Source: Rhizobium sp. CIAT894 (lineage in GTDB: Bacteria; Pseudomonadota; Alphaproteobacteria; Rhizobiales; Rhizobiaceae). Taken from it: 64,000 bases of DNA. How positions within the stretch are numbered: the stretch's first letter is position 1; every line of letters begins with the position of its first letter. The position numbers and the translations under genes are program-made. The DNA lies in the NCBI RefSeq assembly GCF_000172795.2, contig NZ_CP020947.1, positions 4,109,001 to 4,173,000 of the forward strand, read 5' to 3'. This document shows positions 1-64,000 of this stretch, piece after piece. Below the pieces are notes generated by a model. That model saw only the letters and a program-made list of their open reading frames with translations, was not told where the DNA came from and made no database searches.

Positions 1-1545
1 CGGCTCGGACGCGGACAATATGATGCCGGCGCTTACAAGCGTCTTGGCAAGGGCAACCGGGAGATATGGATCCGGGCTTCCTATAATCCTGTTTCAAAAG
101 GCGGAAAGCCATTCAAGGTCGTGAAGTTCGCGACCGACGTCACCGCCACGAAGAGGAAGGCAATCGAGGATTCCGGCAAGCTTGAGGCCATTTCGCGCTC
201 GCAGGCGGTCATCGAATTCACCCCGAAGGGCGAAATCCTGACGGCGAATGAGAATTTCTGTCAGGCCATGGGATATTCGCTCGCCGAGATTGCCGGCAAG
301 CATCACAGCATCTTTTGCGATCCTGCCCATGTCAACACCGAAGATTACCGCAACTTCTGGCGGCGTCTTGCCGACGGCGAATTCATCGCCAACGAATTCG
401 TTCGTTTCGGCAAGGGCGGCCGCGAAATCTGGATCCAGGCGGCCTACAACCCGATCGTCGATGCCGACGGCAAAGTCTACAAGGTCGTGAAATTCGCAAC
501 CGACGTCACCCAGCGCATGAGCGCGATTTCCCAGCTCGGCGGTGCGCTGCGCCATCTCTCCGAAGGCGATCTGACAAGGACGGTGGACACGCCCTTCGTT
601 CCCTCGATGGAGCAGTTGCGCCACGATTTCAACACGACGATCAGTGGTCTGGCCAAAACAATGAAGACGATCGGCGAGAATGCCGGCGCGATCGCCGCCG
701 GCTCGCGCGAGATCGGCGCATCGGCCGATTCCTTCTCCACGCGGACGGAGCAGCAGGCTGCATCGATCGAAGAAACGGCGGCCGCGCTGGAGGAGATCAC
801 CACCACCGTCAATGATTCCAGCCGCCGGGCCGATGAGGCGGGCCGCCTCGTCGGCATGACAAGGCAGGGCGCCGAACAGTCCGGCGTCGTGGTGCGCAAC
901 GCCGTCGTCGCCATGGATCAGATCGAGCAATCCTCGCGCGAGATCACCAACATTATCGGCGTCATCGACGAAATCGCTTTCCAGACCAACCTTCTGGCGC
1001 TGAATGCCGGCGTCGAGGCGGCCCGTGCCGGCGAAGCCGGCAAGGGCTTCGCCGTGGTTGCCCAGGAAGTGAGAGAACTCGCCCAGCGCTCCGCCAAGGC
1101 AGCCAAAGAGATCAAGGCACTCATCAATACGTCGAGCGATCTCGTCAAGAACGGCGTCGGCCTCGTCGGCCAGACCGGTAAGGCGCTCGAGGAGATCGTC
1201 GCCCAGGTGGGCGATATCGACGGCAATATCTCCGCCATTGTCGAAGCCTCCAGGGAACAGGCAACCGGCCTCAAGGAAATCAATCAGGCGGTCAACACGC
1301 TGGATCAGGCAACCCAGCAGAATGCCGCCATGGTCGAGGAAAGCACCGCTGCCAGCCATAGCCTTGCCAGGGAAGCCGAGACGCTGCGTGAGCTGCTGGC
1401 AAGGTTCCGTCTACCGGGCCAGGCTCAGACCGCTGGCCGGCCCGAGACCAGACAGATAGCCTCACCGGCGTTGCATCTCGTCTCCCGTGTCGCAAAGGCG
1501 CACGGCGCGGCGGCGGCAGCCGCGCAGAGTTGGGAAGAGTTCTGA
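1..1545 (+). CDS. methyl-accepting chemotaxis protein, PAS-PAS-HAMP-MA (5' end outside window)
   Basis: The reading frame is open from base 1, so the start lies upstream; 514 residues are visible. Order seen: the end of one PAS domain ([10 protein letters not shown], then VVKFATDVT), a complete second PAS domain repeating the same signature ([19 protein letters not shown]), a HAMP-like linker ([14 protein letters not shown]), then a long MA coiled coil with the conserved hairpin tip [20 protein letters not shown]. The protein ends in SWEEF, which fits the aromatic pentapeptide that tethers the CheR/CheB adaptation enzymes in some receptors. The family transmits signals to the CheA-CheW array. 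No membrane span is visible in this part, so the receptor may be cytosolic, but the missing N-terminus could change that. The ligand is unknown. Confidence 0.93.
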
Positions 1546-1616
1546 TCCATCACCCCTCCCCATTTGCAGTGCCGCCGCGAGGCCGCACTTCTTGATTACC
1601 CGGGCTTTATTAAGAC

Positions 1617-1649
1617 AAACGCGCCGCATGAGATCCATGCGGCGCGTTT
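1617..1649. terminator. bidirectional-looking hairpin between convergent genes
   Basis: Perfect 14-bp arms AAACGCGCCGCATG and CATGCGGCGCGTTT with a 5-nt loop. On the plus strand the stem ends in TTTT, suiting the chemoreceptor gene. On the minus strand it follows the end of the formate dehydrogenase region and ends in TTTGTCTT. It probably stops transcription from both sides. Confidence 0.8.
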
Positions 1650-1656
1650 TGATATC

Positions 1657-1774
1657 TCAGCCAAACAGCGCCAAGGTCGCCTTCAACGCTACCCAGACGC
1701 GCCAGAGCGGGGAATGCCGACGACTGCCCAGGCAAGCATCGCCTTGGCGTAGCCCTCCCGCGCACCGATCGTGA
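1657..1774 (-). pseudogene. frameshifted small hydrophobic ORF behind fdsD, possibly an MFS-associated small subunit
   Basis: Directly after the fdsD stop, the minus strand reads AREGYAKAMLAWAVVGIP in one frame. After the CCCC at about 1705-1712, a second frame continues as LWRVWVALKATLALFG and stops at 1657, just before the terminator hairpin. Together these would make one roughly 35-40 residue single-span protein of the pattern AWxxVGIPxLWxVWxxLKxxLxLF. This resembles, from memory, the tiny partner proteins of some oxalate/formate-type MFS carriers; that assignment is inference. As read, one base is missing between the halves, so it is broken or contains a sequencing error. A candidate ATG lies at 1739. 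Confidence 0.4.
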
Positions 1775-2020
1775 TTACCGGACTTGGTTGGCCTCCGCCG
1801 CCGGTTTGCGGATCATGGGAGCGGCCTGGAGCACGAGCGCATCCAGGCCGTTTTCCTCCGTCTCCAGAATTTCGAACAATTGCCGCCGCATGCGCGGCTC
1901 CCAGAATTTGTTGATGTGATTGGCGACCCCCTCCACGGCCTCGCTTGCCGGCTGGCTCTTGAAGAAGGTGGCGATCTGGTTTGCCATATAGACGAGCTTG
2001 GACTTGGTATCATGCGACAT
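1775..2020 (-). CDS. fdsD: NAD-dependent formate dehydrogenase delta subunit
   Basis: An 81-residue protein with the FdsD pattern KLVYMANQIATFF followed by AVEGVANHINKFWEPRMRRQL. It is the last intact gene of the fds operon and its start overlaps the end of fdhD by 11 bp, which suggests coupled translation. The family belongs with soluble, oxygen-tolerant molybdenum formate dehydrogenases; the delta subunit is needed for an active or stable complex rather than carrying a cofactor. No cysteine is present, consistent with no metal cluster. Confidence 0.9.
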   Translation of the reverse strand: MSHDTKSKLVYMANQIATFFKSQPASEAVEGVANHINKFWEPRMRRQLFEILETEENGLDALVLQAAPMIRKPAAEANQVR

Positions 2021-2834
2021 CGGCGATGTTTCCGGGCGAGATGCGGTGCGGGTGGGTGAAAATCTCGAAATCCTCGCCGCGCACCAGCGCGACGAGCGTC
2101 ATGCCGGCCTCTTCGGCCGTGCGGATGGCCAGAGCCGTCGGTGCGGATATTGCAATCAGCACGGGGCTGCCGAGGATCGCCGCCTTCTGCACCATCTCGA
2201 CCGAAAGCCGGCTGGTAACGACGACGGCGCCGTCCCCGCCTCTTTCGCCAGCGCCGATGACGGCGCCGCAGAGCTTATCCAGCGCATTGTGACGACCGAC
2301 ATCTTCGCGCACGGCAGTGAGGCCCCGGCCGGGACGATAGAAGGCGGCGCCATGCACTGCCCGTGTTTCGCGATGCAGCGGCTGCGCCTCGTTCAGAAGG
2401 GAAACGGCGCTGACGATATCGGCATGCGACAACGAGAGCGACGATGCCGAGACGTCCGGCACCGGCCGCACCGCCTGTTCGATCGATTCGATGCCGCAGA
2501 GCCCGCAACCAACCGGCCCCGCCATGCTGCGGCGTCGTGCCCGCAGCCGATCGGCGACGTCATCGACGAGGCTCACCTGCACATCGATCCCCTGCTCGCC
2601 CGCGACGATTTCGATGCCGGATATTTCGGCTCGGCTGGTGACGATACCTTCGGTCAGACTGAAGCCGACGGCAAAATCCTCAAGATCGGCGGGTGTGGCC
2701 ATCATCACCGCATGCGAGCTGCCGCCATAGGAAAAGGCGATCGGCACTTCCTCCGGCACGATGCGCGAACCGCTGTGCATGAGACCGTTGCGACGAGCGG
2801 TTTCGGGGGCGCGGGCGGTGGTCGGGAAAGTCAT
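2010..2834 (-). CDS. fdhD: formate dehydrogenase accessory sulfurtransferase
   Basis: A 274-residue member of the FdhD/FdsC family, which passes sulfur to the bis-MGD molybdenum cofactor and is required for active formate dehydrogenase. The CxxC motif is GCGLCG, Cys110 and Cys113; the family signature LEDFAVGFSLTEGI lies near residue 51. It sits between fdsA and fdsD. Its ATG is preceded at 8 nt by GGGGGAG, which forms the edge of the neighbouring palindromic repeat, so the repeat may supply the ribosome binding site. The 232-bp gap to fdsA is filled with repeat DNA. Confidence 0.95.
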   Translation of the reverse strand: MTFPTTARAPETARRNGLMHSGSRIVPEEVPIAFSYGGSSHAVMMATPADLEDFAVGFSLTEGIVTSRAEISGIEIVAGEQGIDVQVSLVDDVADRLRARRRSMAGPVGCGLCGIESIEQAVRPVPDVSASSLSLSHADIVSAVSLLNEAQPLHRETRAVHGAAFYRPGRGLTAVREDVGRHNALDKLCGAVIGAGERGGDGAVVVTSRLSVEMVQKAAILGSPVLIAISAPTALAIRTAEEAGMTLVALVRGEDFEIFTHPHRISPGNIADVA

Positions 2835-2840
2835 GCTGCA

Positions 2841-2936
2841 CGCTCCCCCTTCTCCCCAGCGGGGGTCCGAAGGACGGGTCGAGACCCGCGGCTCGACCCC
2901 GGGCGATACTCGTCAGGGCAGATGAGGGGGTGAGCG
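2841..2936 (-). repeat. intergenic mosaic repeat, copy 1 (RIME-like)
   Basis: Read on the minus strand this begins CACCCCCTCATCTGCCCTGA and ends GGGGAGAAGGGGGAGCG, the arrangement of the short palindromic mosaic elements described in rhizobia (RIME type). It contains the inner inverted repeat GGGTCGAG (2876-2883) with CTCGACCC (2892-2899). It faces copy 2 across about 45 bp. The family name is from recall, not from a search. Confidence 0.65.
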
Positions 2937-2981
2937 ACGATAGGAGCGAACGAACGAGCCGAAGTGAGTTCGCATTTGCCG

Positions 2982-3036
2982 AACCGCCCCCTCATCCGCC
3001 CTTCGGGCACCTTCTCCCCGAGGGGAGAGGGGGAGG
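2982..3036 (+). repeat. intergenic mosaic repeat, copy 2 (RIME-like)
   Basis: Plus-strand copy with CCCCCTCATCCGCCCTTCGG, then CACCTTCTCCCCGAGGGGAG, a small GC-rich hairpin. It is in opposite orientation to copy 1, so the fdsA-fdhD mRNA can fold both copies against each other. It ends about 30 bp from the fdsA stop codon. Confidence 0.65.
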
Positions 3037-3066
3037 CCTCGCCGACACCAGCCCACTCCCGCATTG

Positions 3067-5946
3067 TCACTCCGCCGCTTCGAGCTTGCCGGCAATGCGG
3101 CGCGATTGCCGTGCCTGCTCGTCATATTCCATCTGCCAGTCGCTCGGCCCGTTGGAGGGCGAGACCTGCACCGCCGTCACCTTATATTCCGGGCAGTTCG
3201 TCGCCCAGTCGGAGAAATCGGTGGTGATGACGTTCGCCTGCGTATTGGGATGATGGAAGGTGGTATAGACGACGCCGGGCGCAACACGATCGGTGATCAG
3301 TGCCCGCAGCGTCGTATCGCCGGAGCGGCTGACGAGTTTCACCCAGTCGCCGTCGCGAATGCCGCGCTGTTCGGCATCATGCGCGTGAATTTCCAGCCGG
3401 TCTTCCCCGTGCCAGACGACATTCTCGGTCCGCCGCGTCTGCGCTCCGACATTATACTGGCTGAGGATGCGGCCAGTCGTCAGCAGCAGCGGGAAGCGCG
3501 GCCCGGTGCGTTCGTCGGTCGCCACATATTCGGTGCGGATGAACTTGCCCTTGCCGCGCACGAAGCCATCGATATGCATGATCGGCGAGCCGAGCGGGTT
3601 CTTTTCGTTGCAGGGCCACTGCACCGAGCCCATCTTGTCCAGATAGTCGTAGGTTACAAGCGCGAAACTCGGCGTGGTCGCGGCGATCTCGTCCATGATC
3701 TCCGACGGATGGGCGTAGTTCCAGTCGAGCCCCATCGCCTGGGCAAGCTTCTGCGTCACTTCCCAATCGCCATAGCCGTTCCGCGGCGTCATGACCTTGC
3801 GCACGCGGTTGATGCGGCGCTCGGCATTGGTGAAGGTGCCGTCCTTCTCGAGGAAGGTCGAGCCCGGCAGGAAGACATGGGCATAATTGGCGGTCTCGTT
3901 GAGGAACAGATCCTGCACGACGACGCATTCCATCGCCGCAAGGCCGGCGGCGACATGTTTCGTATCGGGATCGGACTGGAGAATATCCTCGCCCTGGACG
4001 TAGAGGCCCTTGAAGGAGCCGTCGACCGCCGCATCCAGCATGTTCGGAATGCGCAGGCCGGGCTCGTTGTTGAGCTTCACGCCCCAGAGCTTTTCGAAGA
4101 TATCGCGCGTCGCATCGTCGGAAATATGCCGGTAGCCCGGCAGTTCGTGCGGGAAGGAGCCCATGTCGCACGAGCCCTGCACGTTGTTCTGGCCGCGCAG
4201 CGGGTTCACGCCGACGCCCGGACGGCCGATATTGCCGGTCGCCATCGCCAGGTTGGCGATGGCGATGACGGTGGTCGAGCCCTGGCTATGTTCGGTGACG
4301 CCGAGACCGTAATAGATCGCGCCGTTGCCGCCCTTGGCATAGAGCCGTGCCGCACCACGCAGATCCGCCGCCGGCACGCCGGTGAAGATCTCGGTCTGCT
4401 CCGGGCTGTGCGCCGGTTCGGCGATGAAGGCGGCCCAGTCCTCGAACTCCGACCAGTCGCAGCGTTCGCGGATGAAGCGCTCGTCATAGAGCCCTTCGGT
4501 GACGATCACATGCGCCAGCGCCGTCATGACAGCGACATTGGTGCCGGGCTTCAGCGGCAGGTGATAGGAGGCCTCGACATGCGGCGACCGGACGATATCG
4601 GTGCGGCGCGGATCGATGACGATGAGCTTGGCGCCCTGGCGCAGCCGCTTCTTCAGCCGCGAGGCGAATACCGGATGCCCGTCGGTCGGGTTGGCGCCGA
4701 TGATGACGACGACATCGGACTGCTCGACGCTGTCGAAATTCTGCGTGCCGGCCGACGTGCCGAATGTCTGGCCGAGGCCGTAGCCGGTCGGCGAATGGCA
4801 GACGCGGGCGCAGGTATCGACATTGTTGTTACCGAAGCCGGCCCGGACCAGCTTCTGCACGAGGTAGGTTTCCTCATTGGTGCAGCGCGACGAGGTGATG
4901 CCACCGACCGCGTCGCGGCCATATTGATACTGGATGCGGCGAAACTCCGACGCCACATGCGCGAAGGCCTCGTCCCAGCTGACCTCCCGCCAGGGATCGC
5001 TGATCTTTTCGCGGATCATCGGGTTGAGGATACGGTCCTTATGGGTGGAATAACCGTAAGCGAAGCGGCCCTTGACGCAGGAATGGCCGCGATTGGCCTG
5101 GCCGTCCTTCCACGGCACCATGCGCACCAATTCCTCGCCGCGCATTTCCGCCTTGAAGGAACAGCCGACGCCGCAATAGGCGCAGGTGGTGATGGCCGAA
5201 TGTTCGGGCTGGCCGATCTCGATCACCGACTTTTCCGTCAGCGTCGCCGTCGGGCAGGCCTGGACGCAGGCGCCGCAGGAGACACATTCGGAATCGATGA
5301 AGGCTTCATGTGCACCCGAGGAAACCTTGGAGCCGAAACCGCGCCCCTCGATCGTCAGCGCGAAAGTGCCCTGCACCTCCTCGCAGGCGCGCACGCAGCG
5401 CGAACAGACGATGCATTTGGAAGGATCGAAGGTGAAATAGGGATTGGACTCGTCCTTCGGCGTCCATTTCAGATTGATCTCGCCATTGTTGCGCGCCCTG
5501 ACATGGTTGTCGCCGTCATAGCCATAGCGCACGTCGCGCAGGCCGACGGCGCCCGCCATGTCCTGCAATTCGCAATCACCATTGGCAGCACAGGTCAGAC
5601 AGTCGAGCGGGTGGTCGGAAATATAAAGCTCCATCACGCCACGGCGGATATCTTTCAGCCGTCCCGTCTGCGTGTGCACCACCATGTTGGCCGCCACCGG
5701 CGTCGTGCAGGAGGCCGGCGTACCGGCCCGGCCCTCGATCTCGACGAGACAGAGCCGGCAGGAACCGAAGGCATCGATCATGTCGGTGGCGCAGAGCTTC
5801 GGCACCTCGATGCCAGCCTCCATCGAAGCGCGCATGATCGAGGTGCCCTCCGGCACGCTGATCTGCTGCCCATCGATGGTGAGCGTCACCATCACCTCCG
5901 ATGTCGAAGCGGGAGTGCCGTAGTCGATTTCATGGATGAGAGACAT
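3067..5946 (-). CDS. fdsA: NAD-dependent formate dehydrogenase alpha (catalytic, molybdenum) subunit
   Basis: A 959-residue soluble catalytic subunit that oxidises formate to CO2 at a bis-MGD molybdenum centre. Clusters seen in order: N-terminal [2Fe-2S] (Cys52, 63, 66, 80), a His-Cys3 [4Fe-4S] site (His112, Cys116, 119, 125), two ferredoxin-type [4Fe-4S] sites (Cys178-188 and Cys221-231), then the molybdopterin domain with Cys255, 258, 262, 290. The likely Mo ligand pair is Cys383-His384 in RVCHSPTGYGLG. The start is set at 5946 because AGGAGG stands 6 nt upstream of ATG-TCT-CTC; an upstream ATG at 5985 lacks such a site. The length matches FdsA proteins. It works with FdsB and FdsG to pass electrons to NAD+. 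Confidence 0.97.
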   Translation of the reverse strand: MSLIHEIDYGTPASTSEVMVTLTIDGQQISVPEGTSIMRASMEAGIEVPKLCATDMIDAFGSCRLCLVEIEGRAGTPASCTTPVAANMVVHTQTGRLKDIRRGVMELYISDHPLDCLTCAANGDCELQDMAGAVGLRDVRYGYDGDNHVRARNNGEINLKWTPKDESNPYFTFDPSKCIVCSRCVRACEEVQGTFALTIEGRGFGSKVSSGAHEAFIDSECVSCGACVQACPTATLTEKSVIEIGQPEHSAITTCAYCGVGCSFKAEMRGEELVRMVPWKDGQANRGHSCVKGRFAYGYSTHKDRILNPMIREKISDPWREVSWDEAFAHVASEFRRIQYQYGRDAVGGITSSRCTNEETYLVQKLVRAGFGNNNVDTCARVCHSPTGYGLGQTFGTSAGTQNFDSVEQSDVVVIIGANPTDGHPVFASRLKKRLRQGAKLIVIDPRRTDIVRSPHVEASYHLPLKPGTNVAVMTALAHVIVTEGLYDERFIRERCDWSEFEDWAAFIAEPAHSPEQTEIFTGVPAADLRGAARLYAKGGNGAIYYGLGVTEHSQGSTTVIAIANLAMATGNIGRPGVGVNPLRGQNNVQGSCDMGSFPHELPGYRHISDDATRDIFEKLWGVKLNNEPGLRIPNMLDAAVDGSFKGLYVQGEDILQSDPDTKHVAAGLAAMECVVVQDLFLNETANYAHVFLPGSTFLEKDGTFTNAERRINRVRKVMTPRNGYGDWEVTQKLAQAMGLDWNYAHPSEIMDEIAATTPSFALVTYDYLDKMGSVQWPCNEKNPLGSPIMHIDGFVRGKGKFIRTEYVATDERTGPRFPLLLTTGRILSQYNVGAQTRRTENVVWHGEDRLEIHAHDAEQRGIRDGDWVKLVSRSGDTTLRALITDRVAPGVVYTTFHHPNTQANVITTDFSDWATNCPEYKVTAVQVSPSNGPSDWQMEYDEQARQSRRIAGKLEAAE

Positions 5947-6006
5947 GGTCGGCCTCCTGTACGGAAATGGAATTGAGCAGGTCACGGCATGGGGCTTGGA
6001 AGATCA

Positions 6007-7563
6007 TCACTCAGCCGCCTCCGCGATCGGCGCCGGCGAAAAATCTTCCGGGAAATGCGTCATGGCGCTCATGACAGGATAAGGCGTGAAACCGCCGAGC
6101 GCGCAGAGCGAGCCGAATTTCATCGTGTTGCAGAGATCGGCGAGCAGCGCCCGGTTCTTCTCCGGCTCGATGCCATGGGCGATCTTGTCGGCCGTCTCGA
6201 CGCCGCGCGTCGAGCCGATGCGGCAGGGCGTGCACTTGCCGCAGCTTTCGACGGCGCAGAATTCCATGGCGAAACGCGCCTGCTTCAGCATATCGGCGGT
6301 GTCGTCGAAGACGACGAGGCCGGCATGGCCGATCAGCCCGTCTTTGGCGGCGAAAGCTTCGTAATCGAACGGCGTGTCGAACAGTGCCCGCGGGAAATAG
6401 GCGCCGAGCGGTCCGCCGACCTGCACCGCCTTGACCGGTCGTCCCGTCGCCGTGCCGCCGCCGATCCTGTCGATGATATCGCCGAGCGACAGGCCGAAGG
6501 CGGTTTCGTAAAGACCGCCATATCTGACATTGCCGGCGATCTGCAGCGGAATGGTGCCGCGCGAGCGGCCCATGCCGAAATCGCGATAGAAGGCAGCACC
6601 CTTCTCCATGATCACAGGCACGGAAGCGAGCGAGATCACGTTGTTGATGACGGTCGGACGGTCGAACAGCCCCTTATGCGCCGGCAGCGGCGGCTTGGCG
6701 CGCACGACGCCGCGCTTGCCTTCGAGGCTGTTCAGCAGGGCCGTCTCCTCGCCGCAGACATAGGCGCCGGCGCCGGTGCGCACCTCGATATCGAAGGCGC
6801 GGCCCGAGCCGAGCACCGACGGGCCGAGAATCCCTGCCTGCCGGGCGGTACCGACAGCCTCGCTCATCACAGCGATCGCATGCGGATATTCCGAACGCGT
6901 ATAGACGAAACCCTTGGTGGCGCCGGTCGCAAGTCCCGCGATCGCCATACCCTCGATCAGCACGAAGGGATCGCCCTCCATGATCATCCGGTCGGCAAAG
7001 GTGCCGCTGTCGCCCTCATCGGCATTGCAGACGATATATTTGCGGTCGCCGACCGCATCGAGAACGGTCTTCCATTTGATGCCTGTGGGGAAACCCGCAC
7101 CGCCACGGCCGCGAAGGCCGGAATCGGTGACTTCCTTGACGACTTCGGCTGATGTCATCGCAACGGCGCGGCGAAGGCCGGCAAGGCCGCCATGCGTCTC
7201 GTAATCGGCAAGCGAAAGCGGATCGATGACGCCGCAGCGGGCGAAAGTCAGGCGGGTCTGTTCCTTCAGGAACGGGAGGTCTTCAACCTCCCCGAGACAG
7301 AGCGGGTGGTCGCCGCCATTGACGATCCCCGCATCGAACAATGCAGGCACATCCCTCGGCTTCACCGGTCCGTAGCCGATACGCCTGCCGGCGACCTCGA
7401 CCTCGACGAGCGGCTCCAGCCAGAACATTCCGCGCGAGCCGTTGCGCACGATCTCGGCATCGAGGCCGCGGGCGGCGATCTCCTGGGCAATCGCCTTTGC
7501 CACCTTTTCGGCCCCGAGCGCCAGCGCAGCGGCATCGCGCGGAACATAAACCTTGACGCTCAT
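6007..7563 (-). CDS. fdsB: NAD-dependent formate dehydrogenase beta subunit (FMN, NADH site)
   Basis: A 518-residue NuoF-like diaphorase subunit. An N-terminal thioredoxin-like region of about 120 residues precedes the flavin/NAD domain with GRGGAGFP (152-159) and ADEGDSGTF (181-189); the C-terminal [4Fe-4S] site is Cys441, 444, 447 and Cys487. It takes electrons from FdsA clusters and reduces NAD+. The start at 7563 overlaps the fdsG stop as ATGA and has GGAGG 9 nt upstream, so longer readings are unlikely. The gap to fdsA is 60 bp. Confidence 0.97.
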   Translation of the reverse strand: MSVKVYVPRDAAALALGAEKVAKAIAQEIAARGLDAEIVRNGSRGMFWLEPLVEVEVAGRRIGYGPVKPRDVPALFDAGIVNGGDHPLCLGEVEDLPFLKEQTRLTFARCGVIDPLSLADYETHGGLAGLRRAVAMTSAEVVKEVTDSGLRGRGGAGFPTGIKWKTVLDAVGDRKYIVCNADEGDSGTFADRMIMEGDPFVLIEGMAIAGLATGATKGFVYTRSEYPHAIAVMSEAVGTARQAGILGPSVLGSGRAFDIEVRTGAGAYVCGEETALLNSLEGKRGVVRAKPPLPAHKGLFDRPTVINNVISLASVPVIMEKGAAFYRDFGMGRSRGTIPLQIAGNVRYGGLYETAFGLSLGDIIDRIGGGTATGRPVKAVQVGGPLGAYFPRALFDTPFDYEAFAAKDGLIGHAGLVVFDDTADMLKQARFAMEFCAVESCGKCTPCRIGSTRGVETADKIAHGIEPEKNRALLADLCNTMKFGSLCALGGFTPYPVMSAMTHFPEDFSPAPIAEAAE

Positions 7564-8039
7564 CGGCGTGCCTCCGCAACGAGTTCGGCCGCCGTCTGAT
7601 CGTCGATCCGGCCATAGACCTCGCCGTCGAGCATCGCCGACGGGGCGCAGGCGCACAGACCGAGACAGTAAACCGGCTCCAGCGTCACACTGCCGTCGAG
7701 CGTCGTCTGGTGAAAATCGATGCCGAGCAGCGTCTTGACACGCTCGGCCACCGCATCGCCGCCCATCGACTGGCAGGCCTCGGCACGACAGAGCTTCAGC
7801 ACATGCCGGCCGGCCGGATGGTCGCGATAATCATGATAGAAGGTCACTACGCCATGCACCTCGGCGCGGGACAGGTTCAGTTCCTCCGCGATCACAGGCA
7901 CGGCTTCCTGCGGGATATAGCCGAATTCGTCCTGAACCTCGTGCAGAATGGGAAGCAGCGGCCCTTCAAGGAAGCGAAGATCGGCGATAATGGCACGAGT
8001 GCGCGCGGCAATATCGCCTTCGGCGATATGAATGGTCAT
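7560..8039 (-). CDS. fdsG: NAD-dependent formate dehydrogenase gamma subunit
   Basis: A 159-residue NuoE-like thioredoxin-fold [2Fe-2S] protein; ligands Cys84, Cys89, Cys125 and Cys129 (LCRAEACQSMGG and YCLGLCA). First gene of the operon, with GGGAGG 8 nt before the chosen ATG at 8039. It pairs with FdsB as the electron-output module. The 134 bp upstream hold a palindrome suited to the neighbouring LysR regulator, so expression is probably inducible. Confidence 0.96.
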   Translation of the reverse strand: MTIHIAEGDIAARTRAIIADLRFLEGPLLPILHEVQDEFGYIPQEAVPVIAEELNLSRAEVHGVVTFYHDYRDHPAGRHVLKLCRAEACQSMGGDAVAERVKTLLGIDFHQTTLDGSVTLEPVYCLGLCACAPSAMLDGEVYGRIDDQTAAELVAEARR

Positions 8040-8156
8040 AAGGCAGCCCTCCCGACGGCTTGCTCGTTGCGGAATGGCGGCCTCCCCAGCCCAAGTGCTA
8101 TTCCTCGGGCAGCATCGCAAGGAAGCCGCTGGCGATCAATAACGCTGTCTTGTCAG

Positions 8157-8177
8157 TTGATAGATTTTTTCTATCAA
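8157..8177. promoter_or_regulatory. LysR-type operator palindrome upstream of fdsG
   Basis: TTGATAG-N7-CTATCAA is a perfect dyad of T-N11-A form, the classic LysR-family recognition shape. It lies 118 bp before the fdsG start and overlaps the stop codon of the LysR gene (8174-8176). The A-tract centre and lack of a following T-run argue against a terminator. Confidence 0.6.
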
Positions 8178-9067
8178 AGTTCCTCGTCCTGCACGAGCAC
8201 TCGGGCTTCGTGCAGCAAGGCCGACACGAGCGGCGTGAAGGGCTCGCGATAAGGCGCGACAAGGCCGACAAGATGATGAGCCTCCGGCTCGACGATCGGA
8301 ATCATGCGGATTTCCACCGGAAAACCAAAAGATATGGCAACATTGCGCGGCATGATGCTGGCCCAACGCCCGGTCCTGACATGCGAGAACAGCACGATCA
8401 TCGAATTGGATTCGAGCGTCGGATGCACGCTCGCGCCTGCCTCCGTCAGATGCCGATTGATGATTCGGCGATTCTGCATGTCGGCGGTCAATAGACAAAG
8501 CCGAAGATCGCCGACCTCCTTCCAGGTCACATTGTCGCGATCGGACAGCGGGCTGCCTGCGGCCGTGATCAGATGATAACGCTCGGCATAGAGCGGAACG
8601 CTCGTGACACGGCCGAGCGGCTCGTTTTCGAGATAGGTGATGCCGGCATCGATTTCGAGGTTTTCGAGCATGCTCAGCACCTGCAGCGAATTGCGCGAGA
8701 CGATTGAGAAGGTCACGCCGGGATGCCGTTCCTGAAAGGGCGTGGTGATGCGCGAAAGCATGGCGAGCGCCGTCGGGATAGCGGCGAGGCGGATATGGCC
8801 GGAAAGGCCGCGGCGGGCGGCGCGCATCTCCTCGCGCATGGTGCGGGCGTCGCCGACGATGCGCCGGGCCCATTCGAGCACGCGCTGCCCCTCCGGCGTC
8901 AGCCCCTGGAACCGCGAACCGCGCTGCACCAGCATGACGCCCAATTGATCCTCGAGCTGGCGGATGGCGGCCGAAAGCGTCGGCTGCGAAATCCCGCACT
9001 CCTCGGCGGCACGGCCGAAATGCTTTTCATTGGCAAGGGCGATAAAGAATTCCAGCTTGTCGATCAT
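8174..9067 (-). CDS. LysR-family regulator, probable fds activator
   Basis: 297 residues from ATG 9067. An N-terminal winged HTH (MIDKLEFFIALANEKHFGRA, then SQPTLSAAIRQLEDQLG) is followed by a LysR substrate-binding domain. It lies immediately upstream of fdsG on the same strand, not divergent as in many LysR pairs, and a LysR-type palindrome sits between the two genes. The context suggests control of formate oxidation by formate or a related metabolite; this is inference. A GTG at 9121 could give 18 extra residues, but the family usually begins close to the HTH. Confidence 0.88.
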   Translation of the reverse strand: MIDKLEFFIALANEKHFGRAAEECGISQPTLSAAIRQLEDQLGVMLVQRGSRFQGLTPEGQRVLEWARRIVGDARTMREEMRAARRGLSGHIRLAAIPTALAMLSRITTPFQERHPGVTFSIVSRNSLQVLSMLENLEIDAGITYLENEPLGRVTSVPLYAERYHLITAAGSPLSDRDNVTWKEVGDLRLCLLTADMQNRRIINRHLTEAGASVHPTLESNSMIVLFSHVRTGRWASIMPRNVAISFGFPVEIRMIPIVEPEAHHLVGLVAPYREPFTPLVSALLHEARVLVQDEEL

Positions 9068-9144
9068 CCCCTTATCTTCGACGCAGCAGCCGTGCTCCGC
9101 AAGGGCGGTTCTCAAGACCACCGCACAGTTTTGCCCGACGGGCT

Positions 9145-9459
9145 TTAAAGATTTTCTGCAATCGGAAAAAGATCGAACAGCGATTCGAGGAAGGCAAGCA
9201 CGCTGACATTGCCGATGCTGTAATAGACCAGCCTGCCCTGGCGGCGCGTATTGACCAGGCCTTCGAGCCGCAAACGCGCAAGCTGCTGCGAGACCATCGC
9301 CTGCTGTATGCCGAGAATATTTTCGATCTCACCGACCGTCCGCTCCTCTTTCGCCAGGATGCAGAGGATCAGAAGTCGGGTGTGATGCGCCAAAGCTTTC
9401 AACAGATCGCTCGCCTCATGGGCTTTTCCAGCGAGTTTGTGCAATTCCTGGCCGGTCAT
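9145..9459 (-). CDS. ArsR/SmtB-family transcriptional regulator
   Basis: 104 residues from ATG 9459, which has GGAG 5 nt upstream; an ATG at 9486 would add nine residues (MPLPKPEPG). Winged HTH: ALAHHTRLLILCIL, TVGEIENILGIQQAMVSQQL, then the wing TRRQGRLVYYSIG. The only cysteine is near residue 33, so the paired-cysteine thiol sensing of BigR/SqrR and the usual metal sites are not evident. It follows an SDR gene on the same strand and may control it or itself through the AT-rich gap. The signal is unknown. Confidence 0.88.
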   Translation of the reverse strand: MTGQELHKLAGKAHEASDLLKALAHHTRLLILCILAKEERTVGEIENILGIQQAMVSQQLARLRLEGLVNTRRQGRLVYYSIGNVSVLAFLESLFDLFPIAENL

Positions 9460-9543
9460 TCCCGGCTCCGGTTTAGGCAACGGCATTCGATATCTCGGAA
9501 GGGCGGCGGTGAAATAGTTCAGCACAATAGCATATTCATAGAA

Positions 9544-9553
9544 GCGAATTCGC
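9544..9553. promoter_or_regulatory. 10-bp palindrome in the promoter gap of the ArsR gene
   Basis: GCGAATTCGC is a perfect palindrome in an AT-rich stretch between the SDR stop and the ArsR start, next to TATTCATA. ArsR-family proteins often bind such dyads in their own promoters. The link is positional only. Confidence 0.3.
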
Positions 9554-9589
9554 CGATAATGATGAAATACCAAAAAAGGTCTCAGTAAA

Positions 9590-10360
9590 TCAGCAGATAA
9601 GCTGTCCGCCATTGATCTCGACCACCTGGCCGGTAATGTATCCCGACAGCGAGGGAGCCGCCAGGAACAGATAGGCGGGAGCGCAATCCTCCGCCGTGCC
9701 GAGCCGCTGTAGCGGGATGGATTTTCTGGTCTGCTCCAGCTTTTCGCGGGAGGAATAGCGCTCGTGGAAATCCGTCTCGATCGTTCCCGGAGAGACGCAG
9801 TTGACGCGGATTGCATCCGGGGCAAGCTCCCGGGCGAGCGCCTTGGAATAGGTCGCAACGAAGGCTTTCGAGGCCGAATAGATCGAGGAGCCGGGGCTGC
9901 CGCCGGTCAGCGCCGAAATCGAGACGGTGTTGACGATGGCAGCGCCCTCGGCGGCCTTCAATGCCGGCAGCAAGGCGCGCGTCAGCGCCACCACCGATGT
10001 CTGGTTGAGCCGTATGACCGCCTCATATTCGGCGTCGGTCAGCGTGGCGGCGGGAAACCGGCCAAGCATGGTGCCGGCATTGTTGACGAGCACATGCACC
10101 CTGTCGAAGAAAGCAAGAACATCTTCTGCAAATTGCGCCGCTCCGCCGACGGCGGAAAAATCGGCATGCAGCAGCAGCGCCCGTCTTTCGGTTTCAGCCG
10201 TCAGCAGGAAATCCGGCAGGTCGCGTCCGGGCTTCCGCCCGGTATGGACGATCACCTTGGCGCCGCAGTCGAGAAACTGCCGGGCGACTTCGAGGCCGAT
10301 GCCGCGGCCGGCGCCGGTTACGACGACATTGCGATTTTCGAACAGTCTGGGATGAAACAC
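9590..10360 (-). CDS. short-chain dehydrogenase/reductase
   Basis: 256 residues when started at GTG 10360, which has a perfect AGGAGG 8 nt upstream. Longer readings from ATG 10381 or TTG 10426 lie inside a palindromic repeat and have no ribosome binding site. Rossmann motif TGAGRGIG, NNAG, and the catalytic Ser-Tyr-Lys with YSASK; the C-terminus GYITGQVVEINGGQ is classical for FabG-like enzymes. NAD(P)-dependent oxidoreductase of unknown substrate. It precedes the ArsR gene by about 130 bp on the same strand. Confidence 0.9.
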   Translation of the reverse strand: MFHPRLFENRNVVVTGAGRGIGLEVARQFLDCGAKVIVHTGRKPGRDLPDFLLTAETERRALLLHADFSAVGGAAQFAEDVLAFFDRVHVLVNNAGTMLGRFPAATLTDAEYEAVIRLNQTSVVALTRALLPALKAAEGAAIVNTVSISALTGGSPGSSIYSASKAFVATYSKALARELAPDAIRVNCVSPGTIETDFHERYSSREKLEQTRKSIPLQRLGTAEDCAPAYLFLAAPSLSGYITGQVVEINGGQLIC

Positions 10361-10374
10361 GAAGCCGTCCTCCT

Positions 10375-10531
10375 GGAGCATGACGCCGAAAAATGTGAGC
10401 GGTTTTCGGACGACATCATGCTCCAACTCTAGAATTTAGAACAGGATTCAGATTTAGGCCGACCCGGCCCAAAAATCATCCAGGTCTTTGGTTTTGATCG
10501 CAAAACTGCTGCGCACTTTTGCGCGACATGC
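10375..10531 (+). repeat. Rhizobium-type palindromic mosaic, units A-B-C (copy 1)
   Basis: Three adjoining units: A (10376-10423), a palindrome with arms GAGCATGACGCCGAAAA and TTTTCGGACGACATCATGCTC; B (10441-10481), with AGGCCGACCCGGCC in its middle; and C (10496-10531), GATCGCAAAACTGCTGCGCA followed by CTTTTGCGCGACATGC. Units A and C share a loop of the form AAAA-TGTG-AGCGGTTTT. Units A and B recur at 13728-13829 in reverse orientation. They sit between the SDR start and the soxR stop. Confidence 0.85.
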
Positions 10532-10644
10532 CGAGCGGACAATGCCGCCGGTTGCGCCATTCGCCCTTAACATATGAGCGCGCCGGCCGAAAGAAAGGCG
10601 CGTATCGATCTTTCCGCGGGCGTTTGGTTCCGGCAAGGCCAGGC

Positions 10645-11109
10645 TTAGCTTTCGGCCTCCAGAAGCCGAGCCCCCGGCCCTTCTTTGCCGAGCCGGTCGC
10701 CGGGATTGCGCAGCGGACAGCTATCGACCGACAGGCAACCGCAGCCGATGCAGCCGGTCAGGCGGTCGCGCAGCAGGCTGAGCTGGCTGATTCGCGCGTC
10801 GAGATCGTCCTTCCAGCGGGCCGACAGCGTCTGCCAGTCGGTGGCCGTCGGCGTGCGTCCCTGCGGCAGCGATTCGAACGCGGCCTGGATTTCCGCAAGC
10901 GGAATGCCGACACGCTGCGCCACCTTGATGATCCCGAGCCGGCGAAGCACGTCGCGCCCGTAGCGGCGCTGGTTGCCACGGCTGCGAATGCTGGAGATCA
11001 GTCCCTTGGTTTCGTAAAAATGCAGCGCCGAGACGGCAAGGCCGCTGCGCTCAGCCACCTCGCCGACCGTCAGGAGCTTGCCGAGCGGCACTGTAGGAAT
11101 TGTCTCCAT
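10645..11109 (-). CDS. soxR: redox-sensitive transcriptional activator SoxR
   Basis: 154-residue MerR-family protein. The HTH is [20 protein letters not shown], followed by the dimerisation helix and the [2Fe-2S] cluster motif Cys120-x2-Cys123-x-Cys125-x5-Cys131 that defines SoxR. The cluster senses redox-cycling compounds or nitric oxide. It is divergent from a flavin reductase gene, with a canonical SoxR box in the 82-bp shared promoter. In non-enteric bacteria SoxR usually controls a few local genes directly, which fits here. Confidence 0.95.
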
Positions 11110-11115
11110 CGCCTC

Positions 11116-11146
11116 TTGACCTCAAGATTAGTTGAGGTTTTATAAC
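11116..11146 (+). promoter_or_regulatory. SoxR-regulated promoter with SoxR box
   Basis: TTGACC (11116-11121) and TATAAC (11141-11146) are separated by 19 bp, the stretched spacing of MerR/SoxR promoters. The 18-bp box CCTCAAGATTAGTTGAGG (11120-11137) lies between them and matches the enterobacterial soxS operator except at the centre. It drives the flavin reductase gene at 11192 and lies just upstream of soxR on the other strand. Confidence 0.85.
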
Positions 11147-11191
11147 GCTTGCTCCAGCGGTCGTAAAGCCCAATCGCGAGAGGAGCAACGC

Positions 11192-11767
11192 ATGAAAACA
11201 TCCATCAGGCTGGCGGTGATCTACGGAAGTACGAGAAAGGGCCGCATCTGCGAGAGGGTGGTCAAATGGCTGACAGGGGAAAGCGCCCGCTTCCCGCAAT
11301 TCGATATCGACATCATCGACCCGCTCGAATTTGCGCTGCCGTCCAGCCGTGAAACGGCGCATCCTGAAATCGACAGGCTCGCCGGGCGGCTCGGCATGGC
11401 CGACGCCTTCATCATCGTCACGCCGGAATATAATCACAGCTTCACCGCGTCGTTGAAATCGACCATCGATCTGTTTTTCGAGCCATGGCAGGGCAAGCCG
11501 GTCGCCTTCGTTTGTTACGGCGGCATATCGGGCGGCCTGCGCGCGGTCGAGCAGCTGCGCCTCGTCTTTGCCGAACTGCACGCCGTCACCATCCGCGATT
11601 CGGTCAGCTTTTCCGCGCCATGGAACCGCTTCGACGCGGCCGGACGGCTTCATGACCCGAGCGACGCCCTGCACGCGCTCGACCGGATGATGGCGCAGCT
11701 GGAATGGTGGACCCGGGCGCTGATTGCCGCGCGGAGCGATCGTCCCTATGCCGACATCGCTGCCTGA
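11192..11767 (+). CDS. NAD(P)H-dependent FMN reductase / quinone reductase family
   Basis: 191 residues of the flavodoxin-like NADPH_red family. Flavin-phosphate loop YGSTRKGRICERVV near residue 11, then TPEYNHSFTASLKSTIDLF and CYGGISGG. Start at 11192 with AGGAG 7 nt upstream. Such enzymes reduce flavins or quinones by two electrons and relieve redox-cycling stress, matching its SoxR-type promoter. The physiological substrate cannot be read from sequence. Two hairpins follow the stop. Confidence 0.9.
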   Translation: MKTSIRLAVIYGSTRKGRICERVVKWLTGESARFPQFDIDIIDPLEFALPSSRETAHPEIDRLAGRLGMADAFIIVTPEYNHSFTASLKSTIDLFFEPWQGKPVAFVCYGGISGGLRAVEQLRLVFAELHAVTIRDSVSFSAPWNRFDAAGRLHDPSDALHALDRMMAQLEWWTRALIAARSDRPYADIAA

Positions 11768-11780
11768 GGCAGAGGGCTGC

Positions 11781-11846
11781 GGTTCCGTTCCCGGCAGGTA
11801 CGGAACCTCTGGGGACACCCGGACAGGACCTCCGTCCGGGTGTTTT
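11781..11846 (+). terminator. terminator of the SoxR-controlled reductase gene
   Basis: A first hairpin with GGTTCCGT/ACGGAACC arms (11781-11807) is followed by CACCCGGAC/GTCCGGGTG (11816-11842) and TTTT. The second is a standard intrinsic terminator; it separates the reductase gene from the TPP riboswitch. Confidence 0.8.
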
Positions 11847-11937
11847 CCCATCATGCCAGCCTCATCCCGGCCACGCGGACGGGTCGGCAATTTTGCGGTT
11901 GCGGGAAGAAAACCCCGGTGATAATTTCCGCGCCGAT

Positions 11938-12034
11938 TAACAGGGGAGCTCCGTATCGCCGGGGCTGAGATGTGAGGCGCAAGCGTCCGGACCCTTCAAA
12001 GCTGATCTGGGTAATGCCAGCGGAGCGAGGTTCG
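11938..12034 (+). promoter_or_regulatory. TPP riboswitch (THI element)
   Basis: The conserved blocks are present in order: CAGGGGAGC, GGGGCTGAGA, ACCCTT, CTGATCTGGGTAATGCCAGC and GGAG. This is the thiamine pyrophosphate aptamer. The ATG of the first open frame follows at 12036, so the tail GGAGCGAGG is both aptamer end and ribosome binding site. The expected mechanism is blocking of translation when TPP is bound. It governs the short YkoF-like frame and the thiXZY transporter genes. Confidence 0.96.
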
Positions 12035-12035
12035 G

Positions 12036-12170
12036 ATGTTCTCAGGCGCACAAATATCACTCTATCCGATGTCCGGCAGTTTCGTCGGCATCATTCTCGA
12101 TGCCATCAAGGCGCCCGATCCCTATCGCAACCGGCTGCGCATCGAGAGCGACGCTGAAATCGAACGCTGA
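12036..12170 (+). pseudogene. truncated YkoF-family thiamine/HMP-binding protein, 44 codons
   Basis: The frame starts at the riboswitch ribosome binding site and reads MFSGAQISLYPM, FVGIILDAIKAPDPYRNR, LRIESDAEIER, then TGA. The first 38 residues match, from memory, the start of YkoF-like proteins that bind thiamine or its pyrimidine precursor and are normally about 200 residues. The rest of the domain is missing, without a transposon scar, so a deletion within the gene is likely. The stop overlaps the transporter permease start (TGATG at 12168-12172), so the minigene still couples riboswitch-gated translation to thiX. It may survive as a leader peptide. Confidence 0.7.
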
Positions 12171-12976
12171 TGACATCGTCGCAACCATCGGATTCGCGCC
12201 TTGCCGCACTCCTCGCCGCTCTCATCCGGGGCATGCCCGCCTTTCTCGCCGGCTGCGCCTTTCTGGCGGCATGGGAAATCTATGTCGATCTCTCCGGCAT
12301 CAAACCGTCGATCCTGCCGGCGCCTTCGCGCATCGTCATCCAGGGCTGGTTGAACCGCGAGGCGCTGATAGCGAACACCTGGCCGACGCTTGGGGCGACA
12401 CTTGGCGGTTTCGCGCTGTCGCTTGCCTTCGCCTTCGCCGCGTCGATCCTCATGGATTTCATGCCCTTCATGCGCCGGGCGTTGCTGCCGGTCTTCATCG
12501 CCAGTCAGACCCTGCCGCTGGTGGCAATCGCCCCTCTTGTCGTCCTCTGGTTCGGTTTCGGTCTCGTGCCGAAGATCCTGCTGGTGGCGCTCGTCACCTT
12601 CTTTCCGCTGCTCGTCGCCCTGCTGCAGGGTTATGAATCGACCGACCGCGACATCGCCGAATTGCTGAACTCGATGAAGGCAAGCCGCTGGCGGATTTTC
12701 CGCCTGGCTCGGCTTCCCTCTGCGCTGCCCTATTTCTTCGCCGGCCTGAGGATCTCGATCACCTATGCCGTCGTCGGCGCGATCTTTGCCGAATATGCCG
12801 GTGCCGCCCGCGGCCTCGGCATTTATATTCTCAACGCCAAGAACAATTTCCGTCCCGACCTCGTGCTCGCCGCCGTCCTCGTCAGCGCCGTTCTGACACT
12901 CTGCCTTTTCGGGCTGACGCTGTTGATCGAGCGCCTCGTCATGCCCTGGCAGCCATCCGGGGAGCGGCGCCGATGA
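12170..12976 (+). CDS. thiX: ABC transporter permease for thiamine/pyrimidine precursor
   Basis: 268 residues; BPD-type inner-membrane permease with about six spans. The cytoplasmic EAA-type loop is near MKASRWRIFRLARLPSALPY. The ATG overlaps the upstream minigene stop. With ThiZ and ThiY it forms a CmpA/TauA-like importer under a TPP riboswitch, the arrangement known for uptake of HMP or formyl-aminopyrimidine in rhizobia and other bacteria. The exact substrate is inferred. Confidence 0.9.
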   Translation: MTSSQPSDSRLAALLAALIRGMPAFLAGCAFLAAWEIYVDLSGIKPSILPAPSRIVIQGWLNREALIANTWPTLGATLGGFALSLAFAFAASILMDFMPFMRRALLPVFIASQTLPLVAIAPLVVLWFGFGLVPKILLVALVTFFPLLVALLQGYESTDRDIAELLNSMKASRWRIFRLARLPSALPYFFAGLRISITYAVVGAIFAEYAGAARGLGIYILNAKNNFRPDLVLAAVLVSAVLTLCLFGLTLLIERLVMPWQPSGERRR

Positions 12977-13785
12977 GCGATGCAATGGTTGAACTGCGCA
13001 AGATTTCGAAGTCCTTCGACGGCATGCAGGTTCTGGGCGATATTTCGCTCACCGTCGCGAACGGTGAGTTCGTTTCGATCGTCGGCCCATCCGGCTCCGG
13101 AAAATCGACGATATTGCGATTGCTGACGCAGGCGCTGCGTGCCGATTCCGGCGCCTTGCTTTTCAACGGCGCGCCGCTGGAACAGGCGCCGCATTCCTTC
13201 GCCTTCATGCCGCAGCGCGATGCGCTGATGCCCTGGCGCCGGATCATCGACAATGCGGCACTCGGCCTCGAGGTGCGGGGCATGAGCCGCCGGGCCGCCC
13301 GCGCCGCCGTGGCGTCGCTGTTCGAAAGTTTCGGTCTTGCCGGCTTCGAACGCCATTATCCCTCCGAACTATCGGGCGGCATGCGCCAGCGCGCCGCCCT
13401 GCTGCGCACCGTCGTGCAGAGCCAGGACATGCTGTTGCTCGACGAGCCTTTCGGCGCGCTCGACGCGCTGACCCGCATGCAGATTCAGGAATGGCTGCAG
13501 GGCATGTGGACCGAACACCGCTGGACGGCGCTGCTGATCACCCACGACGTCCGGGAAGCCGTATTCCTCTCCGACCGCATCTACGTGCTTTCGGCCCGTC
13601 CGGCGCGTATCATACGCGAATTCCACGTTCCTCTGCCCCGCCCGAGAAGCATTGCCGATCTCGGCTCGGCGGCGGCCCAGGCGATCGAAACCGAAATCCT
13701 GCAAACCCTGCTGCATCCGCTGGAACAGGATGATTTCAGGCCGGTCGGCCTAAAATCCGAATCCTGTTCTCATTTAAAGAGTTAG
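12973..13785 (+). CDS. thiZ: ABC transporter ATPase for thiamine/pyrimidine precursor
   Basis: 270 residues; start overlaps thiX as ATGA. Walker A GPSGSGKST near residue 38, Q-loop in FAFMPQRDALMPW, signature LSGGMRQRAALLRT, Walker B LLLDEPFGALD, and H-loop LLITHDVREA. The last 18 codons (13729-13782, DDFRPVGLKSESCSHLKS) are written by the B unit of a palindromic repeat that has replaced the original gene end. This tail is outside the ATPase core, so the enzyme is probably functional. Confidence 0.92.
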   Translation: MSDAMVELRKISKSFDGMQVLGDISLTVANGEFVSIVGPSGSGKSTILRLLTQALRADSGALLFNGAPLEQAPHSFAFMPQRDALMPWRRIIDNAALGLEVRGMSRRAARAAVASLFESFGLAGFERHYPSELSGGMRQRAALLRTVVQSQDMLLLDEPFGALDALTRMQIQEWLQGMWTEHRWTALLITHDVREAVFLSDRIYVLSARPARIIREFHVPLPRPRSIADLGSAAAQAIETEILQTLLHPLEQDDFRPVGLKSESCSHLKS

Positions 13786-13829
13786 AGCATGATGCCGAAA
13801 ACCGCTCACATTTTTCGGCATCATGCTCT
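13728..13829 (-). repeat. Rhizobium-type palindromic mosaic, units A-B (copy 2)
   Basis: Reverse-oriented copy of the element at 10375. Unit A (13784-13829) has arms AGAGCATGATGCCGAAAA and TTTTCGGCATCATGCTCT around the same TGTGAGCGG loop; unit B (13728-13770) carries AGGCCGGTCGGCCT. Unit B overlaps the thiZ coding end, and unit A ends 20 bp before the thiY start. Confidence 0.85.
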
Positions 13830-13849
13830 CAAGACCTGAGGAGGTCACC

Positions 13850-14860
13850 ATGCTGCTTCTCACCCGTCGCCAGACGATCTTCGCCGCCATCGCGGCAAGC
13901 CTCGCCGGCCGCTCCGCCTTCGCCCAATCGGCGCCCGCAAAGGTCCGCATCGCGCTCGACTGGACGCCCAACACCAACCATATCGGCATCTATGTCGCCA
14001 AGGCGAAGGGCTTCTATGAAGCCGCCGGCCTCGATGTCGACATCCTTCCCTTTGCCGATGCCAGCGCCGGAACGCTGGTGTCCAACGGCGTCGCCGATTT
14101 CGGCATCAGCAGCGAGATCGAGGCCATCACGCAGCGCGCCGGCGGCGGCGACGTGAAGATGGTCTACGGCGTCGTCCAGACAGAAACCGCACGGCTGATC
14201 TTCAAGGGCGGGCGCGACGACATCAAGAGCCCTAAAGATCTCGACGGCAAGACCTATGGCGGCTTTGGCGGCACCTGGGAAAGCGCGCTGGTCTCGGCGA
14301 TGATCCGCAATGATGGCGGCAAGGGCGAGGTCAACACCGTCACCCTCGGCACCTCCGCCTACGAGGCGCTGGACAATGGCTCGATCGATTTCACCCTCGA
14401 AATCTACACCTGGGAAGGCATCGCCGCCGAGCTGGAAAAGCGCAAGATCGGCCGCTTCCACTATTCCGATTACGGCATTCCCGACGAGCAGACGACGGTC
14501 ATCGTCTCCAGCGACGCCTATCTCTCGGCAAGCCGCGAACATGCCCGCGCCTTCATCCAGGCGACGCGCCAGGGTTATGCCTATTCCGTCGACCATCCCG
14601 ACGAAGCCTGCGAGCTGCTGATATCGGGAAGCAACGGCGCGCTGATGAACACGGAACTGGTCAAGGCTTCCCAGAAGGCGTTGATCGAGGGGCACTTCCT
14701 GAGGTCCGAGACCGGGGTGATCGGCACGCTCGACCCGGCAAAGGCCGAAGGCATCGGCGGCTTCCTGGTCGAGAACGGCATTCTGGTCGATGCGAATGGC
14801 GCAGCCCTCAAGGAAAAGCCGGATTTTTCCAGCTATTACACCAACGAACTCCTCGCCTGA
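13850..14860 (+). CDS. thiY: periplasmic thiamine/pyrimidine-precursor binding protein, NMT1/THI5 family
   Basis: 336 residues from ATG 13850, which has GAGGAGG 6 nt upstream; the in-frame ATG at 13823 lies inside a repeat and is rejected. An N-terminal signal with TRRQ and a hydrophobic stretch ending in AFAQ suggests export, possibly by Tat. The mature part carries the NMT1 signature RIALDWTPNTNHIGIYVAKA and GVADFGIS. Related proteins bind formyl-aminopyrimidine or HMP. It completes the riboswitch-controlled importer. Confidence 0.92.
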   Translation: MLLLTRRQTIFAAIAASLAGRSAFAQSAPAKVRIALDWTPNTNHIGIYVAKAKGFYEAAGLDVDILPFADASAGTLVSNGVADFGISSEIEAITQRAGGGDVKMVYGVVQTETARLIFKGGRDDIKSPKDLDGKTYGGFGGTWESALVSAMIRNDGGKGEVNTVTLGTSAYEALDNGSIDFTLEIYTWEGIAAELEKRKIGRFHYSDYGIPDEQTTVIVSSDAYLSASREHARAFIQATRQGYAYSVDHPDEACELLISGSNGALMNTELVKASQKALIEGHFLRSETGVIGTLDPAKAEGIGGFLVENGILVDANGAALKEKPDFSSYYTNELLA

Positions 14861-14962
14861 CCTCGAGCCCCGGCCTTGCCCGTCGCCGCTTTCCGCGGCA
14901 AAGTCCACCGAGCACTGCATGATTTCTTAAATCGGAAGCGATATAAGAAAAATGGTGCAGCA

Positions 14963-15012
14963 CTTCAAAGTGTTACAGCGCCGCGCGGCTGAAAGACGCG
15001 GCGCCGTAAGGC
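14963..15012 (+). repeat. GC-rich hairpin element before the acyltransferase gene
   Basis: CTTCAAAGTGTTACAGCG leads into GCGCCGCG...CGCGGCGCC with a short GGCTGAAAGA loop and ends GTAAGGC. This looks like a further family of Rhizobium intergenic palindromes (the CAAAGTGTTACAGCG...GACGCG type, from recall). It would form a stable stem about 10 nt before the start codon at 15023. Confidence 0.5.
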
Positions 15013-15022
15013 GGGGAACAGG

Positions 15023-16243
15023 ATGCGACAACAGGAAAGACTGGCCGGAGCGGACTTTCTGCGCGCGACGGCCTGTCTGCTGGTGTTTGTCCATCATCTG
15101 GCGATCCGGCTGGATATGCGCAGAATCCCCGACGAATTCGGGCCGACCGCAAATATCCTCCGCTTCGGCAATTTCGGCGTCGCCATCTTCTTCGTGCTCA
15201 GCGGCTTCCTTCTTGCCCATCCCTTCTGGCGGGCGCTCGACGATGGCAGCAACATGCCGAGCCTTCGCCATTACACGATCCGCAGGGCGGCGCGCATCGC
15301 CCCGGGCTTCTGGTTCGCCGCAACCGTCGGCTTCGTTCTCAGCCTGACGCTGCTTGCCCTGCCGCTGACGCCAGAGCTTGCGCTGCGCTACCTCTCCGGG
15401 CTGCTGTTCATGAGCCAGTGGCATTGGCGCACGCTCTTTCCTGTCGAGACAGACGGGCCGCTCTGGTCGATTCCCTTCGAGGTCACCAGCTATGTGCTGC
15501 TGCCGGCCTGCTTCTTCCTGCTGTTTCGTTTGTCGGCCTTGAGACGGCGTCCACTCCGCGCCCGCTTCGCCTGGCTTTTCCTCATCACCGGCGTGCTCCT
15601 CGCCCATGTGCTGATCCTCACCGTCTTTGCGCTCGACGACATCGGGCGCGGCTGGCAATACGGCCTCCAGGGCGGGGCGAAGGAGTGGATGCCGCGATAT
15701 AATCCGATCGGCTTCTTCGCCGTCTTCGCACTCGGCGCGCTGGCTGCCGGCGTCGAGGTCATGCTCCCCAGAAGACCTTCCCCCTGGTTCGATACCGCAG
15801 CGCTGGTGGCCCTTGCTATTGCCGGCTACCGCCTTGGCATATCGCCGGGCAGCACCCCCGAAGCTTATGGCTGGCTCGAAATCCCCTATGGCTTCCCGGT
15901 CTTTCCGCTGGCAATCGCAACGGCGCTCGTCTCGCTCTGCCATTCGCAATATCTGGGCAGGCTGCTCGACAACGCTCCCGTCCGCTACATTGCAAAGATC
16001 TCCTTCGGCATCTATATCTGGCAGGAGATCATCCTGATATCGATCCAGAGGCTCGACCAGGGTTCGTTCGGCGTTTCCTCGGAAAATGTCGTCACCGGCT
16101 GGCTCCAGTCCTGTGGACTGGCGGCAGCACTCGTCCTTCTGGTTGCAAGCCTCAGCTATAGCCTGCTGGAAAAGCCGGCGATGGACATCGGCAACCGCCT
16201 GACATCGCGCCAGCCCAATCGGGCTACTCCTTTCAAAGTATAA
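15023..16243 (+). CDS. acyltransferase 3 family membrane protein (OafA/NodX type)
   Basis: 406 residues with about ten membrane spans. The family signature is at the start (GADFLRATACLLVFVHHLAI) with the catalytic-type His, followed by GVAIFFVLSGFLLAHPFW and TIRRAARIAPGFW. Family members move acetyl or other acyl groups onto lipopolysaccharide, exopolysaccharide or Nod factors at the inner membrane. The sugar transferase gene 167 bp downstream supports a surface polysaccharide role, but the acceptor is unknown. GGGGA precedes the ATG at 6 nt. Confidence 0.9.
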   Translation: MRQQERLAGADFLRATACLLVFVHHLAIRLDMRRIPDEFGPTANILRFGNFGVAIFFVLSGFLLAHPFWRALDDGSNMPSLRHYTIRRAARIAPGFWFAATVGFVLSLTLLALPLTPELALRYLSGLLFMSQWHWRTLFPVETDGPLWSIPFEVTSYVLLPACFFLLFRLSALRRRPLRARFAWLFLITGVLLAHVLILTVFALDDIGRGWQYGLQGGAKEWMPRYNPIGFFAVFALGALAAGVEVMLPRRPSPWFDTAALVALAIAGYRLGISPGSTPEAYGWLEIPYGFPVFPLAIATALVSLCHSQYLGRLLDNAPVRYIAKISFGIYIWQEIILISIQRLDQGSFGVSSENVVTGWLQSCGLAAALVLLVASLSYSLLEKPAMDIGNRLTSRQPNRATPFKV

Positions 16244-16410
16244 ATTCCCCTTCACCTCAACTAGAGGCATTAAGGTTAACAGGAATTACTCCCATTTTTG
16301 GCTTCTTTAGGGTTACGGATTTCTTATTTAAACCGATGACAAACGATACGTGAGGATGTATCTGTCTCCCTGCTGTTCAGTATCGCATCTAAACTTGTGG
16401 GCCTTGCGTA

Positions 16411-17148
16411 ATGAATGCTTATACTTCGAAGACGAATTCACGCTTCGATCCGTCTCAGCGTCAGGACAAAATCAGGTCCCTGGTTATCGCGAATTCCAAC
16501 ATTCGCCAGCCGGACAGCTTTTCTCTCGTTGAAAGAAAGATGGCTGTGCGGCTCGGCGTGAAGCGTTTGATCGACATTGTCGCCTCGCTCAGCGCCCTCA
16601 TCGTGCTGGCGCCGTTTTTTCTGGCGATCGCGCTCTTCATCAAGTTCGACGACGGCGGGCCGGTATTTTTCCGCCAGATCCGCTGGGGACTGAACGGCCA
16701 CAAGATCACCGTCTTCAAGTTCCGAACGATGCGCACCGAAGCTTGCGATCCGAGCGGCGTGCAACAGACGGTCAGGGGCGACAGCCGGGTGACAGGCATC
16801 GGCGCGGTGCTCCGCAAGACCAATATCGATGAACTGCCGCAGCTTCTGAACGTCCTCAAGGGCGACATGTCGCTGGTTGGCCCGCGGTGCCACGCGATCA
16901 ATATGCGGGCTGCCGGCCGGCTCTACGAAGAACTCGTGCCTGACTATCATCACCGCCACATCATGCGTCCCGGCATTACCGGCCTTGCGCAGACGCGCGG
17001 ATGGCGCGGCCCGACGGCACGACCGCTGCAAGCCCGGGCCCGCATCGCCTGCGATATTTATTATGTCAGGAATTTCAGCCTGCTGCTCGACTTGAAGATT
17101 CTGTTGAAGACGCTGGTCATCGAACTACGCGGCGGCACCGGCTTCTGA
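16411..17148 (+). CDS. polyprenyl-phosphate sugar-phosphate transferase (exopolysaccharide priming, ExoY/PssA type)
   Basis: 245 residues, bacterial sugar transferase family. One N-terminal span (DIVASLSALIVLAPFFLAIA), then the cytoplasmic catalytic part with VFKFRTMR, DELPQLLNVLKGDMSLVGPR and RPGITGLAQTRGWRGPT. Such enzymes attach the first sugar phosphate to undecaprenyl phosphate at the inner membrane. The motif reads GPRC instead of the common GPRP. The N-terminal 45 residues are extra relative to short PssA-type proteins. Start codon context is weak. The 167-bp AT-rich region upstream probably contains its own promoter. Confidence 0.9.
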   Translation: MNAYTSKTNSRFDPSQRQDKIRSLVIANSNIRQPDSFSLVERKMAVRLGVKRLIDIVASLSALIVLAPFFLAIALFIKFDDGGPVFFRQIRWGLNGHKITVFKFRTMRTEACDPSGVQQTVRGDSRVTGIGAVLRKTNIDELPQLLNVLKGDMSLVGPRCHAINMRAAGRLYEELVPDYHHRHIMRPGITGLAQTRGWRGPTARPLQARARIACDIYYVRNFSLLLDLKILLKTLVIELRGGTGF

Positions 17149-17251
17149 GACGGATTCACTGCCTCGGCAAAGCCGCACGTGGTCGCCGCCTTTTCACTTA
17201 TAAAGCCACCCGACGGGCCTGTCTTTCGTCAGCCGACAGGTCGACGGAGAC

Positions 17252-17279
17252 AAAAAAGGCGGCTGTTGCAGCCGCCTTT
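17252..17279 (-). terminator. intrinsic terminator of the atp operon
   Basis: Arms AAAGGCGGCT and AGCCGCCTTT with a 5-nt loop; on the minus strand the stem runs into six T residues (complement of 17252-17257). It lies 23 bp beyond the atpC stop. The plus-strand sugar transferase ends 103 bp away and may also use it. Confidence 0.9.
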
Positions 17280-17301
17280 CCTCATCGCAGTCGTTTTGCG
17301 A

Positions 17302-17709
17302 TCAGTCCTGTTGAACGATGCCGCTCAGATGCGTCAGTTCCATGATGAAGTGCTCGAGCTTCGACTTATGCTCGTGCAGCTCGGCATGTTCGAGCTCCAT
17401 GCGGGCGGCTTCGATGCGGCGGGTCAGTTCGTCCTTATGGAGCTCCTCGACCGGAACCGCGGATTCTGCAAGCAGGGTGCAGCCGGTCGGCAGGATATCG
17501 GCAAAACCGCCGAACACGACATAGTCCTGCTTCTTGCCGGAAGCCGAGCGCACGCTCACGACACCGGGCTTGATCGTCGTCATCGTCGGCGCGTGGTGCG
17601 CCATGACGGTCATTTCGCCTTCGGTCGCAGGAATGACGACCTCGGTCACCATCTCCGACAGCAGCAGACGCTCCGGCGAAACGAGCTCAAAGTTGAAATT
17701 GTCAGCCAT
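17302..17709 (-). CDS. atpC: F1 ATP synthase epsilon subunit
   Basis: 135 residues; the N-terminal beta-sandwich (FELVSPERLLLSEMVTEVVIPATEGEMTVM, in two blocks around residues 5-35) is typical of bacterial epsilon. The last gene of the operon, it couples the central stalk and inhibits hydrolysis. Its ATG overlaps the stop of the small zinc-ribbon frame (TGATG), so its translation should depend on that frame being read. Confidence 0.97.
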   Translation of the reverse strand: MADNFNFELVSPERLLLSEMVTEVVIPATEGEMTVMAHHAPTMTTIKPGVVSVRSASGKKQDYVVFGGFADILPTGCTLLAESAVPVEELHKDELTRRIEAARMELEHAELHEHKSKLEHFIMELTHLSGIVQQD

Positions 17710-17947
17710 CAGTGACTTACCTTCTCGGCTATGGCTTTCGCATCTTGCAATTTAGTCCCGCAGAACGGGCAGTGCATTATTGCCTGGTCGAGGTAACCGA
17801 GGCCTTCCTCGCTCTGGACCAGACCCACCACCATCATCATCACGCCGTTATCGGCGCGATAGATGATCGGCGCTGCCGGTTCCGGAAGATCCGCCACGAC
17901 CCCTTTCAGGGAGTCGCAGCAGAATATCTCGTCCAAGGCATCGGTCA

Positions 17948-17948
<1 letters not shown>
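17709..17948 (-). CDS. small CPFCG (zinc-ribbon-like) protein between atpD and atpC
   Basis: 79 residues from ATG 17948. It overlaps the atpD stop and the atpC start by one base each (TGATG at both ends), so it is embedded in the operon and coupled on both sides. Visible: Cys10-Cys11 near the N-terminus, a hydrophobic GVMMMVVGLVQ strand, and a C-terminal CPFCGTKLQ (Cys60, Cys63) that looks like half a zinc knuckle. No signal peptide. I do not recognise a characterised family; standard atp operons lack it. The tight junctions show that it is a real gene. A role in ATP synthase assembly or in adjusting AtpC levels is only inferred. Confidence 0.85.
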
Positions 17949-20285
<2,337 letters not shown>

Positions 20286-20313
20286 CCGTTATCCGTCCTA
20301 ACTTAGGGCCCGA

Positions 20314-21843
20314 TTACGAGAAAGACTTTGCGAAGCTATCGAGAGCAGCATTGAGCTTGCCCTTGGTATCATCGCTGATTGCCTTTTCCGTGCGGATTGC
20401 GTCGAGGATGGCGGAGCCTTCCGAACGCAGGTACGAAAGCAAGCCCTGCTCGAACTTGCCGACCGATGCGACCGGCAGCTTGTCGAGATAGCCGTTGACG
20501 CCGGCGAAGATCACGGCGACCTGCTCTTCCGTCTTCAGCGGCGAGAACTGCGGCTGCTTCAGGAGTTCGGTCAGGCGCGCACCGCGGTTCAGCAGGCGCT
20601 GCGTTGCAGCGTCGAGGTCCGAACCGAACTGGGCGAAGGCGGCCATTTCGCGATACTGGGCGAGTTCGCCCTTGATCGAGCCGGCAACCTGCTTCATCGC
20701 CTTGATCTGCGCCGAAGAACCGACGCGGGAAACCGACAGACCGACGTTAACGGCCGGACGGATGCCCTGGTAGAACAGGTCGGTTTCGAGGAAGATCTGG
20801 CCGTCGGTGATCGAGATCACGTTGGTCGGAATGAAGGCCGAAACGTCGTTGCCCTGCGTTTCGATGACGGGCAGAGCGGTCAGCGAACCGGCGCCCTTGT
20901 CGTCATTCATCTTTGCGGCGCGCTCGAGGAGACGCGAATGCAGGTAGAAAACGTCGCCCGGATAGGCTTCGCGGCCCGGCGGGCGGCGCAGCAGCAGCGA
21001 CATCTGGCGGTAAGCGACAGCCTGCTTGGACAGGTCGTCATAGCCGATCAGGGCGTGCTGGGCGTTGTCGCGGAAGTATTCGCCCATTGCGCAACCTGCG
21101 AACGGAGCGAGGAACTGCATCGGAGCCGGGTCGGAAGCCGTCGCAGCAACGATGATCGAGTACTTCAGGGCGCCGCGCTCTTCGAGGACCTTGACGAACT
21201 GGGCAACGGTGGAGCGCTTCTGGCCGACGGCGACGTAGACGCAGTAGAGCTTATCGTTGTCAGGGCCGTTGTCGTGGATCGGCTTCTGGTTCAGGAAGGT
21301 GTCGAGCAGGATCGCGGTCTTGCCGGTCTGGCGGTCGCCGATGACGAGCTCGCGCTGGCCGCGGCCGACCGGGATGAGCGCGTCGATGGCCTTGAGGCCG
21401 GTCGACATCGGCTCATGAACCGACTTGCGCGGAATGATGCCTGGGGCCTTGACGTCGACACGCGCACGGCGGGTCGCGTTGATCGGGCCCTTGCCGTCGA
21501 TCGGGTTGCCGAGCGCGTCGACGACGCGGCCGAGCAGCTCCGGACCGATCGGAACGTCAACGATGGCGCCCGTGCGCTTGACGGTATCGCCTTCCTTGAT
21601 GTCGCGGTCGGAGCCGAAAATAACAACACCGACGTTATCAGATTCAAGGTTCAGGGCCATGCCGCGGATGCCGCCGGGGAACTCGACCATTTCACCGGCT
21701 TGGACATTGTCCAGACCGTAAACGCGAGCGATACCGTCACCGACGGAGAGAACCTGGCCGACTTCCGAGACTTCCGCCTCTTTGCCGAAATTTTTGATCT
21801 GGTCTTTGAGAATTGCCGAAATTTCCGCGGCGCGGATATCCAT
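20314..21843 (-). CDS. atpA: F1 ATP synthase alpha subunit
   Basis: 509 residues. Nucleotide-binding P-loop GDRQTGKT at 169-176, non-catalytic type, and the signature [17 protein letters not shown]. Its ATG overlaps the atpH stop (TGATG at 21841-21845), indicating coupling. Length and motifs match alphaproteobacterial alpha subunits. Confidence 0.98.
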
Positions 21844-22409
21844 CAGCCGACCTCTTTCAATGCAAGCTTAAGGGTAGAGAGTTTGGTACGAAGAGACGTA
21901 TCAATCTGACGGGACCCGACCTTGACGATCAGACCACCAAGAATTGACGGATCAACCGTGACGGCAATCGCCACGTCTTTGCCGGTGACGCCCTTCAGCG
22001 CCGCCTTCAATTCATTTTCCTGCTCTGCGGAGAGAGCATGGGCCGAGGTGACCTCGGCGGAAATTTCGCCACGATGGTTGGCGGCGATCAGCCGGAAGGC
22101 CTTGATCATGCCCGGCAGGGCGAACAGGCGGCGGTTGCGCGCCACGACCTTCAGGAAGTTGGCGAAGAAGCCCGAGATGCCGGCCTTTTCGCTGATGGCG
22201 ACGATCGCCTTCAGCTGGTCCTCGGCGGAGAAAACCGGGCTCAGGATAAAGCGCTTCAGATCATCGCTCTCATCCAGCATCGCCTGGAAACGGTCAAGAT
22301 CTGCAGTTACGGTACCGACGGCGTTCTCTTCGAGCGCCAGCTCGAAAAGCGACGAGGCATAGCGCTCTGCAACACCAGAAGTAAGCTGGGACGTGTCTGC
22401 CACTGGCAC
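21843..22409 (-). CDS. atpH: F1 ATP synthase delta subunit
   Basis: 188 residues from GTG 22409 ([12 protein letters not shown], then [13 protein letters not shown]), with AGGGA 6 nt upstream. A second GTG two codons later is possible. The delta protein (OSCP) links F1 to the peripheral stalk. It is the first gene of the operon; the F0 genes are not nearby, as is usual in alphaproteobacteria. The 255 bp upstream, to the small membrane protein stop, should contain the operon promoter, but no clear -35/-10 pair was identified. Confidence 0.95.
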
Positions 22410-22664
22410 AAATTTCCCTGATTTCAACCCAAAATCCGGCTCTCGGCGGGCGCCGAACCTATGATCTTGAATTCGTTTTGATTTCCCCCAGAAATCACAA
22501 GAGAAGCCTCTTGCTTCTTCCGAAATTCGGGGTCCGTCTAACATAGGATGTTCGGACTCGCAACACGCGTAATGCCCGAATACGCCTTTCACATGAATTT
22601 CTGTTCGCAAAATTGCGCAATGGCCTGAAAGCCGGCCAGGGAGACCGTCTGCCGGCAGCGGGAT

Positions 22665-23054
22665 TCACGTTTGGATGAAGCCGAAAACATAGAGCAGCGG
22701 CAGGGCGGCCAAAGCAATTTGCACAACCAAAAGTAAATAGTTGACGAGATTACTCCCCTTATCGGACAGGATCGAGATGATCCGGGCAAAGGCGGCCATC
22801 ACAAAAGAAGCGCCAAGCGCCATGTAGATCGTCGTCTGGGCAAGCATGATCGCCGCGAGGCCGAAGCCGAGATAGAAACCGCCCATCGAGCGCGCTTCGC
22901 CGAAACCTTCCGGCCGTCCCTCCCGCGCCTGCAGGCCGAGAAGACGCAGGGCGTGGCCCGGCGCAAACATCATGATGAAACCGGCGAGCGCCGTGAACGC
23001 GGCGGAACAAAAGGCAAGCTGCTCGCCAAGCTCGGTCGGAAAGTAAAATTCCAT
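22665..23054 (-). CDS. small four-span membrane protein of unknown function
   Basis: 129 residues with four likely membrane spans, around residues 13-36 (LAFCSAAFTALAGFIMMFAP), 58-75, 78-92 and 105-127. A short polar loop, LQAREGRPEGFGEARS, contains a charged cluster that recurs in small DUF4345-like membrane proteins, but I cannot assign it firmly. It stands alone between priA and the atp operon on the same strand. Confidence 0.75.
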   Translation of the reverse strand: MEFYFPTELGEQLAFCSAAFTALAGFIMMFAPGHALRLLGLQAREGRPEGFGEARSMGGFYLGFGLAAIMLAQTTIYMALGASFVMAAFARIISILSDKGSNLVNYLLLVVQIALAALPLLYVFGFIQT

Positions 23055-23131
23055 GCGTCAGCCCCAAATCGCCCGGATGATTCGGTGTTTATGGCATGCG
23101 CCGGAAAAGGAGGAAATGGCGGGGTTATGTT

Positions 23132-25348
23132 TTAGAGAAAACTCTGCGGATCGATGTCGAGCTGTACCTGTACCGATCCGCGCTCCCTGGGCGATTGCGA
23201 CAGCATCGCCCGCAGGAAGCCCTGCATGTCGGAGTTCCGCCGGCCGTGCACCAGCAGGCGGAAGCGATGGCGACCGCGCACCAGTGCAAGCGGGGCTTCG
23301 GCCGGGCCGAGCACCGAAATGCCCGACACCTGCGGCGCCGCATTGCGCATGCCGCGCGCATGATTTTCCGCGTCATGGCGGGTTTCGGCCGAAACGATGA
23401 TCGAGGCGAGCCTGCCGAACGGCGGCAGTATGGCGCGTTCGCGTTCGGTGATCTCGCGCTCGTAGAAGGCATCGGAATCGCCCGATACAATCGCCTGCAT
23501 GACGGGATGCTGCGGCTGGTAGGTCTGCAGCAGCCCGTGGCTCTTGAGGCCGGTGCGCCCGGCCCGGCCGGTCACCTGCGACAGGAGCTGAAAGGTGCGC
23601 TCGGCGGCGCGCGGGTCGCCATTGGCAAGGCCGAGGTCGGCATCGACGATGCCGACCAGCGTCATAAGCGGAAAATTATGTCCTTTGGCGACCAGCTGGG
23701 TGCCGATGACGATATCCGCCTCGCCCTTGGCGATTGCATCGAGCTCCAGCCGCAGCCGCTTCACTCCGCCCATGATATCGGAGGAGAGAACGATCGTCCG
23801 TGCCTCCGGGAAATGCCGCTCCACCTCCTCGGCAATGCGCTCGACGCCCGGCCCGCAGGCGACGAGGTGATCGAGCGTGCCGCATTCCGGGCATGCTTCC
23901 GGCGTGCGCTCGGCATAACCGCATTGATGGCATTGCAGCTGCTTGCGGAAGCGATGTTCGACCAGCCAGCTCGAACATTGCGGGCATTGGAACCGGTGGC
24001 CGCAGACCCGGCAGAGCGTCAGCGGCGCATAACCGCGCCGGTTGAGAAAAAGCAGCGCCTGCTGGCGCTTTTCCACCGTCTTGCCGATCGCCCGGATCAG
24101 CACCGGTGACAGGAAGCCGCCGCGCTCAGGCGCGTGCCGGCGCATATCGATGAGATGCAGGTCCGGCAGCGCCGCGTCGCCGAAACGGGTCGGCAGGTGG
24201 ACGGTGCTGTAGCGCCCGCTCTGTCCATTGACCTGGCTTTCGACCGAGGGTGTCGCCGATACCAGAATGACGGGAAAATCGCCGATGCGGCCGCGCACCA
24301 CGGCCATATCGCGCGCATTATAGAAGACGCGATCCTCCTGCTTGTAGGCAGGATCGTGCTCCTCGTCGACGATGATCAGACCAAGATCCTCAAAGGGCAG
24401 GAAGAGCGCCGAGCGGGCGCCGGCCACGACGCGCACCTCGCCGGTCACCGCCTGGCGCCAGACCTTTTCGCGCATGCGCGGCGCCAGATCGGAATGCCAT
24501 TCGGCCGGCTTTGCCCCGAAGCGATCCTGGAAGCGCTCCATGAAACTGGCCGTCAGCGCGATCTCCGGCAGCAGAATCAGCACCTGCCTGCCGCGTTTCA
24601 GCGTCTCGGCAATCGCCTCGAAATAAACCTCGGTCTTGCCGGAGCCGGTCACCCCGTCGATCAGCGACACCGAAAACTCGCCCTTGCGGATGTCGGACAC
24701 GATCTCTTCGGCCGCCGCCCTCTGCGGCCCTTCGAGCCGTGCGGCGGCGAAATCCGGATCGGGCATCGCCACCACCGGCGGCGGCGGCAGGAATATCGTT
24801 TCGAAAATGCCGAGCGTAATCAGCCCGTCGACGACGCTGGTCGAAACCCCTGCCGCATGCGCCAGGCCGCTGCGCGTCCAGGAAAGCCCGTCGGAGGCCG
24901 TATCGAGCACCCGGGCGCGCGCCGGCGTCATCCGCTCCGGTTCGCCGCCGACGAATTTCAACCCCTCCACCATCGGCTCCGGCTCGAAGGCATTCGGCGC
25001 CCTCAGCGCCATGCGCGCGACGAGGCCGGGCGGCGAGAGCGTATAGGTCGCGACCCAATCGATGAAATCGCGCATCTCCCGGGAGAGCGGCGGGCAGTCG
25101 AAGACATGGCTGATCGGCCGCAGTTTCTTCGGATCGACACCGTCCTCGCCGCCGTCCCAGACGACGCCGATCACCTGCCGCGGCCCGAGCGGCACCTGCA
25201 CGACCGAGCCGGGCTCGACCGCCATGCCATCCGGCACCGAATAGGAATAGGGTTTGGGCGCCGGCATCGGCACCAGCACGGGAACCGTTCGGTTCGCGGG
25301 CGGTGCTTCGAAAAGCGCGCCAAAGAGATCGGACGAATCTGTGCTCAT
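23132..25348 (-). CDS. priA: primosomal replication restart helicase PriA
   Basis: 738 residues from ATG 25348. N-terminal 3'-DNA-binding domain (residues 1-110), helicase core with Walker A GVTGSGKT (232-239) and DEEH (328-331), and the zinc-binding insert with eight cysteines at 446, 449, 455, 458, 473, 476, 486 and 489. It reloads the replisome at collapsed forks. The open frame extends far upstream of 25348, but that part lies antisense to the DapA-like gene and has no PriA similarity. Confidence 0.97.
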   Translation of the reverse strand: MSTDSSDLFGALFEAPPANRTVPVLVPMPAPKPYSYSVPDGMAVEPGSVVQVPLGPRQVIGVVWDGGEDGVDPKKLRPISHVFDCPPLSREMRDFIDWVATYTLSPPGLVARMALRAPNAFEPEPMVEGLKFVGGEPERMTPARARVLDTASDGLSWTRSGLAHAAGVSTSVVDGLITLGIFETIFLPPPPVVAMPDPDFAAARLEGPQRAAAEEIVSDIRKGEFSVSLIDGVTGSGKTEVYFEAIAETLKRGRQVLILLPEIALTASFMERFQDRFGAKPAEWHSDLAPRMREKVWRQAVTGEVRVVAGARSALFLPFEDLGLIIVDEEHDPAYKQEDRVFYNARDMAVVRGRIGDFPVILVSATPSVESQVNGQSGRYSTVHLPTRFGDAALPDLHLIDMRRHAPERGGFLSPVLIRAIGKTVEKRQQALLFLNRRGYAPLTLCRVCGHRFQCPQCSSWLVEHRFRKQLQCHQCGYAERTPEACPECGTLDHLVACGPGVERIAEEVERHFPEARTIVLSSDIMGGVKRLRLELDAIAKGEADIVIGTQLVAKGHNFPLMTLVGIVDADLGLANGDPRAAERTFQLLSQVTGRAGRTGLKSHGLLQTYQPQHPVMQAIVSGDSDAFYEREITERERAILPPFGRLASIIVSAETRHDAENHARGMRNAAPQVSGISVLGPAEAPLALVRGRHRFRLLVHGRRNSDMQGFLRAMLSQSPRERGSVQVQLDIDPQSFL

Positions 25349-25537
25349 CGGGCGAGACCATGCCCGCAAATCGATGCAATTGGAACCGCAAAGACGGGGC
25401 GGCGTCTCTTGCATCCCTGATCGCCTGCAGCCCGAACGAAAAGGTTGCCGGGCAAGCGATTGGCTGCATAGATTGCCGGACGATCTTGTTCGAAATGCCG
25501 AAGCGCTGTTCTTCGGCCGCTGAATTGGAGAGCACCA

Positions 25538-26470
25538 ATGGCCAGACTGACCGAAGATGCCAAGGGCGTCTATGTGATCGCCGTAACCCCGTTCACCGAT
25601 GACGGCGCACTCGATCTCGGCAGCATCGACAGCATGGTCGATTTCTACGAGGGCGCCGGCGTCACCGGGCTGACGGTGCTTGGCCAACTGGGCGAGGCCC
25701 CGAAGCTGACCGCCGAGGAATCGCGGACCGTGGTCGAGCGTGTGCTGAAGCGCCTCGACGGACGGCTGCCTGTCGTGGTCGGCGTCTCGGCGCCGGGACT
25801 TGCCCCGATGCGCGAACTTTCCGAAGCCGCCATGGCAGCGGGTGCTGCCGGCGTCATGGTTGCGCCACCCTGGACCGTCAAGACCGACGACCAGGCCTTC
25901 GCCTTCTACCAGTCGGTCGGCGAAACCCTGGGTGAAACGCCCTTCGTGCTGCAGGATTATCCGCTCACCACCAATGTGACAATCGCGCCCAAGGTAATCG
26001 AGCGCATCGTCAACGAGGTGCCGAACTGCGTCATGCTCAAGCACGAGGATTGGCCGGGCCTTGCGAAGATATCGGCGCTTCGCGCCGCCAGCGACAAGGG
26101 CGGCATGCGGCGCATCTCCATCCTTTGCGGCAATGGCGGGCTTTTCCTCCCCGAAGAGATGGGCCGCGGCGCAGATGGCGCCATGACCGGATTCTGTTAT
26201 CCCGAGATGATGGTCGGCGTCGTCGAGGCCTATGCGGCCGGACATCCCGATCGCGCCCATGCGATCTTCGACGCCTATCTGCCGCTCGCCCGCTATGAAC
26301 AGCAGCAGGGCGTCGGCCTTGCCTGCCGCAAATATGTGCTTGCCAAGCGCGGCGTGATCAAATCCGCCATCCTGCGCAAACCGGGCGCCAGGCTCTCGGC
26401 ACTCGATATTGCCGATATCGAGCGGTTGCTGGCACGCCAGGCCATCCGCCTCCGGGAGATCGGAGCGTAA
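25538..26470 (+). CDS. DapA-family aldolase/lyase, substrate unknown
   Basis: 310 residues, TIM-barrel family of dihydrodipicolinate synthase and N-acetylneuraminate lyase. Schiff-base Lys168 in VMLKHED and Tyr141 in LQDYP are present. The pyruvate-binding loop reads GQLGE (49-53) in place of the usual GTTGE, which argues against lysine synthesis and for another 2-oxo acid aldol or dehydratase reaction. GGAG lies 7 nt upstream. It is divergent from priA across 189 bp that holds both promoters. Confidence 0.85.
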   Translation: MARLTEDAKGVYVIAVTPFTDDGALDLGSIDSMVDFYEGAGVTGLTVLGQLGEAPKLTAEESRTVVERVLKRLDGRLPVVVGVSAPGLAPMRELSEAAMAAGAAGVMVAPPWTVKTDDQAFAFYQSVGETLGETPFVLQDYPLTTNVTIAPKVIERIVNEVPNCVMLKHEDWPGLAKISALRAASDKGGMRRISILCGNGGLFLPEEMGRGADGAMTGFCYPEMMVGVVEAYAAGHPDRAHAIFDAYLPLARYEQQQGVGLACRKYVLAKRGVIKSAILRKPGARLSALDIADIERLLARQAIRLREIGA

Positions 26471-26500
26471 ATCTCGACGCCGCCTGCAGATTGCCATCCA

Positions 26501-26983
26501 TCACCGGCGCGAATCCCTGACCGCTGGATCGTCGCGCTCACCCGGGCCATGCAAATCGAGACGATGTGTGTGGCCATCCCGCCCGGTGGCCTGAAATCCG
26601 AGCGACTCCCAGAATTTCGCCGCACCGGTATTTCCCGCATGAACGGTGACGATGCTGGAGCACGATCGCGCATGGTCGAGCAGCGCCAGTGCCAACATCC
26701 GGCCGATGCCGCGCCCGCGCATTGCGGGACGAATGTAGAAACGTCGCATCCGCAACGCGCCCGGCATGGCGGCTTCAATGGTCATGCCTCCAACGCCGGC
26801 AAACGCCCGATCGACATAGGCGCCCAGCAACCTTTCGCCGTCACGCTCGAACCTGACGGCACCAGCCGACCAGTCATCGATCAGCCGGGCGATATGGAAA
26901 TATCCTTCCCGCCGGGCCTCGCCTTCGAGGTCTGCGATCTCATCCGGCAATCGATCGCGGATCATGCGGATATCGGTCGTCAT
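26501..26983 (-). CDS. GNAT-family N-acetyltransferase
   Basis: 160 residues from ATG 26983. The acetyl-CoA loop is in RRFYIRPAMRGRGIGRMLA (motif A, R-G-x-G-I/G), followed by VTVHAGNTGAAKFWESLGF (motif B). It is 16 bp behind the PlsC-like acyltransferase gene on the same strand and probably cotranscribed. The acceptor is unknown. It converges on the DapA-like gene. Confidence 0.88.
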   Translation of the reverse strand: MTTDIRMIRDRLPDEIADLEGEARREGYFHIARLIDDWSAGAVRFERDGERLLGAYVDRAFAGVGGMTIEAAMPGALRMRRFYIRPAMRGRGIGRMLALALLDHARSCSSIVTVHAGNTGAAKFWESLGFQATGRDGHTHRLDLHGPGERDDPAVRDSRR

Positions 26984-26999
26984 GGCAGTGCCGATCGAT

Positions 27000-27950
27000 T
27001 TAAATGGCAGGAACCGGAAGCTCGCGAGGGATCGCCGCAGCCGGCGGGCCGACCGGCGCAAAGGTCGCGTCGCCATCGGCTGCCATATCATGCACCGTAT
27101 GTTTCTCCAGCGCCTTCGTCACCTCGTTAAGGTCGCCATCCAGATGTTCGGCAGGAATGAGATTGCCGATCACGAAATCGAAGCGGTCGCCGCGTTTGTT
27201 CAACAGTTCGTGAAACACCGTCATGTCGCGAAGTTCCGTCGACCATTTCGCCAGCCAGTAGAACAGGCCGGAATTGCGCGCCGTCATGTGGACGGGAAGG
27301 ATCGGCAGATTATATTTGCGCGCCAGCCCGACGGCCGAAGTCTTCCATGGGCGTTCGTTCAGCCGGCCATTCGCCCAGTAAGCGATGCGGCCGGAGGGAA
27401 AGAGCACCGTCGCCTTGCCTTCCCGCACCGCGTGGTTGGTCAATTGCAGCGTCTCGCGCGCCTTCAGCTTGCTCTTATGCTCCTCCCGCCATTCGACGGG
27501 GATGATCACCTCAGCAAAGCGTGGATTGACGCGGATCGCATCGCGATTGGCGAAGAACATCATATCCGGCCGGCGTGCCTTCAGGAGATCGAACACGGCA
27601 ACGCCGTCGGCAATGCCCGTGGGATGATTGCTGACGAGGATAAAGCCGCCGCTACTCGGAATGCGTTCGCCATTGGTGATGCCGATATCGAGTTTCAGCA
27701 CGCCGCTCAGATATTCGAACGACTGGAAACCCGGCATTTTGGCAACCGCATTGGCGAATTCGATCGCCTTGTTGTAGCGCAGCAGCGTGTAGAGGAACGG
27801 TCGCATGACCGGCCAGAGCGGATGTTTCACGATCCTCTGGCCGCGTTCGGCAATCAGCGTGTCGACGATATGACCGGGCTTTCCCTGTGAAACGAGAGCG
27901 ATCGCTTCCGCGAGCTGTCCGAAAGCCGTCATGGAATCGCGCCGTGCCAT
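27000..27950 (-). CDS. PlsC-like lysophospholipid acyltransferase
   Basis: 316 residues. The acyltransferase block I motif is NHPTGIADG (HX4D), followed by FFANRD and FPSGRIAYW (block III type). Such enzymes acylate glycerophosphate, lysophospholipids or ornithine lipids at the membrane. It lacks an obvious N-terminal span and has a proline/alanine-rich tail. I cannot choose between phospholipid and ornithine-lipid roles. Confidence 0.85.
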   Translation of the reverse strand: MARRDSMTAFGQLAEAIALVSQGKPGHIVDTLIAERGQRIVKHPLWPVMRPFLYTLLRYNKAIEFANAVAKMPGFQSFEYLSGVLKLDIGITNGERIPSSGGFILVSNHPTGIADGVAVFDLLKARRPDMMFFANRDAIRVNPRFAEVIIPVEWREEHKSKLKARETLQLTNHAVREGKATVLFPSGRIAYWANGRLNERPWKTSAVGLARKYNLPILPVHMTARNSGLFYWLAKWSTELRDMTVFHELLNKRGDRFDFVIGNLIPAEHLDGDLNEVTKALEKHTVHDMAADGDATFAPVGPPAAAIPRELPVPAI

Positions 27951-28090
27951 GAAAGATCCTGTCTATGGGGTATAAAGCTATCGCAGGAGAATATGATCCG
28001 GGGATGACAAAGGTTTGGCCGGCATTAGCAATTCCATAACCGTTCCTGCTTCAAATTGGCGGACTTGAAGGCAAATTCAAGGCCAGCGAC

Positions 28091-29026
28091 GTGAACGAAC
28101 TCTTGATCATCGCCGATCCCAGCCTGATGGCGGAACGGGCCGCATGGCTCGAAAATCTCGCCCGCGAACGTCGTCTTTCCGAGCATACGCTCGATGCCTA
28201 TGAGCGCGACACCCGCCAGTTCCTGACCTTCCTGACCGGTCACCTCGCCGGCCCGACGACGCTTGGCGATATCAGGGAATTGCGCCCCGCCGATTTCCGC
28301 GCCTTCCTGGCGGCCCGGCGCAAGCAGGGCTCCGGCGCCCGCTCGCTTGGTCGCAATCTCGCCGGGCTGCGCTCGCTGCTGCGCCATCTGGAAAAGAAAG
28401 GCCTGGTCAATGCCGCCGGCGCCGGCGCGATCCGCTCGCCGAAACAGCCGAAATCGCTGCCCAAGCCACTGTCGGACACCCAGGCGATCACCGTCGTCAG
28501 CAACGAAGCCCAACTGCACGACGAACCCTGGATCGCCGCGCGCGACGCGGCCGTCATGACGCTGCTCTATGGCTGCGGCCTGCGTATCTCCGAGGCGCTG
28601 GATCTCGTTCCCGCCGATCTGCAAAAGGGTGCCACGACACTGCGCATCACCGGCAAGGGCAACAAGACGCGGCTGGTACCGCTGCTCTCCGTGGTTTTCG
28701 ACGCGGTCGAGAAATATCGGACACTCTGCCCACACGATCTGGAGGCAGCAGAGCCGCTGTTTCGCGGTGCGCGCGGCGGCAAGCTGCAGCCGGCAATCAT
28801 CCAGCGCGCCATGCAGAAACTGCGCAGCGCCTTCGGCCTGCCGGAGACCGCAACGCCCCATGCGCTTCGCCACTCCTTCGCCACCCACCTGCTTGCCGGC
28901 GGCGGCGATCTGCGCACCATCCAGGAACTGCTTGGACATGCCAGCCTTTCGACAACGCAGGTCTATACCGGGGTGGATGCCTCGCGGCTCCTGGAAGTGT
29001 ATGATCGCGCCCATCCGCGCGCCTAA
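28091..29026 (+). CDS. xerC: tyrosine recombinase XerC
   Basis: 311 residues from GTG 28091. N-terminal SAM-like core-binding domain (15-105) and catalytic domain with Arg165 (GLRISEAL), Lys189, His257 and Arg260 (HALRHSFATHLL), His283 (LLGHAS) and nucleophile Tyr292. It resolves chromosome dimers with its partner XerD at dif. Naming XerC rather than XerD rests on overall character and chromosomal setting; no phage or integron features surround it. An internal ATG at 28127 is an alternative start. Confidence 0.88.
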   Translation: MNELLIIADPSLMAERAAWLENLARERRLSEHTLDAYERDTRQFLTFLTGHLAGPTTLGDIRELRPADFRAFLAARRKQGSGARSLGRNLAGLRSLLRHLEKKGLVNAAGAGAIRSPKQPKSLPKPLSDTQAITVVSNEAQLHDEPWIAARDAAVMTLLYGCGLRISEALDLVPADLQKGATTLRITGKGNKTRLVPLLSVVFDAVEKYRTLCPHDLEAAEPLFRGARGGKLQPAIIQRAMQKLRSAFGLPETATPHALRHSFATHLLAGGGDLRTIQELLGHASLSTTQVYTGVDASRLLEVYDRAHPRA

Positions 29027-29078
29027 GCTTTCGTTAACGCATTCTCTTAAGGGAATATGCGCAAGCCGGGCGTAGAGC

Positions 29079-30191
29079 ATGACACGCATAAGGCATGTGA
29101 TCGGAAACACCATCATGACGATATCAATCGGCCGCCGGACGTCTTACCTTGCAGTGTCGGCCAATCTGCTTCTCTGGTTGATCGCAGCCTTTCATATACT
29201 GCTGCTCGCGGCCTTGTTTGTCGCCTTCCTCGTCGCAAGACCGGCAGCGGCCGAAGACGCGGCCTGCACCGGTCGCAACCTGATGGTCGAGCTGCAGCAG
29301 AACGATCCGGCCCGCTATGCCGAGGCGGTGAAGGAAGCCGAGGCAACGCCGAACGGCAAAGGCATTTTCTGGAAAATCGAAAAGCCCGGACTTGCACCCT
29401 CGTGGCTGCTCGGCAGCATGCATGTCACCGACCCGCGTGTGCTGGCCCTGCCGCCGCGCGCCCAGGCCGCCCACGACGCGGCGAATACGATCATCATCGA
29501 ATCCGACGAGATTCTCGATGAGCGCAAAGCGACCGCCGCCCTGCTCGCTCGGCCGGAACTGACGATGTTCACCGACGGCACGACGATCGACAAGCTGCTT
29601 TCTCCCGAGGACTATAAGCGCCTCGAAGCAGGCCTCAAGCAGCGTGGCATCCCGCTCAGCGCCGTCTCCCGCATGCGGCCGTGGATGATCTCCAGCGCCG
29701 TTGCCCTGCCGGCCTGCGAGATCGCCCGCAAGGCCAAAGGCGTGCAGTTCCTCGACCAGAAGATCGCCACCGACGCCGTTGCTCAGGGCAAACAGGTCAA
29801 GGGGCTGGAAACGCTGGCCGAACAGATCCAGGCCATGGCCGACCTGCCGATCGAATTCCATCTGAAATCGCTGATCGAGACGCTGGAACTCGGCGACAGG
29901 ATGAGCGATGTGGTGGAGACGATGACCGACCTCTATCTCTCCGGCGACATCGGCATGACCATGCCGATGCTGAAGACCGTGACGCCCGAGGACAAGGACG
30001 AAAGCAACGACTACGCCGCCTTCGAACAGCGCGTCATCCTCGACCGCAACAAGGTGATGGCCGAGCGCGCCGCTCCCATTCTCGAGAGCGGCAATGTCTT
30101 CATGGCGGTCGGCGCCCTGCACCTGCCCGGCAAGGCCGGCGTCATCGAACTGCTGCGCCAGCAGGGCTTTACGGTGACGGCGGTGAACTGA
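29079..30191 (+). CDS. TraB/GumN-family exported protein
   Basis: 370 residues from ATG 29079; ATG 29115 (MTISIGRR) is equally possible. An N-terminal hydrophobic segment ending near ARPAAAED acts as signal or anchor. The TraB/GumN family marks are LLGSMHVTDPRV (GxxH) and GALHLPGKAGV near the C-terminus, the two predicted metal-binding histidine sites of this putative metallohydrolase fold. The biological role is unknown. It converges on the cytochrome b561 gene with a 12-bp gap. Confidence 0.85.
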   Translation: MTRIRHVIGNTIMTISIGRRTSYLAVSANLLLWLIAAFHILLLAALFVAFLVARPAAAEDAACTGRNLMVELQQNDPARYAEAVKEAEATPNGKGIFWKIEKPGLAPSWLLGSMHVTDPRVLALPPRAQAAHDAANTIIIESDEILDERKATAALLARPELTMFTDGTTIDKLLSPEDYKRLEAGLKQRGIPLSAVSRMRPWMISSAVALPACEIARKAKGVQFLDQKIATDAVAQGKQVKGLETLAEQIQAMADLPIEFHLKSLIETLELGDRMSDVVETMTDLYLSGDIGMTMPMLKTVTPEDKDESNDYAAFEQRVILDRNKVMAERAAPILESGNVFMAVGALHLPGKAGVIELLRQQGFTVTAVN

Positions 30192-30203
30192 ACCCGCCGG
30201 CGC

Positions 30204-30704
30204 TCAGCCGAGTGTCATGCGGCGCAGCACATTGGTTTTCCAATAGAACTGATGGACGAGCGCGCCGGCGACATGCGCCGCGATCAGCGCCCAGAGGATG
30301 ATTTTCAGAATATCCGCGTGGAACGACCCGGCGGGATTGATGCCGAAATAATAGGCCGCGATGCCCGAAAGCGGCATGGCGAAGATCAGGATGTAGAGGC
30401 CGGCATGAGCAAGCTTCGCCGCAAGGCGAAAGATCGCTGGTTCCTCCGCGACCTCGGCCGGCGCCCCCTTGGTAAAACGCAGCCCGAGCCTGACGGCTGC
30501 GAGCAGCAGGATGGCAATGCCGACATAGGCATGGATATTCGCCGACGCAATCTGCTCCGGCGTCGGCACCTCGCCTCTGCGCATCAGCCGATGCCAGATG
30601 TTCATGCCGTCGGGAAACAGCAGATTGAAGAAGATCAGCAGCGCCACCGCCCAGTGAAGAAGGCGCTGGCTTAGGCTGTAACCCTTGGCGGACGGCTGCT
30701 GCAT
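30204..30704 (-). CDS. cytochrome b561-family di-heme membrane protein
   Basis: 166 residues with four membrane spans and paired histidines placed for heme ligation: His17 in RLLHWAVALLIFF, then NIHAYVGIAIL, LAHAGLYILIF and AAHVAGALVHQFYW. CybB-type proteins oxidise ubiquinol or accept electrons in the inner membrane, sometimes with superoxide. GAAGGTGAAG precedes the ATG. Confidence 0.92.
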   Translation of the reverse strand: MQQPSAKGYSLSQRLLHWAVALLIFFNLLFPDGMNIWHRLMRRGEVPTPEQIASANIHAYVGIAILLLAAVRLGLRFTKGAPAEVAEEPAIFRLAAKLAHAGLYILIFAMPLSGIAAYYFGINPAGSFHADILKIILWALIAAHVAGALVHQFYWKTNVLRRMTLG

Positions 30705-30754
30705 TTCTTCACCTTCATCAAATACCGGACTCTGCGATACGCCACAAATAAAGC

Positions 30755-30780
30755 AGCCGCCTGCCTTGCAGCAAGCGGCT
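30755..30780 (-). terminator. terminator downstream of lpd
   Basis: Minus-strand stem AGCCGCTTGC / GCAGGCGGCT (one G-U pair) with a 6-nt loop, followed by GCTTTATTT. It lies 27 bp after the lpd stop. Confidence 0.6.
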
Positions 30781-30806
30781 CCAGGCTTTGTTACGAAGAT
30801 GTAAGC

Positions 30807-32213
30807 TTACATATGGATCGGCTTGAAGAAGGTCGCGAGCGCTGCCTCCTTCACCGCTTCCGACATCGTCGGATGCGCGTGGCAGCTGCGGCCGAGATCT
30901 TCCGACGAGCCGCCGAATTCCATCAGCACGGCGATCTCGTGAATCATCTCGCCGGCGCCGAAGCCGACGATATGGCCGCCGAGCACCCGGTCGGTTTCCT
31001 TGTCGGCAAGGATTTTGACGAAGCCGTCGGTTGCCAGCATCGCGCGGGCACGGCCGTTTGCGGTGAAGGGGAACTTGCCGACCTTATAGGCAATGCCTGC
31101 CGCCTTCAGCTCCTCCTCGGTCTTGCCGACCGAGGCGATTTCCGGCTGGGTGTAGACGACGCCCGGAATGACGTCGTAATTGACGTGGCCGTGCTGGCCG
31201 GCGAGGATTTCGGCGAGCGCCACACCCTCGTCCTCGGCCTTGTGCGCCAGCATCGGACCCTTGACCACATCGCCGATCGCATAGATGCCGGCGACATTGG
31301 TCTTGAAGTGACCGTCGATCTCGACGCGGCCGCGATTGTCGAGCACAACACCGGCCTCTTCCAGGCCGAGACCCGATGTATAAGGCTTGCGGCCGGTGGC
31401 AATCAGCACGACTTCGGCCTCGAGCGTCACCGCCTCACCGCCCTTGACCGGCTCGAACGTGACCTTGGCGCCCTTGTCGCCCTTTTCGACGCCGGTGACC
31501 TTGGCGCTAAGATTGAAATCGATGCCCTGCTTGGCGAGCATGCGCTGGAACTGCTTGGAGACTTCGCCATCCATGCCGCCGAGGATGGTGTCGAGATATT
31601 CGACAACGGTGACCTTGGCGCCGAGGCGCGACCAGACCGAGCCGAGTTCGAGGCCGATGACGCCGCCGCCGACGACGATCAGCGTTTCCGGCACCTTTTC
31701 CAGCGCGATGCCGCCGGTGGACGAGATGATGGTCTTTTCATCGATCTCGACCTGTACGCCGGGAATGCCGGCAACCTCGGAACCCGTGGCGATAACGATG
31801 TTCTTGCCCTCGATCTCCTGCACCGCGCCGTCGGCGGCGGTGACGGAAACCTTGCCGGCCGAAACGATCTTGCCGGCGCCCTGGAAGGTATCGATCTTGT
31901 TCTTCTTGAAGAGGAAGGCGACACCGTCGACATTCGCCTTCACCGTCGCGTCCTTGTGGGCCATCATATTACCGAGGTTGAGCGTCGGCGCCGGAATGTC
32001 GATCCCGAGCGCGCTCATGCCGTGACCGGCCTGATGGAACATTTCGGAGGCATGCAGCAGCGCCTTGGACGGGATGCAGCCGACATTCAGGCAGGTGCCG
32101 CCATAGGTCGCCCGCTTTTCGACGACGGCGACCTTGAGGCCGAGCTGGGCTGCCTTGACGGCGCAGACATAGCCGCCAGGGCCGGTTCCGATAATGATGA
32201 CATCATAAGACAT
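30807..32213 (-). CDS. lpdA: dihydrolipoamide dehydrogenase (E3) of the 2-oxoglutarate dehydrogenase locus
   Basis: 468 residues. FAD motif GTGPGG (9-14), redox disulfide Cys41-Cys46 in [13 protein letters not shown], and the active-site His-Glu pair in [11 protein letters not shown]. It reoxidises lipoyl groups of SucB and forms NADH. Start at 32213 with AAGGG upstream. It lies about 2.3 kb beyond sucB on the same strand, separated by four unrelated frames, and may have its own promoter. Confidence 0.96.
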
Positions 32214-32232
32214 TTGTTTTTCCCTTTGGATT

Positions 32233-32415
32233 TTAGTCGGCAGCGCGAGGCGGCGCGAGGCGGAAGCCGAAGCCGAGGAGTGCGGCTCCGGTGATGCGGT
32301 TGAACCATTTGCCGTTGGCGATGAAGCGGTCACGGATCGCCTTGTCCGTGAAGGAATAGGGGATGACGATCGAGAAGACGGCCATCAGGCCGAGGAATTC
32401 GAGAATAGACTGCAT
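32233..32415 (-). pseudogene. C-terminal remnant of a LysE-family exporter
   Basis: 60 codons; hydrophobic [16 protein letters not shown], then [20 protein letters not shown], which matches the last span and end of LysE/RhtB amino-acid exporters (normally about 205 residues). The N-terminal five spans are missing. It lies between the SDR and lpd, in the same direction, 20 bp from lpd. It is either a decayed gene or a small membrane protein kept from it. Confidence 0.55.
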
Positions 32416-32436
32416 GCTGTTTTTCGCCCTGTCGCT

Positions 32437-33189
32437 CTAGCGGCCGCCGCTCACATTGAGGATGGCGCCGGTTACATAGGAAGCCGAAGGAGAAAGAAGA
32501 TAGAGGATCGCATCCGCCACCTCCTCGGGCGAACCCGCGCGCTGCATCGGGACAGACGGCGCCATTTCGCGCGCCCGGTCCGGCAGCCCGCCCGAAGCAT
32601 GGAGGTCGGTTTCGATGATGCCAGGTCTTATCGCATTCACGCGGATGCCCTCGGCGGCAACCTCGCGTGCCAGCCCAATGGTGAACGTGTCGATCGCCGC
32701 CTTCGAGGCGGCATAATCCACATATTGCGTCGCCGAACCCAGGATCGCCGCCATCGACGAGACGTTGACGATCGCCCCGCCCTGCCCGCCGTGCCGGCTC
32801 GACATGCGGCGTATAGCCTGCGCGGCGCAGAGCATGGAACCGGTCACGTTGATGCGCAGCATGCGCTCGATCCGCTCGGCCGACATCTCGTCGACCCGCT
32901 GCGGATAGTCGACGATGCCGGCATTGTTGACGAGACCGTCGAGCCGGCCGAAATGCTGGTCGACGGCCGCAAACATCGAGGCGATATCCGCAGTCTTGCC
33001 GACATCGCCTTCAATCGCCACGGCCTCGCCGCCACTTTCGACGATCGCCGCAACGACGGCATCGGCGGCCTTGCGATTGGAAGCGTAATTCACCGCGACA
33101 CGCCAGCCCTGGCGGGCGGCGAGGCGGCAGACCGCAGCGCCGATGCCCCGGCTTCCGCCGGTCACGAGAACAACAGGGGCATCGCTCAT
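32437..33189 (-). CDS. short-chain dehydrogenase/reductase (glucose dehydrogenase-like)
   Basis: 250 residues from ATG 33189. TGGSRGIG cofactor loop, NNAGIVD, catalytic Ser in NVSSMAA and YAASK, end GAILNVSGGR. The start overlaps the stop of the exported protein gene (ATGA), and that gene's end AAGGAG supplies the ribosome site, so the two are coupled. NADPH preference is likely from the Arg in the loop NYASNR. Substrate unknown. Confidence 0.9.
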   Translation of the reverse strand: MSDAPVVLVTGGSRGIGAAVCRLAARQGWRVAVNYASNRKAADAVVAAIVESGGEAVAIEGDVGKTADIASMFAAVDQHFGRLDGLVNNAGIVDYPQRVDEMSAERIERMLRINVTGSMLCAAQAIRRMSSRHGGQGGAIVNVSSMAAILGSATQYVDYAASKAAIDTFTIGLAREVAAEGIRVNAIRPGIIETDLHASGGLPDRAREMAPSVPMQRAGSPEEVADAILYLLSPSASYVTGAILNVSGGR

Positions 33190-33716
33190 GTCGCACACTC
33201 CTTGAAAACAAGCACGTCCCAGGGCGCCACGGAAGCCTTGCCCTCGCCCCAGGCGCTGGATTGGCGAATGGCAGGACCAAGGCCCGGAAGCACGAGCTTT
33301 TCGGCCGCCGCAGCACCTTCCGGCTGCAGATTGTCGAGCTCGCCTTCGGCATTCATGCCATAGACGGCGCCCTGCCAGACCGTGCAGGCATCGAGATCGG
33401 CGCCGGTGGCGTCACCTTCGGGGCAGTTGAACATCAGGATGCCGATGGCACGCACCGGATCTTCCGACGGCATGACATAACCTTCCATCACGACTGACGT
33501 CCTGAGCGCGCTGACCTTGAATTGATTGCTGGCGGCGGCGGATGGAGAATTCAGCGGCGTAAATCGCAATTCATACGCCGCGTCGCGATCGACATAGACC
33601 GCCTGTTCCTGCTTGCAGTCGGCGCCGAAGGCGGTCACCGGAACGCCGAAGAATGCAGCGGCCGCGATTGCAGCCACGCCCTTCCGCCCCGCCGTGATGC
33701 CGGTCCCAGCGCTCAT
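33186..33716 (-). CDS. exported protein of unknown function
   Basis: 176 residues. N-terminal signal peptide (basic start, hydrophobic AAIAAAAFFGVPVTAFG, cleavage near AFGAD). Cys at three positions in the mature part (ADCKQEQ, MFNCPEG, DACTVW) plus FKECAT at the end could form disulfides. No family recognised. It is coupled by ATGA overlaps to the DUF4241 gene before it and the SDR after it. Confidence 0.8.
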   Translation of the reverse strand: MSAGTGITAGRKGVAAIAAAAFFGVPVTAFGADCKQEQAVYVDRDAAYELRFTPLNSPSAAASNQFKVSALRTSVVMEGYVMPSEDPVRAIGILMFNCPEGDATGADLDACTVWQGAVYGMNAEGELDNLQPEGAAAAEKLVLPGLGPAIRQSSAWGEGKASVAPWDVLVFKECAT

Positions 33717-34462
33717 TGCAGCTTCGGCTCCCTTTTCCCGTCGGCATTCTCGATCACGCTGAAATCCGTCAGCAGCACCAGCGCGCGGCCGTCTTTGTCG
33801 AGGCCCCAGAAAACCGGATAGAAACCGTCGCCCCAGCCGCTCCAGAACACCGCGACATTGCCCTTCTTGCCGGCGACCGGCCGGTGCAGCGCATAGGTGC
33901 CCTTATTGGCATCGAGATCGGCGGCCAGCACGTCGTCGTAATAATTGATGTCGGCGTCAGGCTTCTGAGCCTGCACCTGCGCTTCACGCTCGTCGATCAG
34001 AGCGAGTGTCTCCGCATCCATGTAGCAGCCGACCCCCGCATCGACCGGATAGCCGAAAATCTCGTCATCCTTCAGCGTCGCCGGATCCTGTCCCGGCAGG
34101 ACCGCAAGCTCCCAATGATCCGGCTTGCCGTCGGCAAACCGCATGCCGGCGGCGGCGATGCGGCCGAAGGCTTTGTAGAGCGTTACCGGATAGTCGCCCG
34201 GCGCAACCGTTCTTGCCAGCGCCGGACGATCGGGCTGAGCGAGCGGATCGGCCGCGACGATGCGCCCCGAGGTCAGCTCGACATTGCCCATATGGATCAC
34301 GCCGATCGACCGGCCGGAGAGTTCGGCATCGCTGAGCGTCACCAGCTCGAAATTGCTGCTTGCCTTGCCGATATCGAAGCCGGCGGCCGCCGCGGAGACC
34401 GGGACATGCGCGGCGGCAGCGCAGAGAAGAAGGCGCGCCGCTCGCATGATCCGGTTCCGCAT
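33713..34462 (-). CDS. exported DUF4241-domain protein
   Basis: 249 residues; signal peptide to about residue 27 (ALA-rich, ending SAAAAG). The DUF4241 pattern is visible: SGRIVAADPL, TVAPGDYPVTLY, GCYMDAET, then VAVFWSGWGDGFYPVFWGLD. The function of this domain is unknown; it appears in bacterial proteins with possible toxin-immunity links, but nothing here tests that. GGGGAG stands 8 nt before the ATG. The repeat at 34482 separates it from sucB. Confidence 0.8.
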   Translation of the reverse strand: MRNRIMRAARLLLCAAAAHVPVSAAAAGFDIGKASSNFELVTLSDAELSGRSIGVIHMGNVELTSGRIVAADPLAQPDRPALARTVAPGDYPVTLYKAFGRIAAAGMRFADGKPDHWELAVLPGQDPATLKDDEIFGYPVDAGVGCYMDAETLALIDEREAQVQAQKPDADINYYDDVLAADLDANKGTYALHRPVAGKKGNVAVFWSGWGDGFYPVFWGLDKDGRALVLLTDFSVIENADGKREPKLQ

Positions 34463-34481
34463 CGAAAGCGCTCCCCTTAAA

Positions 34482-34541
34482 GCAATTCCAGCAAAATTGT
34501 GCAGCGGTTTTTGCGTCCGGAATTGCGTGAAAACAAATACT

Positions 34542-34547
<6 letters not shown>
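34482..34547 (-). repeat. Rhizobium-type palindrome between sucB and the DUF4241 gene
   Basis: Arms GCAATTCCAGCAAAA and TTTTTGCGTCCGGAATTGC around TTGTGCAGCGG, then TGAAAACAAATACTCTAG, whose end is the sucB stop codon. The loop TGTGCAGCGGTTTT is shared with the units at 10376, 10496 and 13784, although the outer arms differ. It may protect the sucB mRNA end or limit read-through. Confidence 0.8.
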
Positions 34548-35801
<1,254 letters not shown>

Positions 35802-35840
35802 TGTTCAAATCCTGATTTCGTGTGTTTTCGTTTATGCGTT

Positions 35841-36149
35841 TCAGACGGCGGGCGGCCGCAAAATGATCGAGGGCATCGGCAGAATATCGAAACGGAAACC
35901 GAAGCCGGAAGCGATGATCGGATCGCCGTCGGCAAGGGCTTGCGCCGCCGCCTGATCCTCGACTTCGACGACTGCCATGCCGAAGGCGCCTTCACCCTCA
36001 AAGACGGGACCGACGACGATCGCCGATCCCGCAAGAGCATGGCGGTGCCAGTATTCGACATGGCGTTTCATCGCCGCCATTTCCTCGCCCGTTCCGTCAT
36101 GCGGGAAAGTCGGGCGCGGCGGCTGCAGTCTCAGAAAGAAATAAGCCAT
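35841..36149 (-). CDS. YCII-domain protein between sucA and sucB
   Basis: 102 residues of the YciI-like ferredoxin-fold family (AYFFLRLQPPRPTFP, then EGEGAFGMAVVEVEDQAAAQ and ADGDPIIASGFGF). It is 15 bp after sucA and 39 bp before sucB on the same strand, so must be cotranscribed. Members often act as small enzymes or fused dehalogenase-like domains, mostly unassigned. Its link with 2-oxoglutarate dehydrogenase is positional. Confidence 0.85.
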   Translation of the reverse strand: MAYFFLRLQPPRPTFPHDGTGEEMAAMKRHVEYWHRHALAGSAIVVGPVFEGEGAFGMAVVEVEDQAAAQALADGDPIIASGFGFRFDILPMPSIILRPPAV

Positions 36150-36164
36150 TGCGCCCTCCTTGTT

Positions 36165-39149
36165 TTAGCCGCCCAATGCATCCTCGAGGAATGCGGCGAG
36201 CTGCGACAGATGCTTGGACATCAGGCCCGTCGCCGGTGAGGCGGCGGCCGGACGGCCGGTATAACGGACGCGCTGGTACTTTGCATCGATATGGGCGAGC
36301 ACCCATTCGAGGAAGGGGTCGATGAACGACCATGCGCCCATGTTCTTCGGCTCTTCCTGGCACCAGACCATCTCGGCATTGCGGAAGCGCGACAGCTCGT
36401 TGATCAGCGCCTTTGCCGGGAACGGATAGAGCTGTTCGACACGCAGAAGATAGATGTCGTCGATGCCGCGCTTTTCGCGTTCCTCGAGAAGATCGTAATA
36501 GACCTTGCCGGAGCACATGACGACACGACGGATCTTGTTGTCCTTCTGCAGCTTGATCGGGCCGTCCTTGATCACTTCGGCATCATCCCAGAGCAGGCGA
36601 TGGAAGGCGGATTCGCCGGCCATTTCGGCAAGCGTCGAGACCGCCCGCTTGTGGCGCAGCAGTGATTTCGGCGTCATCAGGATCAGCGGCTTGCGGAAGT
36701 CGCGCTTCAGCTGCCGGCGCAGGATATGGAAGTAGTTCGCCGGCGTCGTGACATTGGCGACCTGCATGTTGTCTTCTGCGCAAAGCTGCAGGAAACGCTC
36801 GAGGCGGGCCGAGGAATGTTCCGGACCCTGACCTTCATAACCGTGCGGCAACAGGCAGACGAGGCCCGACATGCGCAGCCATTTGCGTTCGCCCGACGAG
36901 ATGAACTGGTCGAAAACCACCTGCGCGCCGTTGGCGAAATCGCCGAACTGGGCTTCCCAGAGCGTCAGCGCATTCGGGCGGGCCAGCGAGTAGCCATATT
37001 CGAAACCGAGCACGGCCTCTTCCGAAAGCATCGAATTGATGACTTCGTAGCGACCCTGGGTCGGCGAGAGATTGGCGAGCGGGATGTAGCGTTCCTCGGT
37101 TTCCTGATCGTAGAGAACCGAATGGCGCTGCGAGAAGGTGCCGCGTTCGCAATCCTGGCCTGACAGACGGATCTTGCTGCCCTCGACACAAAGCGCGCCG
37201 AAGGAGAGCGCCTCAGCCATCGCCCAGTCGATGCCCTCGCCGGTGGCGATCATGTTGGCGCGGTTTTCCATGAAACGCTGGATCGTGCGATGCGCATTGA
37301 AGCCCGCCGGGATCTCCGACAGCTTGCGGCCGATTTCCTTCAGCGTCTTCATCGGCACGGCCGTTTTGCCGCGGCGCTGCTCGTCGGCATTGTCGGCCGC
37401 GCGCAGGCCCGACCACTCGCCATCAAGCCAGTCGGCCTTATTCGGCTTATAGTGCTGGCCGGCCTCGAACTCCTGTTCGAGATGGGCGCGCCAGTCGGCC
37501 TTCAGTTTCTCGACTTCACCTTCGGTGAGCAGGCCTTCGGCGACGAGGCGCGCCGCATAGATCTGCAGCACGGTCTTGTGGCCGCGGATGACCTTGTACA
37601 TCTTCGGCTGCGTGAAGGACGGTTCATCGCCTTCATTGTGGCCGTAGCGGCGATAGCAGAACATGTCGAGCACCACAGGCTTGTGGAACTTCATGCGGAA
37701 TTCGGTGGCGATCTTGGCGCCATAAACGACCGCTTCCGGATCGTCGCCGTTGACGTGGAAGATCGGCGCCTCGATCATCTTGGCGACGTCGGACGGATAG
37801 GGCGACGAACGCGAGAAGGCCGGGTTCGTGGTGAAGCCGATCTGGTTGTTGATGATGACGTGCATGGTGCCGGCGACGCGATGGCCGCGCAGGCCGGAAA
37901 GGCCGAGGATTTCGGCAATGACGCCCTGGCCGGCGAAGGCGGCGTCGCCATGAATCAGCAGCGGCAGAACCTTGGCGCGTTCGGACAGCGGAATGATGTC
38001 GCCGTCCCAGACGGCCGCATTCATGTCCTGCTTGGCGCGGGCCTTGCCCATGACGACCGGGTCGACGATTTCAAGATGCGAGGGGTTTGCCGTCAGCGAG
38101 ACATGCACCTTGTTGCCGTCGAATTCGCGGTCGGAGGAGGCGCCGAGATGGTACTTGACGTCGCCCGAACCTTCGACTTCGTCGGGTGCGTAGGAGCCGC
38201 CCTTGAACTCGTGGAAGATCGCCCGGTGCGGCTTGCCCATGACCTGGGACAGCACGTTCAGGCGGCCGCGATGGGCCATGCCGAAGACGGCTTCCTTGAG
38301 GCCGAGATGACCGCCGCGCTTCAAGATCTGCTCCAAAGCCGGGATCAGCGATTCGCCGCCGTCGAGGCCGAAGCGCTTGGTGCCCTTGAACTTGACGTCG
38401 AGGAACTGTTCGTAGCCTTCGGCTTCGATGAGCTTGGCAAGGATCGCCTTCTTGCCTTCGGCCGTGAAAGCCACGCCCTTGTCCGGTCCCTCGATACGCT
38501 CCTGGATCCAGGCCTTCTCTTCCGGATTGGAGATATGCATGAATTCGACGCCGAGCGTCGAGCAATAGGTGCGCTCGAGAATATCGATCATCTCGCGGAT
38601 GGTCGCGTATTCCAGGCCGAGCACGTTATCGATGAAGATCCTGCGGTCGTAATCGGCTGATGTGAAGCCGTAATTCTCGGGCGACAGCTCGCGATAGTCG
38701 TCGACCGATGCGGCGATGCCGAGCGGGTCGAGCTTGGCATGCAGGTGGCCACGCATGCGGTAGGCGCGGATCATCATGATGGCGCGCACGGAATCGCGTG
38801 TCGCCTGCAGAACGTCGGTGCTGTCGGCGGGCTTGCCCTCAGCGGCAGCCTTCGCTTTCACCTTGGTCTCGATGACCTTTTCGACGATGCCCCAGTCGCC
38901 GTCGAGCGCCGACACCAGATCGCCGCCGGCCTGAAGCGGCCAGTTCTTCTTGCGCCAGGAAGCCCCCTTGGCCGCTCTCTTCACATCGCTGGGATCGTCC
39001 TCCAGCGCCTTGAAGAAGGTGCGCCACTGATCGTCGACCGACGCCGGATCCTCTTCGTATCGCGCATAGAGCTGCTCGATATAGGCCGCGTTGGCGCCAT
39101 CCAGAAACGAGGTGATCTGAAACTGCTCGTTGGCTTCTTGCCGTGCCAT
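36165..39149 (-). CDS. sucA: 2-oxoglutarate dehydrogenase E1 component
   Basis: 994 residues. The N-terminal helix for E2 contact (NEQFQITSFLDGANAAYIEQ), the ThDP domain with GMAHRGRLNVL, GDAAFAGQGV and INNQIGFTTNP, and the pyrimidine-domain part with RGTFSQRHSVLYDQ. It decarboxylates 2-oxoglutarate and succinylates the SucB lipoate. The gap to sucD is 168 bp, larger than other junctions in the cluster, and contains a GC-rich hairpin. Confidence 0.98.
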   Translation of the reverse strand: MARQEANEQFQITSFLDGANAAYIEQLYARYEEDPASVDDQWRTFFKALEDDPSDVKRAAKGASWRKKNWPLQAGGDLVSALDGDWGIVEKVIETKVKAKAAAEGKPADSTDVLQATRDSVRAIMMIRAYRMRGHLHAKLDPLGIAASVDDYRELSPENYGFTSADYDRRIFIDNVLGLEYATIREMIDILERTYCSTLGVEFMHISNPEEKAWIQERIEGPDKGVAFTAEGKKAILAKLIEAEGYEQFLDVKFKGTKRFGLDGGESLIPALEQILKRGGHLGLKEAVFGMAHRGRLNVLSQVMGKPHRAIFHEFKGGSYAPDEVEGSGDVKYHLGASSDREFDGNKVHVSLTANPSHLEIVDPVVMGKARAKQDMNAAVWDGDIIPLSERAKVLPLLIHGDAAFAGQGVIAEILGLSGLRGHRVAGTMHVIINNQIGFTTNPAFSRSSPYPSDVAKMIEAPIFHVNGDDPEAVVYGAKIATEFRMKFHKPVVLDMFCYRRYGHNEGDEPSFTQPKMYKVIRGHKTVLQIYAARLVAEGLLTEGEVEKLKADWRAHLEQEFEAGQHYKPNKADWLDGEWSGLRAADNADEQRRGKTAVPMKTLKEIGRKLSEIPAGFNAHRTIQRFMENRANMIATGEGIDWAMAEALSFGALCVEGSKIRLSGQDCERGTFSQRHSVLYDQETEERYIPLANLSPTQGRYEVINSMLSEEAVLGFEYGYSLARPNALTLWEAQFGDFANGAQVVFDQFISSGERKWLRMSGLVCLLPHGYEGQGPEHSSARLERFLQLCAEDNMQVANVTTPANYFHILRRQLKRDFRKPLILMTPKSLLRHKRAVSTLAEMAGESAFHRLLWDDAEVIKDGPIKLQKDNKIRRVVMCSGKVYYDLLEEREKRGIDDIYLLRVEQLYPFPAKALINELSRFRNAEMVWCQEEPKNMGAWSFIDPFLEWVLAHIDAKYQRVRYTGRPAAASPATGLMSKHLSQLAAFLEDALGG

Positions 39150-39269
39150 GGTGTTCTGCGGACGCTTCCGTCCGCCTCCCGACTTTGATGAATTTGCCGG
39201 CGATAGCCGGCTGCCGCATTCCGATTGCCGCCTGTCCGCGGCGCATCTGCATGTCTCGTGCCGTCAAGG

Positions 39270-39305
39270 CCGGGCGGAAGGCTGAGATGCCACTCCTCCG
39301 CCCGG
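39270..39305 (-). promoter_or_regulatory. GC-rich hairpin between sucD and sucA
   Basis: Arms CCGGGCGGA and TCCGCCCGG with an 18-nt loop, 13 bp past the sucD stop (39318) on the minus strand. No T-run follows, so a full terminator is unlikely; it could set the relative mRNA levels of sucCD and sucAB. Confidence 0.4.
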
Positions 39306-39317
39306 GTATAAGTTGGA

Positions 39318-40220
39318 TTAGCCCTTGAGGACTTCAACCAGCGTCTTGCCGAGGCGGGCCGGAGACGGCGACACCTTGATGCCTGCCGCTTCCATCGCCG
39401 CGATCTTCGATTCCGCATCGCCCTTGCCGCCGGATACCACGGCGCCGGCATGGCCCATGGTGCGGCCCTTCGGCGCCGTACGACCGGCGATGAAGCCAGC
39501 CATCGGCTTCTTGCGGCCCTTTTTGGCCTCGTCGATGAGGAACTGGGCCGCGTCTTCTTCAGCCGAGCCGCCGATTTCGCCGATCATGATGATCGAGGTC
39601 GTGGCTTCGTCGGCCAGGAACATTTCCAGCACATCGATGAACTCGGTGCCCTTGACCGGGTCGCCGCCGATGCCGACGGCCGTCGTCTGGCCGAGACCTT
39701 CGTTGGAGGTCTGGAACACGGCTTCATAGGTCAGCGTGCCCGAGCGGGACACGATGCCGACCGAACCCTTGCGGAAGATCGAGCCCGGCATGATGCCGAT
39801 CTTGCATTCTTCCGGGGTCATGATGCCCGGGCAGTTGGGCCCAAGCAGTCGCGACTTGGAACGGTCGAGGCGAGCCTTGACGCGCACCATGTCCATGACC
39901 GGGATGCCTTCTGTGATGCAGGTGATGAACGGGATCTCGGCGTCGATCGCTTCGATGATCGCATCGGCAGCACCGGCCGGCGGAACATAGATGACCGATG
40001 CGTTGGCGCCGGTCTTTTCCTTGCCTTCGGCAACGGTTGCGAAGATCGGCAGGCTTTCGCCCTTGGCGCCGGTCCAGTTTTCGCCGCCCTTCTTCGGGTG
40101 GATGCCGCCGACCATCTGCGTGCCGTAATAGGCCAGCGCCTGTTCGGTGTGGAACGTGCCGGTCTTGCCGGTCAGACCCTGAACGAGGATCTTGGTGTCT
40201 TTATTGACGAGAATAGACAT
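39318..40220 (-). CDS. sucD: succinyl-CoA synthetase alpha subunit
   Basis: 300 residues. CoA-binding loop [10 protein letters not shown] (15-24), Cys130 in GPNCPG, and the phosphorylated His257 in [11 protein letters not shown]. With SucC it converts succinyl-CoA to succinate with ATP or GTP formation. Start at 40220 with AAGGA upstream; 19 bp after sucC. Confidence 0.98.
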
Positions 40221-40239
40221 TCTTTCAGATCCTTCAAAA

Positions 40240-41433
<1,194 letters not shown>

Positions 41434-41468
41434 GGGTCTATCCCTGTTTTATGACTTCAGCGCGTCGA

Positions 41469-42551
<1,083 letters not shown>

Positions 42552-42577
42552 TCAATCGTTTAGATACAAAAATTCTT

Positions 42578-42589
42578 ACGTAAACGTAA
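42578..42589. promoter_or_regulatory. tandem ACGTAA hexamers upstream of mdh
   Basis: ACGTAAACGTAA, preceded by TT (so TTACGTAA is also a palindrome), in the AT-rich gap about 150 bp before the mdh start. It is the only regular motif found in this promoter; a regulator cannot be named. Confidence 0.25.
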
Positions 42590-42609
42590 AACAGCCTGTC
42601 ACCGGATTG

Positions 42610-43773
42610 TTACTCGGCGGCGCGCTTCTCATGGTGCAGCGCAAGATATTCGGCGCTGCGCATCTCGAACAGGCGTGAAGCCGTGCGGTCGAATTCGAAG
42701 CCTTCGGTGCCGCGGCGATGCACGAGCAGTTCCTCCGGCATCGCCGCCGCAGAAATGTAAAGACGCACCGCATGATCGTAGAAGGTGTCGACCAGAATGA
42801 TGAACCGCTTGATCTGGTTGCGCTTTTCCGGCCCCAGCAAGGGAACGTGATCGAGGAAGACCATATCGAAGCGCTCGGCGATGGCGAGGAAATCGGCAGC
42901 CCCGAGCGGTCTGTCGCAAAGATCGGCGAAGGAAAACCGCGCCATGCGATCGACGGCGAGAGGCACGTGGATGTGGCGCCCCTTCATCGGAATATCGAGC
43001 GGCTGCGCCTTTCGCCCGTGCAGTGCCTGCGTCCAGGACGCATCCATCGCCATATCGTTATGGTCGTTGATCGGCACCAGATAGACCGGCTGGCTGCTCA
43101 ACTTTTCCATCCGGTAATCGGTCGGCGAATCCAGGGTGACGACGTCGACATGCTGTTTTAGAAGAGCGACGAAGGGCAGGAACAGGCCGCGATTGAGACC
43201 ATCCGTGTAGAGATTGTCGGGCTCGACATTGGAGGTCGCGACCAGCACACATCCGCGCGCGAAAAGCTCGGAAAACAGCCGCGACAGGATCATCGCATCG
43301 GCGATGTCGGTGACCGTGAATTCGTCGAAGCAGAGCAGTTCCGCTTCCTCGTAGAGGGCTGCGGCAACCGGCGGCATCGGATCGGCCTGCTTCGTCTCGC
43401 CGTTCTTGAGCTTCTGGCGGTGCGCCGCGATGCGATTGTGCACATCCGCCATGAATTCGTGGAAATGCGCCCGGCGCTTCTTCCTGCACGGCGCCATCGA
43501 GAAGAACATGTCCATCAGCATGGTCTTGCCGCGGCCGACGCTGCCATGGATGTAAAGCCCCCTGGTGCCGTCGCTGGATTTTTTCTTGGCCGCAAACAGC
43601 CAGCCCAGCGCGCTCGATTTTGCCGCCGGCCGCCGCTGTTTCAGCCCGGCAAGCACCCGGTCGAGGCTCTTTGCCACGTCCATCTGGGCGGAATCGACCT
43701 GAAGCGTGCCCGATGCGGTCAGCGCTTTAAGCTGTTCGCAGACGCTGAGCGCGTAATCCGGCATGGGTTGCAT
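42610..43773 (-). CDS. zapE: cell division ATPase ZapE (AFG1-like)
   Basis: 387 residues. Walker A GSVGRGKT (77-84), Walker B LLCFDEF with Asp150-Glu151, sensor VATSNVEPDNLY. ZapE/Afg1 proteins act on FtsZ rings or aid turnover of respiratory-chain subunits. Its position beside mdh is common in rhizobia. Two ATG codons occur in the first four residues. Confidence 0.94.
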   Translation of the reverse strand: MQPMPDYALSVCEQLKALTASGTLQVDSAQMDVAKSLDRVLAGLKQRRPAAKSSALGWLFAAKKKSSDGTRGLYIHGSVGRGKTMLMDMFFSMAPCRKKRRAHFHEFMADVHNRIAAHRQKLKNGETKQADPMPPVAAALYEEAELLCFDEFTVTDIADAMILSRLFSELFARGCVLVATSNVEPDNLYTDGLNRGLFLPFVALLKQHVDVVTLDSPTDYRMEKLSSQPVYLVPINDHNDMAMDASWTQALHGRKAQPLDIPMKGRHIHVPLAVDRMARFSFADLCDRPLGAADFLAIAERFDMVFLDHVPLLGPEKRNQIKRFIILVDTFYDHAVRLYISAAAMPEELLVHRRGTEGFEFDRTASRLFEMRSAEYLALHHEKRAAE

Positions 43774-43855
43774 GAGGGCATATCCGCCTGTCAGTCATCG
43801 GCGGAGGCCCGCCGGATCGTTTACCGCGCCGGTTTCTTCTACCGTGCCGGCTGGT

Positions 43856-44371
43856 TTACCGGCTGAGGCTGATCTGCTGGCCGGTGCTGGTCTGGCCCTC
43901 GAAGCGGTTGTCGGCCGTCTTGTAGACGCTGCCGAGCTGATTGCCCGAGCGGTCCTTGAGCAGCACCTGCTTGCCGGCAACCTCCCAGGAGCCCATCGCC
44001 GTCAGCTCGCCGACGCAGCCGCGCGTTCCGCCGCGCGAACCGCTGCCGAGATTGGTCAGCGTCAGGAACATGTCGCAGCTGCCGTTGACACGCCAGCTTC
44101 CAACCATCGATTCCTTGGTGACGTCAAGCGCATTCGCGGCCATTGCGCCGGGCTGAACTCCCGGCATCGATGCCGTCGTCGCCGTCGGTGCCGCCGGAAA
44201 CTGCGAATTGTTGACCGGCGGAAGCTGCCCGCCCTGCACCGAGGGAACCGGCTGTGCCGTCAGTGGCGCCGGTCCGGCATTCGGGCTGGAGCTGTAATCA
44301 TATGCCGTACGCTGACAACCGGCTAGCGCGAGAGCCACCACCAGACCTGTCATCGCATATCGCAACTGCAT
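43856..44371 (-). CDS. Omp19/Inh-like outer-membrane lipoprotein (AprI protease-inhibitor fold)
   Basis: 171 residues from the third of three tandem ATGs (44371), which is 7 nt from AGGAG; starts at 44374 or 44377 are less well spaced. Lipobox LALAGC with lipid-modified Cys19, a Pro/Ala-rich linker (to about residue 85), then an Inh-type beta-barrel: [36 protein letters not shown] and the end [15 protein letters not shown]. The architecture and the end match Brucella Omp19, a lipoprotein that inhibits proteases. Function in a rhizobium is inferred. Confidence 0.85.
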
Positions 44372-44507
44372 CATCATACTCCTGAGTTCGGCTAGCGCCG
44401 CAGAGAAACCCGCGTGAGACAAGTCCGATTATCGTAACTCGCTTTGGTTAATCAAGTCGGACGGCATAAATTGCCCGTGACAACAACTAACCGAAAAACG
44501 ATACAGT

Positions 44508-45326
44508 TCAACTGTCCCGCTGCAAAACTTCCTGCACATAGAATTTGTCAGCAAGGTGTTGCGCGCGCTGATCTCTGTCCGGATCCCGGTCGAACTCCCG
44601 CAATATCCCGGAATAACGCTCGAACGCACTCTCCAGAAAGGATCGCACCAGCAACGGCGGCTGACCTTCCCCCATTTCGCGTGTCTGTTTCTTCACATGC
44701 ACGAGATCGAGTATCGCCGTTCGAAGGTCGGGAGCGATCGGGATCGCCTCCAGGCATTCCAGCATATTCATCGGTGGCAGCACGCGAAACGAACGCTGCC
44801 GCATCCATTCGAGCGCGATCGCCGGGCGCACGGTATAAAGGAGCTTCTTCAGCTTGATCGGCCCCTCGCCCTGGTTCTGAAAATGCTGCCGCATGAGCCC
44901 GACATAATGGCCAGCGACCTTCTCCGGCACCATGATGAGATCGAGCAGCGCGCCGAGACGTGAGCGAAAACCGGCTTCCTCTTCATAAGCGATCGGCGAC
45001 TTCAGCCATTCGACCACCACCGCGTTTCCCTTGAGGGCAAGCAGCAGCGCCTTTCGCAGATCCCAGCCACCGGTATCGATATCGCCAATGATCGGAAATT
45101 CGATGACATCGCGCGCCGAAGCAAGTGCCAGATGATGCTCGACAGGGCGGATATAGACGAAACGGCAATCATAATCGCTGTCGGGAGATGGAAAACCCCA
45201 GGCGCGGCTGCCGCTTTCGATCGCGAAACCGATGCGGATACCCTGCTCGCGCACCGAGGCGAGCCGTGACCTGATCTCCTTGACGGCTTCGGGATCGAAG
45301 CCGTCTATTCCGCCATCGGCATGCAT
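44508..45326 (-). CDS. RlaP-like nucleotidyltransferase family protein
   Basis: 272 residues. The nucleotidyltransferase motif is SGSRAWGFPSPDSDYDCRFVY-like (GS-x8-D-x-D), followed by helices with RPAIALEWMRQ. These proteins resemble YcgL/RlaP, proposed to act on RNA ligase products; the true substrate is unknown. It starts 5 bp from the sdhB stop and may be transcribed at the end of the sdh operon. Confidence 0.85.
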   Translation of the reverse strand: MHADGGIDGFDPEAVKEIRSRLASVREQGIRIGFAIESGSRAWGFPSPDSDYDCRFVYIRPVEHHLALASARDVIEFPIIGDIDTGGWDLRKALLLALKGNAVVVEWLKSPIAYEEEAGFRSRLGALLDLIMVPEKVAGHYVGLMRQHFQNQGEGPIKLKKLLYTVRPAIALEWMRQRSFRVLPPMNMLECLEAIPIAPDLRTAILDLVHVKKQTREMGEGQPPLLVRSFLESAFERYSGILREFDRDPDRDQRAQHLADKFYVQEVLQRDS

Positions 45327-45330
45327 GCCA

Positions 45331-46110
45331 TCAGACCCGGCGTTCGACCATCATCTTCTTGATTTCGGCGATCGCCTTGGCCGGATTGAGGCCCTTCGGG
45401 CAGGTCTGCGCGCAGTTCATGATCGTGTGGCAGCGATAGAGGCGGAACGGATCTTCGAGATTGTCGAGGCGTTCGCCGGTTGCCTCGTCCCTGGAATCGA
45501 TCAGCCAGCGATAGGCCTGCAGCAGCACGGCCGGACCGAGATAGCGGTCGCCGTTCCACCAGTAGCTCGGACAGGAAGTCGAGCAGCAGGCGCAGAGGAT
45601 GCATTCATAAAGGCCGTCGAGCTTCTGCCGGTCCTCATGGCTCTGCTTCCACTCCTTGGCAGGCGCCGGCGACACCGTCTTCAGCCAGGGTTCGATCGAA
45701 CGATGCTGGGCATAGAAATTGGTGAGGTCGGGCACCAGATCCTTGACGACAGGCAGATGCGGCAACGGATAGATCTTCACCGCGCCCTTGATATCGTCGA
45801 GGCCCTTGGTGCAGGCCAGCGTATTGGTGCCGTCGATGTTCATCGCGCAGGAGCCGCAGATACCCTCGCGACAGGAGCGGCGCAGCGTCAGCGTCGGGTC
45901 GATCTTGTTCTTGATGTAGAGCAGGCCGTCGAGCACCATCGGGCCGCAATCGTCGACATCGATGTAGAAAGTGTCGATCGACGGGTTCTGCCCGTCGTCC
46001 GGGCTCCAGCGGTAGACGCGGAACTCACGGGTGTTCTTGGCACCCGCCGGCTTCGGCCAGACCTTGCCTTCGCGCATCTGAGAATTCTTGGGGAGAGCGA
46101 GTTCAACCAT
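45331..46110 (-). CDS. sdhB: succinate dehydrogenase iron-sulfur subunit
   Basis: 259 residues. [2Fe-2S] ligands Cys80, 85, 88, 100; [4Fe-4S] and [3Fe-4S] ligands within Cys170-CxxCxxCxxxC180 and Cys227, 233, 237. It carries electrons from SdhA flavin to ubiquinone at the cytoplasmic face of the inner membrane. 18 bp after sdhA. Confidence 0.98.
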
Positions 46111-46128
46111 ATCCGGTTCCTCTTGAAA

Positions 46129-47970
46129 TCAGTACACGCGAGCTTTCGGCTCGATCTTATGCGGATCGATGCCTTCGGCGATGAGCTCGGTGTGAACCGG
46201 CCGATAATCGAGCTTCACATTGCCCGCCTCGTTCACCCAGGCGAGCGTGTGCTTGCGCCAGTTGAGGTCGTCGCGGCCGGCGAATGCACCTTCGGTATAA
46301 TCCTCGCGGGCATGCGAACCGCGGCTCTCCTTGCGGGCCTCGGCGCCGTAGATCGTCGTGATGGCGTTGGCCATCAGGTTCTGCAGTTCGAGTGTTTCCA
46401 CCAGGTCGGAGTTCCAGACCATCGAACGGTCGGTGACCTTGATATCCTGCATCTCGCCCCAGATCGCCGAAATGCGCCGGCAGCCGGATTCCAGCGAGTC
46501 CTGCGTGCGGAACACGGCAGCGTCTTCCTGCATGGCGCGCTGCATCTTCTCGCGCAGCACAGCCGTCGGCGTGCCGCCGCTGGCGTGACGCAGACCGTCA
46601 AAGCGGTCCATGATCTTGTCGCAGGCAGCGACGTTGAGATGCGGGATCGGCGCTGCGCGGTCGATGACTTCGCCGGCGCGGATCGCAGCGGCGCGGCCGA
46701 AGACCACGAGGTCGATCAGCGAGTTGGAGCCGAGGCGGTTGGCGCCGTGCACCGAGGCGCAGCCGGCCTCACCGACAGCCATCAGGCCCGGAATGATCCG
46801 CTCCGGATTGGCGCTGTCGGCGTTCAGCACTTCGCCCCAGTAGTTCGTGGGAATGCCGCCCATATTGTAGTGAACGGTCGGCAGAACCGGGATCGGCTCG
46901 CGCGTGACGTCGACGCCGGCAAAGATCTTGGCACTCTCGGAAATCCCCGGCAGGCGTTCATGCAGCACAGCCGGATCGAGATGGTCGAGATGCAGGAAGA
47001 TATGATCCTTGTTCTTGCCGACGCCGCGGCCTTCGCGGATCTCCAGCGTCATGCAGCGCGAAACGACGTCGCGCGAGGCAAGGTCCTTGGCCGAGGGCGC
47101 ATAACGCTCCATGAAGCGTTCGCCCTCGGAATTGACGAGGTAGCCGCCTTCGCCGCGTGCGCCCTCGGTGATCAGACAGCCCGAACCATAGATGCCGGTC
47201 GGGTGGAACTGGACGAATTCCATGTCCTGCAGCGGCAGGCCGGCGCGCGCCACCATGCCGCCACCGTCGCCGGTGCAGGTATGGGCAGACGTTGCCGAGA
47301 AATAGGCGCGGCCGTAGCCGCCGGTTGCCAACACCACCATCTTGGCAGCGAAGCGATGGATCGTGCCGTCATCGAGGCACCAGGCGACGACGCCGGTGCA
47401 GCGGCTGCCGTCTTCCGACATGATCAGGTCGAGCGCGAAATACTCGATGAAGAATTCGGCATTGTGGCGCAGCGACTGGCCGTAGAGCGTATGCAGGATG
47501 GCGTGGCCGGTGCGGTCGGCAACGGCGCAGGTGCGCTGCACCGGCGGGCCTTCGCCGTAATTCTGCATGTGGCCGCCGAACGGGCGCTGATAGATCTTGC
47601 CTTCCTCGTTGCGCGAGAACGGCACGCCGTAATGCTCGAGCTCATAGACCGCCTTCGGCGCTTCCATGGTGAGATACTGCATGGCGTCGACGTCGCCGAG
47701 CCAGTCGGAACCCTTGACGGTGTCGTAGAGGTGCCACTGCCAGCTGTCGGGCGTCATGTTGCGCAGCGAGGCGGCAATGCCGCCCTGGGCGGCGACCGTG
47801 TGCGAGCGGGTCGGGAATACCTTGGTGATGCAGGCCGTGCGGAACCCCTGCTCGGCCATCCCCAGCGTGGCGCGCAACCCCGCGCCGCCGGCGCCGACGA
47901 CGATCACGTCGTAGGAGTGATCGATATATTTGTAGGCCTTGCCGTTCTGGGCGGGTGAAGTCGGTGCCAT
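46129..47970 (-). CDS. sdhA: succinate dehydrogenase flavoprotein subunit
   Basis: 613 residues. FAD loop GAGGAG (26-31), covalent-FAD His57 in [10 protein letters not shown], and the active-site region with [20 protein letters not shown] split around residue 250. Oxidises succinate to fumarate. Seven bp separate it from sdhD. Confidence 0.98.
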
Positions 47971-47977
47971 ATCGAGC

Positions 47978-48358
47978 TTATCCTACAAATGCGATTTTCA
48001 GAATGGCGAAAAGACAGAGGCCGGCGATCAGGATCGCGAAGAAGGTGTTCAGCATTAAGAGAGCGATCTTGCCGAACTCCCCATGCACGTAATCCTCGAT
48101 GATGACCTGCATGCCGAGCTTCATGTGGATGACGCCTGAGATCACCATCAGCCCCATGACGACCGCGACGAACGGGTTCGACAGCGCGCGGACCACATCC
48201 GCATAGGGCGCGCCGGCATAGGCGATCATGAAGAAGAGGAAGAACAGGATGAGCGGAACATTGGCGACGGCCGTCAGACGCTGGCGCCAGAAATGGTCCG
48301 TGCCGTCCTTGGCGGAGCCGAGCCCGCGAACCTTGCCGAGGGGAGTGCGCATATCCAT
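47978..48358 (-). CDS. sdhD: succinate dehydrogenase membrane anchor
   Basis: 126 residues with three spans; heme-side His in [20 protein letters not shown] and the quinone-site Tyr/Asp are in the same segment. The N-terminal [20 protein letters not shown] is the typical alphaproteobacterial start. Confidence 0.95.
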
Positions 48359-48368
48359 GAGAGGACCT

Positions 48369-48764
48369 TCAGAAGCGAATGAGGAAGCCGATCACCCAGA
48401 CCAGCACGGTCAGACAGAGCGACCCGATGATGTTGGCGATGGCGAGCTTGGTCGAGAATTCCTTCCCGAAGCCGTAGCCGAGATCCCACATGAAGTGGCG
48501 GAAGCCGCCGAGCATGTGATGCAGCAGCGCCCAGGTATAGCCGAGCAGCACGAACTTGCCGAGGAGGCTGCCGAGCACCCAGTTGGCCCAGTCATAGGAG
48601 CCCTGGCCGCTCGCTGCCGCGATCAGCCACCAGGCGACCAGCAGCGTGCCGACGTAAAGCGCCCCACCGGTAATGCGGTGGACGATGGACATGACCATGG
48701 TGGGAATAGGTTTGTAGATTTGCAAATGCGGCGACAGGGGCCGATTATTTGTCACGTTCGCCAT
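48369..48764 (-). CDS. sdhC: succinate dehydrogenase cytochrome b556 subunit
   Basis: 131 residues from ATG 48764 with GAGG 5 nt upstream. [20 protein letters not shown] and VHRITGGAL are the quinone-site signature; the heme His is in [15 protein letters not shown]. First gene of the sdhCDAB operon; the promoter must lie in the long gap 48765-49200. Confidence 0.96.
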
Positions 48765-49200
48765 CAGAACCTCGCGGCGGCTTCTCTGCGCTCCCGGATT
48801 TCGGAGCATGCTCAGTCAACCACACGAATGACAAAATTCTCTGTGTGCGTTGCATCAATTGCGACGTTTAATCACCGAAAACGCCGACGACAAGCACAAT
48901 CGCTGTCTGCATTTAATTTAATCGATTCGGGTTACCGGGAAGTTTGCCGGCATGAGCAACTCCAGGAAAATGCGAAGCGGCTTTCCCGGGCAAGACGCGA
49001 CGCGATTTTGCCGGCAATCGGGCAAAAACCAAGGATTGGAGGGATCTGCGCGTCGACGGGAAACTGAGCCCTTCTCACAAAACTGGCCTTTTGCGCTCAA
49101 TATTTATCGCGTTCTTCCCCTGCACATGGACAAGCCACGGCTTTTGGCGCAATCTGGCGTTAACGATTTGTTAACGATTGGAATTTCGGAGGCCGGCGCC
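48765..49200. other. 436-bp divergent intergenic region between sdhC and a secreted-protein gene
   Basis: AT-rich around 48820-48945, with promoters expected for sdhC on the minus strand and for the gene at 49201 on the plus strand. The only clear regulatory motif is the CtrA-type box at 49160. A plus-strand frame is open across 48952-49200 but has no ribosome site or protein-like composition. Confidence 0.6.
49160..49175 (+). promoter_or_regulatory. CtrA-type binding site
   Basis: TTAACGATTTGTTAAC fits TTAA-N7-TTAAC, the full consensus for the alphaproteobacterial cell-cycle regulator CtrA. It lies 25 bp before the start codon at 49201, so would overlap the promoter or the early transcript. 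Confidence 0.6.
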
Positions 49201-49695
49201 ATGTTTCGCAGTCTGTCCGTCGTCACCCTGCTTGCCCTGTCCGCGATCGTCGCACTTCCGGCAACGGCCGGCGAGCGCCGCCACGGCGAGCGCTTTTTCG
49301 GCCATCGCCACACTTTCCACAACGGATTGTTTCTTGGCGAACGTGCGGGCTGGCGCAATCGCGGCCTCCGTTTCGATCATGCTTTCGGCCCCCGATACGT
49401 CAGGGACCGGATGCCGTTCCTGAAGCGGTTTTCATCCCCGGCGACAAATCGTATCGCCCGCGGCCCTCTGGTCATCATCGCACCCCAAGCGCCGGGTGGC
49501 GACAGCGGCGGCACCTATTCCGGCTCTTCCTATGCCTATCAGGTCGACGGCGGAACTTATGTCGGCGGCAACGGCTATGGATATGGTCCCGCGGCGCGGC
49601 CCGAGCCGCAGGCCCCGAAGGCGAAGGTCATCGACGTCGCCGTCCAGGACGACCCTTGCGCCTACGAGGCCAATGTCTGCGTCATCCGGCCTTGA
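49201..49695 (+). CDS. small secreted Gly/Tyr-rich protein of unknown function
   Basis: 164 residues from ATG 49201 (CGGAGG 8 nt upstream). Signal peptide MFRSLSVVTLLALSAIVALP, cleaved near ATAGE. The mature part is rich in Arg/His (HGERFFGHRHTFHNG) and then Gly/Ser/Tyr, ending in DDPCAYEANVCVIRP with two Cys that could pair. No family recognised. A CtrA-type box directly upstream suggests cell-cycle or envelope-linked expression. Confidence 0.78.
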   Translation: MFRSLSVVTLLALSAIVALPATAGERRHGERFFGHRHTFHNGLFLGERAGWRNRGLRFDHAFGPRYVRDRMPFLKRFSSPATNRIARGPLVIIAPQAPGGDSGGTYSGSSYAYQVDGGTYVGGNGYGYGPAARPEPQAPKAKVIDVAVQDDPCAYEANVCVIRP

Positions 49696-49698
49696 TAT

Positions 49699-50352
49699 TC
49701 AGGAACCGGCGCCGAAGCGCCACACTGTCGTCTTCTTGATTTCGCTATCCTCCAGCGCCCGCGTTACCGGCACTTCATAGACCGCGCAGTATTCCAGCCG
49801 ATCTCTAGGCAGGTAGCTGCGGCCAGGGTCGCCGACCAGCACCAATTTGCCGTCGGCCGCCAGCGTCGCGAGCCATGGAACGAGCGCAGCGGCGAAAGCG
49901 CTGTCGTAGAAGACGTCGCCGGCAAGCACGATATCCGCATCGACGGCCCGGCCGATCAGGTCGGCGCCGGTAAACCCGAGCGAAACGTGATTGACCTGCG
50001 CATTCAGCCGGACTGCGGCCTCCGCCCAGGGATCGATATCACAGGCCGTGACCTCAAGGGCGCCGGCCATGACGGCCGCAATGCCGACGAGGCCGGAGCC
50101 GCTGGCGAAATCCAGCACGCGCTTGCCGCGCACCATCTCCACATTATCGAGGATGTAGCGCGCCAGCCCCTGCCCTCCCGCCCAGGCAAAAGCCCAGAAG
50201 GGCGGCGGCAGGCCGATCGCTTCCAGCTCCTCCTCCGTCTTCAGCCAGAGTTCATGCGCTTCGCTTGCCAGATGCAGCGAAATCTCCGGCACATGCGGCG
50301 GCGCCATCACGCTGGTATTGGCGCGTATGAAGGCTTCGGGATCGGTTTTCAA
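49699..50352 (-). CDS. protein lysine methyltransferase, ETFB/METTL20 type
   Basis: 217 residues from TTG 50352, overlapping the EVE gene stop (TTGA). Conserved start DPEAFIRANT and ELWLKTEEELEAIGLPPPFW, then SAM motif I VLDFASGSGLVGIAA and ACDIDPWA. Alphaproteobacterial members, such as the Agrobacterium protein, methylate lysines of electron transfer flavoprotein beta and ribosomal L7/L12; the same role is inferred here. Other possible start: ATG 50307, which would cut the conserved N-terminus. Confidence 0.85.
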   Translation of the reverse strand: MKTDPEAFIRANTSVMAPPHVPEISLHLASEAHELWLKTEEELEAIGLPPPFWAFAWAGGQGLARYILDNVEMVRGKRVLDFASGSGLVGIAAVMAGALEVTACDIDPWAEAAVRLNAQVNHVSLGFTGADLIGRAVDADIVLAGDVFYDSAFAAALVPWLATLAADGKLVLVGDPGRSYLPRDRLEYCAVYEVPVTRALEDSEIKKTTVWRFGAGS

Positions 50353-50780
50353 CGCGGCGGATTGTCCAGCCCGCCCATGCGGCAGACTTCGAGATATTCT
50401 TCCTCGGTCACCGGCTGTACCGAAAGCCGCATCGAGGTGACGAGCGCCATCTTGGCCAGCTTCTCGCTCGCTTTGACATCCTTCAGCGTGACCGGCTTGG
50501 GCATATCCATGACCGCGCGGATATCGACGCAATCCCATTTCGGATCGTCCTTGGCGGTGGAATCGGGATGCGACAGCGCGCAGACTTCGACAATGCCGAC
50601 GATCTCCAACCCGTCATTGGAGTGATAGAAGAACCCCTTGTCGCCGATCTGCATCGCCCGCATGTTGTTGCGCGCCAGATAATTGCGCACGCCGGTCCAT
50701 TCCGTGCCCTTGTCGCCGGCAGCCTTCTGCTGCTCCCAGGACCAGGCAGCGGGTTCGGATTTATAGAGCCAGTGCGCCAT
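50349..50780 (-). CDS. EVE-domain protein
   Basis: 143 residues. PUA-like EVE domain with WLYKSEPAAWSWE at the N-terminus, GVRNYLARNNMRAMQIGDKG and FFYHS. EVE domains recognise modified bases in DNA or RNA; this short housekeeping type is widespread in alphaproteobacteria. It is in the tsaD-gpsA-YciI series, two bp after the YciI gene. Confidence 0.9.
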   Translation of the reverse strand: MAHWLYKSEPAAWSWEQQKAAGDKGTEWTGVRNYLARNNMRAMQIGDKGFFYHSNDGLEIVGIVEVCALSHPDSTAKDDPKWDCVDIRAVMDMPKPVTLKDVKASEKLAKMALVTSMRLSVQPVTEEEYLEVCRMGGLDNPPR

Positions 50781-50782
50781 GC

Positions 50783-51076
50783 TTATGCTTCCGGTTTGTT
50801 GAAGACCCAGTTGTAGGCCTTGACGTCGACGCTTTCGAACAGCCCCGCCTTGGCGTAAGGATCGGCATCGGCGAGCGCACGCGCCGCCTCCTTCGTCTCC
50901 GCTTCGACGATGATCAGGCTGCCGCAGGCTTTGCCCTCGTCATCGAGAAACGGGCCGGCGATCTTCAGCGTGCCCTTGGCGTTCAGCCCGTTCAGATAGT
51001 CGAGATGCGTCGGACGCGTCTCCATGCGCACGTTCAGATGGCCTGGCTTGTCCTTGCAGAGAAGGGCGAAAAGCAT
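50783..51076 (-). CDS. YciI-family protein
   Basis: 97 residues; YCII fold with MLFALLCKDKPGHL, RPTHLDYLNGL and SLIIVEAETKEAARALADADPY (as two blocks). Likely a small enzyme or binding protein; substrate unknown. Cotranscribed with gpsA (9 bp gap). Confidence 0.87.
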   Translation of the reverse strand: MLFALLCKDKPGHLNVRMETRPTHLDYLNGLNAKGTLKIAGPFLDDEGKACGSLIIVEAETKEAARALADADPYAKAGLFESVDVKAYNWVFNKPEA

Positions 51077-51085
51077 GTCTGTCTC

Positions 51086-52069
51086 CTATTCGGTGGTGAT
51101 CGGGCGCGTCATCAGTTGCTCGATCGCTTCTGCTATATCGAGCCTGCCGTCGATGATGGCGGAAACGGCATGGGTGATCGGCATGCTGATCGCAAGCTCT
51201 GCGGCAAGCCGCGCGGCGACGGAGGCGGCGAGCGCGCCTTCGACCAGCGCGCCCTGCAGCGGATCGACCTTTTCGCCGCGCCCGAGCGCGATGCCGAAGC
51301 GCAGGTTTCGCGATTGATGGCTGGTCGCCGTCAGCACCAGGTCGCCGAGGCCGGAAAGCCCGCGCACCGTATCGGCCTGGCCGCCCTTGGCGACGACGAA
51401 ACGCGACATTTCCGCAAGCCCGCGGGCAATCAGCGCCGCCCGCGCGGAATCGCCGATGCCGCGGCCTTCGACAATGCCGCAGGCAATCGCCAGCACATTC
51501 TTCAGCGCACCGCCGAGCTGCACGCCGATCCGGTCATTGGAGGCGTAGAGCCGAAAAGTCCGGCCGGATATCGCCTGGGCGAGCCGCTCCGCTGTCTCCA
51601 TGTCTTCAGCCGCGATCGCCATCGCCGTCGGCAGGCCCTTGGCGATATCGGCGGCGAAACCCGGGCCGGACAGCACGGCGACGGAATGGTTCGGCAGTTC
51701 CCGTTCCAGCATGTCGGTCAGAAGATTGCCGGTCGCCCGCTCGATGCCCTTGGCGCAGGTGACGACGACGGCATCCTTGGCAAGATAAGGACCATATTGC
51801 CGCGCCGCATCGGCCTGCGCCTGCGACGGCATCGCAAAGAGCACGATGGAGGCGTCGGCAATCGCATCCGCTTCGGCGGAAAATTTGAGCGTATCGGGCA
51901 GGAGAATGCCGGGCAGCACCGCATCATGCAGGCGTTCGGCATTCAGATCGGCAATCAGCGACGGATCGCGCCCGACAAGCGTCACCGCGCTGCGGCCGGC
52001 AAGGGCGATGACGGCGGCAAGCGCCGTGCCGAAAGCCCCAGATCCGACGACGGCGATGTTTTCGCTCAT
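51086..52069 (-). CDS. gpsA: NAD(P)-dependent glycerol-3-phosphate dehydrogenase
   Basis: 327 residues. [12 protein letters not shown] at the NAD(P) loop and the catalytic Lys in [11 protein letters not shown], plus [14 protein letters not shown]. Makes sn-glycerol 3-phosphate for phospholipids. Its ATG overlaps the tsaD stop (ATGA). Confidence 0.96.
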
Positions 52070-53178
52070 GCCTTGGCCCCTCGTTTTCCGAATCCGATCA
52101 GCGTTTCCGCATTGGAATCGAGCGGCCAGCGCGAACGCGGCTGGACGTCGAGTGGATCAGGCGCAGCACCTGTCGCCATCCGCTCCAGCCCCGCCCAGGC
52201 GATCATCACCGCATTGTCGGTGCAGAGGCTGAGTGGCGGCGCGATGAAGCGGAAGCCGTTCTTGTCGCAAAGCGCCTGCAATGTGGCGCGCAATTCGAGA
52301 TTGGCGGCCACACCGCCGGCAACGACCAGCGCCGGCTTCTCGCCGGTCGATGGGCCGGTCGCCTCTGGAAATTCCGTCTTGAACCGCTGCAATCCACGGC
52401 CGATGCGGTCCTTCAGCGTGCGCGAAATCGCCTTCTGGAACGAGGCGCAGATATCCGCCACGTCCTGATCGCTGAGCGGCGCGATATCCTGTGCCGCCTG
52501 CCGCACCGCGGTCTTCAGGCCGGAGAAGGAGAAGTCGAGTCTTGCCTCGCCGACCAGCGGCCGTGGAAACGCGAAACGATCGGGATTGCCGTCCCGCGCC
52601 ATCCGTTCCACCGCCGGGCCGCCCGGATAGGGCAGGCCGAGCAGCTTTGCCGTCTTGTCGAAGGCCTCGCCGAGCGCATCGTCGATCGTCGTGCCCCAGC
52701 GCTCGTATTCTCCAACGCCGCGCACCAGGATAAGCTGGGTATGGCCGCCGGAGACGAGCAGCATCAGATAGGGAAAGGAAAGCCCGTCCGTCAGCCGCGC
52801 CGTCAGCGCATGGCCTTCGAGATGATTGACTGCATAAAGCGGTTTGCCGGCGGCTCTGGCGATCGCCTTGCCGGTCATCAATCCCACCAGCAGCCCGCCG
52901 ATCAGCCCCGGCCCCGACGTGGCGGCAATGGCATCGACCTCGGCGAGCGACACATTGGCGCGCGTCAGCGCCTCTTCGATCAGTTCGTCCAGCGCCTCGA
53001 CATGGGCGCGGGCAGCAATCTCCGGCACCACGCCGCCATAGGCGCTATGCTCGTCGAGCTGGGAAAGCACCACATCCGACAGCACCCTGGAATGCCCGTC
53101 GGCATCGCGCTCGACGACCGCCGCGGCGGTCTCATCGCAGCTCGTTTCGATGCCAAGGATGCGCAGAAAGGGAACCAT
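52066..53178 (-). CDS. tsaD: tRNA N6-threonylcarbamoyladenosine transferase TsaD
   Basis: 370 residues from ATG 53178. [16 protein letters not shown] at the N-terminus, metal-binding His119 and His123 in NHLEGHAL, and [10 protein letters not shown]. It installs t6A at position 37 of ANN-decoding tRNAs, with TsaB, TsaE and TsaC. Divergent from hemC over 72 bp, a typical alphaproteobacterial pairing. Confidence 0.96.
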
Positions 53179-53250
53179 GAGGCCTGTTCGTTGATTGCGA
53201 TGGGATGGAAACCCGTTTACGAGAACTCCGGTAACAACGGAATAGAGCGG

Positions 53251-54180
53251 ATGCAAACAAAACCTTTCCGGATCGGCACGCGCGGCAGCCCGCTGGCGCT
53301 CGCCCAGGCGCACGAGGCCCGCGACAGGCTGATGGCAGCCCATCATCTGCCCGAGGAAATGTTCGAGATCGTCGTGCTGACGACCAAGGGCGACCGCATC
53401 ACCGACCGGTCGCTCTCCGAGATCGGCGGCAAGGGCCTCTTCACCGAGGAACTCGAACAGAAGCTCGCAGCCGGCGAACTGGATTTCGCCGTGCACTCCG
53501 CCAAGGACATGCCGACCAATCTGCCGGACGGCCTTCATCTTTCCGCCTATCTGCCGCGCGAGGATATCCGCGACGCCGTCGTCGGCCGCACCGCGCCCAA
53601 GCTGATCGACCTGCCGCATGGCGCCACAGTCGGCTCCTCCTCGCTCCGCCGCCAGGCGCTGATCCGCCGCATGCGGCCGGATATCAACGTCATCACCTTC
53701 CGCGGCCTTGTGGAAACGCGCCTGCGCAAGCTCGAAGAGGGTCAGGTCGATGCGACTCTATTGGCGCTTGCCGGCCTGAAACGGCTTGGGAAGGTTGAGG
53801 TTATCACAGATATTCTCGATCCCGACAGTTTCCCGCCGGCGCCGGCGCAGGGGGCGATCTGTATCGAAAGCCGCATCGGCGACATCAGGATCGACGATCT
53901 GCTGGCGCCGGTCAACGATGCCGCGACCTTCGACACCGTCTCCTGCGAGCGCGCCTTTCTCGCCGCGCTCGACGGCTCCTGCCGCACGCCGATCGGCGGC
54001 TATGCCGTCTGCGAAGGCGATCTGATCCGCTTCTCCGGCCTCATCATCACCCCCGACGGCCGCAGCCAGCATGCGGTGACGACCGACGGCCATCGCCGCG
54101 ATGCGGCAGCCCTCGGCACCCGCGCCGGCCAGGACGTGCGCGCCAGGGCCGGCAGCGCCTTCTTCGACGACTGGCACTGA
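53251..54180 (+). CDS. hemC: hydroxymethylbilane synthase (porphobilinogen deaminase)
   Basis: 309 residues from ATG 53251. [13 protein letters not shown] at the start, the VHSAKDMPT loop, and the dipyrromethane-cofactor Cys244 in [10 protein letters not shown]. It joins four porphobilinogens; first gene of the heme cluster. The frame stays open upstream, but that region is antisense to tsaD. Confidence 0.97.
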
Positions 54181-54187
54181 CGCGGCC

Positions 54188-54892
54188 ATGCGCGTGCTCG
54201 TCACCCGCCCCGCGCATTCGGCTGAAAAAACCGCACAACGTTTGCGCGATATGGGCCACGAACCGCTGCTGCTGCCGCTGCGCCGACCGGTGCATGACAG
54301 CGCCGCCGCCGCACGTGCGCTTGCAGCCAGCCGCGGCCCGATCGCCGTAACCAGCGCCGAAGCCGTGGGGGTCATCTCCACTCTTGGTGAGCAACTTCGT
54401 CCGCATCTTGCCCGCCCGCTTTTCGCCGTCGGGGAGACGACTGCGGAAGCAGCACGCAGCCTCGGCTTCCGCTCGGTCGCTTCGTCCCGAGGCAATGGCC
54501 GCGATCTCGCCGAGCTCGTCGGCGCGCAGATAGAGGACTTGCTCTACCTTGCCGGCACGCCGCGTGCGGAAACCTTCGAAGCAGGATTGCGTGAGCTCGG
54601 CGTCCGCTTTTCGGTCGCTGAATGTTATCGCATGCAGCCGGTTGCCCCCGGCCCGGCCGAGATCGAAGCGATTTTTGCGGGCGGTCTGCCGGAGGCGGTT
54701 CTCTTCTATTCCCGACAGACGGCCGAGGATTTTTTCAACGTGACGGAACTCCGCTCGGCCCTGTCGGAGGAAAGCGGAATCCGCCTTCTCTGCCTCAGCG
54801 AGGCGGTGGCGCAAGCCGTCCCGGCGGCTTTGAAAAAAAATGCGGCGATTGCGCCGATGCCGGATGAGATAAGTCTTTTGTCGCTGCTTTGA
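54188..54892 (+). CDS. hemD: uroporphyrinogen-III synthase
   Basis: 234 residues. Two-domain HemD fold: VLVTRPAHSAEKTA, AVTSAEAV, FAVGETTAEAARSLGF, AGTPRAETFEAGLRELG, and LLCLSEAVAQAV. Sequence in this family is loose, but the position 7 bp after hemC is decisive. It inverts ring D and closes the macrocycle. Confidence 0.92.
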   Translation: MRVLVTRPAHSAEKTAQRLRDMGHEPLLLPLRRPVHDSAAAARALAASRGPIAVTSAEAVGVISTLGEQLRPHLARPLFAVGETTAEAARSLGFRSVASSRGNGRDLAELVGAQIEDLLYLAGTPRAETFEAGLRELGVRFSVAECYRMQPVAPGPAEIEAIFAGGLPEAVLFYSRQTAEDFFNVTELRSALSEESGIRLLCLSEAVAQAVPAALKKNAAIAPMPDEISLLSLL

Positions 54893-54981
54893 ATGCTCCA
54901 ACCGCCCAAATTTGATCTAACCTCTTCCCTTAATTGGCATCACTGTCTAGTTTCGTTGCAATGCAGGATAAAGAGGACCTC

Positions 54982-56253
54982 ATGGTATCGGGAAACCCGC
55001 CACGCCATTCCAAGAGCGCCGACAAGCCGGTCACGATCGACCTCGAAGCACAGGATTTCGCCTCTGCAGCCGATACCGAAAAGCCGGTGGAGAATGATGT
55101 CGGCGATGCCGACCGCACCAAAGCCGGCATGCCGCCCGAAACCGAAGCCGCACCGCTGAGCGAACATGAACGGGCCGAGTTCGAACCGGCCGAACACCAG
55201 GACCAGTCTGAAATGGATGCGCAGGCGGAGGAGCCGGCAGCCCCGGAACCGTCCTTCACGCCCCCTCCCGAACAGCCGGCGCCGCGCGGGCCCGGCACTT
55301 CCGGCCTCATCGCCGCCGGCATCTTCGGCGGCCTCGTGGCGCTGCTTGGTGCAGGCGCCATTCAATATGCCGGTTATCTCCCGGGTTCCTCCGCGCCGCA
55401 GACGACCTCGCCTGAGACCGCCGATCTTTCCGGCGAGATCGACGGCCTGAAACAGACCGTCGCCAATCTCGCCGCCAACCCGCCGGGCACAAAGGACGAC
55501 GCGCTTGAAAAGCGTATCGCGGCGCTGGAAACCGCTGCCGGGGCACCGTCAGCCGGCACGCCCGCCGATTCGGCAAATGTCGAGGCGCTCAACCAGAAGA
55601 TTGCCGAGCTCAGCGGTCAGCTCGACCAGTTGCGCGCCACGCTCGCCCAATCCTCCGAACAGCAGACGACCAGCGGCGCGGATATCACCAAGCGGCTGGA
55701 AGAGGCCGAAAAAAAGCTGAACGAGCCGCGCCAGGATGTCGCCGTCGCCAAGGCGATTGCGGCCGCCGCCCTCAAGGCGGCGATCGATCGCGGCGGCCCG
55801 TTCCTGGCCGAGCTTGATACTTTCGCCGGTGTTGCGCCCGACGATCCCGCAGTTGCCGACCTGCGCAGCTTTGCCGAGACCGGCATTCCCTCGCGCGCCG
55901 AACTCGTGCGGCAGGCTCCCGACGTTGCAACCGCGATCGTCGAAGCCGTCAACCAGCCGGATCCGAACCAGAGCTGGTCGGACCGGCTGATGTCGAGCGC
56001 CAAGTCGCTGGTCACGGTCCGTCCCATCGGCAATATCGAGGGCGAAAGTGTCGAAGCAATCGCCGCCCGCATGGAGGACAAGGTGAAGAACGGCGATCTG
56101 CCAGGCGCCTCTGCCGAATGGAACGCTCTGCCGGCCGTGGGCAAGCAGGCATCCGCCGCTTTCAAGCAGTCGCTCGAAGCACGCATCCGCGTCGAGGAAC
56201 TCGTCGGCGGGGCGCTGTCAAAAGCGGTTTCCGGCACCGGCAAGGAAGGATAA
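54982..56253 (+). CDS. alphaproteobacterial mitofilin-like protein (Mic60 ancestor, COG4223)
   Basis: 423 residues from ATG 54982 (AGAGGA 6 nt upstream). An acidic, Pro/Glu-rich cytoplasmic N-terminus (to about 105), one span (107-130, SGLIAAGIFGGLVALLGAGA), a coiled coil in the periplasm (about 145-265, EKRIAALETAAG, EALNQKIAELSGQLDQLRAT), and a mitofilin-type C-terminus. Bacterial relatives shape intracytoplasmic membranes and are usually found between hemD and hemY, exactly as here. A heme-related role is inferred from context. Confidence 0.85.
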   Translation: MVSGNPPRHSKSADKPVTIDLEAQDFASAADTEKPVENDVGDADRTKAGMPPETEAAPLSEHERAEFEPAEHQDQSEMDAQAEEPAAPEPSFTPPPEQPAPRGPGTSGLIAAGIFGGLVALLGAGAIQYAGYLPGSSAPQTTSPETADLSGEIDGLKQTVANLAANPPGTKDDALEKRIAALETAAGAPSAGTPADSANVEALNQKIAELSGQLDQLRATLAQSSEQQTTSGADITKRLEEAEKKLNEPRQDVAVAKAIAAAALKAAIDRGGPFLAELDTFAGVAPDDPAVADLRSFAETGIPSRAELVRQAPDVATAIVEAVNQPDPNQSWSDRLMSSAKSLVTVRPIGNIEGESVEAIAARMEDKVKNGDLPGASAEWNALPAVGKQASAAFKQSLEARIRVEELVGGALSKAVSGTGKEG

Positions 56254-56257
56254 GACC

Positions 56258-57868
56258 ATGCTGATCCGTCTTGTCGCCTTCGCCCTCTTCGTGCTGGCTC
56301 TCGCCTATGGCTTCTCCTGGCTTGCCGATCGTCCCGGTGACCTGTCGCTGATCTGGGAGGGCCAGATCTATCAGACCAAACTGATCGTCGCCGCCAGCGC
56401 GATCATCGCTCTGATTGCCGCCGTCATGCTCGTCTGGTGGTTCATCCGCCTGGTCTGGACCTCGCCGCATTCGGTGACCCGTTATTTCCGCGCCCGCAAG
56501 CGCGATCGCGGTTATCAGGCGCTGTCGACCGGCCTGATCGCCGCCGGCGCCGGCAATGCGCTGCTCGCTCGCAAGATGGCCGCCCGCTCGCGCGGCCTCA
56601 TCCGCGCCGATCAGGAGCCGCTGATCAACCTGCTCGAGGCCCAGGCCGCCCTGATCGAAGGCCGTCATGACGAGGCCCGCGCCAAATTCGAGGCCATGGC
56701 CAACGATCCCGAGACCCGCGAGCTCGGCTTGCGCGGCCTCTATCTGGAGGCCCGCCGGCTCGGCGCCAACGAGGCCGCCCGCCAATATGCCGAAAAGGCC
56801 GCCGACAATGCGCCCTATCTGCCCTGGGCCGCACAGGCGACACTCGAATATCGCAGCCAGGCCGGCCGCTGGGACGATGCGATCCGCCTGCTCGAGCAGC
56901 AGAAGGCCGCCCGGGTCGTCGAGAAAGCCGAAGCCAACCGCCTGCACGCCGTCCTTCTGACGGCGCGCGCCGGCGAGAGGCTGGAAGGCAACCCGGCCGG
57001 CGCCCGCGACGATGCCCTGCAGGCGCTGAAACTCGCCGCCGATTTCATTCCGGCAGCCCTCATTGCCGCAAAGGCGCTGTTCCGCGAAGGCGGCCTGCGC
57101 AAAGCCGCCTCGATCCTCGAGCAGGCCTGGAAGTCGGCACCGCATCCCGAGATCGGCCAGGCCTATGTCAGGGCGCGCAGCGGCGATTCCACCCTCGACC
57201 GGCTGAAGCGGGCCGAGCGGCTGGAGGGGCTGCGTCCGAATAATGTCGAATCCCTTCTCGTCGTCGCCCAGGCAGCGCTAGACGCGCAGGAATTTGCCAA
57301 GGCCCGCGCCAAGGCGGAAGCGGCGGCGCGCATGCAGCCGCGTGAAGCCGCCTTCCTGCTGCTGGCAGACATCGAGGAAGCCGAAACCGGAGACCAGGGT
57401 CGCGTGCGCCATTGGCTGGCCCAGGCGCTGAAAGCCCCGCGCGATCCGGCCTGGGTGGCGGATGGTTTCGCCTCCGACAAATGGCTGCCGGTGTCGCCGG
57501 TGACCGGCCGCCTCGACGCCTTCGAGTGGAAGGCCCCCTTCGGCCAGATCGAGGGTCCGCTCGAAGACGGTGCGACGCCCGCCGCAATCGAAACCGCCCT
57601 GAAGACCCTGCCGCCGCTGCGCGACGTCAGGCCGGAAAGCCCGGTCAACGATCATCGCATCATCGAGCTGGAGCGCGCTGCGACGATTGCCGAGGCGGTG
57701 CGCCCGGCACCGGCGCCGGCAAAACAGAAGCCTGCCGAACCGGCCGCCGGCGATAAGGCGCCCGCACAGAACGACGCAAAGCCTTTCTTTGGCGGGCTGC
57801 CGGATGATCCCGGCGTTCGCGATCCCAGGGCGGAATCGGAACCCAGGACACGGCTCCGCCTTTTCTGA
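56258..57868 (+). CDS. hemY: HemY-like TPR membrane protein of the heme cluster
   Basis: 536 residues. Two N-terminal spans (VAFALFVLALAYGFSWLA and LIVAASAIIALIAAVMLVWW) carry the HemY N-domain, then TPR repeats (56% alanine-rich helices), with a low-complexity tail (about 475-525) rich in Ala/Pro. This is the HemX/HemY-type scaffold, not the protoporphyrinogen oxidase called HemY in Bacillus. Its ATG is 4 bp after the mitofilin gene, and AAGGAAGGA overlaps that gene's end. Confidence 0.9.
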   Translation: MLIRLVAFALFVLALAYGFSWLADRPGDLSLIWEGQIYQTKLIVAASAIIALIAAVMLVWWFIRLVWTSPHSVTRYFRARKRDRGYQALSTGLIAAGAGNALLARKMAARSRGLIRADQEPLINLLEAQAALIEGRHDEARAKFEAMANDPETRELGLRGLYLEARRLGANEAARQYAEKAADNAPYLPWAAQATLEYRSQAGRWDDAIRLLEQQKAARVVEKAEANRLHAVLLTARAGERLEGNPAGARDDALQALKLAADFIPAALIAAKALFREGGLRKAASILEQAWKSAPHPEIGQAYVRARSGDSTLDRLKRAERLEGLRPNNVESLLVVAQAALDAQEFAKARAKAEAAARMQPREAAFLLLADIEEAETGDQGRVRHWLAQALKAPRDPAWVADGFASDKWLPVSPVTGRLDAFEWKAPFGQIEGPLEDGATPAAIETALKTLPPLRDVRPESPVNDHRIIELERAATIAEAVRPAPAPAKQKPAEPAAGDKAPAQNDAKPFFGGLPDDPGVRDPRAESEPRTRLRLF

Positions 57869-57885
57869 AATGGAACGAAAACCGC

Positions 57886-58371
57886 ATGTTCGAACGCTTT
57901 CAGGCATTCTTCCAGAAGCTCACCGCCGACCACCCGAAAAAGGGTTTTGCCCCTGACGATCCGCGCATTGCGGTGGCGGCACTCTGCATGCAGGTGATGG
58001 AGGCCGACGGTCAGATCAAAGCCAGCGAGAAGAAGCGACTGCGCAAGCTGTTGAAGGAACAGTATGCGCTCGACGGCAAGCAGCTTGACGCCCTGATCGC
58101 CGCCGGCCTCGAGGCCGAAAGCTCCGCCGTCGACTATTATCGCTTCACCGCCGACCTGAAACGCCATCTGAACACCGAGCAGCGGCTGGAGCTGATCGGC
58201 ATTCTCTGGGACATCGTCTATGCCGATGGCGAACGCAGCGAAATGGAAGACCATGTGATCTGGCGTATCGCCGACCTGCTCGGCGTCTCCTCACGCGAGC
58301 GCATCCAGAAGCGGCAGGAGGCCGCCGCCAGGGTGACAGATGTCCAGGTTGCGCAAGATGACAGCGACTGA
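57886..58371 (+). CDS. TerB-family protein
   Basis: 161 residues. Two homologous acidic four-helix halves: AALCMQVMEADGQIKASEKK and LWDIVYADGERSEMEDHVIW, the metal-binding TerB/DjlA-like signature with paired ADG-x-E. Cytoplasmic. It lies 17 bp after hemY, likely cotranscribed. Tellurite resistance is not implied by this domain alone. Confidence 0.88.
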   Translation: MFERFQAFFQKLTADHPKKGFAPDDPRIAVAALCMQVMEADGQIKASEKKRLRKLLKEQYALDGKQLDALIAAGLEAESSAVDYYRFTADLKRHLNTEQRLELIGILWDIVYADGERSEMEDHVIWRIADLLGVSSRERIQKRQEAAARVTDVQVAQDDSD

Positions 58372-59113
58372 GCAAAACGCCAACCGCGACCGGCGCCCGA
58401 TCCTCATCGTCCTGCATCAGGAACGGTCGAGTCCCGGCCGTGTCGGCCAGTTGCTCGTCGAAAAGGGCTACCGCCTCGATATCCGCCGCCCGGTTCTCGG
58501 CGAGCCGCTGCCGGCGACGCTGAAAGATCATGCCGGCGCCGTCGTCTTCGGCGGGCCGATGAGCGCCAATGATCCCGAGGACTTCGTCAAGAAGGAGATC
58601 GACTGGATCGACATTCCCTTGCGGGAAAAACGCCCCTATCTCGGCATCTGCCTCGGCGCGCAGATGCTGGTGCGTCAACTCGGCGGCAAGGTGCAGTCGA
58701 ATGCCGACGGCTCGACGGAGATCGGCTGGTATCCGCTGCACCCGACCGAGAAGGGCCGGCTGCTGATGCACTGGCCGAGGATGGTCTATCATTTCCACCG
58801 CGAGGGCTTCGAGCTGCCGCACGGCGCCGATCTTCTGGCCGAAGGCGATGCCTATCCCAACCAGGCCTTCCGCTACGACGGCAACGCCTGGGGCCTGCAA
58901 TTCCATGCCGAACTCACCCGGGTGATGATGCACCGCTGGGTCGTGCATGGCGCGCATCGCTTCATTCTGCCGAACGCCCAGCAGGGCCGCGAACATCTCG
59001 AAGGCCGCATGCTGTTCGACGCGCCGCTGAAAGCCTGGCTGAGCGAATTCCTCGATATCGTCTTCGAAGGCAAGACGGCGAAAGCCGCACCCCCGATCAC
59101 GCTTCCCGCATAA
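58358..59113 (+). CDS. class I glutamine amidotransferase (GuaA-like domain)
   Basis: 251 residues from ATG 58358; ATG 58340 would add six and is also preceded by a weak site. Overlaps the TerB gene by 14 bp. Catalytic Cys98 in GICLGAQ, His183 and Glu185 in LQFHAEL. It is a stand-alone glutaminase-like enzyme, possibly acting on gamma-glutamyl compounds; no synthetase domain is fused. The genuine substrate is unknown. Confidence 0.88.
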   Translation: MTATEQNANRDRRPILIVLHQERSSPGRVGQLLVEKGYRLDIRRPVLGEPLPATLKDHAGAVVFGGPMSANDPEDFVKKEIDWIDIPLREKRPYLGICLGAQMLVRQLGGKVQSNADGSTEIGWYPLHPTEKGRLLMHWPRMVYHFHREGFELPHGADLLAEGDAYPNQAFRYDGNAWGLQFHAELTRVMMHRWVVHGAHRFILPNAQQGREHLEGRMLFDAPLKAWLSEFLDIVFEGKTAKAAPPITLPA

Positions 59114-59134
59114 GGCGTCGTTCGGCAGGAGCCT

Positions 59135-60370
59135 CTATGTGCTGGGCGCGTCGAGCGTATCGATCTGCCGCAATTTCGGGAAACTCGAAGCCCAGATCGC
59201 CGCCACGGCAAGCGTTCCGATCCCGCCGATAACAACCGCCGGCACCGCACCGAAGATCGATGCCATCGTGCCCGCCCTGAATTCCCCAAGTTCGTTCGAA
59301 GCGCCGACGAAGACCATGTTGACTGCATTGACGCGGCCGCGCAGGTGATCCGGCGTCCAGAGCGCGATCAGGCTCTCCCGCACATAGACCGACACCATGT
59401 CGGCTGCCCCCATAAGCGCCAGCGCCGCGATCGAGACCTCAGTGTTGGTCGAAATGCCGAAGACGATCGTTCCCAGACCGAACAAGGCGACGCCGATGAA
59501 CATATAGAGACCGGCGCGGTGTTTCAGCGGATAGGCGGCAAGGAAAATTGCCATGACGATAGCGCCGAGCCCTGGCGCCGCGCGCAGCAGCCCGAGGCCC
59601 CAGGGACCGAGCGTCAGAATATCGCGGGCGAAGATCGGCATCAGTGCGGTGGCGCCGCCGAGCAGCACGGCGAAGAGATCGAGGGAGATCGCCCCGAGCA
59701 CCACCCTTTCGGCGCGGATGAAGCTGAAGCCGCCGAGGATCATCGCCCAACTCTTGGCCTCGCCCGTCGTCTTCTGCTCCGGCTTCGGGATCATGTAGAG
59801 AAGAGCCGCGCCGAGGATGGAGAAAATCACCGCCACCGTATAGGCCGTCGCGGCGCTGACGCCGTAGAGCAGACCGCCGATCACCGGCCCGGTGATCGCC
59901 GCGAGCTGCCAGGACGACGAGTTCCAGGCGATCGCATTGGAAAGCGCATGCTCCGGCACGAGGTTGGGCGCGAGAGACTGCACCGCCGGCGACATGAAGG
60001 CGCGTTCGATGCCGAAGATCAGAAGCACGGCGAAAACCGGCAGGGGCGTGAAGCTGCCCATGACAGTCATGACAAGCAGCGCCAGCGTGCAAAGCGCGCT
60101 CACCAGCGAGCAGAGAGCGGCAATCGCCCGGCGATTGTGCCGGTCGGCCACCGAACCGGTGACGAGGATGAGCAGCAGCGACGGCAGGAACTGCACCAGC
60201 CCGATCAGGCCGAGATAGATCGCCTTGCCCGTCTGATCATACATCTGCCAGCCGACGGCGACGCTGACGATCTGCTGCGAGAAGGACAGCAGGAAGCGCG
60301 CGAAGAAGAACCGTGTGTAGGACGAATGCCGGAACGCGGCAAAACGGTCTCCGGTGGGCGAAAACGACAT
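59135..60370 (-). CDS. MFS transporter (EntS-like exporter family)
   Basis: 411 residues from ATG 60370 (MSFSPTGDRF); an ATG at 60427 gives 19 more. Twelve predicted spans; the cytoplasmic loop motif A is VTGSVADRHNRR, a family signature, and SPAVQSLAPNLVP and WSPD-like YVRESLIALWTPDHLRGRVNAVN match the multidrug/siderophore exporter group. Substrate unknown. Converges on the amidotransferase gene. Confidence 0.88.
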   Translation of the reverse strand: MSFSPTGDRFAAFRHSSYTRFFFARFLLSFSQQIVSVAVGWQMYDQTGKAIYLGLIGLVQFLPSLLLILVTGSVADRHNRRAIAALCSLVSALCTLALLVMTVMGSFTPLPVFAVLLIFGIERAFMSPAVQSLAPNLVPEHALSNAIAWNSSSWQLAAITGPVIGGLLYGVSAATAYTVAVIFSILGAALLYMIPKPEQKTTGEAKSWAMILGGFSFIRAERVVLGAISLDLFAVLLGGATALMPIFARDILTLGPWGLGLLRAAPGLGAIVMAIFLAAYPLKHRAGLYMFIGVALFGLGTIVFGISTNTEVSIAALALMGAADMVSVYVRESLIALWTPDHLRGRVNAVNMVFVGASNELGEFRAGTMASIFGAVPAVVIGGIGTLAVAAIWASSFPKLRQIDTLDAPST

Positions 60371-60510
60371 CGGGTGTTTTCCGAGGAGACGGGCGCCGGA
60401 ATAGCTGCAAGGCCGCCCGTTAAACATGATTCACCGCGCGTTCCCACACGGCACTTGCTCGTTTAGTCGCCAATGTCTACATGTCTGTCAACAACGAATT
60501 GGAGAAGACG

Positions 60511-60801
60511 ATGTTTGCGCTGTTTCAAACCATTGATTTGGCTTTGAATATTTACACCTGGATCCTGATTGCCAGTGCCATTTTTTCCTGGCTCTATGCC
60601 TTTAACGTCATCAACTCCAGCAATCAGTTCGTCAATTCGGTCGGCACATTCCTCTATAACGTCACTGAGCCGGTGCTGAAGCCGATCCGCAGCCGGTTGC
60701 CGAACCTTGGCGGCATCGACATTTCGCCGATCATCCTGCTGCTGATTATCTTCTTCCTGCGCACCTTGCTTTGGACCACGCTGTACCCGCTGGTCGCTTG
60801 A
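60511..60801 (+). CDS. YggT-family membrane protein
   Basis: 96 residues from ATG 60511 with GGAG 8 nt upstream; an ATG at 60481 lacks a site. Two spans ([18 protein letters not shown] and [18 protein letters not shown]) with the loop [20 protein letters not shown], the YggT motif. Family linked to cell division and osmotic tolerance in other bacteria. Confidence 0.9.
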
Positions 60802-61109
60802 GCCGTCCCTGGAAGCAATTCGACGATCATCTGCGCCTCGCCGTCCGGCTGACGCCGAATGGCGGGCGTGACGCGATCGATGGCATCGAGGCCGACGGCG
60901 AGGGCGAGACTTTCCTGAGGGCGCGCGTCACATCCGTCCCGGAAAAGGGCAAGGCCAACAAGGCCCTCATCCTTCTCGTCGCCCAATCGCTGCGCATCCC
61001 CAAATCCAGCATCAGCCTCGTCTCGGGCGAGACCGCGCGCAAAAAAATCCTCCGGATCGACGGCGATCCGGAGGATTTGGCAAAAAAGCTCGAAACGCTT
61101 TTAGGCTGA
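60798..61109 (+). CDS. DUF167 (YggU) protein
   Basis: 103 residues from TTG 60798, overlapping the YggT stop (TTGA), so coupled to it. Family motifs [24 protein letters not shown] and [13 protein letters not shown]. Small alpha/beta protein of unknown role. The codons for about residues 83-94 form the terminator hairpin of the convergent ppa gene. Confidence 0.9.
61041..61078 (-). terminator. ppa terminator inside the DUF167 coding sequence
   Basis: Perfect 14-bp arms AAATCCTCCGGATC and GATCCGGAGGATTT with a 6-nt loop; on the minus strand the stem continues into seven T residues. It is 45 bp past the ppa stop and lies wholly within the end of the convergent DUF167 gene. Confidence 0.9.
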
Positions 61110-61122
61110 ATAAGCTGAATAA

Positions 61123-61659
61123 TCAGCCCTTCGTCGTCTTGGCGCGCTCGACGGCTTCGAGGATGAGCTGGCCGGCTTCCTTGGAATCGCCCCAGCCGTA
61201 GATCTTCACCCACTTGCCGGGCTCCAGATCCTTGTAGTGCTCGAAAAAGTGCTCGATCTGCTTCAGCGTGATTTCCGGAAGATCGGTATAGTCCTTCACC
61301 TTCTCATAGCGCAGCGTCAGCTTCGGCGACGGCACGGCGATGATCTTCTCGTCCTTGCCGGAATTGTCTTCCATCTTCAGGACGCCGATCGGGCGCACAT
61401 TGATGACACAGCCCGGAACCAGCGGACGGGTGCTGGCGATCAGCACGTCGATCGGGTCGCCGTCCTCAGACAGCGTGTGCGGCACGAAACCATAATTGCC
61501 CGGATAGGTCATCGGCGTGTAGAGGAAACGATCGACGACCAGCGTGCCGGCTTCCTTGTCCATTTCATACTTGATGGGATGGCCGCCGACAGGAACCTCG
61601 ACGATAACGTTGACGTCCTCAGGTGGATTATTACCGATGGAAATGGCGTCGATGCGCAT
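61123..61659 (-). CDS. ppa: inorganic pyrophosphatase (family I)
   Basis: 178 residues. Active-site motif [10 protein letters not shown] with Asp66, Asp68 and Asp71, and the substrate loop YPGNYGFVP. Hydrolyses PPi, drawing biosynthesis forward. Single gene with its own terminator; homohexamer in the cytoplasm. Confidence 0.97.
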
Positions 61660-61806
61660 AGGAACTCCCGCGAGGTTGAATTGCTCGCAGCCAGATAATC
61701 AGTTTCATGCGGCAACGCAACATTTGACATCACCAATGCGTGATGGCACCGGCGCAAAGAGGTCAAAACTTTGGAATAGGCGGTCGGCCAAGGCCGACCA
61801 AACCGG

Positions 61807-62313
61807 TCAGTTCCAGATGAAGCCGATCTTCTTCAACTGCTTGTGGTCGAAATTTTCCATGCCTTCGCAGAAATCGACACCGCCGTGATTGCGGTAGAAG
61901 CGGCTGGCGGTCTCGTTATCCTCGAGGCACCAGACGACCAGCCCCTTGCAGCCGAGCGACTTCAACAGCCGGCGCGCCTCGCCGAACAGCATCCTGCCGA
62001 GGCCGATGCCCTGATATTCGGGGCGGAGATAAAGCTCGTAAATCTCGCCTTCCTGCGGCAGAGCGCGGGCGCGATTGAGGCCGAGCGTGGCGTAGCCGGC
62101 AACCGTTCCGGCAACATCGAGAACCAGGAGCGTTGCCGGTCCGCGCGTCGCCTTGCGCCACCAGGTTTCCCCGCGCCGCTCGATCATCTGTGTCAGCGCC
62201 CGATGCGGAATGATGCCCGCATAGGTGTGCTGCCAGGCGAGCCTGTGGGTTTCCGATATGGCCCGGGCATCGTGCGGTTCGGCCCGCCGGACATCGATCG
62301 ACAACGTCTTCAT
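61807..62313 (-). CDS. GNAT-family N-acetyltransferase
   Basis: 168 residues from ATG 62313. RRAEPHDARAISETHRLAWQ at the start, motif A in LYLRPEYQGIGLGRMLFGEA, motif B around VVWCLEDNETASRFYRNHGG. A CtrA-type box is about 100 bp upstream. Acceptor unknown; possibly ribosomal protein or antibiotic-type. Confidence 0.88.
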   Translation of the reverse strand: MKTLSIDVRRAEPHDARAISETHRLAWQHTYAGIIPHRALTQMIERRGETWWRKATRGPATLLVLDVAGTVAGYATLGLNRARALPQEGEIYELYLRPEYQGIGLGRMLFGEARRLLKSLGCKGLVVWCLEDNETASRFYRNHGGVDFCEGMENFDHKQLKKIGFIWN

Positions 62314-62411
62314 AACGTTTACTCTGGTCCTGCCAAAGGCAATTAACCATATGCGGCCAGCGCATCGTGATCGATTGCCCACAGACTTGATATGTGGACG
62401 ACAGATAAATT

Positions 62412-62427
62412 TTAACGCTTTTTTAAC
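62412..62427 (+). promoter_or_regulatory. CtrA-type binding site upstream of the GNAT gene
   Basis: TTAACGCTTTTTTAAC fits TTAA-N7-TTAAC. It is 99 bp before the GNAT start and 85 bp from the typA stop, in the only AT-rich stretch of the gap. Confidence 0.45.
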
Positions 62428-62462
62428 GATTGTCACAAGTCGGAATCAGCGCAGCGCACAAC

Positions 62463-62491
62463 AAAAAACCCCGGCAGCAAGGCCGGGGTTT
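62463..62491 (-). terminator. typA terminator
   Basis: Minus-strand stem AAACCCCGGC / GCCGGGGTTT with a 6-nt loop followed by TTTTTTG. It begins 20 bp after the typA stop. Confidence 0.9.
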
Positions 62492-62511
62492 CAAATGCTG
62501 TTTCCAAGGGC

Positions 62512-64000
62512 TCAAAGAGCCGCTTTGGACTTTTCGAAACGCTTGCGATCGTTTGCGTCGAGATACATCTTGCGCAGACGAATGTTCTTCGGCGTCACTT
62601 CCATCAGTTCGTCATCCTGGATCCAGGAGAGCGCGCGATCGAGCGTCATGCGGATCGGCGGCGTCAGCTTCACCGCTTCGTCCTTACCGGCAGCGCGGAT
62701 GTTGGTGAGCTGCTTGCCCTTCAGCACGTTGACTTCAAGGTCATTGTCGCGCGAATGGATGCCGATGATCATGCCGGCATAGACCTTTTCGCCCGGCTCG
62801 ATGATCATCGGGCCGCGATCTTCCAGGTTGAACATCGCATAGGCGACGGCTTCGCCGGAAGCGTTGGCGAGCAGCACGCCGTTGACGCGGCCACCGATCA
62901 CACCCTTGTAGGGCTGGTAGTCGTGGAACAGGCGGTTCATGATCGCCGTGCCGCGCGTATCGGTCAGCAGTTCCGACTGATAGCCGATCAGGCCACGGGT
63001 CGGTGCGTAGAAACGCAGGCGAAGACGGTTGCCGCCCGACGGACGCAGCTCGACCATTTCGGCCTTGCGCTCGGACATCTTCTGCACGACGACACCCGAA
63101 TGTTCTTCATCGACGTCGACGACGACTTCTTCGATCGGCTCGAGAAGCTGGCCGCTTTCATCCTTGTGCATCACGACGCGCGGACGCGACACGGCAAGCT
63201 CGAAGCCTTCGCGACGCATGGTTTCGATGAGAACAGCAAGCTGAAGTTCGCCGCGACCGGACACGTAGAACGAGTCCTTGCCTTCGGCTTCTTCGATCTT
63301 CAGCGCGACGTTGCCCTCGGCTTCCTTGAAGAGACGGTCGCGGATGACGCGGCTCGTTACCTTGTCGCCTTCGGTGCCGGCCAGCGGGCTGTCGTTGACG
63401 ATGAAGGACATGGTGACCGTCGGCGGGTCGATCGGCTGCGCCTTCATGGCTTCCGAGACCGCCGGATCGCAGAAGGTGTCGGCGACGGTGCCCTTGGAGA
63501 GGCCGGCGATCGCGACGATGTCGCCTGCATGCGCTTCTTCGATCGCCGTGCGCTCGATGCCGCGGAAGGCGAGGATCTTGGAGATGCGGCCGGTTTCGAT
63601 CAGCTTGCCATCCTGGCCGAGAACCTTGACGGCCTGGTTCGGCTTGATCGAGCCCGATGCGATGCGACCGGTGATGATGCGGCCGAGGAAGGGGTTGGCT
63701 TCGAGGATCGTGCCGATCATGCGGAACGGGCCTTCTTCGACCGTCGGCTCCGGGACATGCTTGAGCACCAGGTCGAGAAGCGGTGCAAGGCCCTCGTCCT
63801 TCGGGCCTTCCGGATTGACGTTCATCCAGCCGTCGCGACCGGAACCATAGAGGATCGGGAAATCCAGCTGCTCGTCGGTCGCGTCGAGATTGGCGAAAAG
63901 ATCGAAGACTTCGTTGATGACTTCTTCGTGGCGGCCATCCGGACGGTCGATCTTGTTGATCGCGACGATCGGGCGAAGGCCGACCTTCAGCGCCTTGGAG
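62512..64000 (-). CDS. typA: ribosome-associated GTPase TypA/BipA (5' end outside window)
   Basis: About 496 codons are visible; the start lies beyond 64000. The G4 motif NKIDRPDGRHEEV is near the edge, then FPILYGSGRDGWMN, domain II (VEEGPFRMIGTILEANPFLG), the EF-G-like domain with YVSGRGELQLAVLIETMRRE and a C-terminal domain specific to BipA (GVLLANASGEAVAYAMF). A translational GTPase for 50S assembly and stress adaptation. Frame remains open to the window edge. Confidence 0.97.
   Translation of the reverse strand, partial: SKALKVGLRPIVAINKIDRPDGRHEEVINEVFDLFANLDATDEQLDFPILYGSGRDGWMNVNPEGPKDEGLAPLLDLVLKHVPEPTVEEGPFRMIGTILEANPFLGRIITGRIASGSIKPNQAVKVLGQDGKLIETGRISKILAFRGIERTAIEEAHAGDIVAIAGLSKGTVADTFCDPAVSEAMKAQPIDPPTVTMSFIVNDSPLAGTEGDKVTSRVIRDRLFKEAEGNVALKIEEAEGKDSFYVSGRGELQLAVLIETMRREGFELAVSRPRVVMHKDESGQLLEPIEEVVVDVDEEHSGVVVQKMSERKAEMVELRPSGGNRLRLRFYAPTRGLIGYQSELLTDTRGTAIMNRLFHDYQPYKGVIGGRVNGVLLANASGEAVAYAMFNLEDRGPMIIEPGEKVYAGMIIGIHSRDNDLEVNVLKGKQLTNIRAAGKDEAVKLTPPIRMTLDRALSWIQDDELMEVTPKNIRLRKMYLDANDRKRFEKSKAAL

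Follow-up and report, generated by a model that had tools for sequence, protein, structure and literature searches.

Few operons in biology have, to our knowledge, been studied as intensively as those for ATP synthase, and their genes are taken to be known in full. Small genes that do not encode subunits are known from some of these operons, for example atpI and a frame between the gamma and beta genes of Rhodopseudomonas blastica, which occupy operon positions different from the one considered here. The window analyzed in this study, a stretch of 64,000 nucleotides from Rhizobium sp. CIAT894, harbors a small open reading frame (ORF) between atpD and atpC, which raises the question of whether it is a real gene and what its product does in the F1 operon. 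A search of open-licence papers found no publication describing the small gene, in agreement with the original statement that no described function was known; one paper on E. coli (PMC8686765) reportedly contains the phrase 'between atpD and atpC'.

The small ORF and its surroundings

The features of the locus, all on the minus strand, are as follows.

17302..17709 (-): atpC, epsilon subunit, 135 aa, Pfam ATP-synt_DE_N
17707..17711 (-): TGATG, overlap of the ORF stop and the atpC start
17709..17948 (-): small ORF, 79 aa, ATG start, CC, 48 residues, then CPFCG
17720..17726 (-): GAGAAGG, probable Shine-Dalgarno sequence of atpC in the last codons of the ORF
17757..17771 (-): CPFCG codons, residues 60-64, invariant in aligned members
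17916..17921 (-): codons of the Cys-Cys pair, residues 10-11, invariant in aligned members
17946..17950 (-): TGATG, overlap of the atpD stop and the ORF start
17948..19378 (-): atpD, F1 beta subunit, Pfam ATP-synt_ab, ATG start inferred (listed ORF from 19432)
19401..20285 (-): atpG, gamma subunit, ORF named by sequence reading
20314..21843 (-): atpA, alpha subunit, ORF named by sequence reading

The predicted 79-residue CPFCG frame with its TGATG overlaps to both neighbors was thus found in place, and a search of the window's own genome returned the ORF as the sole match to itself. Elsewhere in the window, genes for a putative ABC transporter permease, an ATPase and an NMT1/THI5-like binding protein were seen by eye at 12170-14860, with a putative MerR-like regulator nearby at 10645-11109.

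An open frame alone is weak evidence for a gene, because 748 of 20,000 single-base shuffles of the ORF stay open. Stronger evidence came from substitution rates. The median dN/dS of the ORF was 0.114 among 72 distinct Rhizobium sequences (2511 pairs; L207 and L266 were left aside), compared with 0.076 for atpC (2263 pairs), while atpD gave no defined value. The two wrong frames gave 1.57 and 1.49, although the usable pairs were few for both (294 for the first, 373 for the second). The protein is still recognizable in relatives at 29-41% identity. The ORF is not explained by chance and encodes a protein under purifying selection; with relatives in the same slot, the claim of a real protein built into the F1 operon was borne out.

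Two invariant cysteine pairs and a predicted small fold

The CPFCG motif had been regarded as half a zinc knuckle. This view has to be revised, because a second pair of cysteines, residues 10-11 in the context FCCD, is as invariant as CPFCG, and the four cysteines form a full rather than a half set. Both motifs were present in 40/40, 26/26 and 82/82 members of three alignments, although this invariance is partly favored by the way members were found, since the 82 were chosen among the listed matches from hits sharing short (5-residue) words with the query. All 53 loci that a genome profile search found outside Rhizobiaceae also have CC and a CPFCG. The residues invariant in the 82 members are, in window numbering, C10, C11, L14, P27, V41, G42, G51, D54, CPFCG and K76, and the distance from CC to CPFCG is 47 residues in 69 members and 48 in the other 13. 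Four conserved ligands of the metal-binding type, as required of a zinc protein, are hence found in all 82, and the small protein is likely to bind zinc, judged from its sequence. AlphaFold2 predicted a helix (12-19), three strands (29-31, 37-46, 49-56) and a second helix (70-78), with pLDDT 79 and pTM 0.61 when a deep alignment was supplied and pLDDT 55 with a shallow one.

No match above cut-off was obtained for the protein in Pfam and NCBIfam, and comparisons with solved structures by sequence profile, Foldseek and VIA-align gave no significant match. The closest known systems share single features with it. The CPxCG zinc finger proteins, such as Brz of Halobacterium and the micro-proteins of Haloferax, are likewise shorter than 100 residues, contain CPxCG and are mostly hypothetical, and Brz is encoded adjoining the genes it serves, as the small ORF might be (PMC2253796). 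The CPxCG-related zinc fingers are defined by two Cys/His pairs, each with a spacing of 2-3 residues and lying 7-40 residues apart (PMC2253796). Compared with this definition, all aligned members of the present family contain the CPFCG, but the first pair is adjacent (CC) instead of spaced by 2-3 residues and the gap of 47-48 residues exceeds 7-40. According to PMC11241148, 5 of 14 predicted CPXCG zinc fingers of Haloferax were zinc-free. Pfam DUF6980 (PF22400) shares the C-terminal CPFCG; however, it aligned over this end only, with 13.2 bits against a gathering cut-off of 27, and weak matches occurred in 7 of the 82 members (best E 0.061). The phage Lar-type zinc ribbons also share the C-terminal CPFCG, but the best viral Foldseek match (BFVD), a phage restriction-alleviation protein, was not significant (E 0.021, probability 0.77). 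A further protein, 61 residues long and seen in an AT-rich, phage-like alphaproteobacterial stretch (L286, 1513-1698), combines a Cys-rich start with CPFCG at its end. It is possibly a fold relative of the small protein, and no atp gene was seen nearby.

Distribution of the gene and of its slot

The proposed check of other Rhizobiaceae atp operons gave a positive, patchy answer. The small gene was matched in 87 of 148 Rhizobium genomes, with three more relatives in other genera of the family. Two of the 87 copies are broken, by a frame shift in mid-gene (G200) or near the C-terminus (G207). The gene is absent from the other 61 Rhizobium genomes, whereas atpC is present in all 148. Among these non-carriers, of which 58 were fetched (not G301, G314 and G297) and 57 parsed (not L198), the gap between atpD and atpC measures 69-78 bases. 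The spacer of the non-carriers (L148-L205) often shows a GC-rich hairpin in place of the small gene. When four such spacers were folded, three beat their shuffles (z -3.2 to -3.5) and one did not (-1.0). A weak atpD tree places some non-carriers amid the carriers, and this mixture may reflect allele exchange at the atpD-atpC slot. No fixed difference between carriers and non-carriers was found in the compared part of atpD. The start of AtpC differs between most carriers and non-carriers, but the commonest form of the carriers also occurs in 13 of 56 non-carriers.

To look beyond the genus, 199 Rhizobiaceae were searched with a single sequence, which returned four Rhizobium and a relative in G083, in which the CC part and the CPFCG part lie in different frames (L005, 1461-1692); either this copy has decayed or its sequence contains an error. 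When a profile of the Rhizobium proteins was run against 297 genomes of the order, 22 matched, namely 4 in Rhizobium, 12 in a family labeled f2, 5 in f18 and 1 in f19, and all 18 outside Rhizobium sit between atpD and atpC. Profile search of Rhizobiaceae matched 9 of 346 genomes, comprising five Rhizobium, three of other genera with the relative in the atpD-atpC slot (G083, G1186, G1243) and a weak match elsewhere in the genome of G1174; at two loci of other Rhizobiaceae genera (L328, L329), the end of atpD was read before the member and an AtpC-like start after it. Among 385 genomes of the class, only the window's own genome and a phage-like look-alike were matched. A wider profile search scored 7995 candidates from a set of 5.8 billion; 1304 of these candidates had E values of 0.001 or lower, and the list of matches comprised 120. 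The organisms named among the matches listed are Rhizobium, Sinorhizobium fredii, Hyphomicrobium, Filomicrobium, a Hyphomicrobiaceae genome and one labeled Pirellulales, which is probably a mis-assignment. In view of these names f2 most likely represents the Hyphomicrobiaceae, and f18 contains Acuticoccus, because two f18 proteins have exact counterparts among the proteins named for this genus.

The gene is far more regular in f2, where it was found in 95 of 103 genomes and 22 of 25 genera (the match in G1037 contains a stop codon), than among Rhizobiaceae; in the Acuticoccus family it occurs in 5 of 10 genomes. The expectation that atp operons run directly from atpD to atpC is hence borne out by most of the Rhizobiaceae mapped, whereas f2 departs from it. 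A location in the atp operon across the family, as expected for an F1 accessory, was seen at every locus read: all 98 carrier loci of Rhizobium (repeat fetches included) have the gene between atpD and atpC, and all 53 loci outside Rhizobiaceae, from 42 genomes of three families and covering 36 of the 95 f2 carriers, have the end of atpD upstream and an AtpC-like start downstream. The AtpC motif used for these 53 was loose, and it lay 14-102 bases away in 51 of them and 158 and 243 bases away in the other two. The family was seen at a single site in each genome, except for second weak matches in two f2 genomes (G1065, G1095). In the protein tree, a quick one with long branches flagged, the members from Rhizobiaceae and from the Acuticoccus family form separate groups (SH-aLRT 88 each), for which reason the link of the small gene to F1 looks old.

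The slot also accepts other genes. In 13 of the 107 mapped non-Rhizobium Rhizobiaceae genomes, which come from the better AtpC matches among 190 such genomes with AtpC, it is filled by unrelated small genes: YHS-like in 4, a secreted-looking 117-aa protein in 4, an 82-84-aa protein in 2 and singletons in 3, with two doubtful frames (L067, L115) kept outside this count. The YHS-like protein (L137, L234, L237, L238) has 61-65 aa and the pattern CPWSGKPI..GFCNPGC, and is a small Cys protein unrelated to the present one; against Pfam it reached E 0.00036, yet 20.9 bits compared with a cut-off of 30.3. The 117-aa protein was seen at L133, L141, L146 and L210, the 82-84-aa protein at L214 and L227, and the slots of L116, L219 and L220 hold two membrane-type proteins and one of 154 aa.

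Junctions and hints on expression

The junctions were parsed in 100 Rhizobium loci (repeat fetches of genomes included; L206 and L265 were missed), and since the filter accepted only loci that show CPFCG, CC[DE].L and, at the start, T[AG]ATG, finding these motifs in all 100 is no evidence in itself. The junction of atpD and the ORF reads TGATG in 68 and TAATG in 32 loci, while that of the ORF and atpC reads TGATG in 98, TAATG in 1 and is shifted in 1 (G207). The one-base overlap with atpC is also found at the f19 locus and at four of the five loci from f18, but 6-84 bases separate the two genes in all 12 f2 loci examined. Each of the last codons of the ORF (GCC GAG AAG GTA AGT CAC) is either constant or altered in a single one of the 72 sequences, even when silent sites are counted, and within these codons GAGAAGG lies 10 bases 5' of the atpC start. 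In spacers devoid of the ORF, CGAGAAGTGA stands at the place of GAGAAGG in 11 of 15 cases and close variants in the other 4. Because these codons are nearly frozen and hold GAGAAGG, the C-terminal AEKVSH has probably been shaped by the ribosome-binding site of atpC as well. Folding of the RNA at the atpC start was no more stable than that of shuffled sequences.

Codon adaptation, trained on the codons of atpD, was 0.22 for the small gene in Rhizobium, compared with 0.76 for atpD, 0.50 for atpC and 0.10 for a wrong-frame control. Corresponding values were 0.61 in f2 (atpD 0.75; among the 43 loci of this set some genomes are represented twice, and the f19 locus may be one of them) and 0.38 in f18 (atpD 0.82). 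Of 74 distinct Rhizobium sequences, 71 encode CPFCG as TGC CCG TTC TGC GGG, and all 74 use GGG for the Gly; outside Rhizobium these codons vary, and local RNA folding at CPFCG is not unusual. In the Rhizobium loci, counting repeat fetches, 166 of the 474 Gly codons in the remainder of the ORF are GGG or GGA; the corresponding figures are 12 of 706 for atpC and, for the part of atpD examined, 10 of 899. These codon data indicate that the small protein is probably made at a low level in Rhizobium, and it may be abundant in f2. The expression dose does not tell a subunit from a factor.

According to PMC4255674, both atpD (RL4407) and atpC (RL4405, for which 3 potential insertion sites are given) are essential in R. 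leguminosarum 3841. Our own count agrees with that source in finding 3 TA sites in atpC of this strain, and it gave 8 in the small gene. Given the agreement and its position between RL4405 and RL4407 in Table 3 of PMC4255674, RL4406 should be the small gene of strain 3841.

What the small protein might do

Purifying selection, the linkage to atpD and atpC and the two invariant cysteine pairs are established in the members aligned and read; metal binding and contact with F1 are what we infer for the product. The reading we prefer, at about even chances, is that of an F1-dedicated accessory family of the Hyphomicrobiales that binds a metal, probably zinc. The protein would be translated directly after beta from their common transcript, and in Rhizobium ribosomes stopping on atpD would restart at once on the small ORF. 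The CC and CPFCG pairs may jointly bind one zinc ion and thereby hold the predicted helix - three-strand - helix domain together. The folded protein might then serve as a factor for assembly or regulation that acts on beta or on the stalk of gamma and epsilon in newly made F1, perhaps tuned by zinc or the redox state. The earlier proposal of a part in F1 assembly or in zinc or redox sensing thus remains the best guess. The more specific version, in which an F1 metalloprotein senses zinc or redox via CC/CPFCG and governs how the beta-epsilon part is assembled or how active it is, is put forward as a tentative idea. Against an F1 accessory speak the patchy occurrence, with 61 of 148 Rhizobium genomes lacking the gene and few Rhizobiaceae matched (9/346), and the broken copies in G200, G207, G083 and G1037. 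The same side counts the missing match to a known fold, the lack of a fixed atpD difference between carriers and non-carriers, the unrelated genes in the slot, and codon adaptation, whose hints on dose are mixed (low in Rhizobium, higher in f2). The gene is dispensable, since related species live without it.

The main rival is a passenger gene with its own cytosolic job, for example in zinc or redox homeostasis or in RNA or DNA binding, which would reside in a slot that gives strong, constant co-expression and tolerates inserts. The other small genes that occupy the slot in 13 of 107 genomes fit such a scenario, as does the small CPxCG protein Brz, a gene regulator according to PMC2253796. However, a passenger should sometimes move, whereas this family keeps to one place per genome apart from the two second weak matches in f2, and it is near-universal in f2; we therefore regard the passenger as possible but somewhat doubtful. 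Weaker than this rival is the idea that the ORF is a translational spacer, whose reading carries ribosomes from atpD to atpC and sets the beta:epsilon ratio while the peptide matters little. It is related to the earlier proposal that AtpC translation depends on the ORF, and it draws some support from the one-base overlaps at both ends in the parsed Rhizobium loci and on the atpC side in most f18 loci and in f19. The probable Shine-Dalgarno sequence inside the ORF can be read both ways, in favor of the spacer and, as a site of atpC's own, against the dependence, and the 69-78-base spacers of the non-carriers, with hairpins beating shuffles in 3 of 4, could be an alternative tuning of the junction. 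On the other side, the 6-84-base gaps in f2, the ordinary RNA fold at the atpC start and the retention of atpC in all 61 Rhizobium genomes without the ORF leave the proposed dependence weakly supported. Strong selection at the protein level and the four invariant cysteines further argue against a mere spacer, which appears rather unlikely.

It is finally very improbable that the small protein replaces zeta (PF07345, DUF1476), the likewise small, supernumerary F1 regulator of alphaproteobacteria, which PMC9317440 places outside both atp operons. The window's genome lacks a PF07345 match, as a substitute would predict, but the ORF itself has no match to PF07345 either (hmmscan to E 1), and the domain occurs in 39 of 87 carriers and 6 of 61 non-carriers, so that the two distributions are not complementary. 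PF07345 matches are sporadic in Rhizobium in general (45 of 148 genomes), and some genomes have several.

For the biology of F1, the preferred accessory reading has a wider bearing. A conserved Cys-rich protein under selection, encoded between the genes for beta and epsilon in almost all of one bacterial family and in many Rhizobium, suggests an apparently untested layer of F1 assembly or control, and the mixture of carriers and non-carriers within the genus Rhizobium makes the question of its role in F1 directly testable.
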